This document shows, in pieces, positions 1-61,908 of a DNA stretch of 61,908 bases. The DNA is from an uncultured Bacteroidales bacterium (GTDB taxonomy: Bacteria > Bacteroidota > Bacteroidia > Bacteroidales > Muribaculaceae): contig CACWID010000013.1 in the NCBI GenBank assembly GCA_902760865.1, forward strand, positions 1-61,908, in the 5' to 3' direction. The notes beneath the pieces are model-generated. The model did not search any database and was not told the DNA's origin. It saw only the letters and a list, made by a program, of their open reading frames with translations. The position numbers and the translations under genes were made by a program. Each line of letters begins with the position of its first letter. The stretch's first letter is position 1.

Positions 1-719
1 ATGCGCCAGGTAAAGATGGGCCACTCGCTGTAGTTGGTGCCATAGAAATAAACCACATGGTCGGTAATGTCATAGCCATCGGAGTAAATACTGTAGGGTA
101 TTTCAGTCATGTCGTCCTCAATGTCATAGTCATAGTCCCAATAATCAAAGGTGTAGATTTGGTCATCATCAAGGAAGATGCTGTAACTCAGCCTAGTAGG
201 ATCAAGGGGATTGCCTTCTGTATCGGTGGTGGGCAAGGTGAAATAGAACTTGCTGGTGGCCCAGTCGTTACCGCAGTCATACCACTCGTCGGCAGTGGGA
301 TTAGCAGGAATGATGGGGTTCTCGTCATTGAGAACGGCAACCGTGTTGAACTGCAGCACATTGGCCCACTCATGATTATCGGTGTATATCAGGCAAGGCC
401 CCGTGGTGTTTCCCCACTCGGGATAGGGAGCCCACACATCGCCCTGGCCATCGAGCAGCGTGATGGTATTGCCCTCAACCTTGTAGCGGATTTCGGTCAC
501 ATCAGGGTCGTAGGCACCATAGAGCCAATAGACAGGCTCGTCGTAGTCATCCCACCCGATCTGCTCAAACCAGGTGTGGCCCCACACCAGCAGACCGCCA
601 TAGCCGTAATTGGCCATCCACGAAACGCATTGGCCGGTGGGGATGCTGATGATACCGGTTTCCTCGTTATAAGTACCCTCTACCCAATTGCCATTGGTGA
701 GCGTGGCAATGGGATTACG
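1..719 (-). pseudogene. Downstream part of frameshifted secreted repeat protein, runs off the window edge
   Basis: This frame is open from about base 719 to base 1 on the minus strand and continues the protein at 680-1531 after a frame change. It reads PIATLTNGNWVEGTYNEETG, which matches the first repeat of the upstream part (GAWVEGSIDGNTITVPLGQ). Tyr, Trp and Asp-rich beta-type sequence follows to the window edge, with no stop. Alignment of the two repeats suggests that about ten residues (the stretch equivalent to YAPDGVTIYM) are missing at the junction, so a short deletion of around 31 nt is more likely than a single-base error. The first in-frame ATG is near 617. It may be a true pseudogene or an assembly error. 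Confidence 0.7.
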
Positions 720-1531
720 ACGTTCATGACATCTTCAAACTCGGTGATACCTGTTTCCATGAACTTGTGGTAGATGTAACCGCCCGAGCGGTAATAGGTG
801 AGCAATGTGCCTTCAGGAGTCTCGGAGATCACAGTGGGCACGTCAGTGGGATCAGGGTCATCGGGCTGAGACTGAACCTCGGTGAGCACAGTGTGCATGT
901 CCAGATCGCCCGACCAGCTGTTGATGTCATTCCACTTGCCGGCAAGACCAGTAGCGATGTAGGCATCGTCGCCGTAGGCATAGACATCGCCAGCCGAGCC
1001 GTTGAGGCTGATGGTGTTGCCATCGATGGTAAAAGTGGCTACCTCATAACCGGTATCGTCAACTTCAATATATTTACCTCCATTGTCGTAATAGTAATAG
1101 GTTGTGCCGAAGGTCAGCACCACATAGGCATCATAGTAACTGTCATACTCAAGCTCTTGCCCTAGGGGCACCGTGATCGTGTTGCCGTCGATGCTTCCCT
1201 CGACCCATGCGCCGGTCTTATAGCCCGAGATGGGATCCTGCATGTAGATGGTCACGCCATCGGGAGCATAGACGATGTTGCACTCACCACTCTGGGTGGT
1301 AGGGGTCACATAACCGCCATTGCCGTCAAGCGTCTGGCCTGAACGTTTGTAAACTTTCAACTCGCCCTCGGGTTGGGTGGTAATCATGTTAAGACTGTTA
1401 CCCCTTGCAATCTTCTCGTTATGAGAAAGGGGACGATGATTCTTGAGGGCACGTTGGGATTTCACCTGCACACTGGCCGATGAACCAATGGCCAGAATCA
1501 TTGCTGCTAAAATTAATAAAATCTTTTTCAT
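680..1531 (-). CDS. Secreted repeat protein, N-terminal part (frame broken near 715)
   Basis: Secreted protein of unknown function with a signal peptide (MKKILLILAAMILAIGSSAS). One complete repeat of about 170 residues follows (PEGELKVYKRSG ... WVEGSIDGNTITVPLGQ ... DVYAYGDDAYIATGLAGKW) and a second begins at PEGTLLTYYRSGG. The second repeat is interrupted after about residue 268 and this frame then stops at 680, while the neighbouring frame carries on to base 1. The architecture resembles the secreted protein at 57239-59371 (NLYIYNPISQG motif), so these look like paralogues. A well-formed minus-strand promoter (1648-1678) and an upstream palindrome (1698-1720) serve it. A TPR/AraC regulator lies directly upstream and may control it. 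Confidence 0.7.
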   Translation of the reverse strand: MKKILLILAAMILAIGSSASVQVKSQRALKNHRPLSHNEKIARGNSLNMITTQPEGELKVYKRSGQTLDGNGGYVTPTTQSGECNIVYAPDGVTIYMQDPISGYKTGAWVEGSIDGNTITVPLGQELEYDSYYDAYVVLTFGTTYYYYDNGGKYIEVDDTGYEVATFTIDGNTISLNGSAGDVYAYGDDAYIATGLAGKWNDINSWSGDLDMHTVLTEVQSQPDDPDPTDVPTVISETPEGTLLTYYRSGGYIYHKFMETGITEFEDVMNVVIPLPRSPMAIG

Positions 1532-1647
1532 AAATACTTAATTAAAATGGTTAGAAAATGGTTACTATTATGTTTATGTTTAGAATTTCACCACAAGGCT
1601 TGGCGTTGCAGACATGAGACGGATGACGGCCTCAAGATTTTGTATCG

Positions 1648-1678
1648 CAAAATTAAAAAAGGCCATTCTCTTTGGCAA
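1648..1678 (-). promoter_or_regulatory. Bacteroidota promoter for the 1531 gene
   Basis: On the minus strand TTG (1678-1676), a 20-nt spacer and TAATTTTG (1655-1648) match the Bacteroidota consensus. The leader to the ATG at 1531 is about 110 nt. Confidence 0.65.
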
Positions 1679-1697
1679 GAAAATGGTCAGTGCCTGT

Positions 1698-1720
1698 GTT
1701 CTGTTTCACTGAAACAGAAC
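1698..1720. promoter_or_regulatory. Perfect 11+1+11 bp palindrome, candidate activator site
   Basis: The half-sites GTTCTGTTTCA and TGAAACAGAAC flank one central base. With no loop to speak of, a DNA-binding site is more likely than an RNA hairpin. Its centre is 54 nt upstream of the -7 box at 1655, the usual place for an activator. The AraC-type protein encoded just upstream is the obvious candidate to bind it (inference). Confidence 0.5.
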
Positions 1721-1775
1721 TAAAAACCGTGTATTGATGGGATTCTTTCAGTGAATCAAGCCCTCTATCACCTGT

Positions 1776-3425
1776 TTATTTTCCCTTAGCCATCCTCATG
1801 AAATCAGATGGCGAAATACCGGTGATGCGCTTGAATGTTACCGTGAAATTGCTGCGGGAATTGAACCCCAGGTTCGCAGCGATGGCTTCGATGGTCAAGT
1901 TGCCATACCGCTCGGTATCGTTAAACATGCGGCATGCCTCTCGCACGCGCTGTTCGTTGAGCACCTGCTTGAAACTCTTGCCGTAGCACTCGTTGAGTAC
2001 ATGGGAGACATACTTATAGTTGCTGCCCACCTGGTCGGCCAACTGCTGTAGCGAGAAGTCGGGCTTGCAGATGATGCTCATGTCATCCATCACCCGTTTG
2101 ATCTGGTCAAAGAGGCGGTCCTTGCTCTCCTGGTCGAGTAGACCTTGATACTTGGGAGAGCTTTCCTCCTGCTCGCCTATTGGTTGCGCTGACGCCCCGG
2201 TATCGGCAACCTTGACATCAAGCAACTGAACATTTTTCTCATAGAGGTGCCTGATGTAGTTGCGCTGCTTGATATTGCTGCGAACGAGCAATACCAACGC
2301 AATCAGGATGATGGCAGCTATCAGGCTCATCATGAGCAGCAACTGGTGGGCGCGTTCATGTTTGGCTTGGATCTCCTCGACCTGCTCATTGACACGGCGC
2401 ATCTCGTCAAGGAACCGCGATTTCTCAAGCTTTTCGGCATGGCTCTTATGGATAAGTTCGTCTTTTGCCTTGAGGTATTTGTAATCATAGTAGTCGGCCT
2501 TTTGACTGTTGCCCATGGCGGCATAAACCTGAGCAAGAGCCCGATAAGTGTCAATCAACTCGCTCTGCATCCCTTGACTGACGGTGATTTCTGCAACCTG
2601 CTGCAGGCAATCAATAGCCTCTTGGTAACGGTGCATGGCGGCTAACACAATGGCCTTCTGCTGCATGGCTTTGATGATGCACTGCTGGCGGTTGGTCATG
2701 ACTTCCTGGGACTTGGCCTCCATTTGATCATAGTACTCCAGCGCTTTGGCATATTGTCCAGCGAAATATGCCTCGGTGGCTTGGCAAAACATGCGTGTGC
2801 ATTGCCACATCTCCACGCTGTCGTTCAATTGCAAACCCTTGAAACGGGTAAGTTCAGGCTCGATAAGACGGATGTCATTTTTATTGCGCATCATTTCCAG
2901 CATGTTATAAATACTGGTAACGGCCACATTCCACTCCTGCGCTTTGATCGCGACATCAAAGGCCAGCCTCGTGTTGTCCAGTGCGTCGCTCGAGAAAGCC
3001 TCTCCAGCGTAGAGACTGTTGCGGGAGTTGATAATTGAAGCCATGTTCAGATAGGCGTATGCCAGGTTATTGTCGTAGCCGTAGCGCTTGGACAATTCCA
3101 TCGATTGGTTCAAGTTCTCGTAGGCCTTATGGTAGTCGTAGTAATAGGTAGCATAGATGTAGCCTAGATTGTTGAGAGCCCTGGCAATCTGGTACATCTC
3201 CTTGCTCTCTTGATGATCGCTTTGGGCGCGGTTGGCAACGATACTGTAGCACACCATCGCACTGTCGGCCCAACCTTTATTCTGAAGATAATCCTGGCCA
3301 CGACGCATCAAATCTTCAGTGGATAATCGGTCCAAACGATGATATTGGTTAACGTTATAGGCATTGGCTCCTTGAGTGCTAAGCGAAACCAGGAACATTA
3401 ACAGTATGGCATATAGTTGCTTCAT
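1776..3425 (-). CDS. TPR-containing membrane regulator with AraC-type HTH
   Basis: A one-protein sensor-regulator of 549 residues. An N-terminal signal sequence (residues 1-22) is followed by TPR-like helical repeats (about 35-325), a charged coiled-coil stretch, one membrane segment (LLLMMSLIAAIILIALVLLV) and a C-terminal AraC-family DNA-binding domain (about 440-549). The latter shows SLQQLADQVGSNYKYVSHVL as the first helix-turn-helix and TIEAIAANLGFNSRSNFTVTF as the second. The likely topology is periplasmic TPRs and a cytoplasmic DNA-binding domain. It is common in Bacteroidota and usually controls neighbouring surface or uptake genes. The secreted protein gene at 1531 lies 244 nt downstream on the same strand and is the likely target. 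The signal is unknown. Confidence 0.85.
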   Translation of the reverse strand: MKQLYAILLMFLVSLSTQGANAYNVNQYHRLDRLSTEDLMRRGQDYLQNKGWADSAMVCYSIVANRAQSDHQESKEMYQIARALNNLGYIYATYYYDYHKAYENLNQSMELSKRYGYDNNLAYAYLNMASIINSRNSLYAGEAFSSDALDNTRLAFDVAIKAQEWNVAVTSIYNMLEMMRNKNDIRLIEPELTRFKGLQLNDSVEMWQCTRMFCQATEAYFAGQYAKALEYYDQMEAKSQEVMTNRQQCIIKAMQQKAIVLAAMHRYQEAIDCLQQVAEITVSQGMQSELIDTYRALAQVYAAMGNSQKADYYDYKYLKAKDELIHKSHAEKLEKSRFLDEMRRVNEQVEEIQAKHERAHQLLLMMSLIAAIILIALVLLVRSNIKQRNYIRHLYEKNVQLLDVKVADTGASAQPIGEQEESSPKYQGLLDQESKDRLFDQIKRVMDDMSIICKPDFSLQQLADQVGSNYKYVSHVLNECYGKSFKQVLNEQRVREACRMFNDTERYGNLTIEAIAANLGFNSRSNFTVTFKRITGISPSDFMRMAKGK

Positions 3426-3833
3426 GTTCTGCTTGACTATCGAGTGTTACACGGCAATCGTGTGAGCCGTTATAAGCTCACTTTGATCATTGTTGTTTAT
3501 TATAACAGCTCATTGACATTGCAAAGGTAATTTTTTAATGTAAGAACAGCATGAAATCAAGAGAGATTCCTAACGAATTAACGGTATTCGGTAGGCTTTT
3601 GTGCGAGTGTGCTCAATATCAGCTCCAAAACCATGAATACCCCTATCGGGCTTAACTGCTATCGGGTGTGCAGAAAAACAAAACCCGCTGAAATCTAGCG
3701 GGTTTTGTGTACTATTCCAGGCCCTGAAATCAAACTGGACCCATTGAGGCCAGTCTCTTTCATCTAATAAACTGCCTCTCCTTGATGTGGAAATCTTCGG
3801 TTTTTTGTGTCAGATTTATCAGTCGTTTGTCGT
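3426..3833. other. Intergenic region: promoter of 1776 regulator and dcuB terminator
   Basis: No gene is supported here. It holds a minus-strand -7 box TACCTTTG (3529-3522) for the regulator ending at 1776 and a terminator hairpin at 3679-3707. The rest shows nothing recognisable. Confidence 0.6.
3679..3707 (-). terminator. Terminator of the porin-dcuB operon
   Basis: A perfect 11-bp stem (CAAAACCCGCT and AGCGGGTTTTG) with a 7-nt loop has A/T runs on both flanks, so it could work in either direction. It lies downstream of dcuB on the minus strand. Confidence 0.75.
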
Positions 3834-5297
3834 TTAGATCCAGCCAATGGAGTGGTAGAGGAAGGCGATGAGGTAGCCGGCGACGCAGGCGACGATGGTG
3901 TGGACCATACCTGGCATCATGAAGGAATGGTTCAATAGGTACTTGCCGATGACGGTGGTGCCGGTGCGGTCGAAGTTCACGGTGGCGATATCCGAGGGAT
4001 AGTTGGGGATGAAGAAGTAACCGTAAACTGAAGGCAGCACACCCAGCAGAATCCAGCCATCAATGCCCAGCCCGTAGGCCAGCGGCAACATGGAAACGAC
4101 CACGGCGCCCTGGGAGTTGACGAGCACTGACACGAGGAAGAAGGCAAAGGCGATCGACCACGGGTACTGTTCTACCAGGCCGGCTAGCATATCCTGTATC
4201 TCGCCCAGGTAGTTGGCGAAGTAGGTGTCGGCCAGCCAAGCGATGCCGTAGATGGCGACAACGGCTACCATACCGCTCTGCCAAACGGGACCGGAGATGG
4301 CCTTCTTGGGCGAGGCTTTGCAGCAGATGATCATCAGCGCTGCAGCGGTAATCATCACAATCTGGATGACAAGGTTCATCTTCAGCGGGGTGGGGTGCGT
4401 CTTGGTCAAGCCTTCAACTGCGATGCCCAACTTGGCCAGCTGGTCGGCGGTGATGGTCACACGCGAGCCGATGAGCTCGACGGTAGCGTCGCCGTCGATG
4501 GCCTTGATGGTGTCATAGGCGGGCAACAGGTCCTGGAAGATAGCGAAGAAGACGATGACCAGCAGGGCACCGAAGAAGATGTAAACGGCGCGCTTGCTCT
4601 CGGGGGCAATCTGCTTGTCGAGGGTCGTGGCGCTGCTGCCGTAGATGTACTCGCGCTGTGCGGGGTCGGCAAGCTTCTTCTGGAACTCGGGGTCCTTGTC
4701 CAGATCCTTGCCTCGCTTATAGGAGGCGATGGAGGCAACCAGGATACCCAGCAAGCAGGCCGGGATGGTCACCATAAGCACCTGCGGGATGGTCACGTTA
4801 TAGCCGTTGGCGCCGCTGATGGTGATGAAGGCCACCACAGCAGCCGCGATGGGCGAGCAGGTGATACCGATCTGAGACGCGATGCTGGCGATACCGCAGG
4901 GACGCTCGGGGCGGATGCCCTTCTTGATGGCGATGTCGCAGATGATGGGCATCAGCGTGTAGACCACGTGTCCCGTGCCGACGAGCACCGTCAGGAAGAA
5001 AGTGCACAGCGGGGCAAGGAAGGTGATGCGGTCAGGATGCTTGCGCAGCATCTTCTCGGCCAGCTGAATCAGCCAGTCCATACCGCCCGAGGCCTGCATG
5101 ATGCCGGCGCAGGTGACGGCGGCAATGATGATATAAATCACATCGGTGGGAGGGCTACCCGGTTTCATACCGAAGCCGAATACCAGGATGGCCAGGCCAA
5201 TGCCCGAAATAGCTCCCAAAGCCAGGCTACCGTATCGGGAACCCAGCCACAACGCTCCAAGCACAATGCAGAGCTGTAGAATCATGATAAGTGACAT
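3834..5297 (-). CDS. dcuB: Anaerobic C4-dicarboxylate transporter DcuB
   Basis: Inner-membrane antiporter of the DcuA/DcuB family, which exchanges fumarate, malate or aspartate for succinate during anaerobic fumarate respiration. The 487 residues follow E. coli DcuB closely: the glycine-rich N-terminus, TCAGIMQASGGMDW, GTGHVVYTLMPI, IRPERPCGIASIASQIGI, IYGIAWLADTYF and the C-terminal FDRTGTTVIGKYLLNHSFM. It is about 40 residues longer than the E. coli protein because of extra sequence in a central loop (about residues 265-300, with a charged segment GDATVELIGSRVTITADQ). It lies 89 nt downstream of a porin gene on the same strand, so the pair likely forms an outer- plus inner-membrane route for dicarboxylates. 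The operon ends at the 3679-3707 hairpin. Confidence 0.92.
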   Translation of the reverse strand: MSLIMILQLCIVLGALWLGSRYGSLALGAISGIGLAILVFGFGMKPGSPPTDVIYIIIAAVTCAGIMQASGGMDWLIQLAEKMLRKHPDRITFLAPLCTFFLTVLVGTGHVVYTLMPIICDIAIKKGIRPERPCGIASIASQIGITCSPIAAAVVAFITISGANGYNVTIPQVLMVTIPACLLGILVASIASYKRGKDLDKDPEFQKKLADPAQREYIYGSSATTLDKQIAPESKRAVYIFFGALLVIVFFAIFQDLLPAYDTIKAIDGDATVELIGSRVTITADQLAKLGIAVEGLTKTHPTPLKMNLVIQIVMITAAALMIICCKASPKKAISGPVWQSGMVAVVAIYGIAWLADTYFANYLGEIQDMLAGLVEQYPWSIAFAFFLVSVLVNSQGAVVVSMLPLAYGLGIDGWILLGVLPSVYGYFFIPNYPSDIATVNFDRTGTTVIGKYLLNHSFMMPGMVHTIVACVAGYLIAFLYHSIGWI

Positions 5298-5308
5298 AGT
5301 ATTTTATT

Positions 5309-5386
5309 TTTAGTTTTCAGTTGTCAGTTTTCAGTTGTCAGTTATTCTAGACTATCTAGATTCTCTAGACTATCTAGAAAATCTAG
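5309..5386. repeat. Intergenic short-period repeats between porin and dcuB genes
   Basis: Two adjoining simple repeats lie here. The first is AGTTTTCAGTTGTC in tandem (5311-5342). The second is built from CTAGA and TATCTAGA units (5346-5386), with the unit TCTAGACTATCTAGA present twice. A similar TCTAGA array follows nadE at 13433-13465. Confidence 0.7.
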
Positions 5387-6508
5387 TTAATAGCGGATGC
5401 TCAACTGCACGAAGATGGTGCTGTAGTCGGGCTTGGCGAGCGCACGGTCGTGGGTAAAGCAATATTCGGTCTGCACCTCGAGATACTTGCAGAAGCGGTA
5501 GTTCAAGCCGACCTCGTAGTTGGTCTTGGCAGCCACGCTCGAGGCCGTGGGGCGGTAGAGGTCGTAGCGGGCCTTGGCCATCAGCTTGTCCTTGACGACA
5601 GGGACGATGGCGAGGGCATAGATACCGTCGCTCTTGTTGTTGGCGACCTCGTTGCCGTTCTTGTCGGTGTAGGTCTTGATGGTGGCATCGCTGGCGTCGG
5701 CGGCCTTCTGATAGGTCGTGGCAAATCCGAGGCCTGTCGAGTGGATATACTCGGTGCGCAGCTGCAGGTCACCCTTCTTGTACTCGGCACTCAGGGCGTA
5801 GCGGTGCTGGCGCAGGCTCACTACATGGCCGCCGCTCTTGCGGGCGTAGGAGCCTTCCCAGCCGAAGGCGCCGAGGCGCATGCCGCTGATGGGCATGACC
5901 CATGCGCCGCCGATGATGTCCTTGCGCTCATCCACGTCCTTGACGTTGATGCCCTGGCCGTTGAACACGCCCACCTGGTAGTGGATCAGGTTACGGCCGC
6001 TGTTGTTTTTCAAGAAATCGCCCTGGAACTGAAGACCGATGTCACGGCCGTTGCTGGCGTGCATGCCGTCGCGGTCGCTGAAGCCTGCCAATTTGCTCAC
6101 GGGCTGCGAATAGCCCATGAAGCCCTGGTCGATGGGGTTCATCGGGTTCTCATAGGTGAACGGGCGCTTGAACTGGCCCAACTTCACGCGGAAGAAGTCA
6201 AACTTCTGCCACTCCATGAAGTAGTCCACCAGCCTGGGGCTGCTGCCCAGCGTCGTGGGATTGCCGTTGATCTGGCCCTGGATCTTGTAGTAGAAGTCGT
6301 TGAGGATGCGGCCCTCGATTGAGGCCCTGACGAGTCGCAGGTCAAACGAGTTGCTGTTGTTGCCGTCCTGGAAGGTGGCCTGATAGGACGCCATGGCAAA
6401 GCCGCTGAACTTGGGCTTGGTGAAAATCGGGTTGTTGCCGTCGCCCTGGGCCATCGCCGGCAACAGGAGCATAATGGCCAGTATGGCCAATAGTAATCGT
6501 TTACTCAT
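5387..6508 (-). CDS. Outer-membrane porin (phosphate-selective porin O/P-like)
   Basis: Outer-membrane beta-barrel protein of 373 residues. A signal peptide (MSKRLLLAILAIMLLLPAMA) is followed by alternating amphipathic strands (FSGFAMASYQATF, FDLRLVRASIEGRI, YYKIQGQING) and a C-terminus ending in an aromatic residue after YSTIFVQLSIRY, as expected for barrel insertion. The pattern FRVKLGQFKRPFTYENPMNP is typical of OprO/OprP-like porins in Bacteroidota. It is first in a two-gene minus-strand unit with dcuB, so its substrate is more likely C4-dicarboxylates or related anions than phosphate (inference from context). A TAAATTTG -7 box (6553-6546) lies upstream. Confidence 0.82.
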   Translation of the reverse strand: MSKRLLLAILAIMLLLPAMAQGDGNNPIFTKPKFSGFAMASYQATFQDGNNSNSFDLRLVRASIEGRILNDFYYKIQGQINGNPTTLGSSPRLVDYFMEWQKFDFFRVKLGQFKRPFTYENPMNPIDQGFMGYSQPVSKLAGFSDRDGMHASNGRDIGLQFQGDFLKNNSGRNLIHYQVGVFNGQGINVKDVDERKDIIGGAWVMPISGMRLGAFGWEGSYARKSGGHVVSLRQHRYALSAEYKKGDLQLRTEYIHSTGLGFATTYQKAADASDATIKTYTDKNGNEVANNKSDGIYALAIVPVVKDKLMAKARYDLYRPTASSVAAKTNYEVGLNYRFCKYLEVQTEYCFTHDRALAKPDYSTIFVQLSIRY

Positions 6509-6545
6509 AATATGATATTTAGAGGTTGATAAATTCTTTTCGCCA

Positions 6546-6553
6546 CAAATTTA
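6546..6553 (-). promoter_or_regulatory. -7 box of the porin-dcuB operon
   Basis: TAAATTTG on the minus strand, 37 nt before the porin ATG. No well-spaced TTG was found, so only the -7 element is called. Confidence 0.5.
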
Positions 6554-6690
6554 ATCCTTTTCTTTCAAAAAAGTTGCAAATTCACCCAAATTAATTGCTT
6601 CTTGCGGTTTTTTAGGGTCGAAACGACGGACAGAACGGCTATAACGGAGAAAAGGGGGCAGTGGATGATAGATAAAAAACAAGGGAAGTG

Positions 6691-6721
6691 TTGTGCCCCT
6701 CGTGGAGATTGCCTAATTTTG
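6691..6721 (+). promoter_or_regulatory. Promoter of the 6754 LRR gene
   Basis: TTG (6691-6693), a 20-nt spacer and TAATTTTG (6714-6721) match the Bacteroidota consensus, 32 nt before the ATG. Confidence 0.7.
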
Positions 6722-6753
6722 TCGGGAAATAGAAAAATGTAAAGAACAGTGAT

Positions 6754-8529
6754 ATGAATACCCGACATTTCTTGAGACTGACAGCAGCGATGCTGCTTGT
6801 GTTCATGACCGTGTTGCCTGCCAGTGGGCAGTACGGCAGCCGTGGCGACAAGCGTTACCGTGACCGCTACAGCCGGACCGACACCTACGGCGACGTGGTG
6901 GAAATCCGCCTGAGTGAGCCGGGCACCCTGGCCGAGAAGATGCCCAAGGACATGGAGAACCGTGTCCGTCTGCTGCGCATCGACGGCCCGATGGACGCCA
7001 AGGACTTCAAGTATGTGAAGAAGCTGTGCGACCGTTCGCGCTGTGTGGACAGCCGCGACAAGCAGGTGGACAACTACATCGACCTGGAGCTGGAACGGGT
7101 CCGCATCATGAGTTCCGGGTCGTCGAGCCTGCTGGGTGGCAGCGGTGAGCGCGATGTGCTGGGGAGCGGTCTGGAATACTCCAGCCACCTGCGGTCGATC
7201 GTGTTGCCCGAGCGGCTGAAGCGCATCGGCGGCAGCGCCCTGCACGGATGCAGCAAACTCGAGGAGGTCATCATGCCGCCAGGGGTACGTTCGCTGGGCA
7301 ACAACGCTTTTTCGGGCTGTTACCGGCTGGAATATATCATACTCCCCGATGGGCTGCAGAGCATCGGCGACGAGTGCTTTAGCGGTTGTGAAAAGCTTCG
7401 CAACCTGAACATTCCGCGCAGCGTGGTTGAGATCGGTGATCAGGCCTTCGCGGGTAGCGGTGTGCAGCGCATCATCCTGCCCGATGGGCTGGAGACGCTG
7501 GGCAAGGGCGCGTTTGACAGAACGCCGTTGACCTCGATTGACATTCCGGCTCCGACCCGCATCGGCGACGATTATCTGGGCTATATGTCCAAGTTGCAGG
7601 ACATTACCGTCGAGGACGGGAACCGCTACTATACCTATGAGGACGGTGTGCTCTATGACAACACGGGGCGCGTGCTGCTGCTCTATCCCGCCGGGCGTGA
7701 CGGCTTCTGCCAAGTTCCTGACGGGGTGGAGGCAATCCGTTCGATGGCCTTCTACGGCTCGCAGATCGAGGGTGTTGATGTTCCTGCCAGCGTGGCGGTG
7801 ATCGGCGCGTCGGCCTTTGAGAAATGTGCCCGCCTGAGGCGTGCCGAAATGCCCGGCGTGACCCAACTGGGCAAGTGCGCCTTTAAGTACTGCGGCGCCC
7901 TGGAGTCCTACTCTACCAGCCAGGACATCACGGTGATTCCGCAGGAAGCTTTTGAGGAGTGCAAGAGTCTGACTGCCGTCAAGTTGCCATCGACGGTGAC
8001 GACCATAGTCATGCGCGCGTACAAGAACTGCCCGGCGATAGCCTCGGTGGAATTCCCTATTGGTTTGACCGAAATCGGCAAGGAAGCCTTTGAGGGCTGC
8101 AAGGCGTTGACGGCCATTGACTTGCCGTATGGGCTGAAATCCCTGGGTGAGCGCGCTTTCAAGAACTGCCGCGGCTTGACCCATGTAGAGTTGCCCGACG
8201 CCTGCCAGACGGTGGACAAGGAAGCCTTCAGGGAATGCACCGCGCTGACCGCGATAGACCTGGGCAATGGCATTACCTCGCTGGGCGACAATGCCCTGCG
8301 CGAGACGGCCATCACCACGCTCGTGCTGCCCGAGTGCATCACCCACATCGGCAAGAAAGTCGCCGAGAAGTGCAAGAGCCTGACACGCATCGAGTGTCAC
8401 GCCATTCTGCCTCCCACGCTCGACGGCGTGAGCAACAACAAGGTGGAGCTCTATGTCCCCGAAACGTCGGTCAATGCCTATCGCAGCGCCAAGAACTGGA
8501 AGAACTTCAAGACCATCCAGCCACTGTGA
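6754..8529 (+). CDS. BspA-like leucine-rich-repeat secreted protein
   Basis: Secreted or surface-exposed protein of 591 residues with a signal peptide (residues 1-26, ending PASGQ). From about residue 150 to 560 it consists of LRR_5/BspA-type repeats of 22-24 residues with the pattern LxxIxLPxGLxxIGxxAFxxCxxL, for example GLQSIGDECFSGCEKLRNL. Residues 30-140 are an Arg/Asp-rich non-repeat region. No dockerin or sorting tail is visible; it ends soon after the last repeat (ETSVNAYRSAKNWKNFKTI), a capping segment common in this family. BspA-type proteins bind host proteins or other cells, but the partner here is unknown. Codon use is strongly GC-rich, which leaves a long but spurious open frame on the opposite strand. 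Confidence 0.85.
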   Translation: MNTRHFLRLTAAMLLVFMTVLPASGQYGSRGDKRYRDRYSRTDTYGDVVEIRLSEPGTLAEKMPKDMENRVRLLRIDGPMDAKDFKYVKKLCDRSRCVDSRDKQVDNYIDLELERVRIMSSGSSSLLGGSGERDVLGSGLEYSSHLRSIVLPERLKRIGGSALHGCSKLEEVIMPPGVRSLGNNAFSGCYRLEYIILPDGLQSIGDECFSGCEKLRNLNIPRSVVEIGDQAFAGSGVQRIILPDGLETLGKGAFDRTPLTSIDIPAPTRIGDDYLGYMSKLQDITVEDGNRYYTYEDGVLYDNTGRVLLLYPAGRDGFCQVPDGVEAIRSMAFYGSQIEGVDVPASVAVIGASAFEKCARLRRAEMPGVTQLGKCAFKYCGALESYSTSQDITVIPQEAFEECKSLTAVKLPSTVTTIVMRAYKNCPAIASVEFPIGLTEIGKEAFEGCKALTAIDLPYGLKSLGERAFKNCRGLTHVELPDACQTVDKEAFRECTALTAIDLGNGITSLGDNALRETAITTLVLPECITHIGKKVAEKCKSLTRIECHAILPPTLDGVSNNKVELYVPETSVNAYRSAKNWKNFKTIQPL

Positions 8530-8543
8530 GGCTCGCGTTGCTC

Positions 8544-8580
8544 GCTGATTAGTGATTAGGGATTTGCGATTAGTGAGCAT
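8544..8580. repeat. Short intergenic direct repeat (GATTAGTGA-type)
   Basis: The unit GATTAGTGA, with variants GATTAGGGA and GATTTGCGATTAGTGA, is repeated after the LRR gene stop. It is another member of the simple, gene-flanking repeats scattered through the window. Confidence 0.55.
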
Positions 8581-8681
8581 CCGCGTGGGAACGGGTAAAA
8601 CGGACGGGAGACGCAAGATTTTGCGTCTCTACAAAATGCGGAAGCCAACTTAAAGAATAACTTAGCGCCTTAGCGTGAGAT

Positions 8682-9701
8682 GTGTGTGAAGTAGAGATAA
8701 TGAGTGAGAGGGGGTTTACAGCGGCGTTGTTGAGGTGGTTCGGGCTGTATGGGCGCGAGCTGCCGTGGCGCGGCATTGATGATGCTTATGGCATCTGGGT
8801 GAGCGAGGTGATCCTGCAGCAGACGCGCATCGAGCAGGGACGCGACTACTGGCTGCGCTTCATGGAGCGGTTCCCGACGGTGGAAGCCCTGGCCGCGGCC
8901 AGTGAGGACGAGGTGCTGCGGCTGTGGCAGGGGCTGGGCTACTATAGCAGGGCCCGCAATATGCACGCTGCCGCGCGGCAGATTGTCGAGCATGGCGGAT
9001 TCCCTCGCACCATCGAGGGCCTGCGGTCGCTGAAGGGGGTGGGTGACTATACTGCCGCCGCCGTTGGGTCGATGGCCTTCGGGCTGCCCGTTGCTGCCGT
9101 CGACGGAAACGTCTATCGCGTGCTGGCCCGCCACTACGGCATCGATGTGCCCATCAACACGACACGCGGCAAGCGTACCTTCGAGGCGCTGGCCCAGGAA
9201 CTGGTTCCCGCAGACGCGGCATCGGCCTTCAATCAGGCGATGATGGACTTCGGCGCGACGTGGTGCACGCCACGTTCGCCCCGCTGCATCGACTGCCCCG
9301 TCGCCGAGACTTGCGAGGCCCTGCGTACCGGCCGTGTTGACCAGCTGCCCGTCAAGGAAAAGAAACTCCAGGTCAAGGAAAGGCATTTTTCCTATATCTA
9401 CATCCGTCACGAGGGGATGACCGCGCTGCGGCGGCGTCCTGCGGGTGACATCTGGCAGGGCCTGTGGGAGCCGCTGCTGGTCGAGGATGCCCCGTTGCCC
9501 GACCTGGGCTGCCCGCTCATGCTGCTGGCCAGCGGCGTGAAGCACGTGTTGACCCACCGCATCCTGCTGGCAGATTTCTATCTCGCTGAACCCGAGGCTC
9601 GTCCCGAGTTGCCGCCCGGCTACATTTGGGTCAGTGAACAAGAATTGGATCGTCATGGCGTGCCCCGCCTGGTGGAGAAATTGTTCTCCATGGTGCACTG
9701 A
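8682..9701 (+). CDS. mutY: A/G-specific adenine DNA glycosylase MutY
   Basis: Base-excision repair enzyme that removes adenine mispaired with 8-oxoguanine. Visible elements are the helix-hairpin-helix LKGVGDYTAAAV (about 118-129), the catalytic Glu42 in VSEVILQQTR, Asp141 in VDGNVYRVLAR, and a 4Fe-4S ligand set C195-X6-C202-X2-C205-X5-C211. The C-terminal half carries the NUDIX-like 8-oxoG recognition domain (GDIWQGLWEPLL, VKHVLTHRI). Length (339) is normal. The ATG at 8700 (MSERGF) is an equally plausible start, and the conserved fold begins after it. The gene stands alone between the LRR gene and convergent lipoprotein genes, ending at the shared terminator 9774-9809. Confidence 0.95.
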   Translation: MCEVEIMSERGFTAALLRWFGLYGRELPWRGIDDAYGIWVSEVILQQTRIEQGRDYWLRFMERFPTVEALAAASEDEVLRLWQGLGYYSRARNMHAAARQIVEHGGFPRTIEGLRSLKGVGDYTAAAVGSMAFGLPVAAVDGNVYRVLARHYGIDVPINTTRGKRTFEALAQELVPADAASAFNQAMMDFGATWCTPRSPRCIDCPVAETCEALRTGRVDQLPVKEKKLQVKERHFSYIYIRHEGMTALRRRPAGDIWQGLWEPLLVEDAPLPDLGCPLMLLASGVKHVLTHRILLADFYLAEPEARPELPPGYIWVSEQELDRHGVPRLVEKLFSMVH

Positions 9702-9773
9702 CAGAGGGGCGGCGGGTTGCGATGGCATCGCAACTTACTGAACGGAGCTGCGGCTCGTGGTGAGGGAAAAAAT

Positions 9774-9809
9774 ACAGGCGCAAGAGGGTTAACATTCCCT
9801 TGCGCCTGT
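9774..9809. terminator. Bidirectional terminator between mutY and the 9831 gene
   Basis: A perfect 11-bp stem (ACAGGCGCAAG and CTTGCGCCTGT) has A-runs before and T residues after it, placed between convergent genes. Confidence 0.75.
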
Positions 9810-9830
9810 GTTTAATGCTGTTGACAGAGA

Positions 9831-10274
9831 TTATTCTCCGGTTTCGTCTTCGGGCGGGTTGATGTCGAAGGTGTAGGTCTTCAGCCTCTCGTTGTGCTTG
9901 ACGATGTCGCCGCTCTTGGTGGCGCGCACAAGGTGGACGAGGCAGGTCAGATGCTCTGCTTTGCTGTCATACATCTCGATATATCGCTGGTACAACTCGT
10001 CGCAAGCCTTGATCACCGCGTCATTGTCGCCCGTGGCGTTGGGGGTGGGGTAGGCTTTGCGCATGGCCTCCTTCATCAACGTGATGGGACTGTAATACCG
10101 GTCGGTGTGGTCCACGACTCCATCTACGAGGAACTCCTCTTCCACTTCCAGGTAGTAGTCGATAGTGGTTGTGGGCTCGTCGTCTTTTCCGCAAGATGAT
10201 AGCACAGCCGTCATTGCTGCCATTGTGATAGCCATCAACAGCAGCAAGCGGCACTGGTTCAAGTGATATTTCAT
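9831..10274 (-). CDS. Small lipoprotein of the CGxDDEP family
   Basis: Lipoprotein of 147 residues and unknown function. A signal peptide ends in a lipobox (AVLSSC) followed by GKDDEP. The start at 10274 (MKYHLNQC) is preferred over an upstream ATG at 10298 because the signal peptide begins there. The mature part contains IDYYLEVEEEF, MKEAMRKAYPTPNATGDNDAVIKACDELYQRYIEMY, then a C-terminal block LVRATKSGDIVKHNERLKTYTF. The same blocks recur in the proteins at 10780-11265 and 48522-48944, so this is a paralogous family. It follows the small dockerin-like gene (10337) by 62 nt on the same strand and is probably co-transcribed with it. No known domain is recognised. Confidence 0.75.
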   Translation of the reverse strand: MKYHLNQCRLLLLMAITMAAMTAVLSSCGKDDEPTTTIDYYLEVEEEFLVDGVVDHTDRYYSPITLMKEAMRKAYPTPNATGDNDAVIKACDELYQRYIEMYDSKAEHLTCLVHLVRATKSGDIVKHNERLKTYTFDINPPEDETGE

Positions 10275-10336
10275 TTCAGACTCTTGGGCTTCAGGCATCC
10301 GGCTCTCGGGTTGCGAGCCGTCAGTCAGGCCATTGA

Positions 10337-10681
10337 TTATTTGTCTTTCAGTTTCTTGTCGATAGCGTTGGTAACGTCGTCGATGGTGGGCTCACCCTCG
10401 GTCTCAATCACCGTTTTGATGAGAGCATTGATGTCGGTTTCGCTGGCGGGAGCGCGGTTGACCTGCTGCTCCTGGAGCATCTCGTTGATGAGGAAGGTGA
10501 CGTCATGGATGTTGAGCACGCCGTCCTGGTTGGGATCCATGTTGGGAGCGTTGAGCATCTGGGGGCTACCATTATGGCCCAGCAGGGCGTTCATGCACTG
10601 CTGCACATCATTGACGTCGGTTGCGTTGGCGGCAAAAGCCAAGCCAGCGATACAAACTAAAAGCGTAAAGATTTTCTTCAT
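10337..10681 (-). CDS. Small secreted protein with dockerin-like repeat
   Basis: A 114-residue secreted protein with a signal peptide (MKKIFTLLVCIAGLAFAANA). A dockerin-like segment follows: a first helix DVNDVQQCMNALLG lacking a calcium loop, and a second repeat MDPNQDGVLNIHDVTFLINEML that keeps the D-x-N-x-D-G-x-L-x-I-x-D calcium-binding pattern. The C-terminal 50 residues are helical and charged. Its dockerin resembles those of the secreted block at 39-48 kb, so it may dock to the cohesin-like domains there (inference). It sits between two lipoprotein genes of one family and has its own strong promoter (10731-10761). Confidence 0.75.
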   Translation of the reverse strand: MKKIFTLLVCIAGLAFAANATDVNDVQQCMNALLGHNGSPQMLNAPNMDPNQDGVLNIHDVTFLINEMLQEQQVNRAPASETDINALIKTVIETEGEPTIDDVTNAIDKKLKDK

Positions 10682-10730
10682 ATCTGTTTCCTTTCTTTTG
10701 ATTGTTTATGTCCGTGAATAATTGTTTATG

Positions 10731-10761
10731 CAAAGATAGTTAGGATTTCTGTAATCTGCAA
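10731..10761 (-). promoter_or_regulatory. Promoter of the 10681 gene
   Basis: Minus-strand TTG (10761-10759), a 20-nt spacer and TATCTTTG (10738-10731), 49 nt before the ATG. Confidence 0.7.
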
Positions 10762-10779
10762 CAAAAGCGGGCGGAAAAA

Positions 10780-11265
10780 TCACAATCCCGATTCGTCATA
10801 CCCCTCGGGGATGGCTCCGAAGCGGTAGGTCTTGAGGGGGGTGCTCTTTTTCACGACCTCGCCGTCGAGCCTGGCGCGGTAGAGCTTGACGATGCACACC
10901 GCGTTGCGCTCGCCGCCGCCATACATGGCCTTATACTCCATGAAGATGTCGTCGAGGGCGGCGATTACCTTTGAGTCGCTGCCATAGTAGTTGGGCTGGG
11001 GGTAAGCGATTTGGAGGGCGTGCCTCATCTTGACGATGGTCGTCGAGAGCATGTCGGCGACAGGCGATGCCGACGTTCCCTGGCTCTGGTCGTCCTCATA
11101 CAGGCTGAGTCGCACCTGTGAATTGATGCTCAAGTAGTAGCCGACGAGCAGGTCGGGCTCATCGTCACCGCAAGAGGTGAGCGTCGATGCCGGGAGGACA
11201 AGCAGCATGGCCAGCATGGTATAGCGTAATGCTGAAAGCAGTCGATGTCGATATTGGTTAGCCAT
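10780..11265 (-). CDS. Small lipoprotein of the CGxDDEP family
   Basis: A 161-residue lipoprotein of unknown function. The signal peptide ends in the lipobox STLTSC, followed by GDDEPDLL. It shares the family blocks of the proteins at 9831 and 48522: VGYYLSINSQVRL near the N-terminus, MRHALQIAYPQPNYYGSDSK, then LDDIFMEYKAMY, VKLYRARLDGEVVKKSTPLKTYRF, and an acidic tail. The spacing of conserved aromatic residues suggests a compact single domain exposed at the membrane surface. It has its own promoter (11298-11328) and is transcribed away from nadE. Confidence 0.75.
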   Translation of the reverse strand: MANQYRHRLLSALRYTMLAMLLVLPASTLTSCGDDEPDLLVGYYLSINSQVRLSLYEDDQSQGTSASPVADMLSTTIVKMRHALQIAYPQPNYYGSDSKVIAALDDIFMEYKAMYGGGERNAVCIVKLYRARLDGEVVKKSTPLKTYRFGAIPEGYDESGL

Positions 11266-11297
11266 AGTTGTCTGGATTTATTGTGATTATGATGACG

Positions 11298-11328
11298 CAA
11301 AGATAAGCAGAAAATGTGATATCTGCAA
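11298..11328 (-). promoter_or_regulatory. Promoter of the 11265 gene
   Basis: Minus-strand TTG (11328-11326), a 20-nt spacer and TATCTTTG (11305-11298), 32 nt before the ATG. Confidence 0.7.
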
Positions 11329-11413
11329 TACCGTGGGGCATAAAAACATCTTAAGGCTTAAATTGTTCTCAAAAATGTCTTTCCCGAATGGGAGGATATT
11401 CGGCGAAAATACT

Positions 11414-11421
11414 TATCTTTG
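11414..11421 (+). promoter_or_regulatory. -7 box of nadE
   Basis: TATCTTTG, 32 nt before the nadE ATG. No clear TTG lies at the expected distance. Confidence 0.5.
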
Positions 11422-11453
11422 CAGGTTAAACCAAATGAAACGATAGCAAGGAT

Positions 11454-13436
11454 ATGGCTAAGACAATCAAGAAAACGGTTACGGACTACGGTATGGTGCG
11501 TGTGGCTGCCGTTGTGCCACAAGTAAATGTCGCTGATGTAGAGGGCAATGTGGCCCACATGATCGAGAGCATTGACGCCGCTGTCAAGGCGGGAGCCCAC
11601 ATCGTGGTGCTGCCCGAGCTGTGTGTGACAGGTTACACTTGTGCCGACCTCTTCGGCAACGAGTTGTTGCTGGATGCTGCCGAGCAGGCGCTGGTCACCC
11701 TGTGTGACCGCTATAAGGACACGCCGGTGATGACTGTCGTGGGAGCGCCGTTGCGTTGCAGCGGTCATCTGTTCAACTGCGCCGTGGTGCTGAACCACGG
11801 TGACATGTGGGTGGTTCCCAAGACCTATATCCCCAACTATAAAGAATTCTACGAGAAGCGCTGGTTCACCACGAGCAACATCACCGCGATTGCCGGCAAG
11901 GACAGCATCACGGTGGGAGGTGAGGAAGTGCCCTTCGGGACACACCAGCTCTTTGAAGCCGGTCGTGCGCGCGTCGCTGTCGAGGTCTGTGAGGACCTGT
12001 GGGTCCCCGCTCCGCCGAGCAGCATCGCCGCCATCAACGGCGCCAACGTGATCGTCAACCTGTCGGCGAGCAACGAGCTCATCGGCAAGCACACCTACCT
12101 GATGGACCTCATCAAGCATCAGAGTGCCCATTGCATCGCTGCCTACGTCTATGCCTCGTGTGGCTACGGCGAATCGACTACCGACCTCGTGTTCGGCGGC
12201 AACGCCGTGATTGCCGAGAATGGCAAGATGCTGGCCGAGGGCGAGCGCTTCACCACGAAGCCCCAGATGTCTGTCGCCGACATCGACATTGCCGCCCTCG
12301 AGAACGAGCGCCGCATCAACGGCAGCTTCGCCGACAGCATGGTGCAGTTCGGCACGCCATTTGAGCGCATCCCGATGGTGGTGAACGGCCCGCTGGACTA
12401 TGAGAAAGCTGAGCTGCTGCGTCCCGTGCGCCGCTTGCCCTTCGTCCCCGCCGAGGACGACCGACTGAACGCCCGCTGCGAGGAAATCATCGCCATCCAG
12501 ACCGAGGGCCTGATGCGTCGCTTGCAGTTCACGGGCATTCCCACGATTGTCGTGGGCGTGTCGGGAGGACTGGACTCGACGTTGGCGCTGCTGGTCGCCG
12601 TGCGCGCTTTTGACCGCATGGGGCGCGACCGCAAGGACATCCACGCCATCACGATGCCGGGTTTCGGCACCACCGACCGCACCTATACCAACGCCTGTGA
12701 GATGGTCAAGTCGCTGGGCGTGACGCTGCACGAGATCAGCATCGCCGCTGCCGTGACCCAACACTTCAAGGACATCGACCATGATCCCAGCAACCACGAC
12801 GTGACTTACGAGAACAGCCAGGCACGCGAGCGCACCCAGATCCTGATGGACTATTCCAACAAGGTGAACGGCCTCGTGCTGGGTACTGGCGACCTGTCGG
12901 AGTTGGCCCTAGGTTGGGCGACCTATAACGGCGACCACATGTCGATGTATAACGTCAACGTGAGCATTCCCAAGACCTTGGTGCGCCACCTGGTGCGCTG
13001 GTTTGCCGGCTCGCTCAACGACGGCACCAAGAAGGGCAAAGCCATTCGTGCCACGCTGCTTGACGTGCTTGACACGCCCATCAGCCCCGAGTTGACGCCT
13101 GCTGCCAAGGACGGTACCATCCTGCAGGTCACCGAGGACATCGTGGGCCCCTATGAACTGCACGACTTCTTCCTGTTCAACATGCTGCGCTACGGGTTCA
13201 CCCCCGCCAAGCTGTATTTCCTGGCCCGTAAGGCCTTTAAGGGCGAATATGATGACACGACGATCAAGAAGTGGCTGCGGACATTCTGCAGGCGGTTCTT
13301 TGCCCAGCAGTTCAAGCGCTCGTGTCTGCCCGACGGTCCCAAGGTGGGCAGCGTGTCGCTGTCGCCCCGCGGCGATTGGCGCATGCCCAGCGATGCCTCG
13401 TCCAGGTTGTGGCTCGCCCAGTGTGATGAACTCTAG
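11454..13436 (+). CDS. nadE: Glutamine-dependent NAD+ synthetase
   Basis: Catalyses the ATP-dependent amidation of deamido-NAD to NAD, the last step of NAD synthesis, with ammonia from glutamine. The N-terminal nitrilase-type glutaminase domain (about 14-290) has the triad Glu55 (LPELC), Lys123 (VPKTYIPNYKEFYEKRWF) and Cys179 (VEVCEDLWVP). The C-terminal synthetase domain (about 340-650) has the ATP pyrophosphatase loop VSGGLDSTLALL near residue 367 and the later GTGDLSELALGW motif. At 660 residues it is the usual two-domain form. It is divergent from the 10780 lipoprotein, and an 84-nt gap with TCTAGA-type repeats separates it from tamB. Confidence 0.96.
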   Translation: MAKTIKKTVTDYGMVRVAAVVPQVNVADVEGNVAHMIESIDAAVKAGAHIVVLPELCVTGYTCADLFGNELLLDAAEQALVTLCDRYKDTPVMTVVGAPLRCSGHLFNCAVVLNHGDMWVVPKTYIPNYKEFYEKRWFTTSNITAIAGKDSITVGGEEVPFGTHQLFEAGRARVAVEVCEDLWVPAPPSSIAAINGANVIVNLSASNELIGKHTYLMDLIKHQSAHCIAAYVYASCGYGESTTDLVFGGNAVIAENGKMLAEGERFTTKPQMSVADIDIAALENERRINGSFADSMVQFGTPFERIPMVVNGPLDYEKAELLRPVRRLPFVPAEDDRLNARCEEIIAIQTEGLMRRLQFTGIPTIVVGVSGGLDSTLALLVAVRAFDRMGRDRKDIHAITMPGFGTTDRTYTNACEMVKSLGVTLHEISIAAAVTQHFKDIDHDPSNHDVTYENSQARERTQILMDYSNKVNGLVLGTGDLSELALGWATYNGDHMSMYNVNVSIPKTLVRHLVRWFAGSLNDGTKKGKAIRATLLDVLDTPISPELTPAAKDGTILQVTEDIVGPYELHDFFLFNMLRYGFTPAKLYFLARKAFKGEYDDTTIKKWLRTFCRRFFAQQFKRSCLPDGPKVGSVSLSPRGDWRMPSDASSRLWLAQCDEL

Positions 13437-13465
13437 AAAGTCTATATAATCTAGAAAATCTAGAA
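13433..13465. repeat. TCTAGA-type intergenic repeat after nadE
   Basis: Units of TCTAGAAA, TCTATATAA and TCTAGAAAATCTAGAA follow each other directly after the nadE stop. They resemble the array at 5346-5386, about 8 kb away. Confidence 0.6.
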
Positions 13466-13520
13466 TTAAGAGACAGAAATGGCATTGAATTTGCAGGAAA
13501 GGGTGGAAACTCGTTGAAAC

Positions 13521-16500
13521 ATGAACGTGACGAGAGGGACATATAACGTCTTGCGCAGCGTGGTAGTGACCGCGCTGGTGACTGTTGTTGTCATGACCGC
13601 GCTGGCCTACATGTCACTCCTGTTGCCGCCCGTGCAGAACCGCCTGTGCCGCGAGGGAGAGAAAGCGTTGAGCGAGTATCTGAACACCGAGGTCAATATC
13701 GGGTCGGTCTCGTTCTCGCCCTTCAATCAAGTGGAACTCAACGACGTCTTCATCCATGACCAGCAGGGCGACTCGTTGCTCCAAGTCGGGAAACTGGGTG
13801 CCGGCGTCAGCCTGAAAGAACTGTTTGCCGACCGCCGCGTGGTGGTCACCTATGCCGAAATCATCGGCCTTCAGGGCCATGTGACGCGTCCCGACAAGGA
13901 CAGCCCCACCAACATGCAGTTTATCATCGATGCCTTCAAGCCCAAGGACGATGGTCCGCCCAAGCCGTTCGATGTGCAGGTCAAGACGGTCGTCGTGCGT
14001 CAGTCCGAACTGACCTACGACGTGCTCGACCAGCCCCGCAAGGCCGGCCGGTTTGACCCCAATCATCTGGCCGTGAAGAACCTGCGTGCCGACCTCTCCT
14101 TGCCCCGCTTGAAGAACAACGACTTTGACATCCGTGTCAAGCGCCTGTCGTTTGACGAGGGCAGCGGTTTCTCGCTCAAGCGCCTCAGCACCGACGTGCA
14201 CCTGACCGACAACGCACTGGATGTGAAAGACATCAAGATGAGCCTGCCGGGCAGTGACATCCGCCTGGACGACATCCATCTGGAATATGCTTCCCTGAAG
14301 ACGCTGGGCAGCGAACTATCGCAGATGCCCTTGAGGGTGAGCACGACGGGCAGCAGGGTGACCTTGTCGGATTTTGCCGCCTTCTCCCCGGAACTGAGCC
14401 GCTTCACCGACCCGATGGACATCGATGCGACCGTGGTGCGTGCCGGGTCACGCATCGAGTTCCCCGTGCTGAACGTACAAACCTCTGGCGGCGGCCTGTC
14501 CTTGAATACCCGAGGCAGCGTCGTGCTGCCGACGCAGGGCGGATACTATTCCCTGGACCTCGACCGCATTGACCTGGATGCCAAGGCCGCCACACTCACC
14601 CAGTTGATGGCTCTGGTGCCCAACCTCTCGCCGCAGGCTCGCGACATCATCTCGCACTGCGGCAATATTGCGCTCGACGGCGAATTGCACAGCAAGAGCC
14701 AGCATCTGACCTTCAACGGCAACGTGGGGACATTGCTGGGCGCGGTGAACCTGAACGGCTCGTTGGTACAACAGCAGGGCGTTAACCGTTTCACCGGGCA
14801 CGTCAAGACCGACGGCCTGGAACTGGGCACGCTGTTGGGCAAGACCGACCTGCTGGGTCAGGTGGCGATGGATGCCCAGATCGACGCCTTGCTGCGCGGC
14901 GGTGACGTCTCGGGCCACCTGCAGGGCCACTTGCCCTTTGTTGACTTCAAGGGCGTGCGCTATCATGACATCACTGCCGACGTGAACAAGCAGGGTAACG
15001 ACTTCATGGGCACGCTGGCGATGAACGATCCCAACGGCCGCATCAGGGTCGACGGCAAGGCGTTGCTCAACGGCGCCAATTCCAACTATGACGTGAATAT
15101 CGATGCCGACGGCCTGAATCTGGCGAGATTGGGTCTCACCGACAAGTACCCGGACCGTCGCCTGAAGGCAACGGCTACCGCCTCGTTCTGGGGCAACTCG
15201 CTGGACAACGCCTCCGGCCACATTGAGGTGAATGACTTCGCCTTTACCGACAACAATGACAAGGGGTTGAGATTCAGCACCCTGCAGCTCAATGCCGACA
15301 ACAGCGGCTATGACAAGGTCATCAGCATCGACAGTGACCACATCAGCGGCTTTGTCTCGGGACAATATGACTTCAAGACGCTGCTTCCCACGGTCAAGCA
15401 CCTGCTATCGAACGCTTTCCCGCAATACTTCGGCGACTATGCCGACTACAGCCATGAGGGTCTGCCTAACGACGTGAGGCTCAACTTCGTTGTCAATCCC
15501 GATGATGAACTCAACGAGATGCTCGGCCTCCCCTTCAAGCTGGCCTACAGGGCCATTGTTGAGGGCAACTTGAACGAGAGTGATACCACCTTTGACCTGG
15601 TCGTTGACGCCCCGTTGCTTGTGCAGGGCACCAACAAGGTCATCGAGCAGACGAGGCTGCTGCTGGAACTCGACAGCATTACCGACAAGGTCGTGCTGAA
15701 CGTGCAGTCGCGCTATCCCGCCAAGAACGGCATGATCGACCTTAACCTGGATGCCAGCGGCCAGAACAACCGCATCGACGCCAACCTGGCATGGCGCATG
15801 CCCCAGCAGCACGACTTCCACGGCAACCTGAACCTGAGCGGCCTGTTGGACAAGGGCTCGCAGGGCGGCGTCAAGGCCGATATCGATATCAACCCGTCGC
15901 AGCTGGTGTTCAACGACACCATCTGGGAGGTGCCGAAGGGCCACATCGGCATCGATAACGGAGAAATCACGGTAGAGAATCTGGCTGGCGGCCGCAACGA
16001 CCAGTTCATCCACATCAACGGCAAGGTGTCGCATGACCCCAACGATGTGCTGTGCTTGGAGATGAACGACATGAACCTTGACTACGTCTTCGAGACGTTG
16101 GCCATTGACCATGTGGACTTCGGCGGCCGGGCGACCAGCAAGGTCTATGCCAGCGACCTGCTCTCGGGTGCCCCGCGCCTGTACACGCCCAGCCTGTTCA
16201 TCAAGGACATCAAGTACAATGATGCCGTGCTGGGTGACTTTGACATCAAGGCCGAGTTTGACAACGCGACACAGGGCATCCTCGTGGAGGGCGGCATCGA
16301 CCAGCCCAACGGCAAGCGCACTTCGCTCAAGGGCGGAATCTATGTGGCCGACGATTCGTTGTACATCAAGTTTGGGGCCGACCACGCCAATGTGGCCTTC
16401 CTCAAGCCCTATATGGAGGCGTTCACCAGTGATGTCCAGGGCGAGATGTCGGGCGATGCCACCCTGTTCGGCAACTTCCACACCATCAACCTGGAGGGCG

Positions 16501-18140
16501 ATATCGTGGCCGATTCCATCCGCTTCTTCCTGGACTATGTGAACTGCTGGTATTCGGCATCCCGCGTACCCATCCACATCGTCCCGGACTATATCGAGTT
16601 CAGCGACATTGCCATCCACGACCGCGAGGGGCATGAGGCCAAACTGGGCGGCTGGCTCAAGCACGACGCCTTCCACAATCCCGAGTTCAGCTTTGCCATT
16701 ACCGATGCCCGTAACTTCCTCAGCTATGACACCAACCCGTCGATCAACCCTGACTGGTACGGCACCATCTACGGCAACGGAGCTTGCTTCGTCGATGGCG
16801 GGCCGGGAGTTGTCAACATCAGAGTGAACATGACGTCGGCGCCTCGCAGCAGGTTCACGCTGGTGATGAATGACACCGAGCAGGCCGACAACTATAATTT
16901 CATCACCTTCCGCGACCGCGAGGCCAAGCCCGAGCCTGTCGCCAATCAAGTGGTGGACTCTGTGGACCTGGTTCTGAGCCAGTTGAAGAAGAAGGTCATC
17001 AAGGAGGAGAACTCCGAGCCCAGCGCCTATAACATCGACCTGCAGGGCGACATCACGCCCGACGTGGCGCTGACCGTGATCATGGACCCCGTCGGCGGTG
17101 ACCGTATCAAGGCGACGGGCGGCGGACACATGCGCCTGACCTATAATAACAACGGTGAATTGGGCACCTATGGCAAATACACGTTGGACAAGGGTACCTA
17201 TACCTTCACGCTGCAGGATGTGATTATCAAGGAGTTCACCATCCGCGACGGCAGCAGTATCAGCTTCCAGGGCGATCCCTATGCCGCCGTGCTGGACCTC
17301 GAGGCCGTCTATTCACTGAACTCCAACATCCGCGACCTGTACGAGTCCTTCGGTGATGATCCCGACCTGAACCGCACCAATGTTCCCGTCCATGCCCTGA
17401 TGCGCGCCAAGGGCATCATCTCTCAGCCCGAAATCTCGTTTGACCTGGAGTTCCCGTCGCTGACAGCCGAGGCCGTGCGTAAGGTGAAGAGCATCATCAG
17501 CACCGACGAAATGATGAACCGCCAGATTATCTATCTGCTGGCGCTGAACCGCTTCTATACCCCTGAGTATATGAACCAGAACGAGCTGCTCACGTCGGTT
17601 GCCTCATCGACGATTGCGGGTCAGCTGAGCAACATCCTGGGCAAGATGACCGACAACCTGTCGATTGCGCCCAACTTCCGCACCAACAGGGGCGACTTCA
17701 GCGACGTGGAGGTGGATGTGGCGCTGTCGAGCCAGTTGCTTAACAACAGGCTGTTGCTGAACGGCAACTTCGGTTACCGTGACAACACCTACAGCACGAG
17801 CAACACCAACTTCATCGGAGACTTTGACCTCGAGTACCTGCTCAACAGTAAGGGTACCTTCAGGCTGAAGGCCTATAACCACTTCAACGACCACAACTAC
17901 TATCTGCGCAACGGCAATGCGCTGACGACCCAGGGCGTGGGCGTCGTCTGGAAGCATGACTTCGACAAGCCGCATTCACGCAGCAGCGTGCCGGTCGAGG
18001 CCGTGGAACCCGCTCGAGAGGACAGCATCCCTCGCCGTGCGCCGTCGCCGTCCCAGCCTGAGGACAGTGCCGTGCGCCAGCCGGTACCACTGGTCACCCT
18101 GCGCCCATCTCAACAAACTCATTCCTCGACTGGTCAATGA
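13521..18140 (+). CDS. tamB: TamB-like translocation/assembly module protein
   Basis: A very large (1539-residue) AsmA/TamB-family protein anchored in the inner membrane by an N-terminal segment (VVVTALVTVVVMTALAYMSLLL, in part), with a long periplasmic beta-helical bridge. TamB proteins help insert outer-membrane proteins and are also implicated in phospholipid transport between membranes. The C-terminal TamB domain (about 1150-1500) is recognisable by YTLDKGTYTFTLQDVIIKEF, ISQPEISFDLEFPSL, MNRQIIYLLALNRFY and a final strand-rich stretch (FGYRDNTYSTSNTNFIGDFD). The last 50 residues are a low-complexity Pro/Ser/Arg tail. The stop codon overlaps the ATG of the next gene by 4 nt, so translation is probably coupled. 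Confidence 0.9.
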   Translation: MNVTRGTYNVLRSVVVTALVTVVVMTALAYMSLLLPPVQNRLCREGEKALSEYLNTEVNIGSVSFSPFNQVELNDVFIHDQQGDSLLQVGKLGAGVSLKELFADRRVVVTYAEIIGLQGHVTRPDKDSPTNMQFIIDAFKPKDDGPPKPFDVQVKTVVVRQSELTYDVLDQPRKAGRFDPNHLAVKNLRADLSLPRLKNNDFDIRVKRLSFDEGSGFSLKRLSTDVHLTDNALDVKDIKMSLPGSDIRLDDIHLEYASLKTLGSELSQMPLRVSTTGSRVTLSDFAAFSPELSRFTDPMDIDATVVRAGSRIEFPVLNVQTSGGGLSLNTRGSVVLPTQGGYYSLDLDRIDLDAKAATLTQLMALVPNLSPQARDIISHCGNIALDGELHSKSQHLTFNGNVGTLLGAVNLNGSLVQQQGVNRFTGHVKTDGLELGTLLGKTDLLGQVAMDAQIDALLRGGDVSGHLQGHLPFVDFKGVRYHDITADVNKQGNDFMGTLAMNDPNGRIRVDGKALLNGANSNYDVNIDADGLNLARLGLTDKYPDRRLKATATASFWGNSLDNASGHIEVNDFAFTDNNDKGLRFSTLQLNADNSGYDKVISIDSDHISGFVSGQYDFKTLLPTVKHLLSNAFPQYFGDYADYSHEGLPNDVRLNFVVNPDDELNEMLGLPFKLAYRAIVEGNLNESDTTFDLVVDAPLLVQGTNKVIEQTRLLLELDSITDKVVLNVQSRYPAKNGMIDLNLDASGQNNRIDANLAWRMPQQHDFHGNLNLSGLLDKGSQGGVKADIDINPSQLVFNDTIWEVPKGHIGIDNGEITVENLAGGRNDQFIHINGKVSHDPNDVLCLEMNDMNLDYVFETLAIDHVDFGGRATSKVYASDLLSGAPRLYTPSLFIKDIKYNDAVLGDFDIKAEFDNATQGILVEGGIDQPNGKRTSLKGGIYVADDSLYIKFGADHANVAFLKPYMEAFTSDVQGEMSGDATLFGNFHTINLEGDIVADSIRFFLDYVNCWYSASRVPIHIVPDYIEFSDIAIHDREGHEAKLGGWLKHDAFHNPEFSFAITDARNFLSYDTNPSINPDWYGTIYGNGACFVDGGPGVVNIRVNMTSAPRSRFTLVMNDTEQADNYNFITFRDREAKPEPVANQVVDSVDLVLSQLKKKVIKEENSEPSAYNIDLQGDITPDVALTVIMDPVGGDRIKATGGGHMRLTYNNNGELGTYGKYTLDKGTYTFTLQDVIIKEFTIRDGSSISFQGDPYAAVLDLEAVYSLNSNIRDLYESFGDDPDLNRTNVPVHALMRAKGIISQPEISFDLEFPSLTAEAVRKVKSIISTDEMMNRQIIYLLALNRFYTPEYMNQNELLTSVASSTIAGQLSNILGKMTDNLSIAPNFRTNRGDFSDVEVDVALSSQLLNNRLLLNGNFGYRDNTYSTSNTNFIGDFDLEYLLNSKGTFRLKAYNHFNDHNYYLRNGNALTTQGVGVVWKHDFDKPHSRSSVPVEAVEPAREDSIPRRAPSPSQPEDSAVRQPVPLVTLRPSQQTHSSTGQ

Positions 18141-19375
18141 TAAAACGCATGGTCATATTGTTATTGCTGGCATGGACGTCGAGCCTCGCATGGTGCGATG
18201 AGGTCCTCCTGCCCACTGATAGCATTGATGCCGCTAAGAATGACAGTATTGCCATGCAGTTCAGAATAATTTCAAGGCAGCTTGATAGCATTGCCATGCA
18301 GATAGGCGCCCGTGATGCAGACCTTTACCTAAACAGAGCTGCTATCCAAATAGATAGCCTGGATGCTAAGGAACGCTGGAAGCATGTTGTCCTGCGGCAC
18401 GGGTGGAGCATCAATGATACGTCGATCTACTATCCACCGGTGCTCAACTTCGGTGTCAAGGCCTACCGATGGCTCAATCATGCCTTGAATTATTATGACT
18501 CGGCCTATGTCGTCAACCCCGGGAAGGGAAAGAAGAAGTTTAAGGTCATGATCAAGAACAGTAACTGGATTGACTTTTACTCCGGGCATTTGGGCAAATG
18601 GGAGACTCCCGTGCAGCTCAACAGCGATGTCACGTCATTGTTCGGTTTCCATATCAGCGGTATGGGCTTAAGTTTCACCTATATGCTCAACGCGAGGGAC
18701 CTGTTGGCAGGAAGATTCATCCACAACCGCAGGCTGCAGTTTTCATTTACCACCTCACGCATTTTTATCGAGGGATACTATCGCAAGAATGACCAGAGTA
18801 CAGTCCACTTGCACCGACTGGGTAAGTGGCAGGGTGACGATATCTTCTATGGTCTCACGCGCGAGGGTTATGGCCTGGATGCCTACTATATCTTTAACCA
18901 CACCCATTACTCCCAAGCTGCTGCCTACTGTTTCTCCAAGTATCAAAAGCGCAGTTCCGGCTCTCTGTTGGCGGGTATCTACCTCAGTCATCAAGATGTA
19001 GTGATGGACATGACCTTCTTGAGAAGTGATCTCAAGATTCATCTACCTGATCACGTGACTGACTACCGTTTCCGCTATCGTGACTTCGGATTCATGATAG
19101 GTTATGGATACAGTTGGGTGTTCCATCACGGCTGGCTCTTCAACGTCACCGTGGTGCCCAGTATCGGCTACCGTCATAGTTTCCCCAATTCCATTGAAGG
19201 TCTGAAGTCCCTGTTGTCAACCAACCTGAATGGTCGCTTGGCCCTGGTACGCACCGCCGGCAACTTTTTTTACGCTTTCAACTTTAACCATGAGGGACAT
19301 TGGTATCAGAGTGTCCAACACAGTTTCTACAACAGCTACAGCAACTTTGACCTCACCGCCGGCTTCCGTTTCTGA
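18137..19375 (+). CDS. DUF4421-family outer-membrane-associated protein
   Basis: A 412-residue exported protein with a signal peptide (MIKRMVILLLLAWTSSLAWC). The central and C-terminal sequence is that of the Bacteroidota DUF4421 family: IDFYSGHLGKWETPVQLNSD, GFHISGMGLSFTYMLN, GYGLDAYYIFNHTHYSQAAAY, then alternating hydrophobic strands ending in FDLTAGFRF with a C-terminal aromatic, which suggests a small outer-membrane barrel. The function of the family is unknown. The 4-nt overlap (ATGA) with tamB suggests that it is a client or partner of the TamB assembly route. Codon use is less GC-biased than in tamB. Confidence 0.8.
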   Translation: MIKRMVILLLLAWTSSLAWCDEVLLPTDSIDAAKNDSIAMQFRIISRQLDSIAMQIGARDADLYLNRAAIQIDSLDAKERWKHVVLRHGWSINDTSIYYPPVLNFGVKAYRWLNHALNYYDSAYVVNPGKGKKKFKVMIKNSNWIDFYSGHLGKWETPVQLNSDVTSLFGFHISGMGLSFTYMLNARDLLAGRFIHNRRLQFSFTTSRIFIEGYYRKNDQSTVHLHRLGKWQGDDIFYGLTREGYGLDAYYIFNHTHYSQAAAYCFSKYQKRSSGSLLAGIYLSHQDVVMDMTFLRSDLKIHLPDHVTDYRFRYRDFGFMIGYGYSWVFHHGWLFNVTVVPSIGYRHSFPNSIEGLKSLLSTNLNGRLALVRTAGNFFYAFNFNHEGHWYQSVQHSFYNSYSNFDLTAGFRF

Positions 19376-19425
19376 TAGGCCTGATAGGTCTCATAGGTCC
19401 TATATGACTTATAGGGCCCATAATG
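19374..19425. repeat. ATAGG-type intergenic repeat upstream of tsaD
   Basis: Units of GATAGG, CATAGG and TATAGGG alternate with their complement CCTATA every 8-10 nt after the DUF4421 stop. A second patch (CCTATATGACCTATTAG, 19540-19556) lies closer to tsaD. The array is simple-sequence-like and partly palindromic. Confidence 0.6.
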
Positions 19426-19469
19426 AAGAAATATTTGTTTGGGGGTCTAGGTGTCTCGTCATTTTGTAT

Positions 19470-19477
19470 TAATTTTG
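19470..19477 (+). promoter_or_regulatory. -7 box of tsaD
   Basis: TAATTTTG about 96 nt before the tsaD ATG. No well-spaced TTG was seen. Confidence 0.4.
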
Positions 19478-19573
19478 CAACGGCTACGGGCCACACATCG
19501 TGTGATAAATATCAAGTGACTTTATAGGTGCAATAAGCCCTATATGACCTATTAGCCTTATATAAAAGAAACA

Positions 19574-20590
19574 ATGAGTGTAACGATATTAGGAATAGAG
19601 TCGTCCTGTGACGACACATCGGCAGCCGTGTTGCGTGACACGGTATTGTTGAGTAATGTCATCGCCAGCCAGCGGGTGCATGAGGCCTACGGCGGCGTGG
19701 TGCCCGAGTTGGCGTCTCGTGCCCACCAGCAGAACATCGTGCCGGTTGTCAGCGAGGCCATCCGCCAGGCGGGCATCGACCGCAAGGACATTGACGCCAT
19801 CGCCTTCACGCGCGGCCCAGGTCTGCCCGGGTCGCTCCATGTCGGCACCTCGTTTGCCAAGGGGTTGTCCCTGGCACTCGACATCCCGTTGGTCGATGTG
19901 AACCACCTGCACGGTCACGTGTTGTCCCATTTTGTCAAGGAGACGCCTGATGCCGAGGTGCCCGAGTTCCCCTACCTGTGCCTGCTCATCAGCGGCGGCA
20001 ACAGCCAGATCATCAAGGTCAATTCCCCCACCGACATGGAGGTGCTGGGACAGACCATCGACGATGCGGCCGGCGAGGCCTTCGACAAGTGTGCCAAAGT
20101 CATGGGCCTGCCATACCCCGGTGGCCCCATCATCGACAAGTTGGCTGCCGAGGGTGATGCCAAGGCATTCAAGTTCGCTAAACCGCATATTGAAGGCTAC
20201 AATTACAGCTTCAGCGGCTTGAAGACATCGTTCCTTTACACCCTGCGTGATGCGCTCAAGGATAATGCCAATTTTATCGAGGAGAACAAGGCAGACCTCG
20301 CCGCCTCGTTGCAACGCACGATCATCGAGATATTGATGGACAAATTCGGCAAGGCCATCAAGGCCACAGGTATCAAGACCATCGCCATCGGTGGCGGAGT
20401 GTCGGCCAACAGCGGTATGCGTGCCGCCGTCGAGGACTATGCCCGACGTCACCGCCTCAAGGCCTTCATCCCCAAGCGCGTCTTCACCACCGACAACGCC
20501 GCCATGATCGCTATCGCCGGCCACTACAAGTACTTGAATAAGGACTTCTGCGACATCACCGCACCCCCCTTCCAGCGCGTCATCATCTAA
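19574..20590 (+). CDS. tsaD: tRNA N6-threonylcarbamoyladenosine transferase TsaD
   Basis: Kae1/TsaD protein that transfers threonylcarbamoyl to A37 of ANN-decoding tRNAs, working with TsaB and TsaE. Length (338) is standard. Hallmarks are ILGIESSCDDTS at the N-terminus, YGGVVPELASRAH, the metal-binding HxxxH (His111 and His115 in VNHLHGH), ISGGNSQI, IDDAAGEAFDK, and IGGGVSANSGMR. The last 31 codons recur as a diverged orphan copy at 21457-21549, downstream of the next gene. The tail of this copy may therefore have been exchanged when that segment was acquired. Confidence 0.97.
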   Translation: MSVTILGIESSCDDTSAAVLRDTVLLSNVIASQRVHEAYGGVVPELASRAHQQNIVPVVSEAIRQAGIDRKDIDAIAFTRGPGLPGSLHVGTSFAKGLSLALDIPLVDVNHLHGHVLSHFVKETPDAEVPEFPYLCLLISGGNSQIIKVNSPTDMEVLGQTIDDAAGEAFDKCAKVMGLPYPGGPIIDKLAAEGDAKAFKFAKPHIEGYNYSFSGLKTSFLYTLRDALKDNANFIEENKADLAASLQRTIIEILMDKFGKAIKATGIKTIAIGGGVSANSGMRAAVEDYARRHRLKAFIPKRVFTTDNAAMIAIAGHYKYLNKDFCDITAPPFQRVII

Positions 20591-20623
20591 AAAGAGCCTC
20601 CAGCTAAAAAGTAATCTGCAGAA

Positions 20624-21397
20624 ATGAAAACACATAGACTTGTGATGATTGCCCTTGTTGCTCTAGCATCTCTCATGGCAATAGCGCAAGAGCAAAGAAC
20701 AGATACGATTATTCCGAAGTTCTTGATCAATGGCTATTTTTTTCAGGAGTTACCAGAACTCCCAGATGCCAATCCAAGTTACACGCGACTGAAAGATTCA
20801 GAAGGGAACAAGATACTTGCCATTGGACTTGATGTAGATTTACCCGAATCTGTCATCAGCAAGGCGATACCCCGAGAGCAAGTGCGCAATGCCAATCAGT
20901 TCCTGAATGGTGCCAATATGATGGCAACGATGGTGGAATTGGCTCAAGCAGGCGTAAAAGATGATGGCACTTTCTATTCACCTAAGGCAGGTGAGCCATT
21001 CCCTCCATTTAATGAAATAGATTTAGAAGGACGCAGATGGACCAACGACAGTGTCAAAGGTCATGTGATGGTCCTCAACCTGTGGTATTCCGGCTGTGGA
21101 CCGTGCCGTGCCGAAATGCCTGAGCTGTCAACGTGGAAAGAACAGTTCCCTGATGTCATGTTTTTCTCTGCAACCTACCATGATGCAGAAGTTGTCCAAA
21201 AGATAACCGAGAAACACCACTTCACTTGGACCCACCTCGTTGAAGCCAAGGATATGATGTCTTGGATCGGGACCGAGGGCTTTCCCTTTACAGTGGTTGT
21301 CGATAAAATGGGAATTGTCCTCTATGCCGTTCATGGCACAAGTCAGGAAATACGTGCCGAAATCATTGCTAAAATAAAAGAAGCAGAAGGAATTTGA
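20624..21397 (+). CDS. Secreted thioredoxin-like protein (TlpA/ResA type)
   Basis: Exported thiol-disulfide protein of 257 residues. A signal peptide (residues 1-21) is followed by a family-specific N-terminal region (about 25-120) and a thioredoxin-fold domain (about 122-255) with the active site Cys158-Gly-Pro-Cys161 in LNLWYSGCGPCRAEMPEL and the cis-proline region GFPFTVVV. It likely reduces or shuffles disulfides in the periplasm; the partner is unknown. The gene is clearly more AT-rich than tsaD before it and lies between tsaD and an orphan tsaD tail, so it seems to have arrived as a short cassette (20591-21456). Confidence 0.88.
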   Translation: MKTHRLVMIALVALASLMAIAQEQRTDTIIPKFLINGYFFQELPELPDANPSYTRLKDSEGNKILAIGLDVDLPESVISKAIPREQVRNANQFLNGANMMATMVELAQAGVKDDGTFYSPKAGEPFPPFNEIDLEGRRWTNDSVKGHVMVLNLWYSGCGPCRAEMPELSTWKEQFPDVMFFSATYHDAEVVQKITEKHHFTWTHLVEAKDMMSWIGTEGFPFTVVVDKMGIVLYAVHGTSQEIRAEIIAKIKEAEGI

Positions 21398-21456
21398 CAG
21401 ACTAAATTTCTCAGTACGGAGAGATTTGTTTATCACTAACGGTTAATTGATTTGAT

Positions 21457-21549
21457 GCCGCCATGATTGCCATCGCCGGCCACTACAAGTACCTGGCCGG
21501 AGAATTCTGCGACATCACCGCGCCCCCATTCCAGCGCGTCGTCATTTAA
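21457..21549 (+). pseudogene. Orphan copy of the tsaD 3' end
   Basis: The 93 bases encode AAMIAIAGHYKY then a variable LAGE, then FCDITAPPFQRVVI and a stop. They align without gaps to the last 31 codons of tsaD (20498-20590), with 79 of 93 bases identical by my count. The similarity starts abruptly at 21457 and ends with the stop codon. There is no start codon or rest of the gene, so this is a remnant. It is best explained as the original tsaD tail displaced by an 866-nt insertion that supplied a replacement tail. Confidence 0.88.
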
Positions 21550-21582
21550 GAAACCTCAAGCGCTCCTTGGGGTGGTAAATGC

Positions 21583-22176
21583 CTACTTGCGGAATTTCCT
21601 GCCGTTTTGTATATAGATTTGGCCTTCAATCATGTGTTGTGGTGCAACGCGCTGCCCTTGCAGGTCATAGATAGTGTTGTCGAGCAAGCCCGTGCGATCC
21701 TCTACCACTGTCGTAACTGACGAGACTTCATCATTCAGCGTTTCAACCTCGGCCTCGTATTGTTCTCCCTTGGCAAAGTAGCCATACATGCAAACCGCAG
21801 GGTCATATTTCATGTAGATTCGGATCATGTAGATTCCGTCATCCCATCCCGAGATGTCGATGCGCTCATCTAGCTCGGGTGTGAGCTGCTCAAATGGGTA
21901 GTTTTTTGTTACGGCGTAATCGTGCAGCTGGTCGGTTATGCCCACTTCCACATCATTGTAGGTGACTTCGGTACAGATAAGAATTGAGTCGCTTGAGACC
22001 CACACTTCAAGTGCGCCTTCATCTATCGAGAGTGTATCGCTGGTGGCATCTAGCTTGGCCCATGCCTTTTTATTGGTTCGCACATGGCGGTACTTCTTGT
22101 TAGGGCGCTGTGTGGCCGCCGCCACAAGCACCGTGCCGATCAGGATAAGAATGATAAAACCTGAGAATTTCTTCAT
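21583..22176 (-). CDS. Small secreted protein with C-terminal sorting-like tail
   Basis: A 197-residue exported protein with a signal peptide or membrane anchor (FSGFIILILIGTVLVAAATQ). The middle is a beta-rich domain (ALEVWVSSDSILICTEV ... ISGWDDGIYMIRIYMKYD) resembling the DUF3244-like small secreted proteins of Bacteroidota. The C-terminus (NTIYDLQGQRVAPQHMIEGQ then IYIQNGRKFRK) is a typical Bacteroidales secretion-type tail (YDLxGRxV ... GIYIxxGKKxxx). It lies 14 nt downstream of the TPR/HTH regulator on the same strand and so is probably co-transcribed with it. The function is unknown. Confidence 0.72.
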   Translation of the reverse strand: MKKFSGFIILILIGTVLVAAATQRPNKKYRHVRTNKKAWAKLDATSDTLSIDEGALEVWVSSDSILICTEVTYNDVEVGITDQLHDYAVTKNYPFEQLTPELDERIDISGWDDGIYMIRIYMKYDPAVCMYGYFAKGEQYEAEVETLNDEVSSVTTVVEDRTGLLDNTIYDLQGQRVAPQHMIEGQIYIQNGRKFRK

Positions 22177-22190
22177 TGTTCAACTGATAA

Positions 22191-23783
22191 TTAAAGGGTA
22201 CTGATGAATTCATGGAACAGGTTGGCTGTCCCTTTTCTTTTAAACAGTTTGTAATAGAGCCTTGAGCGCATCATGCTCAAGGCGTTGGGCTCCATGCCCA
22301 GGAAGGCACAGATCAGTTTGTTGGGAACTTTGGCTTTCTCAAGCATACAAAGCATAATCTCTTTGTCCTTGAGTTTGCCATTGAGTTGCCTCACTTTCTC
22401 GATGCAACCGTCATAAGTGGCATTGAGCACGTCTTCAAGAGCATTATAGTCAGCCAACTTGGGTACAAATCGGGGATCGTGGAAATTGGCGTAAAGCGTT
22501 GATTCAGAAAATTCTCGCACCCCTTGCACTCTGCTAGGTCGCGGTTGCTGCTGCGCTTCGCGCAGTTCTTGCATCAGTTTGTCTGCTTTCTCGCGCTGGA
22601 GTCGGTTGAGCAGGTTTTTATGCTTGATAGTAAAATAGCCAAACAGCATTATGCCAAGCAAGAAAAGTGACAGAGCGATAATAATCAGGTCTTGTCTGCG
22701 CAATTCGGCATCCTGACGGCGTTCATTGTCCAACTTCTTGTTGAGTGTGGCAATCAGATTGGCATGCTGTCCCTTTTCCACAGCCGTCAGCGAGTCATCA
22801 TGGGCAATGCTCCTACTCAGTAGTTCAAATGCTTCACGATATTGCTGACGTTCGGCCAGAATGTCGGCCGAGTTGAGCAATGCATCCCGTTGCACGTAGG
22901 GGTTGTCGGCGTCAAGTCCCTGGCGGAACAATATCGCAGCCGAGTCAAGATTGCCAGTTGCCAGATAGTAGTTGGCATACTGATTGGTGAGGATGCAACT
23001 ATCGGTTGTCTGAAGGTTGTGACACGCATCGAGCGATGCTTTCATCCGGGGCAAATCATCCAGGTTAAGGTATGTGTCCGAAAGCTCCACTTGAATGGTC
23101 TGGAACGACTCTGCATCATTGCAGTCAAGTGCCATCTGTGCTGCATTCTTGAACATTGCGACACCTTGCTCATATTGCTCGAGTGCCACATGGCTGCGAG
23201 CCAGATTGCGGAGCGCGAAAATTTGAACCACTGTATCGCCAGCCAGCTCTCCAAGCTGAATGGCCTTCCTGAAGTGGGGCTGGCTCTGACGGTACAAATC
23301 CTGATACATATTCACTTGCCCGATCTGATTGACAGCGCGTGCCCTGATAGAAAGGACGGCACTGTCGGTCGATAGCGTGTCGGTGGCCAGTGAATGATTA
23401 TAGGCGTTTAAGGCGTCCCCCGTGAGTTGCATCTCGTCATAGACGCGCCCCAGTTGAAACCAGGCAAGCGTCCTCTCTTGAGATGAGCCGTGCTTGTCGA
23501 AGTAACGAACTGCTTCTTGCATGGCCGAGTCGTTGTCGTGGAGGATATGACATTTCTCCTCAGCCCTGTTCCTGAGCAAATAGTACTGCATGCGGTCTTC
23601 CCTGGGCCATGTTTCGGTTTCGGCGGCTATTTCGGCAAGCAGTAGCAATGCACTATCGGGGTGGTCGGTGATCAGACTGTCGGCCGTCAATAGTGCAAGC
23701 GGTTGTGAGTGGTGGTTGCTGCCGCATGAAACAATTGTCAGCAAACAGCAACACGCGATCATGTATTGTACGCATCGTTCCAT
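22191..23783 (-). CDS. TPR lipoprotein regulator with C-terminal HTH-like domain
   Basis: Membrane-bound sensor-regulator of 530 residues. The N-terminus carries a lipobox-like sequence (LTIVSCGS, Cys20), then TPR repeats (about 30-340). One membrane segment (LIIIALSLFLLGIMLFGYF, about 360-378), a coiled-coil linker and a C-terminal HTH-like region (KDKEIMLCMLEKAKVPNKL, LGMEPNALSMMRSRLYYKLF) follow. This layout is widespread in Bacteroidota, usually next to the genes it controls. The -7 box lies only 4 nt from the ATG at 23783, so the mRNA may be leaderless, or translation may start at the ATG at 23762. It is divergent from the CotH gene and in line with the secreted gene at 21583. Confidence 0.8.
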   Translation of the reverse strand: MERCVQYMIACCCLLTIVSCGSNHHSQPLALLTADSLITDHPDSALLLLAEIAAETETWPREDRMQYYLLRNRAEEKCHILHDNDSAMQEAVRYFDKHGSSQERTLAWFQLGRVYDEMQLTGDALNAYNHSLATDTLSTDSAVLSIRARAVNQIGQVNMYQDLYRQSQPHFRKAIQLGELAGDTVVQIFALRNLARSHVALEQYEQGVAMFKNAAQMALDCNDAESFQTIQVELSDTYLNLDDLPRMKASLDACHNLQTTDSCILTNQYANYYLATGNLDSAAILFRQGLDADNPYVQRDALLNSADILAERQQYREAFELLSRSIAHDDSLTAVEKGQHANLIATLNKKLDNERRQDAELRRQDLIIIALSLFLLGIMLFGYFTIKHKNLLNRLQREKADKLMQELREAQQQPRPSRVQGVREFSESTLYANFHDPRFVPKLADYNALEDVLNATYDGCIEKVRQLNGKLKDKEIMLCMLEKAKVPNKLICAFLGMEPNALSMMRSRLYYKLFKRKGTANLFHEFISTL

Positions 23784-23787
23784 GCTG

Positions 23788-23795
23788 CAAAGTTA
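23788..23795 (-). promoter_or_regulatory. -7 box abutting the start of the 23783 gene
   Basis: TAACTTTG on the minus strand ends 4 nt before the ATG at 23783. Transcription should start at or near that ATG. Confidence 0.5.
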
Positions 23796-23843
23796 GTGCT
23801 TTTCAGCAACACTGTTGTCGCAGCAGCGGCATTTCATGCGTCC

Positions 23844-23870
23844 TGTGAACATTTGTGAACACATTGTGAA
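23844..23870. promoter_or_regulatory. Three helically phased TGTGAA repeats
   Basis: TGTGAAC at 23844, TGTGAAC at 23854 and TGTGAAT at 23865 are spaced 10 and 11 nt apart, so all three face the same side of the helix. They lie between the divergent regulator and CotH promoters, ending 20 nt upstream of the CotH -33 TTG. This is a candidate activator or repressor site. Confidence 0.45.
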
Positions 23871-23889
23871 TAGTTATGATTCAGTGTGC

Positions 23890-23920
23890 TTGAGGTTCAC
23901 TGAGGTCACTTCTACTTTTG
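23890..23920 (+). promoter_or_regulatory. Promoter of the CotH gene
   Basis: TTG (23890-23892), a 20-nt spacer and TACTTTTG (23913-23920), 26 nt before the ATG. Confidence 0.7.
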
Positions 23921-23946
23921 CATCGCAATTTTAATTCTGAAAAATC

Positions 23947-25341
23947 ATGAAAGGAAATCTACTTTTTAGAACATCAGTGACCCTCTGCTTGTGGCTGGCG
24001 GCTTTGACAGTGGCTGGGCAATCGGGCACACTGCCAGTGATGTACATCGAGACCCGAAATCACCAGCCTGTCACTTCCAAGACAGTTTACGTCCCAGCAA
24101 CCTACTACCTGGTTGACAATCTGAATCCAGACATGAATATAGGCAGTAAAGATAGCCCAGAGCAGCTTGAGATACGCGGTCGTGGAAACTCCTCATGGAG
24201 GGATGCCAAGAAGCCCTATAAAATAAAGTTGGCGAATAAAACCTCGTTGCTTGGCATGAAGAAGAACAGACATTGGGCATTACTTCATTTTCATCTACCC
24301 ACAGTGGCAGGAATGCAACTCGGCAACATTATGGGCATGGAATGGACCCCATCGACCAAACCTGTGGAAGTGGTACTCAACGACGACTACGTCGGCTTGT
24401 ATCTGCTCACCGAGACCATCCGCATTGGCAAGAATCGTCTCAACATCTATGAGCAGCCCAACTGGAATAAGGATGGGAGTACAATCCCTTACGGTTGGCT
24501 TGTGGAGGTTGACAATTATTACGAGGCCAATCAGATTTATTTGCCGGAGAATGATCAATGGGGTATCAGAATCACATATCACTCTCCCGATTCGCTTTCC
24601 AGCGCACAAAAGAGTTGGTTGACCGATGAGTTTAGGGCAATCAATACGGCCATCTATGACGTCGACAAAACCAATGGAGCCTGGGAGCGGCTGATTGATG
24701 TGGACGCAATGGCGCGTTATTTCATCATTCAAGAAGTTCTTGACAACAGCGACGGATTTCATGGCAGCTTTTACCTGCACAAGGATTGTGAGGATGATGC
24801 CCGTTGGGTGGCAGGCCCATTGTGGGACTTGAATTGCAATCAACGAGAGAAAACCGATTATACCTTCCGCATGAAAACTTCTTACGGCTTCACTCCACAC
24901 TGGATAGGTGAACTGATAAAGGATGGTGACTTTTGTGACGCTGTAAAAGACGCCTGGAATCAATTCTACCCTGTTCAGGTGCAACAGTGGATGGAGTATA
25001 TTGATGAAAATCTGCTGCATTGCGGCGATGCACTCTATCTAGACAATATCCGGTGGAACCGCAGCAATGCTGAAAGCATCGGTGATAGAGTGGAACGAAT
25101 AAAAAGCTCGTTAATTGCCAATATGGAATGGTTTGACAAGCATCTGCCACATGCCGCTGGAATTAATCATGTCAACGACCCAGGTGAGAAAAGAATAGTC
25201 AACGTGAAATATATCAACTTGGCGGGAATGAGCAGCGATAAGCCATGGAATGGTGCGAACATCAAGCTGACAACCTGCAGTGATGGCAGTGTTGACGCTG
25301 TCAAGATGTGTCCTATCAATTCTTCAAGTAATTTAAATTGA
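23947..25341 (+). CDS. Secreted CotH-family kinase-like protein
   Basis: A 464-residue secreted protein with a signal peptide (residues 1-24, ending VAGQ). The CotH domain (about 60-390) is indicated by IRGRGNSSWRDAKKPYKIKL, GMKKNRHWALLHF, DYVGLYLLTETIRIGKNRLN, the loop GWLVEVDNYYEANQI and the catalytic-loop-like GPLWDLNCNQREK. CotH proteins are secreted atypical kinases; in bacteria they are often found on surface or spore structures. The C-terminus (VKYINLAGMSSDKPWNGANI) is a variant of the secretion-type tail seen at 57239 (VRYYNMAGQEMQQ). It is divergent from a TPR/HTH regulator, which probably controls it. Confidence 0.85.
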   Translation: MKGNLLFRTSVTLCLWLAALTVAGQSGTLPVMYIETRNHQPVTSKTVYVPATYYLVDNLNPDMNIGSKDSPEQLEIRGRGNSSWRDAKKPYKIKLANKTSLLGMKKNRHWALLHFHLPTVAGMQLGNIMGMEWTPSTKPVEVVLNDDYVGLYLLTETIRIGKNRLNIYEQPNWNKDGSTIPYGWLVEVDNYYEANQIYLPENDQWGIRITYHSPDSLSSAQKSWLTDEFRAINTAIYDVDKTNGAWERLIDVDAMARYFIIQEVLDNSDGFHGSFYLHKDCEDDARWVAGPLWDLNCNQREKTDYTFRMKTSYGFTPHWIGELIKDGDFCDAVKDAWNQFYPVQVQQWMEYIDENLLHCGDALYLDNIRWNRSNAESIGDRVERIKSSLIANMEWFDKHLPHAAGINHVNDPGEKRIVNVKYINLAGMSSDKPWNGANIKLTTCSDGSVDAVKMCPINSSSNLN

Positions 25342-25583
25342 CATGGTCCCCTTTAAAAACATGAGGTGTATAGTGTAGAGATGGACACCGCAGCCATTAC
25401 ATGAGGAGAAAAACCAACATTTGTGCACCGAAGTCAATCATGTATGACTTCGTTGCATCGAAGGAATCGAGCACCTTGTTTTCCTTATATGATGAATGTT
25501 GTTTAAGTTGTCGTTTAAATCCTACGCTCTGTACAGCATTGTACTTATTGTATTAGTTGTTTTCCATTTATTCTGGTTGTCGT

Positions 25584-26819
25584 TTAATGATGGGTACGGA
25601 TGGCGCGGATGCGTTGGGCCAGGGTGGGGTGACTGTAGCTGTACCACACGACCAGCGGGTGGGGAGTGAGGTTGCTCAGGGCGTGGGAGGCGAGTTTCTT
25701 GAGGCCGCTGATGAGAGCTTCGCCATGGCCGTGGCTGGCGGCGAAGGCGTCGGCGCGGTATTCGGCGCGGCGCGAGATGGCGCTGCCTGCGGGGCTGAGC
25801 AGCAGGTCAATCGGTGACAGCAGCAACGAGAAGGCCACGAGCGCCAGGATGAACGACGGAGCGGTGCCGCCCAGAGCTACGGGCAGGTGGGGATTGTCAA
25901 CCAGCAGCGAGAAGATAAACAGGTTGATGGCTATTGTCACGATGCTGATGATCATGTTCTTGAAGGTGTCGCGATGCTTGTAGTGGCCGAACTCGTGGGC
26001 GAGGACGGCGACAATCTCGTTGGTGGTCATCTGGTCCTGCAGCGTGTCGTAGAGCACAATGCGCTTTTTGGGGCCGAAGCCGGTGAAATAGGCGTTGGCC
26101 TTGGTGGAATGCTTGCTGCCGTCGATGATGTAGATGTCCTTGAACTTGGAACCAAAACTTGCCAGGGCCGCCGTGATGGCGTCACGCAGTTCGCCCTCGG
26201 GCAAGGGCGTCTGCTTGTTGAACAGGGGCACGATGAGGTTGCTGTAGAACATCGTGAAAAAGATGATGAACACGGCACATACCAGCGTTGCCCAAATCCA
26301 GAACTGCTGGCCGAAGGTCTGGTACAGCCAATAAACCACAGCCATCAGCACGGCGCTCAACACGGTCGAGACGGCGAAGGACTTGATGGTGTCGAGCCAG
26401 AAGGTCTTGTGCGTCGTGCGGTTGAAGCCGAAGCGCTCCTCGATGACAAAGGTCGAGTAGTAACTGAACGGCAGGGCGATGACCGTGTTGAACAAGTTGT
26501 AGATGACCAGGAACAGGATCACCTGCAGCACGGGCACGTCGGTCCAGGCCTTGCACTGGTTGTCGAGCCATCCCAGCAGACCGAAGCCCAGGATGATGAG
26601 TGTCAGGGCAAACGACACGCAGCGGGCGATGAGCGACACGCGCTTGTTGGTGCGCATGTAGTCCTGCTGGCGGCGGTACTTCTCCTCGTCATACAGCCCC
26701 TCCAACTCGGGCGGGACGGGATGCGTCATCCACTTGGTGTTCAGCCACGAGAGCACGCTACTGACGATAAACTCCAGCGTGACAAACGCGATAATCAGTA
26801 TCAAGAGTGTCTGTGCCAT
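25584..26819 (-). CDS. Ste24-type membrane metalloprotease (M48 family)
   Basis: Integral-membrane zinc peptidase of 411 residues, related to Ste24/CAAX protease and HtpX, probably acting in membrane-protein quality control. It has N-terminal membrane segments, IVDGSK-like sequence (YIIDGSKHSTKANAYFTGFG), the zinc motif HEFGH (His275, Glu276, His279) in AVLAHEFGHYKHRD, and the third-ligand region RRAEYRADAFAA. The sequence RFGFNRTTHKTFWLD is typical of the Ste24 branch. It lies 10 nt downstream of a small membrane-protein gene (26830-27363) and converges on the CotH gene. Confidence 0.9.
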   Translation of the reverse strand: MAQTLLILIIAFVTLEFIVSSVLSWLNTKWMTHPVPPELEGLYDEEKYRRQQDYMRTNKRVSLIARCVSFALTLIILGFGLLGWLDNQCKAWTDVPVLQVILFLVIYNLFNTVIALPFSYYSTFVIEERFGFNRTTHKTFWLDTIKSFAVSTVLSAVLMAVVYWLYQTFGQQFWIWATLVCAVFIIFFTMFYSNLIVPLFNKQTPLPEGELRDAITAALASFGSKFKDIYIIDGSKHSTKANAYFTGFGPKKRIVLYDTLQDQMTTNEIVAVLAHEFGHYKHRDTFKNMIISIVTIAINLFIFSLLVDNPHLPVALGGTAPSFILALVAFSLLLSPIDLLLSPAGSAISRRAEYRADAFAASHGHGEALISGLKKLASHALSNLTPHPLVVWYSYSHPTLAQRIRAIRTHH

Positions 26820-26829
26820 AATTCGCTAA

Positions 26830-27363
26830 TTATTTCTCTTTTTCCTCCAGGGTCAGCAGTTTCTCGATGTCCTCGTCGCGTGGGTCGGCCTTGCCGGTGT
26901 ACTTGAGCAGCCACCAAAATCCGCCGATGGCCCCGGCAACACCAAGGCCTGCCAGTACAGTCACATACCAGGGGCTCTTGTCTATCAGCCCAAGAACAGC
27001 GGCTATCGAGAGGCATAAAGCCATGGTCGTGATGATCAGTTTGGAGAAAACGGTATCGGCGCTAAGCAGATTGAGGTGCTGCTGCATCTCCCTCGCTGTC
27101 GTTGCTCTACGGATGCGGTCATAGACGATGGCATAGACAGCCATGGCAAAAGTTGATACCAGCATCACGGCAATGAGCGGGCACAGGTACAGTTTGCTAT
27201 CGTTCACCTGATCCAAGTGGATAATGCCATTGCCGAGAAAAATGAGGGCTGCAATACTATATAAAATGGTATGGGCGCGGCAGCTCTTCTGGATGGAATT
27301 GCGCAACTGCTCTTTCTCGTTCACCTGTGTTTGATTATCATCAATAGGATTTTCGGGTCTCAT
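26830..27363 (-). CDS. Small membrane protein upstream of the Ste24 protease
   Basis: A 177-residue protein with four predicted membrane segments: HTILYSIAALIFLGNGII, LCPLIAVMLVSTFAMAVYAI, LIITTMALCLSIAAVLGLI and VTVLAGLGVAGAIGGFWWLL. Hydrophilic ends and a central charged loop (RIRRATTAREMQQHL) separate them. No catalytic motif or known family is recognised. The 10-nt spacing to the Ste24 gene suggests one transcript and perhaps a role as its partner or adaptor, which is inference only. Confidence 0.7.
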   Translation of the reverse strand: MRPENPIDDNQTQVNEKEQLRNSIQKSCRAHTILYSIAALIFLGNGIIHLDQVNDSKLYLCPLIAVMLVSTFAMAVYAIVYDRIRRATTAREMQQHLNLLSADTVFSKLIITTMALCLSIAAVLGLIDKSPWYVTVLAGLGVAGAIGGFWWLLKYTGKADPRDEDIEKLLTLEEKEK

Positions 27364-27494
27364 AATGCTCTGATTTTAACTGTTAATCATCCCTGTTATT
27401 CATCGTTCTGACCTCTGGATGCACAAGGACACCACAAAACTACACAAAAATAGGCAAAATGTGCAACTATCTCCACTGGAATCTAAAAAAATAC

Positions 27495-27502
27495 TACCTT
27501 TG
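27495..27502 (+). promoter_or_regulatory. -7 box of the 27531-cinA unit
   Basis: TACCTTTG, 28 nt before the ATG at 27531. Because the transcript begins downstream of it, the longer open frame from 27459 cannot be used from this promoter. Confidence 0.55.
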
Positions 27503-27530
27503 CAGTATCATTATTTTAATTGAAAGGGAT

Positions 27531-28172
27531 ATGAAACAGATGAAATTGTGGATGCTGGCCGCCATCCTGTTCTGCGGCGTTGTTTGTGTGACTTCCTGCA
27601 ATAACAGCGGTAATACCAATGTCAATGCCGAGAAGGCTGCCAGCACGGATAGTGTGGACGCCGTGGAGATGATGGGTGCTTTCCCTTTCCTGCCGGCGGT
27701 GAACCAGTATCTGGTCGATTCGGTTGGTTCGCAATATGCCCCTGGTGAGATTTGCATCCCGTGCCCCACGATTGTGGCATGTGACCAGGCGGAAACTGAC
27801 AGTGCAATGCTGGTCTATGGTGACTTCTGGGTGTATAACTTCAATGTCGTCGGTGACACACTCAAGACGGTTTCGGGTGGCGATCATCCGGGCCTGATGC
27901 GTGTCAAGCAGAACGAAAAGGGCGAGTTTGAAGTCCTCTCATTTGAACAGGTTGAGGACGGCCATGGCAACGAGGCCAGCGCCAAGCGTATCTTCGGTGA
28001 CATGTATGAGGCCTTCCATGGCATCAACAGTGATGAGTCGACCCGCGAAGAGGCCCGCAGCGTGGCGATTGGCTGGTATGTGAAAACCCACAATCTCCCC
28101 GTGAAATACTATCAGGACTATGGCTGGCCTGCCCATGAAATTCCTGTCAAGCACATGGTTCCCAGTAACTAA
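27531..28172 (+). CDS. Lipoprotein of unknown function upstream of cinA
   Basis: A 213-residue lipoprotein. A signal peptide and lipobox (VVCVTSC) are followed by an Asn/Ser-rich linker (NNSGNTNVNAEKA). The mature part has a conserved-looking core: PAVNQYLVDSVGSQYAPGEI, CIPCPTIVACDQ with two Cys, MLVYGDFWVYNFNVVGDTL, SGGDHPGLMRV and EVLSFEQVEDG, a small beta-rich domain also seen in other Bacteroidales hypothetical proteins. The start at 27531 is chosen because of the lipoprotein signal and the upstream -7 box. It is 17 nt before cinA and probably shares its transcript. The function is unknown. Confidence 0.72.
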   Translation: MKQMKLWMLAAILFCGVVCVTSCNNSGNTNVNAEKAASTDSVDAVEMMGAFPFLPAVNQYLVDSVGSQYAPGEICIPCPTIVACDQAETDSAMLVYGDFWVYNFNVVGDTLKTVSGGDHPGLMRVKQNEKGEFEVLSFEQVEDGHGNEASAKRIFGDMYEAFHGINSDESTREEARSVAIGWYVKTHNLPVKYYQDYGWPAHEIPVKHMVPSN

Positions 28173-28189
28173 AATATAACAACGATACA

Positions 28190-29425
28190 GTGAAATACAG
28201 CATTATAGCCATCGGTGACGAGCTGCTCATTGGTCAGGTCACCGATACTAACTCGGGCTGGATTGCCCGTCACATGACACCCCGCGGCTGGGACGTAAAC
28301 ACCGTGCAGGTCGTCCCTGACGATGCCGAGCAGATTGAGCTCGCTATCGACCGCGCCTTTGCCCAGACCGATGTCATCTTGATGACCGGCGGCCTGGGAC
28401 CGACCAAGGACGACATCACCAAGCCGACGCTGTGCCGCTACTTCGGCGGCGAAATGGTGCTCGACGAGGCTGTCGAGGCCAACGTGCGCCAGGTGATGGA
28501 ACGTCGCCACCTCAAGCTCAACGAGTACACCCGCCTGCAGGCGATGGTGCCCTCGTCGTGCCGCGTTATCCAGAACGAGATAGGCACGGCGCCGCTCATG
28601 TGGTTTGAGCGCGACGGTCAGGTGCTGGTGAGCATGCCCGGTGTGCCCTTTGAGCTGCAGGGCATGATGGAACGTGCCGTCATTCCGCAGCTGTTGGCCC
28701 GTTTCAACGACGGTGAGGACATCGAGTTCCGCACGTTTGTCGTTACAGGCATCATCGAGTCGGCACTGGCGATGCTGCTTGACGAATTTGAGCGCGCGCT
28801 GCCTCACGGCATCCATCTGGCCTATCTGCCCGAGGGCGGCATTATCCGCTTGAGACTGACAGGCTCCTCGACCGATGCCAACCAGATTAACGATGATATG
28901 GAACGGCTGTCGCGCCAGTTGCACGACATCCTGGGTGGCCACATTATCGCCGACGGCGACAAGCGTCTGCCCGAAATCCTGGGCGAACGCTTGCGGGAGA
29001 AGGGATTGACCTTGTCCACTGCCGAGAGTTGCACGGGCGGCAACATTGCCCACCAGATTACCAGCATCGCCGGCAGCAGCGACTACTTCAAGGGCGCTGT
29101 CGTGAGCTATGCCAACGAGGTGAAAATGTCGCTTCTGGGCGTCAATGAGCAAGACATCATCGACCACGGCGTGGTGAGCGAGCCCGTCGTGCGCCAGATG
29201 GCTGAGGGCGCCTGCCGTGCCATTGGCACCGACTGCGCCATCGCCACCAGCGGCATCGCCGGCCCTGGCGGAGCGACCCCTGGCAAGCCTGTGGGCACTG
29301 TGTGGATGGCTGCTAAGTGCGGCGACCGTGTCGTTGCCCAGGTCAAGCAGTTGCCAGGTGACCGCGACCGCGTCATCACCCGCGCCACCCTCGAGGCCCA
29401 ATTGTTGTTACTGTCATTACTGTAA
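28190..29425 (+). CDS. cinA: CinA-family nicotinamide-nucleotide amidohydrolase
   Basis: Two-domain CinA protein of 411 residues. The N-terminal COG1058/MoaB-like domain (about 1-170, IIAIGDELLIGQVTDTNSGW, TGGLGPTKDDIT) acts as ADP-ribose pyrophosphatase in characterised members. The C-terminal PncC domain (about 255-410, TLSTAESCTGGNIAHQITSI, YANEVKMSLLGV, ATSGIAGPGG) deamidates nicotinamide mononucleotide in pyridine-nucleotide recycling. The start codon is GTG, supported by the conserved N-terminal KYSIIAIGDELLIGQ. It is followed after 5 nt by a secreted-protein gene. In many Bacteroidota cinA adjoins tsaD and rpmB; here both are displaced. Confidence 0.93.
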   Translation: MKYSIIAIGDELLIGQVTDTNSGWIARHMTPRGWDVNTVQVVPDDAEQIELAIDRAFAQTDVILMTGGLGPTKDDITKPTLCRYFGGEMVLDEAVEANVRQVMERRHLKLNEYTRLQAMVPSSCRVIQNEIGTAPLMWFERDGQVLVSMPGVPFELQGMMERAVIPQLLARFNDGEDIEFRTFVVTGIIESALAMLLDEFERALPHGIHLAYLPEGGIIRLRLTGSSTDANQINDDMERLSRQLHDILGGHIIADGDKRLPEILGERLREKGLTLSTAESCTGGNIAHQITSIAGSSDYFKGAVVSYANEVKMSLLGVNEQDIIDHGVVSEPVVRQMAEGACRAIGTDCAIATSGIAGPGGATPGKPVGTVWMAAKCGDRVVAQVKQLPGDRDRVITRATLEAQLLLLSLL

Positions 29426-29430
29426 GGAAA

Positions 29431-30243
29431 ATGAAGAGATACACTGCACTGCTGCTCATCGCGCTGCTTGCCGTCCTGGCCGGGCAGGCGAGCAGCGTGC
29501 CCGACGATGACGACAAGGTGCCCGCCATACAGCAGGGCATCAGGCGTCTGCATCCCGAGCGCGAGCGTGCCAAGGCCTTGAAGCGGCTGCAAGAGGAAGT
29601 GTCCCGCAAGGCCGAACAGAAGGCCGACCCCTGGGACACGAGCGACGAGGTGTGGGGCACCGTTGACCTGCCCCCTGCCGCCGTCAGGGATAGCGCTGCC
29701 GTCGAGGGGCACCGCCTGACATCGGTCCCTGATGCCCCGACGGAGGGCCGCCGCATGACGTGGCGTGACGAGCCGGTGACAGCTGATCTCGACCAGCTGA
29801 TGCCCTTCATGACGGTCGAGGGCGGTGAGTACCACTCCAAGTATGTCTCGGCTGACAGCGTGGGCAATGAGGTGTATTTCGCGTTTACTATGGATGGCGA
29901 GGATGCCCTTCCCGGCCCCCTGCGGCTGTGTGTGCGCTACAGTGCCTCGAGTCCGCTGGACTATGACCAGGTGATTTTCACCATCGACGGCTATGACTAT
30001 TTCTTCTACCCCAAGTTGACGCGCCAAGGCAAGACCGATGACGGACTCTACTGGTCGGCGAGCGACGACGAGCTGCAAGCGGCCTACAAGGATCTGGTGT
30101 ATGCCCTGTGTCACGGGAACTGGGTGATGGTCAAGCTGATGGGGACCGGCGGCGTGAGCCGTGTCAGGGTGCTTACCGACAACCAGCTGGATGATTTTGC
30201 CAACACGTTGGCCGTCTATCGGCTGCTGGGCGGCATCATCTGA
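29431..30243 (+). CDS. Secreted protein of unknown function, co-transcribed with cinA
   Basis: A 270-residue exported protein with a signal peptide (MKRYTALLLIALLAVLAGQA). A charged, probably helical linker (about 25-65, RLHPERERAKALKRLQEEVS) and a Pro/Ala-rich stretch follow. The C-terminal globular domain (about 110-270) contains YSASSPLDYDQVIFTIDGYD, FFYPKLTRQGKTDDGLYWSA and TGGVSRVRVLTDNQ, resembling small beta-sandwich domains, but I recognise no family. It starts 5 nt after cinA, so the genes are translationally close although no functional link is known. Confidence 0.7.
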   Translation: MKRYTALLLIALLAVLAGQASSVPDDDDKVPAIQQGIRRLHPERERAKALKRLQEEVSRKAEQKADPWDTSDEVWGTVDLPPAAVRDSAAVEGHRLTSVPDAPTEGRRMTWRDEPVTADLDQLMPFMTVEGGEYHSKYVSADSVGNEVYFAFTMDGEDALPGPLRLCVRYSASSPLDYDQVIFTIDGYDYFFYPKLTRQGKTDDGLYWSASDDELQAAYKDLVYALCHGNWVMVKLMGTGGVSRVRVLTDNQLDDFANTLAVYRLLGGII

Positions 30244-30335
30244 CGGCAAGATTTTGTGCAACCGATTGCATGACCGATTTCGGGCGTTTGCACGGGTTTT
30301 TGCATGATTTTTTATGCCATAATGGGAAAAACAAT

Positions 30336-30343
30336 TACCTTTG
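30336..30343 (+). promoter_or_regulatory. -7 box of the 30397 gene
   Basis: TACCTTTG, 53 nt before the ATG. No clear TTG at the usual spacing. Confidence 0.5.
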
Positions 30344-30396
30344 CAGCGTTTTTTAAGAAATCAATGATTGTTTTTATATAGGTTTAATTTAATTTT

Positions 30397-30603
30397 ATGA
30401 TGAACGTAGAAAACATTGGTAACTGGGCAGGTCTCGTGTGGAACGCCCTGAACGATGCGCAGAAGGCTCTCTCTCTGAAGGACCTGCGCAAGGCTACTAA
30501 GCTCAAAGTGAACGAAATGCATTGCGCTCTGGGTTGGCTCGCCAAGGAAGGCAAGCTGAACTTCGCTGAGGGCAAGGATGACATTGAGGTATCGTTGTGC
30601 TAA
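30397..30603 (+). CDS. Winged-helix protein (DUF2582 family)
   Basis: A 68-residue protein matching the small winged-helix family first described as DUF2582. It has GNWAGLVWNALNDAQKALSL, the recognition-helix region LRKATKLKVNEMHCALGWLA, then the wing KEGKLNFAEGKDDIEVSL. It probably binds DNA or acts as a protein-interaction module; targets are unknown. It is a stand-alone gene with its own -7 box and a strong terminator (30658-30700). The unusual abundance of Lys codons and the short length fit a highly expressed small protein. Confidence 0.85.
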   Translation: MMNVENIGNWAGLVWNALNDAQKALSLKDLRKATKLKVNEMHCALGWLAKEGKLNFAEGKDDIEVSLC

Positions 30604-30657
30604 TCAACCGCACGAAGATTTATCCCTGGATTAAGATTTAAACATCCCCTAATATAG

Positions 30658-30700
30658 CAGTGATGGCGTGGACTGGTTTCCACGCCATTGCTGTTTTTTT
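30658..30700 (+). terminator. Terminator after the 30397 gene
   Basis: A 14-bp stem with a G-U pair (CAGTGATGGCGTGG and CCACGCCATTGCTG), an 8-nt loop and a run of seven T. Confidence 0.85.
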
Positions 30701-30753
30701 GTGCAGTGTTTCGAATTAATTTGACATTTCGTTCAATTTGCGCAAATTTTTCG

Positions 30754-30761
30754 TATCTTTG
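30754..30761 (+). promoter_or_regulatory. -7 box of the xylose operon
   Basis: TATCTTTG, 73 nt before the xylB ATG, in a very AT-rich upstream region. Confidence 0.55.
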
Positions 30762-30834
30762 CGACATGATGAATCACACCTTGTGAAGAATCATTTAATC
30801 TCATTAACCCGAAAAAGAACCAGAAGAGAAAGAG

Positions 30835-32328
30835 ATGAATCGTGCATATTTGTTAGGCCTGGATGTGGGCAGTAGTTCGGTGAAGGCGTCGCTTGTCGAT
30901 GTCGAGACGGGCTGTTGTGTTGCATCGGCTTTTTTCCCGGAGCAGGAGGCTCCCATCAAGGCAGTGAAGCCCGGTTGGGCCGAGCAAGACCCGCGCTCGT
31001 GGTGGGATTATGCCAAGCTGTCGCTTGCCCAGTGCTTGAAGCAGACAGGTGCCAGCGGTGAGGATATCAAGGCCATCGGCATCAGTTACCAGATGCACGG
31101 CCTGGTGTGTGTGGACCGTGACTTGCAGCCCGTGCGCGATAGCATCATCTGGTGCGACTCCAGGGCGGTGCCTTATGGCGAGCGGGCGATGCAGGCCTTG
31201 GGCAAAGACTGGTGTCTGGAACACCTGCTCAATTCGCCCGGCAATTTCACTGCCGCCAAGCTGGCCTGGGTCAAGGAAAATGAGCCCGATGTTTACCGGC
31301 GCATCTACAAGGTGATGCTCCCGGGCGACTACATCGCCATGCGGTTGAGCGGCAAGCCCGCAACGACCATCAGCGGCCTGAGCGAAGGCATCATGTGGGA
31401 CTTCAAGGCCAAGCGGCCTGCTGAGGAACTGCTGGACTACTACGGCTTTGATCACTCGTTGGTGAGCGAGACGGTGCCCACCTTCGGCATTCAAGCCACT
31501 GTGTCGCCTCAGGTGGCCGACGAGCTAGGGCTCAAGGCCGGAACTCCGATAGGCTACCGTGCCGGAGACCAGCCCAACAATGCCCTGTCGCTGGGCGTGC
31601 TCAATCCTGGCGAGGTGGCTGCTACGGCAGGCACGTCGGGCGTCGTCTATGGTGTGCTGGGCGAGGTCAACCGTGACCCGTTGAGCCGTGTCAACACCTT
31701 TGCCCATGTGAACTATTCGGCCGACCTTGACCGCCTAGGCGTGCTGCTGTGCATCAATGGCACAGGTATCCTCAACGCCTGGATGCGCCGCAATGTGGCT
31801 CAAGGTCTGTCCTATCAAGAAATCAATGACCTTTGCGCCACGGTACCCATCGGCAGCGAAGGCGTGACGGTCATTCCCTTTGGCAACGGTGCTGAGCGTG
31901 TACTCGAGAACCGAGAGACAGGATGCTCAGTACACGGGCTGGACTTCAACCGCCATAACCGTACCCACCTGCTGCGTGCGTCACAGGAGGGCATCGTGTT
32001 CAGTTTTGCCTATGGCATGGAAGTCATGCGAGAGATGGGTATGGACATCAGCACCATTCATGCGGGCAAGGCCAACATGATGCTGAGCCCCGTTTTCCGC
32101 CAGACCTTGGCTACCGTGAGCGGTGCGACCATCGAGCTGCACGATACCGACGGCAGCGTGGGTGCCGCACGTGGAGCGGGAATCGGAGCCGGCATCTACA
32201 AGAACGCGCAGGAGGCCTTTGCCACGCTGCAGCGACTGGCGGTCATCGAGCCGATGGAACAGGACCGCGAGGCCTGCAAGGATGCCTACGAGCGCTGGAA
32301 GGCCTTGTTGAGGAAGGCTTTATCATAA
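30835..32328 (+). CDS. xylB: Xylulokinase
   Basis: FGGY-family carbohydrate kinase of 497 residues that phosphorylates D-xylulose to xylulose 5-phosphate, feeding the pentose phosphate pathway. The N-terminal ATPase motif (LLGLDVGSSSVKASLVD), substrate-site segment (SYQMHGLVCVD, WCDSRAVPYG), catalytic-base region (YRAGDQPNNALSLG) and nucleotide motif (AATAGTSGVVYG) are all present. The assignment to xylulokinase rather than another FGGY kinase rests on these motifs and on xylA directly downstream (44 nt). It is first in the xylB-xylA-xylE operon. Confidence 0.95.
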   Translation: MNRAYLLGLDVGSSSVKASLVDVETGCCVASAFFPEQEAPIKAVKPGWAEQDPRSWWDYAKLSLAQCLKQTGASGEDIKAIGISYQMHGLVCVDRDLQPVRDSIIWCDSRAVPYGERAMQALGKDWCLEHLLNSPGNFTAAKLAWVKENEPDVYRRIYKVMLPGDYIAMRLSGKPATTISGLSEGIMWDFKAKRPAEELLDYYGFDHSLVSETVPTFGIQATVSPQVADELGLKAGTPIGYRAGDQPNNALSLGVLNPGEVAATAGTSGVVYGVLGEVNRDPLSRVNTFAHVNYSADLDRLGVLLCINGTGILNAWMRRNVAQGLSYQEINDLCATVPIGSEGVTVIPFGNGAERVLENRETGCSVHGLDFNRHNRTHLLRASQEGIVFSFAYGMEVMREMGMDISTIHAGKANMMLSPVFRQTLATVSGATIELHDTDGSVGAARGAGIGAGIYKNAQEAFATLQRLAVIEPMEQDREACKDAYERWKALLRKALS

Positions 32329-32372
32329 AACAGAATTATTCACATCAATCATCAACATAACACTAAAAGACA

Positions 32373-33689
32373 ATGAGTAAAGAGTATTTTCCCGAGATTG
32401 GCAAGATCCCGTATGAGGGTCCCGAGAGCAAGAATGTGATGGCGTTCCACTACTATGATCCCGAACGCGTGGTCATGGGCAAGAAGATGAAAGACTGGTT
32501 CAAGTTCGCCATCGCCTGGTGGCATGCCCTGGGACAGGCTAGCGCTGACCAGTTTGGCGGACAGACCCGTTCCTATGAATGGGACAAAGCCGAGGACCCC
32601 TTGCAGCGTGCCAAGGACAAGATGGATGCCGGCTTTGAAATCATGCAGAAGCTGGGCATCGAGTATTTCTGTTTCCATGATGTGGACCTCATTGAGGAGG
32701 CCGATACCATCGAGGAATATGAAGCCCGCATGCAGGCGATTACCGACTACGCGCTGGAGAAGATGAAGGCCACGGGCATCAAGTTGCTGTGGGGCACTGC
32801 CAACGTGTTCGGCCACAAGCGTTACATGAACGGCGCCGCTACCAATCCCGACTTCAATGTCGTGGCACGTGCAGCCGTGCAGATCAAGAACGCCCTCGAT
32901 GCCACCATCAAGTTGGGCGGAACGAGCTACGTCTTCTGGGGCGGTCGTGAAGGCTATCAGAGTCTGCTCAACACCCAGATGCAGCGCGAGAAGAACCACC
33001 TGGCCAAGATGCTCACGGCAGCGCGTGACTACGCCCGTGCCAAGGGCTTCAAGGGCACCTTCCTGATTGAGCCCAAGCCCATGGAGCCCACCAAGCACCA
33101 GTATGACCAGGATACCGAGACCGTTATCGGCTTCTTGCGTGCCAATGGCCTTGATAAGGACTTTAAGGTCAACATCGAGGTCAACCATGCCACGCTGGCC
33201 GGCCACACCTTTGCCCACGAGCTGGCAGTGGCTGTGGATAACGGCATGCTGGGCAGCATTGATGCTAACCGCGGTGACCACCAGAACGGTTGGGATACTG
33301 ACCAGTTCCCCATCGACAGTCATGAACTTACCAATGCCTTGCTGCAAATCATACGTGGCGGCGGCTTCAAGGACGGCGGTACCAACTTTGACGCCAAGCT
33401 GCGTCGCAATAGTACCGACCCCGAGGACATCTTTATCGCTCACATCAGTGGTATGGACGCCCTGGCCCGTGCCCTGTTGGGTGCTGCCGATGTCCTTGAG
33501 AAGAGCGAGCTGCCTGATATGCTCAAGCAACGCTATGCCAGCTTTGACGCGGGCGAGGGCAAGCGCTTTGAGGACGGCCAGATGTCACTCGAGGAACTGG
33601 TGGCCTATGCCAAGTCCCATGGCGAGCCCGAGACCATCAGCGGCAAGCAGGAGAAATATGAGGCCATCGTGGCTATGTACGCCAAGTAA
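32373..33689 (+). CDS. xylA: Xylose isomerase
   Basis: Metal-dependent TIM-barrel enzyme of 438 residues that interconverts D-xylose and D-xylulose. Signatures include WHALGQASADQFGGQTRSYE, the catalytic His and Asp in FCFHDVDLIEE (about residue 100), VFWGGREGYQSLLNT, the metal-binding EPKPMEPTKHQYD, VNIEVNHATLAGHTF, and DANRGDHQNGWDTDQFP. Length fits the class II isomerases of Bacteroidota and enteric bacteria. It lies between xylB and the transporter, with a 26-nt gap to the latter. Confidence 0.98.
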   Translation: MSKEYFPEIGKIPYEGPESKNVMAFHYYDPERVVMGKKMKDWFKFAIAWWHALGQASADQFGGQTRSYEWDKAEDPLQRAKDKMDAGFEIMQKLGIEYFCFHDVDLIEEADTIEEYEARMQAITDYALEKMKATGIKLLWGTANVFGHKRYMNGAATNPDFNVVARAAVQIKNALDATIKLGGTSYVFWGGREGYQSLLNTQMQREKNHLAKMLTAARDYARAKGFKGTFLIEPKPMEPTKHQYDQDTETVIGFLRANGLDKDFKVNIEVNHATLAGHTFAHELAVAVDNGMLGSIDANRGDHQNGWDTDQFPIDSHELTNALLQIIRGGGFKDGGTNFDAKLRRNSTDPEDIFIAHISGMDALARALLGAADVLEKSELPDMLKQRYASFDAGEGKRFEDGQMSLEELVAYAKSHGEPETISGKQEKYEAIVAMYAK

Positions 33690-33715
33690 TTAACTCATTA
33701 AACAATCAAGAGTTT

Positions 33716-35188
33716 ATGGGCTATTTTGAAAGAGGCGGAAGCAAACTCTACCTGGTGAGCATCGTCCTGGTGGCGGTGCTGGGTGGTCTGCTCTTCGGAT
33801 ATGACACGGCGGTCATCTCGGGCGCCGAGAAAGGTTTGCAGGCATTCTTCATGCAGGCTACCGATTACAACCACACCGATGCATGGCATGGCCTGACCTG
33901 TTCCAGTGCCTTGATAGGATGCATCATCGGCAGTGCCCTTTCTGGCTTGCTGGCAACCAACTTTGGCCGTAAGCGTTCGCTGATGTTTGCCGGCATCTTG
34001 TTCTTCCTGTCTGCGCTGGGCAGCATGCATCCCGAGTTCCTGTTCTTTGAAGGGCAGGGTGCGTCCAAGGACCTGCTCATGGCCTTCAACTTCTACCGCA
34101 TCGTCGGTGGTGTGGGTGTGGGCTTGGCATCGGCCATCTGTCCCATGTACATCGGCGAGGTCGCTCCTACCAAGATTCGCGGCATGCTCGTGTCCTGGAA
34201 CCAGTTTGCCATCATCTTTGGCCAGCTGGTGGTCTATTTCGTCAACTTCATGATTCTGGGCGGTCATGAGAATCCCGATATCGATATCGTGGGCGGCATC
34301 AACAAGGTGATGAACCCCGAGGGTGCCATGTGGGCTACCCAGGAGGGCTGGCGTTACATGTTCGGCAGCGAGGCTATTCCTGCCGGATTGTTCACCCTGC
34401 TCATCTGTCTCGTTCCCGAGACGCCGCGATACCTTGTCATGGCCGGTCGGGACGATAAGGCATTTCATGTGCTGGCCCGTATCAATGGCAAGGCTAGGGC
34501 CGAGATCATCCTTCCCGATATCAAGAGCACCATTACCCAGAAGACCGAGAAGCTGTTCTCCTATGGTTACATGTGTATCTTCATCGGCATCATGCTCAGT
34601 GTCTTCCAGCAGATTGTCGGTATCAATGCCGTGCTCTATTATGCCCCGCGCATCTTTGACGAGATGGGCATGAGCAATCCCATGGTCAATACTGTGGTGA
34701 TGGGAGTGATCAACATCCTGTTCACGCTGCTGGCCGTGTTTACGGTCGAGAAGTTGGGCCGCAAGCCGCTGCTCATTACCGGTTCGCTGGGTATGGCCCT
34801 GGGCGCCTTCGGTGTGGCCTTGGCGTTTGACAACCCCAACCTGGGCATGTTGTGCATGATTTCGCTCATGCTATACAGCGCGTGCTTCATGTTCAGCTGG
34901 GGCCCCATCTGCTGGGTGCTCATCGCTGAGATTTTCCCCAATACCATACGTGGCAAGGCCGTCGCTATTGCCGTCGCCTTCCAGTGGATTTTCAACTGGA
35001 TTGTCAGCACGTCGTTTGTGCCCATGTTCAATCTTGAGTTCCATGAGGGCGACCAGATGGGCCACTGGCTCACCTACGGCTTGTATGGCATCTTGTGCGT
35101 CGTGGCGGCCATCTTCGTCTGGAAACGTGTTCCCGAGACTAAGGGTAAAACACTCGAGGACATGAGCCGCATCTGGCGCAAGAAATGA
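33716..35188 (+). CDS. xylE: Sugar:H+ symporter, XylE-like (MFS)
   Basis: Major-facilitator sugar porter of 490 residues with 12 predicted membrane helices. Sugar-porter signatures are present: GGLLFGYDTAVISGAEKG, LLATNFGRKRSLM after helix 2, RIVGGVGVGLASAICPMYIGE, APTKIRGMLVSWNQ, VPETPRYLVM, QQIVGINAVLYYAP, EKLGRKPLL and VPETKGKTLEDM near the end. The position behind xylB and xylA makes D-xylose uptake with protons the likely role; arabinose cannot be excluded by sequence. A long hairpin at 35221-35267 follows. Confidence 0.93.
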   Translation: MGYFERGGSKLYLVSIVLVAVLGGLLFGYDTAVISGAEKGLQAFFMQATDYNHTDAWHGLTCSSALIGCIIGSALSGLLATNFGRKRSLMFAGILFFLSALGSMHPEFLFFEGQGASKDLLMAFNFYRIVGGVGVGLASAICPMYIGEVAPTKIRGMLVSWNQFAIIFGQLVVYFVNFMILGGHENPDIDIVGGINKVMNPEGAMWATQEGWRYMFGSEAIPAGLFTLLICLVPETPRYLVMAGRDDKAFHVLARINGKARAEIILPDIKSTITQKTEKLFSYGYMCIFIGIMLSVFQQIVGINAVLYYAPRIFDEMGMSNPMVNTVVMGVINILFTLLAVFTVEKLGRKPLLITGSLGMALGAFGVALAFDNPNLGMLCMISLMLYSACFMFSWGPICWVLIAEIFPNTIRGKAVAIAVAFQWIFNWIVSTSFVPMFNLEFHEGDQMGHWLTYGLYGILCVVAAIFVWKRVPETKGKTLEDMSRIWRKK

Positions 35189-35220
35189 CTGGTAGATAAA
35201 AACGTCGATTGACGGCGTGT

Positions 35221-35267
35221 GTAAACTGAGGACCGGTTGCCCTTGGGGCAGCCGGTCCTCAGTTTAC
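35221..35267 (+). terminator. Long hairpin after the xylose operon
   Basis: A 16-bp perfect stem (GTAAACTGAGGACCGG and CCGGTCCTCAGTTTAC) continues through TGCCC/GGGCA to a 3-nt loop. It lacks a T-run, so it may protect the mRNA end rather than terminate by itself. Confidence 0.6.
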
Positions 35268-35329
35268 AGGCATGCTGGCCGAAGACCAGCGCTAGGCCAA
35301 AGGCCTGTATAGGGTGGGGTAGAAAAGCG

Positions 35330-35456
35330 AAAAACCCGGGGCTGCTGCCCGGGTTATCGTTCTGTAAAACAAACCATTACTAAGCACTTAAAGTCTCGCG
35401 CGACTTCCCAGCCAGCGATGAACAATTTTACATTCCATAGCTCTTGAATTTGCTTG
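35330..35456 (-). ncRNA. Candidate small RNA (about 125 nt)
   Basis: A complete non-coding transcription unit is visible on the minus strand. A promoter TTTG (35493-35490), a 19-nt spacer and TACCTTTG (35470-35463) lead to a start near 35456. An intrinsic terminator follows (stem AACCCGGG/CCCGGGTT at 35355-35333, then five T). The RNA can form a GCACT/AGTGC closing helix and an AAGTC/GACTT hairpin. No start codon with a sensible frame is present. It might be 6S RNA or another Bacteroidales sRNA, but I cannot assign it from memory. Confidence 0.55.
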
Positions 35457-35462
35457 AGTGCA

Positions 35463-35493
35463 CAAAGGTAAACACTTTTTTGGGATTTACAAA
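35463..35493 (-). promoter_or_regulatory. Promoter of the candidate small RNA
   Basis: Minus-strand TTTG (35493-35490), a 19-nt spacer and TACCTTTG (35470-35463), with no coding frame downstream. Confidence 0.6.
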
Positions 35494-35930
35494 ACAAAAT
35501 GAAGAAATTTTCAAAAAAAAATTATTTTCTTTTGTAAACGGGTCGTTTGTCCGGTTATGGTGGCGTCGTCGAGGGTGGTGAACCGTCGGGACGGTTCTTT
35601 AGGCCGCGTCGTTTAGCTTTGGCCCGAAAGTACCGCCTCGGCTGGTCGCCCCCCTGCTTTCATTGCCCCCTTACTTTTTATATTAATGTATAATGATGGC
35701 GCGGGGTCTTGCATAGACTACCGAAAACAATAAATTTTGGCAATTATGTTGAAAAAATTTGTGAAAAGCTTGCATATTTAAAGTTATCATTATTAATTTG
35801 CGACAGTCAATTGGGTGTCCTCTGGATGCGATGAGTGAGGCGCCCACGTCTTCCGGTATCATTGGATGTGTCCGTAAGATGCTGACTGACAGATGATATA
35901 CCTAATTATTGATCTATCTAAACATTCGAC

Positions 35931-36041
35931 ATGATGAAAAGGCTATTGAACCTATTGTTGGCGTACTGCTGGCTGCCGTTATTTACCGGCCAGCGGCGTT
36001 TTGTCGTGCCTTTACATCTCGAAATCAATCTACTGGAGTAG
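35931..36041 (+). CDS. Possible 36-residue signal-peptide-like micro-ORF
   Basis: The frame starts ATGATGAAA and encodes MMKRLLNLLLAYCWLPLF followed by 18 further residues, TGQRRFVVPLHLEINLLE. The first half is a good signal peptide or membrane helix. It may be a small membrane peptide, a leader peptide, or the surviving start of a lost secreted-protein gene. A terminator-like hairpin (36094-36137) follows. Confidence 0.3.
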   Translation: MMKRLLNLLLAYCWLPLFTGQRRFVVPLHLEINLLE

Positions 36042-36093
36042 CCAAAGGCTTATCCTAAGTGCTAAATAATTTTTTCATAAGCGAGGTTTTGGG

Positions 36094-36137
36094 AGGTGCG
36101 TCACAGTGGGGGCCACAGGGACGCACCTTCTTTTCTT
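36094..36137 (+). terminator. Terminator-like hairpin
   Basis: A 9-bp stem AGGTGCGTC/GACGCACCT with an inner GTGG/CCAC helix and a T-rich tail. It resembles the leader hairpin at 36488-36537 in sequence (GAGGxGCGTCA then GTGG). Confidence 0.6.
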
Positions 36138-36150
36138 AAAAATGAATCAG

Positions 36151-36240
36151 AAAAGGCGCACAGTGAGAGTTCACAGGGTTAATAGATGTTGATAATCAAG
36201 ATAATTCATAATACAAAATAATTGGTCTGTGCGCCTTTTT
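36151..36240 (+). terminator. Long-range hairpin ending in T-run
   Basis: A 13-bp perfect stem (AAAAGGCGCACAG and CTGTGCGCCTTTT) encloses a 63-nt AT-rich loop and ends in five T. It could be a terminator or the body of a short structured RNA. Confidence 0.45.
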
Positions 36241-36305
36241 CCCTATATACAATTCAGTGCCGTCGCCGGGTGAGCATGCCTTGAAGGATGAAGAGAATGG
36301 CAAAG

Positions 36306-36345
36306 TGTAAAATATTTAGACATTTTGATGTAAAAAAAATAGACA
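36306..36345 (+). promoter_or_regulatory. Paired 17-bp operator upstream of the 36607 gene
   Basis: Two dyads, TGTAAAATATTTAGACA (36306-36322) and TGTAAAAAAAATAGACA (36329-36345), are centred 23 bp apart. Their centres lie 80 and 57 nt upstream of the -7 box at 36394. The same arrangement precedes the genes at 43271 and 48522. Confidence 0.75.
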
Positions 36346-36369
36346 ATTGCCATTTTTAGAGAAAATAGT

Positions 36370-36401
36370 TTTGGTGAACGGCGAGGTTACTCATAATTTT
36401 G
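36370..36401 (+). promoter_or_regulatory. Promoter of the 36607 gene
   Basis: TTTG (36370-36373), a 20-nt spacer and TAATTTTG (36394-36401). The leader to the ATG is about 200 nt. Confidence 0.75.
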
Positions 36402-36487
36402 TAGTGTAGAGGCCGAGACACTGTTGATGCTCTAACACTAAACATAAACGAAGAAGATATAGATTGCTTTATTTGTGGTTAAATTCT

Positions 36488-36537
36488 GTGAGGAGCGTCA
36501 TCGTGGCGCAGGCCGTGAGAAGCGCTCCTCACTTTTT
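36488..36537 (+). promoter_or_regulatory. Terminator-like hairpin inside the 36607 leader, possible attenuator
   Basis: A 10-bp stem GTGAGGAGCG/CGCTCCTCAC with a large loop is followed by TTTTT. It lies between the promoter (36394) and the start codon (36607), so transcripts must read through it. This suggests attenuation or a small leader RNA. Confidence 0.5.
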
Positions 36538-36606
36538 GATGAGACGAATAAACAGCAGACAGCATAACAATAACCCATACATTACTAACCTAAACTTAAT
36601 GTTATT

Positions 36607-39120
36607 ATGAGAAAGCTAATTTTCACATTCATGAGTCTGTTCATGGTCAGCACGGCTATGGCAGACAGCTATTTTTACATCGATGACATGGATGTCGACG
36701 GCGCTTACGGTCAGCAGGTCGTGATTCCCGTCAAGGCATCGTTCGGTGCGTATGTCAACGCCTTCCAGGTGGACATCACCTATCCTGAGGGCCTGACGCC
36801 AGTAAAGGTGGAGATGGGCGCTGACGCATGTCAGAGCTACTATGATCTGGACGGAATCGAAGATGTCGCTACTCCGTTTTTCACGTGTAATCCCGAGAAG
36901 ACCCGCATCATTGCGGCCTTTGCCGGTTTTGGTTACTGGGATCCCGACGGCAATGGGGAGTATGAGCCCTATGGTGCCGTCAAGTGGGCTGCCGGCGACT
37001 ACGACGAGATGATTCTGATCACCGTAAGAGTGGAAGAAGACTTCTATGGCGGAACGATTGTCGTTCAAACCGAGGTCGGCTCAAGCGATGACGCCCGTGG
37101 CGCCACCGTCAAAGACACAGGCGACGCTGAAGTGATTTTCACACGTGAGGCCTACATCACGGTTATCCCGGTACCCATGGAGCTGACAGGTCAGATCATT
37201 TATGAGTATGACGGTTATGATGAAGTAAGGATTTATTACTCCGGTGAAGAGCCTGTGAACATGGAAGTCGTCGTTAACGGCGAGTATGTCTATGGCGGTG
37301 AACCTGATTTTACGTACAATCTGCCCGAATTTGGCGTGTATGATTTTGTGGTAACCGCTTATTGTGATTGTTACAATCCCATGACTTATGAGTTTGTTAT
37401 CGATTTGCCGCAGCCAGTGACACCAGCTCCGACCTACACCATTGAAGATATGGGCAACACCTATGTCGTAACCGTTGAGGGCGAAGGTGACCTGCATCTT
37501 TATCTCTTCGGCGAGGAGGTGCCGAATCACTATGAGATTCCTCGGTGCTATGATGAGATGGTATATGAGTTTATGGCAACGGCCCAGATCCCTGGCTGGA
37601 TCCAGAGCGAATGCATCACCTTTACGGTCGTGGTTCCTGCCTTGGAGAAGCAGCAAGCAGAAGCTCCCATAATCGATTTGACGATGGATGACGCGAATGT
37701 GTATGTGAACATAGTCTGGCCCGAGAGTGATGGCGAATGTGTATTTACCGGCAATGACGTCTATTCGCGCGGCGAACAGGACTACGAGGTGACTGTAGAG
37801 GCCTACGTGACCGAGGGATATTCCTACTGTGAGAGCGAGCATGCCGTCGTGACCATCGTCGTTCCGGCTCTTGAAATACCCGAGCCCGAGGGCTACCTGC
37901 TCACCCTGGCCGATGCCGCCGTACTGCACGGCAATAGCGTTGTCATCCCCGTGTCGATGACCAACCGTGAGTCGGTGACCGCCTTCCAGACCGACCTGTA
38001 TCTGCCTGAGGGCTTCGAGTTGCAGGATGTAACGCTGTCTGACCGCAAGGCCGACCACCAGCTGATGCGCAACGTCCGCGAGGACGGCGCCGTCCGCATC
38101 CTGTGCTACTCACCGTCGCTGTCAGCGTTCAGCGGCAATGATGGCGAGCTGATGTACATCACCGTCAAGGTGCCCGACAGTGCCGCCGGCGACTATGAGC
38201 TGTTGCTGAAGAAGAGCCTGCTGACAATCGCTTCGTTTGACGAGGTGCGCTGTCCTGACGATGCCGGCACGCTGACCGTGAGGGCCTACATCCCCGGTGA
38301 CGTGAATGGCGACGGCGTAGTGACCGTGACCGATGTCGTTGTCACCGCTCAGTATATCATCGGCTTGAATCCCAGCCCGTTTGTCTTTGATGCCGCCGAC
38401 ATGAACGGCGACGACGATATCACCGTGACCGATGTCGTATTCATTGCCCGCCTGGTACTCAATCCCGACTTGGTTGACATGATGCGTGCTCCCGCCCTGG
38501 GCGTGAACAATGACGCCATGAGTGCCGATGGCATCCAGCTGCCGGCAGGCGAGACCCGCACAGTGACCATCGCCCTGGACAATGAGGTGGACTACACCGC
38601 CTTCCAGCTCGACATGCAGCTGCCCGAGGGCCTGACCGCCACCAACTTCCGCCTGACCAATCGTGCCGGCAGCCACACGCTGATTGCCAACATGCTCGAG
38701 GACGGCACACAGCGTGTGATGTGCTACTCGCCGCTGCTGAATGTCATCGACGGCCACGAGGGCGCATTGCTCACCTTCGACGTGACTGCCACCGGCAGTG
38801 TGACCGGCGACATCAATGTTGACGGCATCGAGATGGTCAGCGCCGCCTGCCAGACCGCCCGTCTGAACGGCTTCAGCATCCAGGTGAACGGCGACGTCAC
38901 CGGCGTGAGGGAGATGGTTGAGAACGTGCGCATCTACACCGACGGTCAGAACATCATCGTCGAGAGCCCTGTTGCCCAGCGCATCGTCATCAGCGATGTG
39001 GCAGGTCGCAGCTATGAAGTGGACGTTACCGAGGGCCGCAACGTGATCCCCGCCCGCACTGCTGGCGTGGCCATCGTCAAGGCCGGTAACCAGACCGCCA
39101 AGCTCATGATCAACAACTAA
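36607..39120 (+). CDS. Scaffoldin-like secreted protein with cohesin-like and dockerin modules
   Basis: An 837-residue secreted protein. After a signal peptide (residues 1-19) come a cohesin-like module (about 22-195, GQQVVIPVKASFGAYVNAFQ), two or three Ig-like repeats (about 200-420, each ending VVPALE), a second cohesin-like module (about 430-560, NSVVIPVSMTNRESVTAFQ), a dockerin with two calcium loops (GDVNGDGVVTVTDVVVTAQY and MNGDDDITVTDVVFIARL, about 562-625), a third cohesin-like module (about 640-760, TVTIALDNEVDYTAFQLDMQ) and a C-terminal tail. It is the most scaffold-like protein of the block and could bind the dockerins of its neighbours. The 39130 gene follows after 9 nt. The control region is a paired operator. 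Cohesin assignment rests on motif pattern only. Confidence 0.8.
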   Translation: MRKLIFTFMSLFMVSTAMADSYFYIDDMDVDGAYGQQVVIPVKASFGAYVNAFQVDITYPEGLTPVKVEMGADACQSYYDLDGIEDVATPFFTCNPEKTRIIAAFAGFGYWDPDGNGEYEPYGAVKWAAGDYDEMILITVRVEEDFYGGTIVVQTEVGSSDDARGATVKDTGDAEVIFTREAYITVIPVPMELTGQIIYEYDGYDEVRIYYSGEEPVNMEVVVNGEYVYGGEPDFTYNLPEFGVYDFVVTAYCDCYNPMTYEFVIDLPQPVTPAPTYTIEDMGNTYVVTVEGEGDLHLYLFGEEVPNHYEIPRCYDEMVYEFMATAQIPGWIQSECITFTVVVPALEKQQAEAPIIDLTMDDANVYVNIVWPESDGECVFTGNDVYSRGEQDYEVTVEAYVTEGYSYCESEHAVVTIVVPALEIPEPEGYLLTLADAAVLHGNSVVIPVSMTNRESVTAFQTDLYLPEGFELQDVTLSDRKADHQLMRNVREDGAVRILCYSPSLSAFSGNDGELMYITVKVPDSAAGDYELLLKKSLLTIASFDEVRCPDDAGTLTVRAYIPGDVNGDGVVTVTDVVVTAQYIIGLNPSPFVFDAADMNGDDDITVTDVVFIARLVLNPDLVDMMRAPALGVNNDAMSADGIQLPAGETRTVTIALDNEVDYTAFQLDMQLPEGLTATNFRLTNRAGSHTLIANMLEDGTQRVMCYSPLLNVIDGHEGALLTFDVTATGSVTGDINVDGIEMVSAACQTARLNGFSIQVNGDVTGVREMVENVRIYTDGQNIIVESPVAQRIVISDVAGRSYEVDVTEGRNVIPARTAGVAIVKAGNQTAKLMINN

Positions 39121-39129
39121 ACCGGTTGG

Positions 39130-39792
39130 ATGATGATACCCAGAAGTCTATTATCTATGCTTATGGTCGTTGCGGCAACTTTGTCGGTTGCCGCAACCGA
39201 CCTTTTCCATATTGAGGATTTCATGATGCAGCCTGGACAGACTGTTGAGGTAGAAATCCTGCTTGACAACGAGACGAGTTTCACTGCCTTCCAGACCGAC
39301 TTGAGCCTGCCCGAGGGCTTGTCGGTCGACATGCAGAGTGTGGCGCTGACCGGCCGCAAGGCCGAGGACCATGTGCTGGCGATCAATGTGCTGTCTAACG
39401 GCGACATCCGCATCATGTCTTACTCGATGATGATTCAGCCCTACAGCGGCACCAGCGGAACACTGGTGACCTTCAATGTCACTGCCAGCGAGTCGCTGAG
39501 CGGCCCCGTTGTCATCCGGCTGAAGAACAACCGCTTCACCAACTTGCAGGGGCGGGAAGTCCAGCTCGACGACACGAGTTGCACGGTGTTGGTCCCTAGT
39601 ATGGTCGGCGACGTGAACGGCTCGGGCGATGTGACCATTGCCGACGTGACGAAGCTGATCAACTATCTGCTCAGCAAGGACCCTTCCGCTTGTCTTCTCG
39701 AGAATGCCGACTTGAACGGCTCGGGTGATGTGACCATTGCCGACGTGACGATGCTGATCAACCGCCTGCTCAGGGGCGAGTTTGCCAACTGA
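39130..39792 (+). CDS. Secreted cohesin-like plus dockerin protein
   Basis: A 220-residue secreted protein with a signal peptide (residues 1-22). One cohesin-like domain follows (about 25-155, QTVEVEILLDNETSFTAFQ, LSLPEGLSVDMQSVALTGRK), very close in sequence to the modules of the 36607 protein. Then comes a complete type I dockerin (about 158-218) with two near-identical calcium loops, GDVNGSGDVTIADVT and DLNGSGDVTIADVT, each followed by a helix (LINYLL, LINRLL). With one module of each kind it could act as an adaptor that extends or caps a complex. It starts 9 nt after the 36607 stop and should be on the same mRNA. Confidence 0.82.
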   Translation: MMIPRSLLSMLMVVAATLSVAATDLFHIEDFMMQPGQTVEVEILLDNETSFTAFQTDLSLPEGLSVDMQSVALTGRKAEDHVLAINVLSNGDIRIMSYSMMIQPYSGTSGTLVTFNVTASESLSGPVVIRLKNNRFTNLQGREVQLDDTSCTVLVPSMVGDVNGSGDVTIADVTKLINYLLSKDPSACLLENADLNGSGDVTIADVTMLINRLLRGEFAN

Positions 39793-40043
39793 TACCGTGT
39801 TGACAGAACTTGCTTTTGAAAATAAGTAAGTTCGACGATGTCACATGCTGAAAACCGAGGATGTGTCATGATTACTGCTTCAAGCAATCATCGGGCTATG
39901 GCCCGGGACATACCGGAAATGAATTATGGCACATCCTTTTTCAATCAACAGTCGGTTATGGCTTCGTCGGGCTGTGGTTTGAAATTAACTGATAATGAGG
40001 AAGATACAAGAGAATTGCTATAAATTAATACCATTCAACAACT

Positions 40044-42977
40044 ATGAAACAAACAAAAAGTATCTTTAAAACCTTCTTGCTGCTGGTGGCACTGTCGTTG
40101 CCGCTGGTATCGTTCGCCCAGACCCAGTTCTGGTCAGGTGGCATCCACTATGAGGTGATGGACCCCTATACCGATTTCTATACCGTCAAGGTCATTGCAG
40201 CTGATGAACAAGGTTATAGCGGCGAGATCACAATCCCGCGGATTGTTTATTGTGAGGCTTACGGCAACTATGGCGGTCATTTCATGAAGGCTTGCCAAGT
40301 CACTGAGATCGGCGAGGGCGCCTTCCGCGACTGTACCGGCTTGACTGGCGTGTCGTTGCCCGTCTCAGTGAATACAATCGGGAAAAATGCCTTCTACGGT
40401 TGCTCGTCACTGACCCGTGTGAACCTCAATTCGGGCCTGCAGACCATCTGTGCCTCGGCATTCGGTTACTGCACCAGCCTGACAGACATCGTGCTGCCCA
40501 ACTCGGTCACGAGGATGGAGGCCAACGTCTTCTATGGCTGCACGTCGCTGGCCCATGTTAAGCTGTCGAGTAATGCGAAGGAGCTGCTGAGCACCTTCCA
40601 GGGCTGCACCAGCCTCGCCTCGATTGACATCCCGGATAAGGTGACAAAACTGGATGGCACCTTCCAGGGCTGCAGCGCCTTGACGACTGTCAAGTTGCCT
40701 AAGGCCCTGACGACCATCGGTGCCAACGCCTTTGACGGATGCAGCTTGCTGCCGCGCCTGTATCTGCCCAATCTGGTCACTACCATCGGATCCAGGGCAT
40801 TTGCCGACACCCGTTTCGACTATCTGGAACTGCCGGCTTCGGTCACGAGCATCGAGGGAGATGCATTTGACGGAAACACCCAGTTGGCCAATGTCGTCGT
40901 GCGCTCCGAGAATCCGCCGCTGATGGCCAGCCAGAGTGTTTTCACTGACGACACCTATGGCCTGGCGTTGCTGAGTGTCCCCGAGGCAGCTGTCGCCTCC
41001 TATCAGTCGACCGACTGGTGGAACGTGTTTGAACATGTGGCGGGCATTGCCGCTAACAGCCTTTATGACTTTGAGGTTGACGGCATCTGCTACCTGCGCA
41101 CCGGTCCTGGTACGGTCGACGTGACCTACCGCGACAAGAACTACAATTGCTACAGCGGCGATGTGGTCATCCCCGCTACTGTGACCCACGACAACGTGAC
41201 CTATAGCGTGACGGGCATCGGTAACTCGGCCTTCCGCTCTTGCTCAGACCTGACGAGCGTAACCATTCCGGCAAGCGTGTCAGTCATCGGCGAGAATGCG
41301 TTCTATAGTTGCTACCGTCTGACAGAAATAGAGATTCCCGAGGCGGTCACTTCCATCGGTGACGGGGCATTCCAGCGTTGCAAAGGGTTGATGTCACTGA
41401 CCATCCCGGAGAATGTAACCTCACTGGGCAGCAACGCCTTCTACACCTACTACAACTCCACGCCTTCCCTCACGACCCTCACGTGGAATGCGCGTGATTG
41501 CTGGACCAGTGGCGACTTATATGCCTATTACCTGAAGACAGTGAACATCGGTGACCAGGTAGAGGTGCTGCCGCCCAATTTCGCCCGTGGTGCAGATATC
41601 ACGACGGTTGATCTGCCCTTGTCTCTCAAGACCATCGGCGCAAGTGCATTTGATGGCTGTGATAGTCTGAAGAGCCTGACCATCCCCCTGAATGTATCCA
41701 GCATCGGCGAATATGCCTTGAGGAATACCGGGATCAGATCGTTCACATGGAATGCCCGTGAATGCTGGACCAACGGAGACTTGAACTGGCCCTGGTATTA
41801 TACCATAGGATTGTCGCAGGTGTTTATCGGCGACCAGGTTGAGGTGCTTCCCCGCAACTTTGTCTGCAACAGCAATGTGTCATCGTTTGAAGTTCCCCGC
41901 TCAGTTCGGATTATCGGTCCAGGGGCATACAAGTCATGTTCACAACTCACTGGCCATCTTGAGATTCCCGACTGGATCGAGCTTGTATGCGACGACGCCT
42001 TTTATGACTGCACCAATATCAGGAGCCTAACCGTCGGCAAGAACGTTACCAGCATCGGCGAACATGCTTTCAGCAATTACTACTATTATAATGACTACTT
42101 GGATTCTATCACCTGGAATGCCCGCAACTGTATGTTTATGGGTATGTCCTATTGTCCCAGTGTCACCCAGATAACGATAGGAGACGAAGTGGAGTCTCTT
42201 CCCCAATACTTCGGCGGCTCCTCATCCATCAAGTCGATAGATATTCCGGAAAGTGTCAAGACCATTGATGATCATGCTTTTGAATTCTGTGACAGTCTGA
42301 CCAGCGTGACAATCCCCAATTCAGTCACATCGCTTGGCAATTATGCGTTTAATTATTCTGGCCTGACCAGCGCGAAGCTATCTGATGCACTCACGACGAT
42401 ACCGGAGTATGCCTTCATGGGGTGCAGGAATTTGGCTGACGTGACCTTGGGCAATGCAGTCACGACCATTGAGACCTATGCCTTTGAAAGCTGTGAGGGC
42501 CTTAAGGAAGTGGAACTGCCCAATACGCTGACAACAATCGGCTACGGCGCATTTAGCTGGTCGGGACTGACCAGCGTGACGATACCGGCTTCGGTGACGT
42601 CGATAGGTGAATATGCCTTTGCTTATTGCCGTAGCATGACCGATGTGACGAGCTTGGCATTGTTGCCTCCGACCATTGGAAGCTCCACATTTGAAGATGT
42701 TTACAACAGAGCGACGCTCCATGTTACCACACCGGCAATGGATGACTATAGTGCCCATGAATACTGGTCGCGCTTCAACACCATCGTGGCCATTGCCGAC
42801 CAGACGCCTGGTGACCTGAACGGCGACGGCCGTCTGAGCATCGGTGACGTCACGTCGCTGATCGGACTCATCCTGACTGGCAATGTCACCGGCAATCCCA
42901 TCGCCGACGTGAACGGCGACGGCATAGTCAATATCAGTGACGTCACGGCCCTGATCAATAAGTTGCTTGTTCAATAA
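40044..42977 (+). CDS. BspA-like LRR protein with C-terminal dockerin
   Basis: A 977-residue secreted protein with a signal peptide (residues 1-25, ending VSFAQ). Two long arrays of LRR_5/BspA repeats (about 85-330 and 395-890) have units such as VTKIGxxAFxxCxxLTSVTIP. Unusual inserted units read TWNARDCWTSGDLYAYY and TWNARNCMFMG, which break the repeat period. Residues 345-385 form a linker (VDGICYLRTGPGTVDVTY) also found in the 46442 protein. The last 60 residues are a dockerin with two calcium loops (GDLNGDGRLSIGDVTSL and DVNGDGIVNISDVTAL). The likely role is an adhesin presented on a cohesin scaffold (inference). No good promoter was found in the 251-nt gap upstream, so readthrough from 36607-39130 is possible. 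Confidence 0.85.
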   Translation: MKQTKSIFKTFLLLVALSLPLVSFAQTQFWSGGIHYEVMDPYTDFYTVKVIAADEQGYSGEITIPRIVYCEAYGNYGGHFMKACQVTEIGEGAFRDCTGLTGVSLPVSVNTIGKNAFYGCSSLTRVNLNSGLQTICASAFGYCTSLTDIVLPNSVTRMEANVFYGCTSLAHVKLSSNAKELLSTFQGCTSLASIDIPDKVTKLDGTFQGCSALTTVKLPKALTTIGANAFDGCSLLPRLYLPNLVTTIGSRAFADTRFDYLELPASVTSIEGDAFDGNTQLANVVVRSENPPLMASQSVFTDDTYGLALLSVPEAAVASYQSTDWWNVFEHVAGIAANSLYDFEVDGICYLRTGPGTVDVTYRDKNYNCYSGDVVIPATVTHDNVTYSVTGIGNSAFRSCSDLTSVTIPASVSVIGENAFYSCYRLTEIEIPEAVTSIGDGAFQRCKGLMSLTIPENVTSLGSNAFYTYYNSTPSLTTLTWNARDCWTSGDLYAYYLKTVNIGDQVEVLPPNFARGADITTVDLPLSLKTIGASAFDGCDSLKSLTIPLNVSSIGEYALRNTGIRSFTWNARECWTNGDLNWPWYYTIGLSQVFIGDQVEVLPRNFVCNSNVSSFEVPRSVRIIGPGAYKSCSQLTGHLEIPDWIELVCDDAFYDCTNIRSLTVGKNVTSIGEHAFSNYYYYNDYLDSITWNARNCMFMGMSYCPSVTQITIGDEVESLPQYFGGSSSIKSIDIPESVKTIDDHAFEFCDSLTSVTIPNSVTSLGNYAFNYSGLTSAKLSDALTTIPEYAFMGCRNLADVTLGNAVTTIETYAFESCEGLKEVELPNTLTTIGYGAFSWSGLTSVTIPASVTSIGEYAFAYCRSMTDVTSLALLPPTIGSSTFEDVYNRATLHVTTPAMDDYSAHEYWSRFNTIVAIADQTPGDLNGDGRLSIGDVTSLIGLILTGNVTGNPIADVNGDGIVNISDVTALINKLLVQ

Positions 42978-43121
42978 ATGAGTGATGATAGAGCTATTTT
43001 TCCACTTGCGAATCTTTAATTGATAATAGACTGCAGAGTGGTATCATGCAGGGGAGATGCGACGAGCAAATCGTGCTTGTCGCATCTCTTGTCATATCGG
43101 GCGGGCATCCAGGGGTCTTAG

Positions 43122-43161
43122 TGTCTAATTTTTTGACACTACACTGTCTAAAAATTAGACA
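43122..43161 (+). promoter_or_regulatory. Paired 17-bp operator upstream of the C10 protease gene
   Basis: TGTCTAATTTTTTGACA (43122-43138) and the perfect dyad TGTCTAAAAATTAGACA (43145-43161) are centred 23 bp apart. Their centres lie 81 and 58 nt upstream of the -7 box at 43211. Confidence 0.78.
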
Positions 43162-43185
43162 CTTTCGGAATTAGGCCGTGAGAGA

Positions 43186-43218
43186 TTTGTGTGAACAGGC
43201 GTTTTTTGCGTAAGTTTG
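43186..43218 (+). promoter_or_regulatory. Promoter of the C10 protease gene
   Basis: TTTG (43186-43189), a 21-nt spacer and TAAGTTTG (43211-43218), 52 nt before the ATG. Confidence 0.75.
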
Positions 43219-43270
43219 TGAAAAGGAAAAATTATCATATTATTATTCATATCTAATCAATTTAAAGCAA

Positions 43271-45298
43271 ATGAAAAAGATACTTTACCTGACCATCGCA
43301 ATGATGCTGGCCATGATGGATGCCAGTGCTGGAACCATCGGTGAGGCTGCGGCCCGCGAGCTTGCCGCCCGGTTCCTGAACAGCCGTGTGGACCGGGGGC
43401 GGTTGCGTGCCGTGGTGCCCTCGGGCGAGATGCAGTTGCTCTATACCGGCATGAGCGACGTGTCGTCGGGCCTTGCTGCCTACTACATCTATAACACCGA
43501 TGTCAGCTATGTGGTCGTGGCCGGCGACGACCTCTGCCGCGACATCCTGGTCTGGGGCGACCGCCCGCTGGACTTGAGCAACATGCCGTGCGGTCTGGAG
43601 GCCCTGCTCGATACCTACAAGCATGACTTCGACTACCTGCAGTCACATCCCGGCGAGGACGGACTGGTGCGCTCGCCGCGCCTCACTGAGACCCTCGAGA
43701 GCATCCCGCCGCTGCTGACCGAGCAGTGGTCGCAGGGAGTCCCTTATAACAACTATTGCCCCGTGTACAATGGCGAGGCCTGCGTGACGGGCTGTGCCTG
43801 CACGTCGCTGTCGATGGTGCTCCACTACTGGCAGCATGCCAGCCTGAGTAATGCGTTGCCCGGTTATATCACCGGCACGCTGGGCATCAGCATGGGAGCT
43901 CTGGAGCCCGTCGAGTTTGACTGGGCAAACATGCTTGACGTCTATAAGCAGGGTAACTACACCGACCAGCAGGGTGCCGCCGTGGCGCGGCTGATGCAGT
44001 ACGTCGGCCAAGCCGAGATGATGGACTACGGGCCTGACGGCAGTGGCGCCACCGTGTACAGCATTTTCAATGCAGTCAGGCTGTTCGGCTATGACTCGCG
44101 CGTCAGGGTGGAGGAACAGATGAACCACCGTCCTGATGTGTGGCGCGATTTAATCATGGATGAATTGAAGGCAGGGCGCCCCATCGTGTACACGGCAGCT
44201 GATATGAGCTATAATGTCGGTCACGCCTTCAACCTCGATGGCTATGATGCCGAGAGTGACATGTATCACATCAACTTCGGCTGGGGTGGCAACGGCGATG
44301 CCTATTGTGCCCTGAACGCTTTCTCAGGCGGAGGCATGACTTTCAACTACTATCAGCGGATGATCGTGGGCATCCAGCCGCCTGAGGTCTTTGAACCTGC
44401 TCTCAATGTCTCGACCGACGCGCTGGACTTCGGCAACGCCTACAATGGCTATCATGAGCGCCGTACATTCACCGTCACGGGCAAGGACCTGACGGGCAAC
44501 ATCACGCTGAAGCTCGGCGGTCGTGATTCGATCCATTACAGTGTCACTCCACGCACCATCACGCCCGCCGAAGCGGCCGCTGGCGTCGAGGTGACCGTCT
44601 CGCTGTTCCCCTACAGCCGGGGGCAGCTCAATGCCACCTTGACCCTGTCGAGCCCCGACGTGGACGATATCAACATCTCGCTCACGGGCTTCGGCATCAA
44701 GACCGGAGCTTTTATCCGGCCAAATGCCAGCTCGATGGAATTTGAAGCCACGGTCGGCGAGACCGTCATGCAGCAGCTCGAAGTCGAGAAGCACAATTTT
44801 GACGGCTGGATTGCTTCACCCCGATTTGGAAGTTCCGCAGTTGACACCGCCGAGCACATTATCATCCCGATTACCCCGCCCACTCTCAACTCCCCGATCC
44901 TTTACGAGATTGTGGGTGATGAGAGCTTCAGCGTCAAGTCTTGTATGGTGACCTACACCTCCACCATGACGGACAGCGTCGCCCTCAGCGTTGTCTATCA
45001 CCCGACGACAGCGGGCACACATCATGCTCAGCTCATCCTCTCGACATCGACCTTTGGCCTCTACCCGGCCCATCCGGTGACCGTCGAGCTGACGGGTGTC
45101 GCTGCCGAGGGTCCGCTGGGCGGAGACATGAACGGCGACGGCGTGCTGACAGTGAGCGATGTGGTGCAGCTTATCGATGTGCTGGTCAACAACGATGGCG
45201 GCATGCAACGTCTCTTCCCCTCAGACGTGAACGGCGACGGCCTGTTGAATCTAACGGACCTCACGACGCTCATCGAGTTGGTGCTGTCCGCTCTCTAG
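43271..45298 (+). CDS. Secreted C10-family cysteine protease (streptopain-like) with dockerin
   Basis: A 675-residue secreted protease. After the signal peptide (residues 1-20) comes a propeptide-like region (about 22-140) and a C10 peptidase domain (about 145-375). Catalytic Cys175 lies in TGCACTSLSMVLHYW, His318 in NVGHAFNLDGYD, and the Trp-Gly segment in HINFGWGGNGDAY. The usual Ala-Thr-Ala-Met after the Cys is replaced by Ala-Cys-Thr-Ser. Ig-like beta domains follow (about 385-605), then a dockerin (GDMNGDGVLTVSDVVQLIDV and DVNGDGLLNLTDLTTLIELV, about 615-675). C10 enzymes are best known from SpeB and the B. fragilis Bfp proteases. The dockerin suggests attachment to a surface complex. 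The upstream paired operator links it to the 36607, 45651 and 48522 genes. Confidence 0.9.
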   Translation: MKKILYLTIAMMLAMMDASAGTIGEAAARELAARFLNSRVDRGRLRAVVPSGEMQLLYTGMSDVSSGLAAYYIYNTDVSYVVVAGDDLCRDILVWGDRPLDLSNMPCGLEALLDTYKHDFDYLQSHPGEDGLVRSPRLTETLESIPPLLTEQWSQGVPYNNYCPVYNGEACVTGCACTSLSMVLHYWQHASLSNALPGYITGTLGISMGALEPVEFDWANMLDVYKQGNYTDQQGAAVARLMQYVGQAEMMDYGPDGSGATVYSIFNAVRLFGYDSRVRVEEQMNHRPDVWRDLIMDELKAGRPIVYTAADMSYNVGHAFNLDGYDAESDMYHINFGWGGNGDAYCALNAFSGGGMTFNYYQRMIVGIQPPEVFEPALNVSTDALDFGNAYNGYHERRTFTVTGKDLTGNITLKLGGRDSIHYSVTPRTITPAEAAAGVEVTVSLFPYSRGQLNATLTLSSPDVDDINISLTGFGIKTGAFIRPNASSMEFEATVGETVMQQLEVEKHNFDGWIASPRFGSSAVDTAEHIIIPITPPTLNSPILYEIVGDESFSVKSCMVTYTSTMTDSVALSVVYHPTTAGTHHAQLILSTSTFGLYPAHPVTVELTGVAAEGPLGGDMNGDGVLTVSDVVQLIDVLVNNDGGMQRLFPSDVNGDGLLNLTDLTTLIELVLSAL

Positions 45299-45334
45299 AC
45301 CGCAGCAGTCCCGACATGACAAGAAGTCGAAAAG

Positions 45335-45351
45335 TGTAAAAAAATTAGACA
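45335..45351 (+). promoter_or_regulatory. Single 17-bp operator upstream of the 45651 gene
   Basis: TGTAAAAAAATTAGACA is centred 79 nt upstream of the -7 box at 45422. That is the position of the distal site in the paired operators. No proximal copy is recognisable; a terminator occupies that place. Confidence 0.6.
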
Positions 45352-45362
45352 CTTTTTGCTCT

Positions 45363-45398
45363 AAAGGAGCTTTTTTCAGAAAAAAGGCTCCTTTTTTG
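45363..45398 (+). terminator. Terminator after the C10 protease gene
   Basis: AAAGGAGC plus a T-run pairs with an A-run plus GCTCCTTT (one bulged G), a 3-nt loop, and six T at the end. Confidence 0.75.
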
Positions 45399-45429
45399 TT
45401 GCTGAATAGACGGATATTGATTAAGTTTG
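45399..45429 (+). promoter_or_regulatory. Promoter of the 45651 gene
   Basis: TTG (45399-45401), a 20-nt spacer and TAAGTTTG (45422-45429), with a leader of about 215 nt. Confidence 0.6.
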
Positions 45430-45650
45430 CGGCAGAGACTCCATTGGATTGATATGATTATCAGGATTCAAGTATCGGGTGAAGTGAAATGCTTCGCTCA
45501 TCTGTTAGGGTGATGGGACTGTCCCCAAAACCATTATGAGAAGTGCTGCTATACTCTTTGTTCAACCGATGTAGGATCATTAACCAGACCGCAAGTCTCG
45601 TGGCGACTTGCCCAACAAGAAATAATAACTATATAATACATCTATTGATT

Positions 45651-46343
45651 ATGAAACATTTTGTTACTTGGATTGCATGCCTTTGCCTCGGTGTCCCCTG
45701 CCTGTGCCAAGCCCAGGCCGTTGAAGCTGAAGGCGAATCGACCGAGCCTGTCGTGCTCCGGGCCGTGATACCCGATGAGCCGACGGTGACCTTTGTGAAC
45801 CACCAGACCGAGGAGTTCACAGCCCTTGTCGGCCAGAGCATTAAGCGCACTGGTCTCATCCGTTTTGCCGATGCCGAGATTCCGCCCGATCCCAACCTGC
45901 CCGTGGTAAGGGCTCCCAGAGGCGGATCCATGAGCCTGAATGTTGGCGCTTCGATAATTTCGTCAGACTATTCGCTCTCGATTCAGGGCGAAGACAGAGA
46001 CCAGTTTATGGCTGTGATTGTCAAGACGAGTTTAACGTCTAACGAGTGCACCGTGACCATCACCTACAGGCCCCGCAGCGAGGGCGTGCACAGGGCGACC
46101 GTCGTGGCCACTTGTCTCAATGCCGGTGTGCCCACGGTGACTATTCCTGTGGTAGGCGAGACCACTGGAACGCTGGGCGACATCAACAGTGACGGCCTGG
46201 TGAACATCATTGACTTGACCGGCATGATCAACTGGCTGCTGATCGGCAAGGACGATAATCCTGCCAGCGACGTTGACGACGACGGCGAGTTCTCCATCCG
46301 TGACGTGACCCACCAGATCAACCGATTACTGACCAACCAGTAA
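45651..46343 (+). CDS. Secreted Ig-like protein with C-terminal dockerin
   Basis: A 230-residue secreted protein starting at MKHFVTWIACLCLGVPCLCQ, a good signal peptide. An upstream in-frame ATG (45543) is unlikely because the signal sequence would then be internal. The middle (about 40-165) is an Ig-like domain with FVNHQTEEFTALVGQSIKRT and CTVTITYRPRSEGVHRATVV, related to the Ig-like repeats of the C10 protease. The C-terminal dockerin has two calcium loops (GDINSDGLVNIIDLTGM and DVDDDGEFSIRDVTHQ). No catalytic residues are evident, so it is a structural or binding component. It is controlled by a single-site version of the shared operator. Confidence 0.82.
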   Translation: MKHFVTWIACLCLGVPCLCQAQAVEAEGESTEPVVLRAVIPDEPTVTFVNHQTEEFTALVGQSIKRTGLIRFADAEIPPDPNLPVVRAPRGGSMSLNVGASIISSDYSLSIQGEDRDQFMAVIVKTSLTSNECTVTITYRPRSEGVHRATVVATCLNAGVPTVTIPVVGETTGTLGDINSDGLVNIIDLTGMINWLLIGKDDNPASDVDDDGEFSIRDVTHQINRLLTNQ

Positions 46344-46344
46344 A

Positions 46345-46375
46345 CCGCTATGCGTCCCACATCGGGGCGCATAGT
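46345..46375 (+). terminator. Terminator-like hairpin after the 45651 gene
   Basis: A 7-bp stem CTATGCG/CGCATAG followed by TTATTT. A second hairpin (TGGCATGCC/GGCATGCCA, 46390-46413) lies just downstream. Confidence 0.5.
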
Positions 46376-46441
46376 TATTTATATAATGATGGCATGCCTC
46401 TTTCGGCATGCCAGACTAATTGTTTAACCTTAAATTGAGAA

Positions 46442-48238
46442 ATGATGAAGAAGTTACTCTTTTTGTTATTGACAATGCTGGCAACATCGCCGACAGTTGT
46501 CGGGGCTACGAGACAGACGCCCGAGCCAGTGATCGAGATTGTTGAGTCGCAGGATTACTACACCATTCATGTTACAGGTCTAGGTCAATTGACGGTCCGG
46601 GTGACCGGAGTTTGGGTAGGCGAATCTGGAGAATACCATGAAGATCTCATGGATGAGGATGTGGTAGACGGTGAATATTCCTTTGTGGTCAATCGTATGT
46701 ATGACTCAGACTTGCATCTGATTGTAAGAGCAACCGCACAGGTCGATGGTGAACAACCCAGCGAGACGGCGGAACATGAGTTCTGGGTGGTCAAGTACTT
46801 TAGGCTGCCAGATCCCGAAATCACCTTCGAAGAGAATTACGATGGCGTACTCGTCGATGTGACAGTTGACGGGTATGGCGACTTGAATTGCGAGATCTAT
46901 GTCGATGGCCGTTCGATAGATTGTAGCAACTTGCCGGTTTTCATCGATCGCTCTGACGAGTTGCAGCAGGTTGATGTGAGCGCTACTACAACAGTCTCAG
47001 GAGGATATGGGTGGATTCCCGGCTCGAGTAATGCGACCTTTGAATTGGAACCCTACATCCCCTCACCTGATCCCATAATTATGGTCGAGGAACTGGACGA
47101 TTGTGTCAGAATCGATGCCATCGGTGATGGCGAGATCTATTTATTTGTTAATGGCAATCCGGTTGAGAACCCCTGTTATGTAGAGCGCACCGAACAAGAG
47201 CAAAATCTGGAAATCACGGCTTATGCTATTCTGGGGGATTATGTGCCGAGTACCACGGTTTACATGGAATATGTTGTTGCTCCGCTGATAGTGCCGGAGC
47301 CGATAGAGCAAACGATTGCGCCGACGATGAGTTTTGAATGTGGTGAGCAATCATGCATAGTCTGCATTAATGAAAGCGAACCTTCTGATATCTATTACAG
47401 GATAGGGACCTATGATGAAGGCACTGGTACTTTTGTCTTTGGCGACTGGATGCCATATCAGTTCGCCCTAGAAATCACGATACAGGGCAAGTATCGGGTT
47501 GAGGCGTATGCCGTCGCCCCAGGAAAAGAGAGTAGCCTCACCTGTGCTATTGAATTTGTATTTAACCCTGTGATTGCACCGCTGTATGACTTTGAGAAAG
47601 ACGGCATCTACTACATTGTCATTGGCAGTGACAAGGTGGAGGTGTGCAGAGGTTCGAACCTGTACAACAGCTATAGCGGTCAGGTCAACATCCCGGCAAC
47701 GGTGACCTACGGCGGGGTTACCTATATGGTGACCGGCATTGCCAGTGATGCCTTCCATGACTGCCCCAATCTGACAGGCGTGAGCATCGGTGCCTATGTA
47801 ACTTCTATCGGCAACTGCGCGTTCTTCAATTGCAGCTCATTGACGAGCGTGACGCTGGGCGACTATGTGATCGATGTTGACGCTTACGCCTTCGCCGGTT
47901 GCACGTCACTGGTGAGCGTGACGTTGGGTAGTGGTGTGGCGCGCATCGGGGAGATGGCATTCTCGGGTTGCACCTCGCTGAACTCTGTCACCTGCAAGGC
48001 GGCAACGCCCCCTGTGGTAAGTGACCGCAACGCCTTTGATTGCTATGAGAGTGCAACACTCTACGTGTACCCCGCAGTCAAGGACCGTTACCGCAACGGC
48101 AGCATTTGGAGTTTGTTCCAGATCATTGAGGCCCAGGACAAGGTGGCTCCGAGTATTGGCGACGTCAACGGCGACGGCGTGACGACCGTCAGCGACGTCA
48201 CCAGGCTGATCAACATGCTGCTGACTGGAGCAAATTAA
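46442..48238 (+). CDS. Secreted Ig-repeat/LRR protein with C-terminal dockerin repeat
   Basis: A 598-residue secreted protein with a signal peptide (residues 1-23). Three Ig-like repeats (about 28-285; cores DYYTIHVTGLGQLTVRV, VLVDVTVDGYGDLNCEIYVD, VRIDAIGDGEIYLFVNG) resemble those of the 36607 and 57239 proteins. A chitobiase-C-like module (about 290-380, DIYYRIGTYDEGTGTFVFG), a linker, and a short LRR_5 array (about 425-550) follow. Only one dockerin calcium repeat ends the protein (GDVNGDGVTTVSDVTRLINM), so it may be a half-dockerin. It reads like a fusion of a repeat protein with an LRR adhesin. An alternative start is the second ATG (46445). Confidence 0.82.
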   Translation: MMKKLLFLLLTMLATSPTVVGATRQTPEPVIEIVESQDYYTIHVTGLGQLTVRVTGVWVGESGEYHEDLMDEDVVDGEYSFVVNRMYDSDLHLIVRATAQVDGEQPSETAEHEFWVVKYFRLPDPEITFEENYDGVLVDVTVDGYGDLNCEIYVDGRSIDCSNLPVFIDRSDELQQVDVSATTTVSGGYGWIPGSSNATFELEPYIPSPDPIIMVEELDDCVRIDAIGDGEIYLFVNGNPVENPCYVERTEQEQNLEITAYAILGDYVPSTTVYMEYVVAPLIVPEPIEQTIAPTMSFECGEQSCIVCINESEPSDIYYRIGTYDEGTGTFVFGDWMPYQFALEITIQGKYRVEAYAVAPGKESSLTCAIEFVFNPVIAPLYDFEKDGIYYIVIGSDKVEVCRGSNLYNSYSGQVNIPATVTYGGVTYMVTGIASDAFHDCPNLTGVSIGAYVTSIGNCAFFNCSSLTSVTLGDYVIDVDAYAFAGCTSLVSVTLGSGVARIGEMAFSGCTSLNSVTCKAATPPVVSDRNAFDCYESATLYVYPAVKDRYRNGSIWSLFQIIEAQDKVAPSIGDVNGDGVTTVSDVTRLINMLLTGAN

Positions 48239-48267
48239 GTTTCACTCTGTTGGAACCCAAAAGACAG

Positions 48268-48298
48268 GCGCGCCCATCGCATCAGCGACGGGGCGCGC
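48268..48298 (+). terminator. GC-rich terminator-like hairpin after the 46442 gene
   Basis: An 8-bp stem GCGCGCCC/GGGCGCGC with a 15-nt loop. There is no T-run. Confidence 0.5.
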
Positions 48299-48380
48299 TT
48301 GCCGTTGTCATGGGGGAGGCCTGTGGGCCTGACAAGGACTGCTATAGGGTTTAAGCCTGCGATGGGCGGATAGGTAGGTT

Positions 48381-48420
48381 TGTCAAAATATTAGACGGGA
48401 TTGTGTATAAAAATTTGACA
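48381..48420 (+). promoter_or_regulatory. Paired 17-bp operator upstream of the 48522 lipoprotein gene
   Basis: TGTCAAAATATTAGACG (48381-48397) and TGTATAAAAATTTGACA (48404-48420) are centred 23 bp apart. Their centres lie 81 and 58 nt upstream of the -7 box at 48470. Confidence 0.75.
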
Positions 48421-48444
48421 ATCGGCGATTTATGGGAAATAATA

Positions 48445-48477
48445 TTTGCGGTGGGTGTGACGCTACCTATATCTTTG
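48445..48477 (+). promoter_or_regulatory. Promoter of the 48522 lipoprotein gene
   Basis: TTTG (48445-48448), a 21-nt spacer and TATCTTTG (48470-48477), 44 nt before the ATG. It starts transcription downstream of the alternative ATG at 48432 and so fixes the start at 48522. Confidence 0.78.
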
Positions 48478-48521
48478 TGACATCAAAGCAAATTTATTTA
48501 TTATCTAAACATTATAAGACT

Positions 48522-48944
48522 ATGAAAACGAATCAATTTTTCAATCAAGTGCGCCAGATGTTGCTGGCAATTGTGTGCCTCGCCGTGTTTGCCCCTCTCG
48601 CCTCGTGTGTCAACGATGATGAGCCGACGGCCAGTGTTGAATACTATCTGCAGGTGGAGTCCAGGAACAAGCTGGAGTCGGTCAACGGCATCTCGCCGTC
48701 GTCCAAGGACGACATGCTGGGACACCTGACCAGTGAGATGCGGGAGAAGATCCATGATGTCTATCCCGTTCCCGACGCGCAGGGTGCCGACGTTCAGGTC
48801 CTGGTGGCCTGTGACGAGGTGTATCAGCGCTACCTGACGATGGACCTGAAGTCCGATTGCGATTGCGTCGCAGTGCTGTGCCGCGTGAAGAAAGAAGGCG
48901 GTATCGTCAGGCAAACCGTGAACCTGAAGACCTACCGCCTCTGA
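48522..48944 (+). CDS. Small lipoprotein of the CxDDEP family
   Basis: A 140-residue lipoprotein. The signal peptide ends in the lipobox APLASC, followed by VNDDEP. It carries the same blocks as the proteins at 9831 and 10780: VEYYLQVESRNKL, LTSEMREKIHDVYPVPDAQG, VLVACDEVYQRYLTM, then a C-terminal VKKEGGIVRQTVNLKTYRL. The start is set by the signal peptide and by the promoter at 48470. It shares the paired operator with the scaffoldin-like gene and the C10 protease gene, the strongest hint that this family serves the dockerin system. The biochemical function is unknown. Confidence 0.8.
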   Translation: MKTNQFFNQVRQMLLAIVCLAVFAPLASCVNDDEPTASVEYYLQVESRNKLESVNGISPSSKDDMLGHLTSEMREKIHDVYPVPDAQGADVQVLVACDEVYQRYLTMDLKSDCDCVAVLCRVKKEGGIVRQTVNLKTYRL

Positions 48945-48975
48945 CATCCGCGAGGCTCTTGCCCCGACCGTACAT

Positions 48976-49011
48976 TCGCCGGGCCCTCATCTTTTCCCGA
49001 GGGCCCGGCGA
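48976..49011 (+). terminator. Terminator-like hairpin after the 48522 gene
   Basis: A perfect 13-bp stem TCGCCGGGCCCTC/GAGGGCCCGGCGA with a 10-nt loop is nested in an outer CCCGAC/GTCGGG pairing. Confidence 0.7.
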
Positions 49012-49088
49012 TGACTTTCCCCGGGGGTCGGGATTCAGTCAACACGTTTTTTAGAGCGAAACAGGGTGTGGGATTTTGTTTTATTTAT

Positions 49089-49096
49089 TATATTTG
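49089..49096 (+). promoter_or_regulatory. -7 box of the TIR gene
   Basis: TATATTTG, 86 nt before the ATG. No TTG at the usual spacing. Confidence 0.4.
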
Positions 49097-49182
49097 TAGC
49101 CGCATTAGCGAGAGCAACTATTCCTCCAAACGAATTTCACGCTAAGTTGTTGTTTAATTTTTATTTAGAGTGATAACCAAGA

Positions 49183-50007
49183 ATGAAATATGATGTTTTC
49201 ATCTCTCATGCCAGCGAGGACAGAGAGATAGCACAGGAACTGTGCAACTATCTCGAGCCTGAGATCAAGTGCTGGATTGCCCCGCGCAATGTCACGGGCC
49301 TGTATGCCCGTTCAATTATTAACGGCATCAAGGAGTCCCAAGTGATGGTGCTTGTCTTTTCAGAGCATGCCAACGAGTCCCCTCATGTCGAGAATGAGGT
49401 TGATAATGCCTTCAACGAGGGCAAGGTCATTATTCCGTTCAGGATTGAAGATAAGCAGATGTCGGACGTCCTGCTTTACTACCTGCGCAAGAGCCACTAT
49501 GTGGACGGATTCCCTGATGCAGTATCTGCATTTGGTGAACTCAAGAATCAGATTATCAACAACCTGCCAGAACTGCGTCAGGAACGAGACCTGGATGATG
49601 CTCTGAAATCAATAGCGTCAATCAAGAGTTATGACCTCGATAAACTGAAAAAAATGTTTGGCATGGGTCCTGCGGGCTCACCTATTGATGACGACTTGAC
49701 ATTTGATGATAATGCCACCAGTACTCGTTATGACATGCTCCAGAATGAAGCTGGCGAGATTTTGATACTGATTAACTATCAGAATACCGAGCCTGACGGA
49801 CCGAGAATTGTGTATGACGGTGGTGAAAAGGCTCTGCTGTATAGGAGCAGGGAGAGTGCATTCATGCTCAACAACATTAATCTCGAAGCACGAGTGCCCT
49901 TGAGTCAGGTTGATGAGGTGCTGGTTGTCGAAATCCAGGACGATGATGTCGCTCGTGAGTATAAAGTACCCGTGAGATTAGTAAAGAATCTCGATGCCCT
50001 CGGATGA
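49183..50007 (+). CDS. TIR-domain protein
   Basis: A 274-residue cytoplasmic protein. Residues 1-130 form a TIR domain of the bacterial TIR_2-like type: YDVFISHASEDREIAQELCN, CWIAPRNVTGLYARSIINGI, VMVLVFSEHANESPHVENEV and KVIIPFRIED. Glu70 or Glu72 occupies the place of the NAD-cleaving glutamate. Residues 130-165 look helical, and 165-274 form a separate beta-rich domain (EILILINYQNTEPDGPRIVY, ARVPLSQVDEVLVVEIQDDD) that I do not recognise. Bacterial TIR proteins act in anti-phage defence as NADases or signal generators. No defence partner gene is adjacent, so function is open. No signal peptide is present. Confidence 0.85.
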   Translation: MKYDVFISHASEDREIAQELCNYLEPEIKCWIAPRNVTGLYARSIINGIKESQVMVLVFSEHANESPHVENEVDNAFNEGKVIIPFRIEDKQMSDVLLYYLRKSHYVDGFPDAVSAFGELKNQIINNLPELRQERDLDDALKSIASIKSYDLDKLKKMFGMGPAGSPIDDDLTFDDNATSTRYDMLQNEAGEILILINYQNTEPDGPRIVYDGGEKALLYRSRESAFMLNNINLEARVPLSQVDEVLVVEIQDDDVAREYKVPVRLVKNLDALG

Positions 50008-50089
50008 TAGACATCAGTGTTGTGGGGGAGAATTGGGGTGAAAAAGTGGTGAAAAGAAGAAAAATCTTAAAAAAAAGGGAGTTAAGATG

Positions 50090-50120
50090 TTGTGTGGTTC
50101 AAAAAATGGTTATAACTTTG
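50090..50120 (+). promoter_or_regulatory. Promoter of the rpmB-rpmG-DUF4295 operon
   Basis: TTG (50090-50092), a 20-nt spacer and TAACTTTG (50113-50120), about 350 nt upstream of rpmB. Confidence 0.75.
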
Positions 50121-50126
50121 CAGCCG

Positions 50127-50475
50127 ATTTCGCGGCACATGTCTTGCTGACCTCGATGCTCATGCGTTAGTCAAGTCAAGAGTGTGACACTTGATCGTTG
50201 AAACTTCGATGTCAAGGCTATGATGCTAAGTGCCTGGCAGTCAAGCGTAGGACGATATAAAACGAGCGAGACACCCAGTAGTTGTTCCATCCCGTGATAC
50301 CGGTGATCTTCTCACACCGGTGGGGTAGAATGGCCCTTATTTGACGCTGGATGTCCACACCCGGAGTATTGTGCTGCGCCTGTGTTTTTCTGTGTACAGG
50401 CGGGGCGTGTGTATGGCGAGTCACAATTATAGAGAATGTAAAACAAGAACAATAACTAAACAAAAACGAGAAACT
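50127..50475 (+). promoter_or_regulatory. Long structured leader of the rpmB operon
   Basis: About 350 nt of untranslated RNA precedes rpmB. It can form an ACCGGTG/CACCGGT hairpin (50299-50323) and a GCCTGT/ACAGGC hairpin (50378-50402), with further GC-rich pairing. Such a leader fits autoregulation by a ribosomal protein (L28 or L33); this is inference from length, position and structure. Confidence 0.5.
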
Positions 50476-50715
50476 ATGTCAAAAGTTTGTCAAATCACCG
50501 GTAAGAAGGCGATCACGGGCAACAACGTGTCGCACTCGAAGCGCAGGACGAAACGCAAATTCAACGTTAACGTCTTCAACCGCAAGTTCTATTGGCCCGA
50601 GCAGGATATGTGGATCCGCTTGACCGTTTCGGCTTCTGGTTTGCGTATTATTAACAAGATGGGTATCGATGCCGCTCTGAAGAAGGCAGCCGAGGAGGGC
50701 CATCTCAAGTTTTAA
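50476..50715 (+). CDS. rpmB: Ribosomal protein bL28
   Basis: A 79-residue component of the 50S subunit. The start at 50476 gives the typical N-terminus [22 protein letters not shown], followed by [17 protein letters not shown] and the [21 protein letters not shown] segment. The frame is open further upstream, but those codons lie in the leader and have no homology. It is the first gene of rpmB-rpmG-DUF4295, 34 nt before rpmG. Confidence 0.96.
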
Positions 50716-50749
50716 GTTATTAATTCAGTAAGAAAGGAGCAATTGAATT

Positions 50750-50938
50750 ATGGCAAAGAAAGCAAAAGGCGACCGCGTGCAAGTCATCCTGGAGTGCACC
50801 GAGCAGAAGGGTACTGGCGTTCCTGGCATCAGCCGTTACATCACGACTAAGAACCGCAAGAACACCACCGAGCGTTTGGAGCTCAAGAAATACAACCCTT
50901 ATCTGAAACGCATGACCGTTCATAAGGAGATCAAGTAA
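50750..50938 (+). CDS. rpmG: Ribosomal protein bL33
   Basis: A 62-residue 50S subunit protein. [40 protein letters not shown] and [16 protein letters not shown] match bL33. The zinc-binding Cys pairs are absent, as in the Cys-less form of the protein. It sits between rpmB and the DUF4295 gene, as in other Bacteroidota. Confidence 0.96.
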
Positions 50939-50968
50939 TAGTACAACAACTTAACGACGATATAAGTT

Positions 50969-51118
50969 ATGGCAAAGAAAGTAGTTGCAACCCTTCAGAC
51001 TGGTGAAGGACGCTCATGGAGCAAGGTGATCAAGATGGTCCGCTCCGAGAAGACTGGCGCTTACGTGTTTGAGGAGCGCATGGTCCCCAACGACAAGGTA
51101 CAGGACTGGCTGAAGTAA
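50969..51118 (+). CDS. DUF4295 family small protein
   Basis: A 49-residue basic protein starting MAKKVVATLQTGEGRSWSKV and ending VPNDKVQDWLK. It matches the Bacteroidota-specific DUF4295 family, which is nearly always encoded directly after rpmB and rpmG. Its small basic nature and location suggest a ribosome-associated protein, but the function is not established. It is followed by the operon terminator at 51146-51190. Confidence 0.9.
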   Translation: MAKKVVATLQTGEGRSWSKVIKMVRSEKTGAYVFEERMVPNDKVQDWLK

Positions 51119-51145
51119 TATCAACGGCCAATCAACGATACATCG

Positions 51146-51190
51146 CCTGCCCGCTTGCTGAAGACTTCAGCTTGCGGGCAGGTCTTTTTT
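51146..51190 (+). terminator. Terminator of the rpmB operon
   Basis: A 9-bp stem CCTGCCCGC/GCGGGCAGG encloses CTGAAG/CTTCAG and is followed by TCTTTTTT. Confidence 0.85.
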
Positions 51191-51235
51191 ATAGAAAAGG
51201 CGGTGAGGCTGTGCTGAGAATTAGAGGTTTTTCAT

Positions 51236-51243
51236 TACCTTTG
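51236..51243 (+). promoter_or_regulatory. -7 box of the thioesterase-dprA unit
   Basis: TACCTTTG, 23 nt before the ATG at 51267. Confidence 0.5.
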
Positions 51244-51266
51244 TAGCATGTAACAAGAATGATAGA

Positions 51267-51683
51267 ATGATGAACGACGACAAATATATCTTCACGCTCG
51301 AGATAGCAGTCCGGGACTATGAACTCGATAGCGAGGGCATCGTCAACAACGCCATCTACCTCCATTATCTGGAGCACACGCGTCATGCCTTTGTCAAGCA
51401 GGAGGGCATCCCCTTCGGTAGTCTGACGAGCGACGGCCTGATTCCTGTGGTGCGCCGCATGGAAATCGACTACCACACGCCGTTGCGCTCGGGCGACATG
51501 ATGCTCAGCCGCCTGTGGATTGAGCGCAAGGGAGCGCGTTTTATTTTCTATCAGGACATCTTCAGGAAAGAGGATGAAGCACTAGTGGTACGCGCCGTGG
51601 TCACCATCGTGTGCATGGAAAAGGACGGACGCATCAACCGCGGTGATGACCTGGCGGCACGCATCGCTAAATATCTCGACTAA
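51267..51683 (+). CDS. Acyl-CoA thioesterase (4HBT hotdog family)
   Basis: A 138-residue single hotdog domain of the 4-hydroxybenzoyl-CoA thioesterase/YbgC type, which hydrolyses acyl-CoA or acyl-ACP thioesters. The active-site region VRDYELDSEGIVNNAIYLHY followed by LEHTRHAF shows the usual D-x-x-G-x-V-N-x-x-x-Y pattern. The strand pair VVRRMEIDYHTPLRSGDMM is also typical. The in-frame second Met (51270) is an alternative start. The stop is 2 nt before the dprA start, so the two are co-transcribed. The substrate cannot be predicted. Confidence 0.88.
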   Translation: MMNDDKYIFTLEIAVRDYELDSEGIVNNAIYLHYLEHTRHAFVKQEGIPFGSLTSDGLIPVVRRMEIDYHTPLRSGDMMLSRLWIERKGARFIFYQDIFRKEDEALVVRAVVTIVCMEKDGRINRGDDLAARIAKYLD

Positions 51684-51685
51684 CG

Positions 51686-52804
51686 ATGGCGGATAAAGGA
51701 TATACCTCATTGACGTGGCGCATTGCCTTTGCCAGCCTGCAGGGCATGGGTGTGGACCTGGCCCGCAAGCTGCTCGACGTCGTCGGCAGCGAGGAGCAGT
51801 TCTTCGGCATGAGCGAGAAGGAGCTGCGCAGCCTCACCCGCGGGCGCAGCAAGATCTATAGCGACAGCTACCGCCGTGACGTGCTGCAGCGCGCCGTGCA
51901 GGAGGAAGCCTTCATTCATGAGCACGGCATCAACGTCTTTTACTTTACCGACGAGGACTATCCCCATCGCCTGATCGAGGCCCCTGACGCCCCGGCGATG
52001 ATCTATACCCTGGGCCGTTGCGACCTGGAGAGCGCCCACGTCATCAGCGTAGTGGGGACGCGGCATGCCACGCAGTATGGCATCCGGTTCTGTGACACGC
52101 TCATCGGTGAGCTATCGCAGCGGCTGCCCGGCCTGGTGGTCGTGAGCGGTCTGGCCTATGGCATCGACATCGCTGCCCACCGTGCCGCCCTCAAGCACGG
52201 CGTGCCCACTGTGGCGGTGCTGCCCCGCGGACTGAACCGTATCTATCCCGCCACCCACCGCAACGACGCCATTGCCATCGCCCGCCGCGGAGGCATGCTG
52301 CTGACGGACTATACCAGCCAGGACCCGGTGCAGAAGAGCAACTTCCTGGCACGCAACCGCATCGTGGCAGCGCTGAGCGACTGCACCGTGGTAGTGGAGT
52401 CGGCCGGTTCGGGCGGCGCCCTGGTGACGGCCTCGCTGGCCATGAGCTATGACCGCGACGTGATGGCCGTGCCCGGACGCTGCGGTGACGAATTTTCGGC
52501 CGGCTGCAACAAGCTGATCGCGACCAACAAGGCGGCCCTCATCACGAGTGCCGACGACCTGCTGGCCGCCATGCGCTGGGAGGGCGCGAGCGCTCGCCAG
52601 CCCCAGCAGTTCGCCTTGTTCCCCGACCTGAGCAAGGAGGAACAGGCCGTTGTTGATGTCATCCGAGACCATGGCGAGATACACCTCAATGCCCTTGCCG
52701 ACGTCCTGCAACAGCCTGTCTATAAGCTCATGAGCACCCTTGTGGAACTCGACTGCCGAAAAGTCATCGTCACCCTGCCCGGATGCCGGTACACCCTCAT
52801 GTAA
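51686..52804 (+). CDS. dprA: DNA-processing protein DprA
   Basis: A 372-residue DprA/Smf protein that loads RecA on single-stranded DNA during natural transformation and may act in recombination generally. It has an N-terminal SAM/HhH-like region (about 10-70), the Rossmann-fold DprA core (about 80-290; YPHRLIEAPDAPAMIYTLG, VISVVGTRHATQYG, VVSGLAYGIDIAAHRAAL, VAVLPRGLNRIYP, RNRIVAALSDCTVVVE, SGGALVTASLA) and a C-terminal winged-helix domain (about 305-370). All expected motifs are present. Confidence 0.96.
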   Translation: MADKGYTSLTWRIAFASLQGMGVDLARKLLDVVGSEEQFFGMSEKELRSLTRGRSKIYSDSYRRDVLQRAVQEEAFIHEHGINVFYFTDEDYPHRLIEAPDAPAMIYTLGRCDLESAHVISVVGTRHATQYGIRFCDTLIGELSQRLPGLVVVSGLAYGIDIAAHRAALKHGVPTVAVLPRGLNRIYPATHRNDAIAIARRGGMLLTDYTSQDPVQKSNFLARNRIVAALSDCTVVVESAGSGGALVTASLAMSYDRDVMAVPGRCGDEFSAGCNKLIATNKAALITSADDLLAAMRWEGASARQPQQFALFPDLSKEEQAVVDVIRDHGEIHLNALADVLQQPVYKLMSTLVELDCRKVIVTLPGCRYTLM

Positions 52805-52837
52805 TGCGGGCTTTCACACTTTTTAATACTTGATTTG

Positions 52838-52868
52838 TTTGATGGTTTCAAATAAAGCAGTAACTTTG
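52838..52868 (+). promoter_or_regulatory. Promoter of the 52908 gene
   Basis: TTTG (52838-52841), a 19-nt spacer and TAACTTTG (52861-52868), 39 nt before the ATG. Confidence 0.65.
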
Positions 52869-52907
52869 AAGTTTCGAAGAACAATCATAAATTAAAAGCA
52901 CGTCGAT

Positions 52908-53789
52908 ATGAATACTGACAGAATCCCCGACTCAGAGTTCATCATCAATGATGATGGCTCGGCATTTCACATCCATGTGAAACCCGAACAGCTGACCGAC
53001 AATATCATCGTGTGTGGCGACCCCGGCCGCGTGACGATGATTGCCTCCTACTTCGACACCCGTGACTGGGAGACCTCCAGTCGCGAGTTCCACGCCATCG
53101 GCGGAACGTGCAACGGCAAGCCCATCATGGCATTGTCACATGGCATCGGCCCCGACAATATCGACATCGTGATGACCGAGTTGGATGGTCTGGCCAATAT
53201 CGACTTTGAGACCCGCACGCCTCGCGCCGAGCATCGCACGCTCAACATCGTGCGCATCGGCACCTCGGGCGGCCTGCAGCCCTATGTGCCCGTCGGCACC
53301 CCGGTGATCGCTGCCAAGGCAATCGGCTTTGACGGTGTGATCAACTACTATGCCGACCGCAACAAGGTGGCCGACCTCGACTTTGAGACGAAGTTCTGCG
53401 AGTTCGTGAAGTGGAACCCGCTGTTGGCTCGCCCCTATATCGTTGATGCCGACCCGTGGCTGGTCGAGAAGATCGGCCGTGACGACATGGTGAAGGGCTA
53501 TACCATCTCGGCCGTGGGATTCTATGGTCCCCAGGGCCGCCGTGTGCGTCTGGACCTGATGGAGCCGGAGCTGAACAGCCGTATCGAGAAATTTGAGTAC
53601 AACGGAGGCCACATCACCAACTATGAGATGGAGAGCGCCGCCGTGCAGGGCTTGGCCCGGATGCTGGGTCATCGTGCGATGACGGTGTGCTCGATCATCG
53701 CCAACCGCGTGGCTACCGATGTCAATCCCAATTACAAGACCGCTGTCAATGACCTGATCAAGACCGTGGTTGACAGACTGACAGAATAA
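52908..53789 (+). CDS. Nucleoside phosphorylase (uridine phosphorylase-like)
   Basis: A 293-residue enzyme of the PNP/UDP phosphorylase family, cleaving nucleosides with phosphate in nucleoside salvage. Phosphate-site motif VCGDPGRVTMIASYF (about 35-49), SHGIGPDNIDIVMTEL, IVRIGTSGGLQPYVPVGTPV and the ribose/base-site block NYEMESAAVQGLARMLG are clear. Residue patterns fit uridine phosphorylase better than purine phosphorylase, but the substrate is not certain. It is monocistronic with its own promoter and a terminator (53822-53865). Confidence 0.9.
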   Translation: MNTDRIPDSEFIINDDGSAFHIHVKPEQLTDNIIVCGDPGRVTMIASYFDTRDWETSSREFHAIGGTCNGKPIMALSHGIGPDNIDIVMTELDGLANIDFETRTPRAEHRTLNIVRIGTSGGLQPYVPVGTPVIAAKAIGFDGVINYYADRNKVADLDFETKFCEFVKWNPLLARPYIVDADPWLVEKIGRDDMVKGYTISAVGFYGPQGRRVRLDLMEPELNSRIEKFEYNGGHITNYEMESAAVQGLARMLGHRAMTVCSIIANRVATDVNPNYKTAVNDLIKTVVDRLTE

Positions 53790-53821
53790 GATTAGATTAA
53801 ATAGGAGTAAAAATTTGATTC

Positions 53822-53865
53822 AGGGCTTGCCACCAGTGATTGGCCGCAAGTCCCTTTTTTTTTGT
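53822..53865 (+). terminator. Terminator after the 52908 gene
   Basis: An imperfect stem AGGGCTTGC/GCAAGTCCCT with one bulge is followed by a long T-run. Confidence 0.75.
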
Positions 53866-53987
53866 GCATGAAGGATTTGTCGTGTTAGGGTTACAAAACA
53901 AAAAAAATCTTAAATTGTAGAAGAAATATAATAATACATAGCAACCTTGCGTTATGAAGATGTAACAATTTTAAAACAGGATTGCCT

Positions 53988-54146
53988 ATGCACAAAACGA
54001 CTACTTCAACTAACAATGAAAAAGACGTGATTACATCAGTGAAAGGCCCCAAGAAGGCCACAATCGAGTTGCTCAAGCAGTTTGCCAGAGTTTACCAGTA
54101 TAACGTCGAGTTGCCCAGAGGGTTGGAGTCGATGATCCTGAATTGA
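53988..54146 (+). CDS. Small conserved-type protein of 52 residues
   Basis: A short frame encoding MHKTTTSTNNEKDVITSVKG, then PKKATIELLKQFARVYQYNV, then ELPRGLESMILN. The block KxATIExLKQFARxY and the ending LxxMILN recall very short Bacteroidales proteins found between larger genes. The first 18 residues are polar, and the rest forms one predicted amphipathic helix plus a tail. A GC-rich hairpin (54178-54208) follows. The function is unknown. It is too short for most gene finders, but the composition and framing hairpin make it a likely gene. Confidence 0.65.
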   Translation: MHKTTTSTNNEKDVITSVKGPKKATIELLKQFARVYQYNVELPRGLESMILN

Positions 54147-54177
54147 GGAAATCATCCCCTCTCCCTAAGGAAAAAAG

Positions 54178-54208
54178 GAGGCCTCCCCATCGCTGACGGG
54201 GAGGCCTC
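54178..54208 (+). terminator. Terminator after the 53988 gene
   Basis: A perfect 11-bp stem GAGGCCTCCCC/GGGGAGGCCTC with a 9-nt loop and a weak T-tail. An A-run precedes it, so it may also act in reverse. Confidence 0.65.
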
Positions 54209-54253
54209 TTCGTGTTAAAGGGCTGAATTATTGCGGCAAGTCACCGCATGTTG

Positions 54254-54284
54254 TTGCCCATGTCATTATAAAATTGTAAATTTG
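54254..54284 (+). promoter_or_regulatory. Promoter of the cdsA-mltF-DUF3332 unit
   Basis: TTG (54254-54256), a 20-nt spacer and TAAATTTG (54277-54284), 19 nt before the cdsA ATG. Confidence 0.75.
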
Positions 54285-54303
54285 CGGCACTAAAATTTCT
54301 GTC

Positions 54304-55149
54304 ATGAAGAATCTGATTAAGCGCATCCTGTCGGGTGCCATCTACATAGCACTGATAGTGACGGCACTCTTGCTGCTGGACAACTCACCCGTGATGTACC
54401 TGCTGGTGTTCGCCTTGCTCATTGTCCTGGGCATCGGCGAGATGATCACCATGGCCAAGGACGATGCCACACAGTCGTGGCTGGTCAATGTCATCGACAT
54501 GCTGGGCGGCGTGGGGATGTTTGTGGCGTTCTACCTGCACTATGAGGGCGAGACGCTTCAGTCCCGGGCGTTGTGGCTGCTGCCAGTGGCTACCTACCTG
54601 CTGCTGCGCTGCATTGTCCAGCTCTACCGCCCGCGGCAGAATGCCCTTCACAGCCTGGAGCGCTCATTCTTTGCGCTGGGTTATGTGGCATTGCCCGTGT
54701 CGATGCTCAACGGCATCATGAGCATTACCGCACCGCGGCTTTTGCTGGGTGTGTTCATGTTCATCTGGCTGTATGATACCGGGGCCTATTGCGTGGGAAT
54801 GCTGCTGGGCCGTCACCGGCTGTTTGAGCGGATTTCGCCCAAGAAGTCATGGGAGGGCGTCATCGGCGGCATCGCATTCGCTATTGCGGGCGCCTATGCC
54901 ACCTACTACTGGTTTGACGAATTCTTCCAGGTGCCCGACCTGACGATATGGCTGGGCCTGAGCGTCGTGGTGGCCGTCTTCTCGACCTTCGGCGACCTGG
55001 TGGAGTCGCTCATCAAGCGCACCGTCGGCGTCAAGGACTCTGGCAACATCATGCCGGGCCATGGCGGCATCCTGGACCGCATCGACAGCCTGTTGCTGGT
55101 GGCTCCTGCCGTGCTCATCTATCTGATGCTGGTGGTTCCCAATATCTGA
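54304..55149 (+). CDS. cdsA: Phosphatidate cytidylyltransferase
   Basis: Integral-membrane enzyme of 281 residues that makes CDP-diacylglycerol from phosphatidate and CTP, the entry to phospholipid head-group synthesis. Eight or so hydrophobic segments are followed by the family signature near the C-terminus: STFGDLVESLIKRTVGVKDS then MPGHGGILDRIDSLL, with the conserved Asp residues. ISPKKSWEGVIGG is also typical. It is 4 nt upstream of mltF and probably translationally linked to it. Confidence 0.95.
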   Translation: MKNLIKRILSGAIYIALIVTALLLLDNSPVMYLLVFALLIVLGIGEMITMAKDDATQSWLVNVIDMLGGVGMFVAFYLHYEGETLQSRALWLLPVATYLLLRCIVQLYRPRQNALHSLERSFFALGYVALPVSMLNGIMSITAPRLLLGVFMFIWLYDTGAYCVGMLLGRHRLFERISPKKSWEGVIGGIAFAIAGAYATYYWFDEFFQVPDLTIWLGLSVVVAVFSTFGDLVESLIKRTVGVKDSGNIMPGHGGILDRIDSLLLVAPAVLIYLMLVVPNI

Positions 55150-55153
55150 TGTA

Positions 55154-56533
55154 ATGAGGCGCATCATCCCGTTTCTGGCATTGATCTGGTTGCTGTCGTG
55201 TGTCGTGGCATGCGGCGGCAAGGCTGATGAGCAGGAGCAGCATCGCCTGCCCGACACGCTGAACGTGGGCACGCTCTACAATCCTACGGGTTTCTTCATC
55301 CTCAAGGGCGACACGATGGGCTATGACTATGACCGCATCTGTGACTTTGCCCGCTCCCACGGCATCGTGCTCCGCTTCAAGGTGGCCCGCAGCATGCCCG
55401 ACCTGCTCAACTGGCTCAAGAATCGCGAGGTCGATGTGCTGGCGTGCGAGATACCGGTCACTGCCGAGTACAAGACGCGCGTGCTGCACTGCGGCGCCGT
55501 CAATGAGACCTACCAGGTGCTGGTTCAGCACAGCGGCCAGGGGATGATCTATGACGTGACGCAGCTCATCGGCCGCGAGGTGTACGTCGAGAAAGGCTCC
55601 AAGTATGAGTCCCGCCTGCGCAACCTCGACAACGAGGTGGGCGGCGGAATCACCATCCACACCGTCGAGGGCGAGGAGGCGTTGCCGTCCGAGCTGATCC
55701 AGCGGGTGTCGCGACGTGAAATCGGATTTACCATCGTGGACAGTGACATCGCCCAGATGAATCTGACCTATTATGACAGCATCAATATCGGACTGAGGGT
55801 CGGTTTTGCACAGCACTCGTCGTGGGCTGTGGACCCGCGTGACCAGTGGCTGGCCGACAGCATCAACGCATGGGCCGCCAGCGTCAATGCCCAGGAATAC
55901 TCCAAGCAGGCCCTGAAGCACTACTTCGAGATGAACCGCGGCCCCAAGCCGGACTCCGTCAAGGTGGACACGCCCGCCGTGACCCCGCCGGGCGCCATTT
56001 CGCCCTATGACCACGTCTTCAAGCAGTATGCCCAGGAAATCGGGTGGGACTGGCGGTTGCTGGCAGCTATCGCCTACTCAGAGTCGGGCTTTGACCCCAA
56101 TGCCACATCGTGGATGGGCGCCAGGGGCCTGATGCAGGTGATGCCCAGGACGGCACGGTCCTTCGGCGTGGAGAGTGAGAACGACTTGACCAACCCCGAG
56201 GTCAGCGTCCGCATAGCCTCCAAAATTCTTAAGGAGCTGGACGGCATCATGCGCAGCCGCACCGGTGCAGCCGACCGCATCAAGTTTGTGCTAGCGGCCT
56301 ACAATGCCGGCTCGGGCCACGTGACAGATGCCATAGCGCTGGCGCGCAAGTATGAGCTCGACCCGCGCGTGTGGAGCGAGAACGTGGAGCAGGCCATGTT
56401 GTGGAAGATGGATCCCGAGTACTACAACGACTCGGTGTGCTCCAACGGCTATTGCCGCGGCACCGAGCCTGTGGACTATGTGGTCAAGGTGCTCAACTGC
56501 TACGAGAACTACAAGAAAAATTATAAGAAATAG
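55154..56533 (+). CDS. mltF: MltF-like membrane-bound lytic transglycosylase
   Basis: A 459-residue peptidoglycan lytic transglycosylase with two domains. A lipoprotein signal (LSCVVACGG, Cys about 22) is followed by a solute-binding-protein-like regulatory domain (about 35-260; TLNVGTLYNPTGFFILKGDT, VDVLACEIPVTAEYKTRVLH). The C-terminal SLT domain (about 280-440) has catalytic Glu310 in AIAYSESGFDPNATSWMGA, then GLMQVMPRTARSFGV and VLAAYNAGSGHVTDAIALA. It cleaves glycan strands to give anhydromuropeptides at the inner face of the outer membrane. DUF3332 follows after 32 nt. Confidence 0.94.
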   Translation: MRRIIPFLALIWLLSCVVACGGKADEQEQHRLPDTLNVGTLYNPTGFFILKGDTMGYDYDRICDFARSHGIVLRFKVARSMPDLLNWLKNREVDVLACEIPVTAEYKTRVLHCGAVNETYQVLVQHSGQGMIYDVTQLIGREVYVEKGSKYESRLRNLDNEVGGGITIHTVEGEEALPSELIQRVSRREIGFTIVDSDIAQMNLTYYDSINIGLRVGFAQHSSWAVDPRDQWLADSINAWAASVNAQEYSKQALKHYFEMNRGPKPDSVKVDTPAVTPPGAISPYDHVFKQYAQEIGWDWRLLAAIAYSESGFDPNATSWMGARGLMQVMPRTARSFGVESENDLTNPEVSVRIASKILKELDGIMRSRTGAADRIKFVLAAYNAGSGHVTDAIALARKYELDPRVWSENVEQAMLWKMDPEYYNDSVCSNGYCRGTEPVDYVVKVLNCYENYKKNYKK

Positions 56534-56565
56534 TCGTTGTCAATAAAATCAAGAAATCATCAATT

Positions 56566-57123
56566 ATGAGAAAGAAACATTTAGTAGTGGCTACTGTTTT
56601 AGCCCTGTCAGCATCCATGATGATGCAGTCGTGTATCGGCAGCTTTGCCCTGTTCAACAAGGTGAAGAACTGGAACGAGCACGTGGGAGACAAGTTTGTG
56701 AACGAAATCGTGTTCGTGGCAATGTGGATTTTGCCGGTCTATGAGCTCTGCTTTACTGCAGACCTGCTGGTGCTGAACAGCATCGAGTTCTGGTCGGGTG
56801 AGAATCCCGCATTGGCCCAGGCCGAGACCAAGGTCATTGACGGCAAGGACGCCCAGTATCTCGTGGCCCGCAACGAGACTGGCTACACCATCACCAACAT
56901 GACCACCAAGCAGGTGACCCGCTTCAACTTTGATGCCAAGGACAACTCGTGGTCGCTCGAGAACAACGGCCAGGAGGTGAAATTGTTCACCTTTGTTGAC
57001 GCAAACCATGTCGATGTGCTGACCCGTGACGGCAGCTACACACGCGTGGAACTGTCACAGGCCGGTGTGCTGGCCTATCAGGAACTGGTAGGCTTCGGCG
57101 GCACAGCATTCGCGCTGAAGTAA
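56566..57123 (+). CDS. DUF3332 family lipoprotein
   Basis: A 185-residue lipoprotein with lipobox MMMQSC (Cys about 23) and the start of the DUF3332 family (IGSFALFNKVKNWNEHVGDK, FVNEIVFVAMWILPVYELCF). A hydrophobic stretch (about 47-65) is followed by a small beta-rich C-terminal domain (YTITNMTTKQVTRFNFDAKD, VDVLTRDGSYTRVEL). The family is widespread in Gram-negative bacteria without a known function. It is last in the cdsA-mltF unit, ended by the hairpin at 57155-57185. Confidence 0.85.
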   Translation: MRKKHLVVATVLALSASMMMQSCIGSFALFNKVKNWNEHVGDKFVNEIVFVAMWILPVYELCFTADLLVLNSIEFWSGENPALAQAETKVIDGKDAQYLVARNETGYTITNMTTKQVTRFNFDAKDNSWSLENNGQEVKLFTFVDANHVDVLTRDGSYTRVELSQAGVLAYQELVGFGGTAFALK

Positions 57124-57154
57124 GCAGGGATAACGGTATTTACTGAAACAAAGC

Positions 57155-57185
57155 AGGCGACCCCTTCGCGGGTCGCCTGTTTTTG
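57155..57185 (+). terminator. Terminator after the DUF3332 gene
   Basis: An AGGCGACC/GGTCGCCT stem plus extra C-G pairs and a TTCG-type loop, followed by a GTTTTT tail. Confidence 0.85.
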
Positions 57186-57188
57186 GAT

Positions 57189-57226
57189 TGCTGATGGCTA
57201 AAAGCTGAAATCTAATAGCTCACAGC
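57189..57226. repeat. Short AGCT-rich intergenic repeat
   Basis: AGCTGAAATCTAATAGCT and CACAGCTTTAAAGG show repeated AGCT-containing units between the convergent DUF3332 and 57239 genes, another of the simple intergenic repeats. Confidence 0.4.
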
Positions 57227-57238
57227 TTTAAAGGATGA

Positions 57239-59371
57239 TTACTTGATTACCTTAGCGGTGCTGGTGGTGCCGTCGGTGTAGGTGGTTACAACGATGGTCA
57301 TACCGTCAGCCTGCTGCATCTCCTGGCCAGCCATGTTGTAGTAGCGTACGCCAGCAACGGTCTTGTCGGCGTTGAGCTCCTCAACACCGGCGAAAGCGCG
57401 GGAGATCAGCATGTAGAAGTTGCCGGTCTCACAGTCGGCGATCACACCGATGGAGTACCAGTAGCCAGAGAGAACTGCGAAGTGCTCCTCACCCTCGAAG
57501 AGCTCGTGGTGGTTGGCATTGCCGAACTGCTCGTCCTCGGTCAGGGCCTCGTAAGCCTCGGGACCGTACTGTACACCTTCGATCACGATGTAGAAGTCGG
57601 CGGTGGGCCACTCGGTAGCGGTGGGATAGCCGTAGATCTCCTTGTTCAGCGGCAGGGCGATGTAGTAGGGAGTGGGAGTTCCGATACCCGGAGTCATCTC
57701 ATACCATAGCTCGTTGTCGTCCTTGTCGTAGAATACAACCCAAGCACCAGCATCGTGGGGATCCTCAGGCTGTACGCCACCAAGGGCGGGGATGGTGATC
57801 TCCATGGTAACAGCCTCGCTCACGGGCTGGTCGCCGTCCTGAGCGGTAGCGGTAACAACGACTACTACGTCGGTGTTGCCACGCTCGATGGTGTAAGGAT
57901 TGTCAACCTCAACGCCGTCAACGTACATGGTTACAGTGCCCTCACCGGTAGCGGTGATAACAACTGCATCGTCAAGAACCTCGTAAGAGATCACGGGAGT
58001 GGGGGTGGGGTCAGGCTGAGGCTCGGGTTTAGCCTTCTGGTTCACCATCTCGTTCACGTAAATGATTTCGCTGTCAACGCTGTCCTTGGTGGCCTTGGCA
58101 CTGAAGTGAACGTAAACGGGGTCAGCAGTCTCGTCATATTCGGGGCGCTCAATCACAACGGGGTTCTCAGCAACTTCCTGACCATACTCATCGTAGATGG
58201 TGAGCTCACCCTCCTCGCAGAAGAAGGTGATGTACATGTAGTCGGCATCGTAGCTTACCTCGTAGGTGGGAGCTGCGGGCACGGTAGGCGACTCGTCGAA
58301 GGCAACGAGGCCGGGAGCCACGTAGTCGTTGATGATATACAGGGTGGAGGGACCGACGTTGGTAATTATCGAGGCGGGCCACTCGGCAACGATGTTGCGG
58401 GCATCCTCGTCAACGTTGAAGGTAATCTCGTCGTTGAGGTTATAGTTGAACACGGGAGTTCCATAGGTCTCGGTATCGACAAAGGCATCGCCGGTCAGCG
58501 CATAGATGTGGCCGTTGTAGTAGGCGTCAACACCCAGATACTGGCGGGTGGGGAAGGTTGCCTTGCCATCGGCGATGGTTCCCTTGATGAAGGAGTCCGG
58601 GTTATTGTTGTTGAGGTTGCCGATGTAGATGTCCTCGCCGTCGATAATCACGTTCACGATGCATTCCTTGGTCATGGAGAGGTCGGTGGGGTCCGACAGA
58701 TAGGTCATCGTGTAGCTCTGGATGTAATAATCGTCCTCGGTCATGATGATGGGTTCGTCGGTCTGGGGAGCATAGACGATGTGCTGGTCGGCCATGTAGA
58801 ACCAGTCGGCCGTGGCGTCGCACAAGCCGATGAACTTATCGCCCAGTTGGGTCAGGACACCGTCCTGCCAGGTGAACTCGATTTCGCCCTCTTCCTCGAC
58901 AACGGGCATGCCCTCGTCCTCGTCATAGTGCATGCAGTAGGCATAATAGGGGTCGCCATAGTCGAGGATGTAGAGCTGCGGCAGCTTCACGACAAACTTG
59001 CCGTCGTCTGTCGGCTCAGCCTTAATCCAAGGAAGGATGGAGAACCAGATATAGCCCTGCGAGATGGGATTGTAGATGTAGAGGTTGCCGTCGGTGCCCT
59101 CTACCACCTTGCCGATGCCGCCGTCCACATCCTGGATGTAGATGTCGCCCAATCCCAGGCCATAGGCGAACGAGGATGCGTACATGTTGTCGTGCAGAAT
59201 GCCCTCAGGGGTGTCCATGATGGGCTCTTCTCCGTCCCGTAACAGTATGTTAGCGGGTTTCTTGAACTGAGATAATCTCATGTTAGCCTTGGCGGGCATG
59301 CGTTGGGCCAAGGCCATGCTCGGCACGAGCAGCGCTGCGATGAGCGTAATCAGAGTAATTGTACGTTTCAT
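57239..59371 (-). CDS. Large secreted repeat protein with Bacteroidales C-terminal tail
   Basis: A 710-residue secreted protein starting at MKRTITLITLIAALLVPSMA (an upstream in-frame ATG at 59446 would bury the signal peptide). The N-terminal 330 residues share the repeat design of the protein at 1-1531 (NLYIYNPISQGYIWFSILPW). Two Ig-like repeats (about 350-570, EVSYDADYMYITFFCEEGEL and YEVLDDAVVITATGEGTVTM) are related to those in the 36607 and 46442 proteins. A further domain (about 575-660) precedes the terminal tail AGVRYYNMAGQEMQQADG then MTIVVTTYTDGTTSTAKVIK, a secretion-type signal. The DNA of the tail is almost identical to that at 61764-61908. The function is unknown; surface or secreted structural protein is likely. 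Confidence 0.82.
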   Translation of the reverse strand: MKRTITLITLIAALLVPSMALAQRMPAKANMRLSQFKKPANILLRDGEEPIMDTPEGILHDNMYASSFAYGLGLGDIYIQDVDGGIGKVVEGTDGNLYIYNPISQGYIWFSILPWIKAEPTDDGKFVVKLPQLYILDYGDPYYAYCMHYDEDEGMPVVEEEGEIEFTWQDGVLTQLGDKFIGLCDATADWFYMADQHIVYAPQTDEPIIMTEDDYYIQSYTMTYLSDPTDLSMTKECIVNVIIDGEDIYIGNLNNNNPDSFIKGTIADGKATFPTRQYLGVDAYYNGHIYALTGDAFVDTETYGTPVFNYNLNDEITFNVDEDARNIVAEWPASIITNVGPSTLYIINDYVAPGLVAFDESPTVPAAPTYEVSYDADYMYITFFCEEGELTIYDEYGQEVAENPVVIERPEYDETADPVYVHFSAKATKDSVDSEIIYVNEMVNQKAKPEPQPDPTPTPVISYEVLDDAVVITATGEGTVTMYVDGVEVDNPYTIERGNTDVVVVVTATAQDGDQPVSEAVTMEITIPALGGVQPEDPHDAGAWVVFYDKDDNELWYEMTPGIGTPTPYYIALPLNKEIYGYPTATEWPTADFYIVIEGVQYGPEAYEALTEDEQFGNANHHELFEGEEHFAVLSGYWYSIGVIADCETGNFYMLISRAFAGVEELNADKTVAGVRYYNMAGQEMQQADGMTIVVTTYTDGTTSTAKVIK

Positions 59372-59452
59372 AAGTTGATTGTTTAATAAGGTTAAACATA
59401 TATGAATTAAAGAGTGGTTGATGAATCTGCCTTGAGGGGCAGGCATTCGCGG

Positions 59453-60382
59453 CTACTTGAAGAACTTGCTGTGGCGGATGAAGAAGTAGCCTATGGCCAT
59501 CAGCAATACCGACAGGATGACGGCAAAGGGGAATCCCAGCCACCAGTTCTCCATGCGGTTGGGCACGTTCATGCCGTAGAAGCCGGCGATGACCGTGGGT
59601 ATCATCAGCAGGATGGTGACGACGGTGAGGGTCTTCATGATGCGGTTGAGGTTGTTGCCGATCACCGACGAGTAGGTCTCCTGCTGGCGCTCGAGGATGT
59701 TGCTGTAGATGCTGGCCGTGTCCAGGGCCTGCTGTGTCTCGATCTCGACGTCCTCGAGCAGGTCCTCGTTGTGGGGGACGGAGCGCAGGCGCATCTTGAG
59801 GCGTGCCAGCACCGTGGCGTTGCCCTTGATCGAGGTGATGAAGTAGATCAGGAATTTCCCTATTCCCATGGTGCGCAACAGCTCGTCGTTGTCCATCTTG
59901 CGCTCCAGGCGTTCCTCGGCAGCATTCATCATGGCGTTCATCTGCTTGAGGTACTTCAGGTACCATACCGACGTGGAGAGCATCAGCGACAGCAGCAGGT
60001 CGTAGCCCTTGCAGTTGTTGATGTGGCGCTGCCTGCTCCAGCGGATGTAATCGTCGAGCACCTCGGTATCATAGTAGTTGACGGTGATGAACACGTCGTC
60101 GCGGATGAGGACGGCCAGAGGCGATGTCAAGAACATGGTGTCACCGTCGGCATCGGTGCCCTTGCTCGGGACGCGCACGAACACCAGGGTCCAGTTGTCC
60201 TCATGGTCCACACGGGGGCGCTCCTCGATGTCAGCGGCATCGTGGGTGAAGTCGGGCACGGCAAAGCGCTCCTTCAACAGCGCCAGGTCCTCTTCCGTCG
60301 GCTTGGTCACCTTGATCCAGCACCCCGACTTCCACTGGTGTATCTCACCAAATCCATCCTTGCATTTCCAATAACTGATCAT
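59453..60382 (-). CDS. corA: CorA-like magnesium/divalent metal channel
   Basis: A 309-residue CorA-family protein forming a pentameric inner-membrane Mg2+ channel. It has an N-terminal cytoplasmic alpha/beta domain (about 1-150), a long helix (about 170-250) and two C-terminal membrane helices (about 252-272 and 283-302) joined by the selectivity motif Gly-Met-Asn in AGFYGMNVPN. Length and layout are normal. It is transcribed from a good promoter (60427-60457). The 57239 gene starts 81 nt downstream on the same strand, so readthrough is possible. Confidence 0.93.
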   Translation of the reverse strand: MISYWKCKDGFGEIHQWKSGCWIKVTKPTEEDLALLKERFAVPDFTHDAADIEERPRVDHEDNWTLVFVRVPSKGTDADGDTMFLTSPLAVLIRDDVFITVNYYDTEVLDDYIRWSRQRHINNCKGYDLLLSLMLSTSVWYLKYLKQMNAMMNAAEERLERKMDNDELLRTMGIGKFLIYFITSIKGNATVLARLKMRLRSVPHNEDLLEDVEIETQQALDTASIYSNILERQQETYSSVIGNNLNRIMKTLTVVTILLMIPTVIAGFYGMNVPNRMENWWLGFPFAVILSVLLMAIGYFFIRHSKFFK

Positions 60383-60426
60383 AACGTATCAAGGTTTTAA
60401 AGACCATCTCATCTCGTTTCTCATCA

Positions 60427-60457
60427 CAAAATTACAAATAAATCTATTTCCCTCCAA
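60427..60457 (-). promoter_or_regulatory. Promoter of corA
   Basis: Minus-strand TTG (60457-60455), a 20-nt spacer and TAATTTTG (60434-60427), 44 nt before the ATG. Confidence 0.7.
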
Positions 60458-60494
60458 TACTTATACAAAAAATGGCCACTACAATAGTATCAAG

Positions 60495-60533
60495 GACAGC
60501 ACTGTCAAGGATAGCCTGCAGTGCAGTGCTGTC
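60495..60533. repeat. Inverted repeat near the RAYT gene
   Basis: A perfect 10-bp stem GACAGCACTG/CAGTGCTGTC with a 19-nt loop, 6 nt before the REP-like hairpin at 60540. Confidence 0.6.
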
Positions 60534-60539
60534 TGGAGT

Positions 60540-60562
60540 ATTACGGGCTGCCAGCCCGTAAT
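60540..60562. repeat. REP-like palindrome, 3' side of the RAYT gene
   Basis: The arms ATTACGGGCTG and CAGCCCGTAAT are separated by one base. The core TACGGGCTGCCAGCCCGTA is the counterpart of the palindrome at 61613-61637. Confidence 0.75.
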
Positions 60563-60577
60563 ATGTTGGCGGCATTC

Positions 60578-61564
60578 TCACTTTGATGTATGCCAGCTGT
60601 TGTCGCTGATGTACCGCGCAAGTGTATTCAGTTCTTCACATTGCTTCTTGGTTATCTTTCGATAATCGTCATGATGAGGCCATGGGGCAACAATGAGAAG
60701 GCGTCCTTGGGAGCAAGCATCAAATTGGCGGCCGCTGGGCTTCTGGTATGGAGAGAAACCGTTTTCAATAAGGACAATAAGGGGGTAACCCGCTTCAAAT
60801 GCGGTACCCATTACTTCTTTTTCTCCAGGACTGATACATGGTGAAACCAGAACTGCGCCCTCCCTGGCCATGCTCAGGTATCGCTGGCATTCATGGTCAA
60901 TGTCGGCCTCGGAGAGTCTCCTCGAGCATCTCACTGCTACTTTTTCGGGATAATCAAGCAGCAACCTGTTACCCATGGCAACTACAGGCGTCGAGCCAAT
61001 GACAATGTCGGTTTGTCGCAGGAACAAGTCTGGATGATTGCGTTTTATCCATAGCCGGCGAGGATTGTCGATAAGGTATTGGATCCATCTGTCCAATTGC
61101 CCTCCACCGTGAAGGATACGGTCATTGTAACCCTCTTCCCATAGTCTTCCCTGGTCAACCGGTAATTGCTTGATAGCGTCCCTGCAACCTTTCTTGAATC
61201 CTTGAATCAAGTGTCCCAAATGCCGCGGGAGCGGTGAGGTGACATGGATGATGCCATGTGCATGGTCGGGCATCAGTTGAAATCCCAACAACTTGACTTG
61301 CGGATGATATTGCGGAATCTCTTGCCATGCACGCTTAACAGCTAAGCCAACTTGTGATGGATAAACCCAAGGTAGGGCATGACGGTCGTCAGGACCGCGC
61401 AATTCTCCCAGCAATGGGCGTCTACCCTCAACGCACAATGTCACCATATAGATTGCGACCCCATTATAGTCATGTCCTATCATGCGGCGTTTCATTGATG
61501 GCTTGGCGACGAGTTCGGGGTGGGCATTAATCCACTGTTTCCTGCGTTCATTGCTGTTATCCAT
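60578..61564 (-). CDS. REP-associated tyrosine transposase (RAYT) with extra C-terminal domain
   Basis: A 328-residue protein. Residues 20-190 form an IS200-like Y1 transposase domain of the RAYT kind: YNGVAIYMVTLCVEGRRPLL, the His-x-His metal motif in QLMPDHAHGIIHVTS, LGHLIQGFKKGCRDAI, then RLWEEGYNDRILHGGGQLDR with the candidate nucleophile Tyr and YLIDNPRRLW. Residues 200-320 are an additional Rossmann-like domain (AREGAVLVSPCISPGEKEVM, PLIVLIENGFSPYQKPSGRQ, LLIVAPW) that resembles the DprA/LOG fold. REP-like hairpins sit on both sides. RAYTs are single-copy domesticated enzymes thought to move REP sequences. The promoter (61570-61600) ends 5 nt before the ATG, so the mRNA may be leaderless; Met22-24 (MKRRMIGHD) is the alternative start. 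Confidence 0.85.
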   Translation of the reverse strand: MDNSNERRKQWINAHPELVAKPSMKRRMIGHDYNGVAIYMVTLCVEGRRPLLGELRGPDDRHALPWVYPSQVGLAVKRAWQEIPQYHPQVKLLGFQLMPDHAHGIIHVTSPLPRHLGHLIQGFKKGCRDAIKQLPVDQGRLWEEGYNDRILHGGGQLDRWIQYLIDNPRRLWIKRNHPDLFLRQTDIVIGSTPVVAMGNRLLLDYPEKVAVRCSRRLSEADIDHECQRYLSMAREGAVLVSPCISPGEKEVMGTAFEAGYPLIVLIENGFSPYQKPSGRQFDACSQGRLLIVAPWPHHDDYRKITKKQCEELNTLARYISDNSWHTSK

Positions 61565-61569
61565 AAAGA

Positions 61570-61600
61570 CAAAGGTAAAGACAAATCACGATTCATGCAA
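61570..61600 (-). promoter_or_regulatory. Promoter abutting the RAYT start codon
   Basis: Minus-strand TTG (61600-61598), a 20-nt spacer and TACCTTTG (61577-61570). Transcription should begin at about the ATG (61564). Confidence 0.7.
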
Positions 61601-61612
61601 CAAACTGTTGTA

Positions 61613-61637
61613 TTTTACGAGCTACCAGCTCGTAAAA
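61613..61637. repeat. REP-like palindrome, 5' side of the RAYT gene
   Basis: The arms TTTTACGAGCT and AGCTCGTAAAA are separated by ACC. The core TACGAGCTACCAGCTCGTA matches the 60540 hairpin except for paired, compensating changes. Confidence 0.75.
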
Positions 61638-61680
61638 CAGTGACAAAACTCAGGAGAAGGGGTGGTCTGTAATAGAAACT

Positions 61681-61711
61681 GAGGGCTGCGGCAGCTAGTG
61701 CCGCAGCCCTC
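61681..61711 (-). terminator. Hairpin after the gene ending at 61764
   Basis: A perfect 13-bp stem GAGGGCTGCGGCA/TGCCGCAGCCCTC with a 5-nt loop lies just downstream of the minus-strand stop. No long T-run. Confidence 0.65.
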
Positions 61712-61763
61712 GTTAGGGTTGACAGGAAGTGTCTCGGCTGGATGGGCCGAGGCGCTTCGCTTG

Positions 61764-61908
61764 TTACTTGATCACCTTAGCGGTGCTGGTGGTGCCGTCG
61801 GTGTAGGTAGTTACAACGATGGTCATACCGTCAGCCTGCTGCATCTCCTGGCCAGCCATGTTGAAGTAGCGTACGCCAGCAACGGTCTTGTCAGCGTTGA
61901 GCTCCTCA
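61764..61908 (-). CDS. C-terminal end of another secreted protein (partial)
   Basis: The last 47 codons of a minus-strand gene that extends beyond the window. It ends in the tail VAGVRYFNMAGQEMQQADG then MTIVVTTYTDGTTSTAKVIK. It differs from the end of the 57239 gene at only four of 145 bases by my count. It therefore encodes a paralogue of that secreted protein, or a different protein carrying the same sorting tail. Confidence 0.85.
   Translation of the reverse strand, partial: EELNADKTVAGVRYFNMAGQEMQQADGMTIVVTTYTDGTTSTAKVIK

Follow-up and report, generated by a model that had tools for sequence, protein, structure and literature searches.

The redox regulators RegA, PrrA, and ActR of Alphaproteobacteria consist of a receiver and a Fis-type HTH and have no AAA+ domain. 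At the fha promoter of Bordetella, BvgA uses a strong distal inverted repeat and weaker copies that follow toward the promoter at intervals of about two helical turns. We know of no switch for the dockerin-bearing secretome of rumen Bacteroidales. NtrC-type sigma54 regulators of Bacteroidales have the domain order REC-AAA+-Fis. The NtrC proteins of Rhodobacter capsulatus and Caulobacter are bEBPs that act at sigma70 promoters independently of sigma54 (PMC10274813).

Here, we describe a dyad that recurs at a fixed distance from promoters in a Bacteroidales genome. We propose, with a probability of about 85%, that it serves a two-component system as operator and that the regulator of this system, a receiver joined to a Fis-type HTH without an AAA+ domain, would act at primary-sigma promoters. 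The candidate shares features with each of the systems above. Its receiver matches PDB 2qr3 (E 7e-42), which we take to be the Bacteroides fragilis receiver of a full-length parent protein. Like the full-length NtrC-type members, it has a Fis HTH with the string RQTLYNK and is associated with a TGT-N11-ACA dyad, which 13 of the 27 full-length loci contain (control 1/27). Unlike them, it has only 175 aa and no AAA+ domain, its dyad pairs are spaced by 23 rather than 21-22 bp, and its promoters carry TAnnTTTG instead of a -24/-12 element. The RegA/PrrA/ActR model NCBIfam NF033791 aligns over residues 6-169, but its score of 64.4 bits is below the curated cut-off of 250, and those proteins have a different lineage, operator, and regulon. 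The layout of distal and proximal copies resembles that of BvgA at fha, but BvgA is of the NarL/LuxR type and the candidate has a Fis-type HTH. The R. capsulatus and Caulobacter NtrC proteins keep an AAA+ domain without the GAFTGA loop; the candidate lacks that domain altogether, and its operator has a rigid geometry. HaeR of P. gingivalis was also considered for comparison, and the part of PMC3764172 consulted describes no dyad or Fis domain.

The window, the whole stretch of 61,908 nucleotides that was analysed, contains four such promoters, all on the plus strand. Matches were scored by mismatch count against the 17-bp consensus TGTMWAA-N3-TTWGACA, and distances run from the dyad centre to the TAnnTTTG box. 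The gene at 36607..39120 encodes a protein that carries a single cohesin and a single type I dockerin domain (Pfam PF00963, PF00404). Its distal dyad (36306..36322) is exact and centred 80 nt from the -7 box TAATTTTG (36394..36401), and its proximal dyad (36329..36345), 23 bp downstream, has one mismatch and lies 57 nt from the box. To judge from the 9-nt gap, this gene perhaps forms an operon with the dockerin gene at 39130-39792. The second target (43271..45298) had been called a C10 protease, and it does match PF01640, together with Spi-type inhibitor (PF13734) and dockerin (PF00404) domains. Both of its dyads are exact (43122..43138, 81 nt; 43145..43161, 58 nt), and its -7 box is TAAGTTTG (43211..43218). 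The third gene (45651..46343) encodes a protein with a C-terminal dockerin domain (PF00404) and perhaps, by its spacing, heads an operon with an LRR_5 gene (Pfam) at 46442. As the sequence-only reading had it, this promoter keeps only a distal dyad (45335..45351, exact, 79 nt from the box TAAGTTTG at 45422..45429), and a terminator-like hairpin occupies the proximal position. The fourth target (48522..48944) is a 140-aa putative lipoprotein whose N-terminus ends, by eye, in a lipobox-like LASC; a Pfam search at E 1e-4 returned no family for it. Here the distal dyad (48381..48397, 81 nt) has one mismatch, the proximal one (48404..48420, 58 nt) is exact, and the -7 box is TATCTTTG (48470..48477). 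All seven copies thus lie where they had been reported, recomputation returned the reported distances for distal and proximal centres alike, and the spacing is exactly 23 bp in all three double promoters. The window holds no further copy at up to one mismatch, again as reported, and the string at 35915 has two mismatches.

How far does this arrangement extend? At up to one mismatch, the whole genome has 61 matches to the dyad (32 forward, 29 reverse) and 6 to the reversed pattern (2 + 4); the excess is weaker at up to two mismatches (216 vs 126 for the control). The 61 matches correspond to 39 separate places, 37 of which were examined for a box at 79-81 nt (distal centre) or 56-58 nt (proximal centre), the other two being copies of one repeated string. 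Twenty-eight of the 37 examined places fall in 21 promoters with a TAnnTTTG box at the fixed distance. The nine outside comprise three copies of the repeated string, a near miss at C47:16538 with TATCTTTA at 79 nt, and five places without a box, three of them inside genes. Five copies of the repeated string, a mimic of the motif, lie in the genome, and the box at 56 nt beside one copy (C1:25911) is counted as chance. We rejected C10:81667 as a menA promoter, with a box at 95 nt, because its other strand fits a DUF805 gene, with a box at 80 nt.

Genome-wide, single-copy promoters are the majority (12/21) and have the box at 79-80 nt; in double-copy promoters it lies at 81 nt in 8 of 9. These 21 promoters were located by the dyad alone, so the 79-81 nt spacing in this genome is unbiased, as it is for loci L172-L229; loci L042-L101 were picked by a pattern that fixes the box at 79-81 nt, which biases their offsets. 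Among 129 loci of the window genus, 69 of 72 pairs are 23 bp apart and the other three 31 bp. Twenty-two promoters were oriented by hand, with in-gene and box-less places set apart. Apart from the boxes, they have A/T-rich columns in common in the stretch from dyad to promoter. A search within 300 nt found a -24/-12 element at none of the 22 regulon promoters. The genome scan that the sequence-only reading had proposed, run with a simplified consensus pattern in place of a weight matrix, gave promoter sites that are intergenic, of fixed geometry, and situated before genes for dockerin-bearing or related secreted proteins.

Read from sequence, the dyad picks out, in this rumen-type bacterium, a genuine group of about two dozen predicted co-controlled genes, mostly for secreted proteins (as judged from N-termini by eye and from domain types). 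The earlier proposal of a regulon whose activator would bind upstream as two dimers is supported by the intergenic sites, the kinds of target, the fixed geometry, and recurrence in relatives. Among 19 target proteins compared with Pfam, 12 have dockerin and 7 LRR_5 domains; M16, S41, and DUF805 proteins are among the other targets, to which relatives add ABC permeases, a membrane peptide of 28 aa (micropeptide), and a small RNA. The composite pattern of dyad plus promoter is present in 32 of 101 genomes of the genus, and its control in none. In relatives, the sites recur before similar kinds of gene, and individual targets turn over. At DUF805/menA, the one orthologous locus compared, the site occurs in 8 of 15 regulator-positive genomes and in 0 of 15 regulator-negative ones (G217 and G272 were mis-placed); the neighbouring DUF805 gene is itself missing from 14 of the latter. 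No match listed in a literature search was recognised as describing the regulator, its dyad, or a dockerin regulon; on dockerin and regulon in Bacteroidetes/Prevotella, the single match listed concerned lignocellulose consortia.

Which protein might read the dyad? The candidate gene lies outside the window, on the minus strand of contig C2 (107448-107975), beside a kinase-like gene. Pfam domains were assigned on two copies from the genus, G334 (85% identical to the window genome's copy) and G340: Response_reg at 7-121 and HTH_8 at 133-174 are the only domains above cut-off in the 175 aa, and no AAA+ domain is. Response_reg has E 4e-22 in P0001. The gene beside the G340 copy encodes HATPase_c (E 4e-16), and the kinase-like neighbour in the window genome resembles it by eye. 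That G340 neighbour excepted, kinases were named by eye, as were FtsX, TolC, and HlyD proteins. In a tree of 37 parsed rows of 48, with the window genome's own copy left out, the short-form regulators group together with support of 99/95.

The regulator and the motif occur in the same genomes. All 28 of the 101 genus genomes that encode the regulator are motif-positive, against 4 of the 73 that do not (Fisher p 5e-21, with genomes counted as independent of kinship). Much of this co-occurrence is within one clade. The four exceptions (G256, G311, G336, G352) have one or two composite sites and no detected regulator. In genus g140, three of seven genomes without the regulator have the dyad, with seven matches in G650, and regulator-positive G647 has one dyad match, no more than its control. 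Genomes with the dyad and no regulator may be incomplete, or a full-length homologue may use the same site.

The dyad is also linked to the regulator gene itself. It occurs within 400 bp upstream in 71 of 80 loci (control 0/80), namely 14 of 19 in the window genus, all from genomes already included in the genus survey above, and 57 of 61 elsewhere. At the regulator gene of the window genome itself, no dyad lies within 500 nt and none, at up to three mismatches, between the flanking genes; 8 of 25 parsed loci (of 28) in the genus likewise lack one at this gene. One of those eight, G344, nevertheless has a pair ahead of the probable start. In more distant relatives (L172-L229), the dyad lies upstream of the regulator gene in 55 of 58 loci, and all 58 pairs there are 23 bp apart. 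Of the 55, 52 have a divergent promoter box at 81 nt, and in 44 the regulator's own box lies 40-41 nt from the far centre. Since the pair overlaps the regulator's own promoter, repression is suggested there. In X. ruminicola, where the regulator gene is at L225:7001-7528, the divergent promoter serves, by eye, a TolC-like efflux gene run.

The full-length sigma54-type homologues, with frames of 447-594 aa, show what the short form lacks. A Walker-A match is present in 15 of 17 parsed, GAFTDA or GSFTDA in the four displayed, and RQTLYNK, in the Fis HTH, in 15 of 17 parsed tails. Their paired dyads are 21 bp (five pairs) or 22 bp (four pairs) apart. Two loci have a near-consensus -24/-12 element near the dyads; of the 13 loci with dyads, seven have no such element in the stretch examined and four only at more than 200 nt. 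The other 14 loci have no dyad in the stretch examined. Because full-length homologues have the same dyad, twice with -24/-12 nearby, the regulator seems to have lost its ATPase and kept its operator. We rejected loss of sigma54 as the cause of the AAA+ loss, since all 30 genomes checked have rpoN.

How would such a switch operate? Sites, spacings, promoter boxes, co-occurrence, linkage, and homologues were computed; from them we infer that the regulator binds, is phosphorylated, activates its targets, and represses its own gene, and which way it evolved. The phosphorylated regulator would bind the distal dyad as one dimer, and a second dimer would occupy the second, often degenerate dyad 23 bp nearer the promoter. 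The bound regulator could then contact RNA polymerase at a primary-sigma promoter (TTTG / TAnnTTTG) with its -7 box beginning 79-81 nt from the distal centre. In this way it would turn on the genes of secreted proteins, dockerin-bearing and otherwise, and those of peptidases, ABC permeases, the 28-aa peptide, and the small RNA. In distant relatives, the pair at the regulator's own gene would activate the divergent promoter 81 nt away and repress the regulator's own overlapping promoter. Loss of the AAA+ domain would have been accompanied by the change of promoter class and by the 23-bp spacing. We consider it probable that, a single time in Bacteroidales, a sigma54 enhancer-binding regulator was stripped of its ATPase but not of its DNA-binding domain or operator, and became a rigid, class-I-like activator at primary-sigma promoters, with the pair spacing going from 21-22 to 23 bp. 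Within one genus of rumen type, it would then have grown from a local efflux switch to some two dozen promoters that govern a dockerin-type secretome along with a micropeptide and a structured small RNA.

That the geometry implies activation is itself a reading, and the dyads might instead be repressor operators, with the regulon induced when the regulator is lost or dephosphorylated. The overlap with the regulator's own promoter in 44 of 55 loci is what such repression would look like, but the 21 target promoters have their dyads at a fixed distance, 56-81 nt before the -7 box, where they do not reach the -33 element. Activators in direct contact with polymerase typically sit upstream at a constant helical phase, and we regard general repression as unlikely. 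It is quite unlikely, in our judgement, that the regulon is real and a different protein (LuxR/NarL- or CRP-type, or phage-repressor-like) reads the dyad, the short regulator being a clade passenger or a target. BvgA-like and lambda-like regulators also use 17-bp dyads in tandem at 22-24 bp, and the window genome's regulator gene has no nearby dyad; but linkage in 71 of 80 loci and the shared dyad of full-length homologues with the same RQTLYNK string both argue for the candidate. LuxR/NarL (GerE) proteins were rejected, as they occur in every one of the 40 genomes tested, including 20 without the motif; the search for other regulators covered GerE, and CRP-, LysR-, and XRE-type proteins were considered outside it.

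Copying is a different kind of explanation, in which the sites spread with a repeat or with duplicated paralogous genes of the BspA/dockerin family and not through selection for co-regulation. Many targets do belong to expanded families (LRR_5 in 7/19, dockerin in 12/19), a separate repeated string mimics the motif at five places, and A/T-rich columns are shared between dyad and promoter. These columns and TTTG excepted, the stretches from dyad to box differ widely by eye, and targets extend to M16, S41, and DUF805 proteins and, in relatives, to ABC permeases, the micropeptide, and RNA, so that copying appears highly improbable.

Operator, promoter geometry, and candidate two-component system are brought together here in a form that can be tested in cultured Xylanibacter ruminicola. 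Beyond the sequence-only reading, our analysis adds a likely regulator, its kinship with sigma54-type activators, the motif beyond the window, and a regulon wider than dockerin proteins, with peptidases, ABC permeases, DUF805, the micropeptide, and RNA. If the proposed switch to an ordinary activator is correct, these genomes hold a natural record of an ATP-driven sigma54 activator rewired by the loss of one domain, its binding site unchanged. Both versions would then exist in living genomes, the change marked by spacings of 21-22 vs 23 bp.

For the small RNA, nothing at five loci reached the Rfam gathering score; the constancy of its core is partly by construction, as the core was defined by the search pattern. 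Five weak, sub-threshold Rfam matches fall in one 361-base stretch. FtsX-type ABC permeases in Bacteroidia are predicted to be sigma54-regulated in the part of PMC12316311 consulted, and, by eye, such permeases are encoded next door here as well.

Across the 3.35-Mb draft genome of a rumen-type Bacteroidales bacterium, in which the window is contig C13, the 17-bp dyad TGTMWAA-N3-TTWGACA marks a set of promoters with nearly constant geometry. The sequence-only reading had described seven copies in the window, a 23-bp spacing in double promoters, and a set of distances to the TAnnTTTG box, the -7 element of primary-sigma promoters; a pattern search recovered the same positions and the same values. 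It had also proposed a genome-wide scan; one with the consensus pattern gave, at one mismatch or fewer, 32 forward and 29 reverse matches versus 2 and 4 for the reversed pattern. Allowing two mismatches reduced the excess (216 matches versus 126). We inspected 37 of the 39 places with at most one mismatch, and 28 of them make up 21 promoters in which distal centre and box are 79-81 nt apart. We count one further promoter beside these (22 in all), at C47:16538, where TATCTTTA lies 79 nt from the dyad.

A second copy follows 23 bp on in nine of the 21 promoters, in two cases with two mismatches. Box distance varies with copy number: it is 81 nt in eight double promoters and 80 nt in the ninth, and 79 or 80 nt in all 12 single-copy promoters. 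The same tendency appears in 129 loci of the genus, partly picked by a pattern allowing only 79-81 nt, where the box is at 81 nt in 44/62 double versus 5/58 single promoters. When aligned, the promoters share A/T-rich columns from the proximal site to the box and a TTTG starting about 24 nt ahead of the box. An identical string, TGTATAAAAATTAAACA, dyad-like with one mismatch, occurs at C1:25911, C2:23042, C7:128478, C8:9010 and C28:36988 and is probably a small repeat outside the regulon.

What do these promoters control? Among the 19 target proteins scanned for domains, 12 carry a type I dockerin and seven BspA-type leucine-rich repeats; peptidases of families C10 (three), S41 (two) and M16 (one), one DUF805 protein and one cohesin are also present, and two matched no family in that scan. 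A twentieth scanned protein, UbiA, is a divergent neighbour outside the target count. The remaining three of the 22 promoters precede an 86-aa protein, a 28-aa hydrophobic peptide and a transcript with no conserved frame. The peptide (28-29 aa) is conserved in five genomes, with a dyad 141-176 nt ahead of each start codon (at and downstream of L032:8802, L056:1477, L076:1541, L090:1562 and L087:7094), and in one case its gene is divergent from the regulator gene. The RNA, found in four genomes, consists of a GAAGCTGNCTTGCTAG core plus a variable hairpin, without a conserved reading frame, and a dyad lies 208-250 nt ahead of each core (L022:18000-18290, L059:3322-3551, L092:1623-1932, and L120 at about 1134-1234 on the minus strand); an Rfam scan of it returned no family at gathering score. 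Further targets in relatives, named by eye, are FtsX-type ABC permeases, more DUF805-like proteins and putative lipoproteins. At DUF805/menA, the one orthologous target locus compared, the site is present in 8/15 regulator-positive versus 0/15 negative genomes, a weak control because 14 of the negatives also lack the DUF805 neighbour. Near the M16 peptidase target, with two genes between, lies a 514-aa response regulator (L036:370-1914, minus strand) that, judged by eye, we take to resemble PorX.

The candidate regulator was found, with a kinase, among the genes beside regulon promoters in relatives. It is a 175-aa response regulator whose domains above cut-off are a receiver at residues 7-121 and, at 133-174, a Fis-type HTH, with no others. 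It is encoded in 28 of 101 genus genomes, including the window's own (C2:107451-107975, 85% identical). A composite pattern of box and dyad at fixed distance occurs in 32/101 genus genomes (reversed control 0/101): all 28 with the regulator versus 4/73 without, a comparison uncorrected for kinship. This co-occurrence partly reflects shared ancestry. One genome, G237 (94% complete), lacks both regulator and motif; its menA is 82% identical to the window's, compared with 76-84% in positive genomes and 58-70% in the 14 other negatives, and independent loss of both is possible. Elsewhere in the family, the dyad alone is about as frequent as expected by chance (297 genomes scanned, 40 of them in the genus). 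In genus g140 of a second family, the dyad occurs in 8/8 genomes with the regulator and 3/7 without, one of the former (G647) having a single match, equal to its control.

Linkage of the dyad to the regulator gene is stronger evidence than co-occurrence. Named records supplied 80 homologous loci, three of them from Xylanibacter ruminicola. In 71, a dyad lies no more than 400 bp ahead of the regulator gene (reversed control 0/80), and the site totals in 962 kb are 152 versus 1. Removing 19 loci that repeat window-genus genomes leaves 57/61. We found no dyad near the window genome's own regulator gene. Counted on the strand with more sites, exact matches number one to eight in each of the 22 genomes reached through these loci, and among the matches listed several lie near the regulator; there the regulon is small and partly local.

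The arrangement in X. ruminicola (L225) is divergent: the regulator-kinase pair lies opposite TolC-like, HlyD-like and two FtsX-like genes (names by eye), with the dyad between. The dyad is present at 55 of the 58 loci L172-L229, whose identity to the query reaches 77%, and in these 55 the box on the divergent side is 81 nt from the regulator-nearest dyad in 52, 82 nt in two and absent in one. In these loci, chosen regardless of distance, the 81-nt geometry is the best support for what may be direct contact with polymerase. In 44/55 loci the regulator's own box and the far dyad are 40-41 nt apart, so the near dyad overlaps the -33 region of that promoter. Box distances on both sides thus suggest that a single dyad pair activates the divergent genes and represses the regulator gene.

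Where did this regulator come from? Matches at E 1e-30 occur in 93/295 genomes of the order. Among the matches listed, those covering nearly all of the short form in a frame of 180-225 aa come from the window genome, G566 and G647 only; the frames of most others measure about 430-600 aa, and those of a few 213-361 aa. For the full-length, sigma54-type homologues, 17 loci could be parsed: 15 match Walker A and 15 contain the string RQTLYNK; the loop reads GAFTDA or GSFTDA in all four sequences inspected. The dyad is present at 13/27 full-length loci (control 1/27), with pairs spaced 21 bp (five) or 22 bp (four) and never 23; the spacing is 23 bp in 58/58 pairs at L172-L229 and 69/72 in the window genus. 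At two full-length loci (L232, L238) a near-consensus -24/-12 element and the dyads are 56-93 nt apart; in the other 11 dyad-bearing ones such an element is absent (seven) or more than 200 nt away (four), and a 300-nt search at the 22 regulon promoters found none. The short forms make up one group (support 99/95) in an unrooted tree of 118 receiver columns. A published analysis predicts that FtsX-type permeases in Bacteroidia are sigma54-regulated (PMC12316311). Together, these observations point to a likely history in which a sigma54 activator controlling an efflux cluster lost its AAA+ domain and kept its operator, the regulator then moved to primary-sigma promoters, and in the window's genus its gene set would have grown into a secretome regulon. 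Loss of sigma54 as the cause of the AAA+ loss is ruled out, since rpoN is still present in 30/30 genomes.

Pairs 20 or 21 bp apart occur in a few family genomes outside the genus (G044, G066, G077, G098). Single 21-bp pairs, spaced as at the full-length homologues, lie at G044 C48:28750/28771, G066 C43:40668/40689 and G098 C48:74051/74072 and are perhaps operators of such homologues.

Within the window, the leader of the 36607 gene holds at 36488-36537, downstream of the promoter and ahead of the start, a 10-bp inverted repeat without mismatches (GTGAGGAGCG / CGCTCCTCAC) and then TTTTT, which from its sequence could be a terminator or attenuator. A terminator-like hairpin at 45358-45399 takes the proximal-dyad position of the single-copy 45651 promoter, between operator and -7 box, and perhaps belongs to the upstream C10 gene. 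The string TCTAAACATT at 48504-48513 recurs shortly ahead of regulon-gene start codons in L042, L060, L070, L082 and L100 and could serve as a leader or translation element shared across the genus; it accounts for weak dyad-like matches at 35915 and 48502. Directly behind the regulon cluster, at 49183-50007, lies a gene for a TIR-domain protein (TIR_2, with a weaker ThsB_TIR match).
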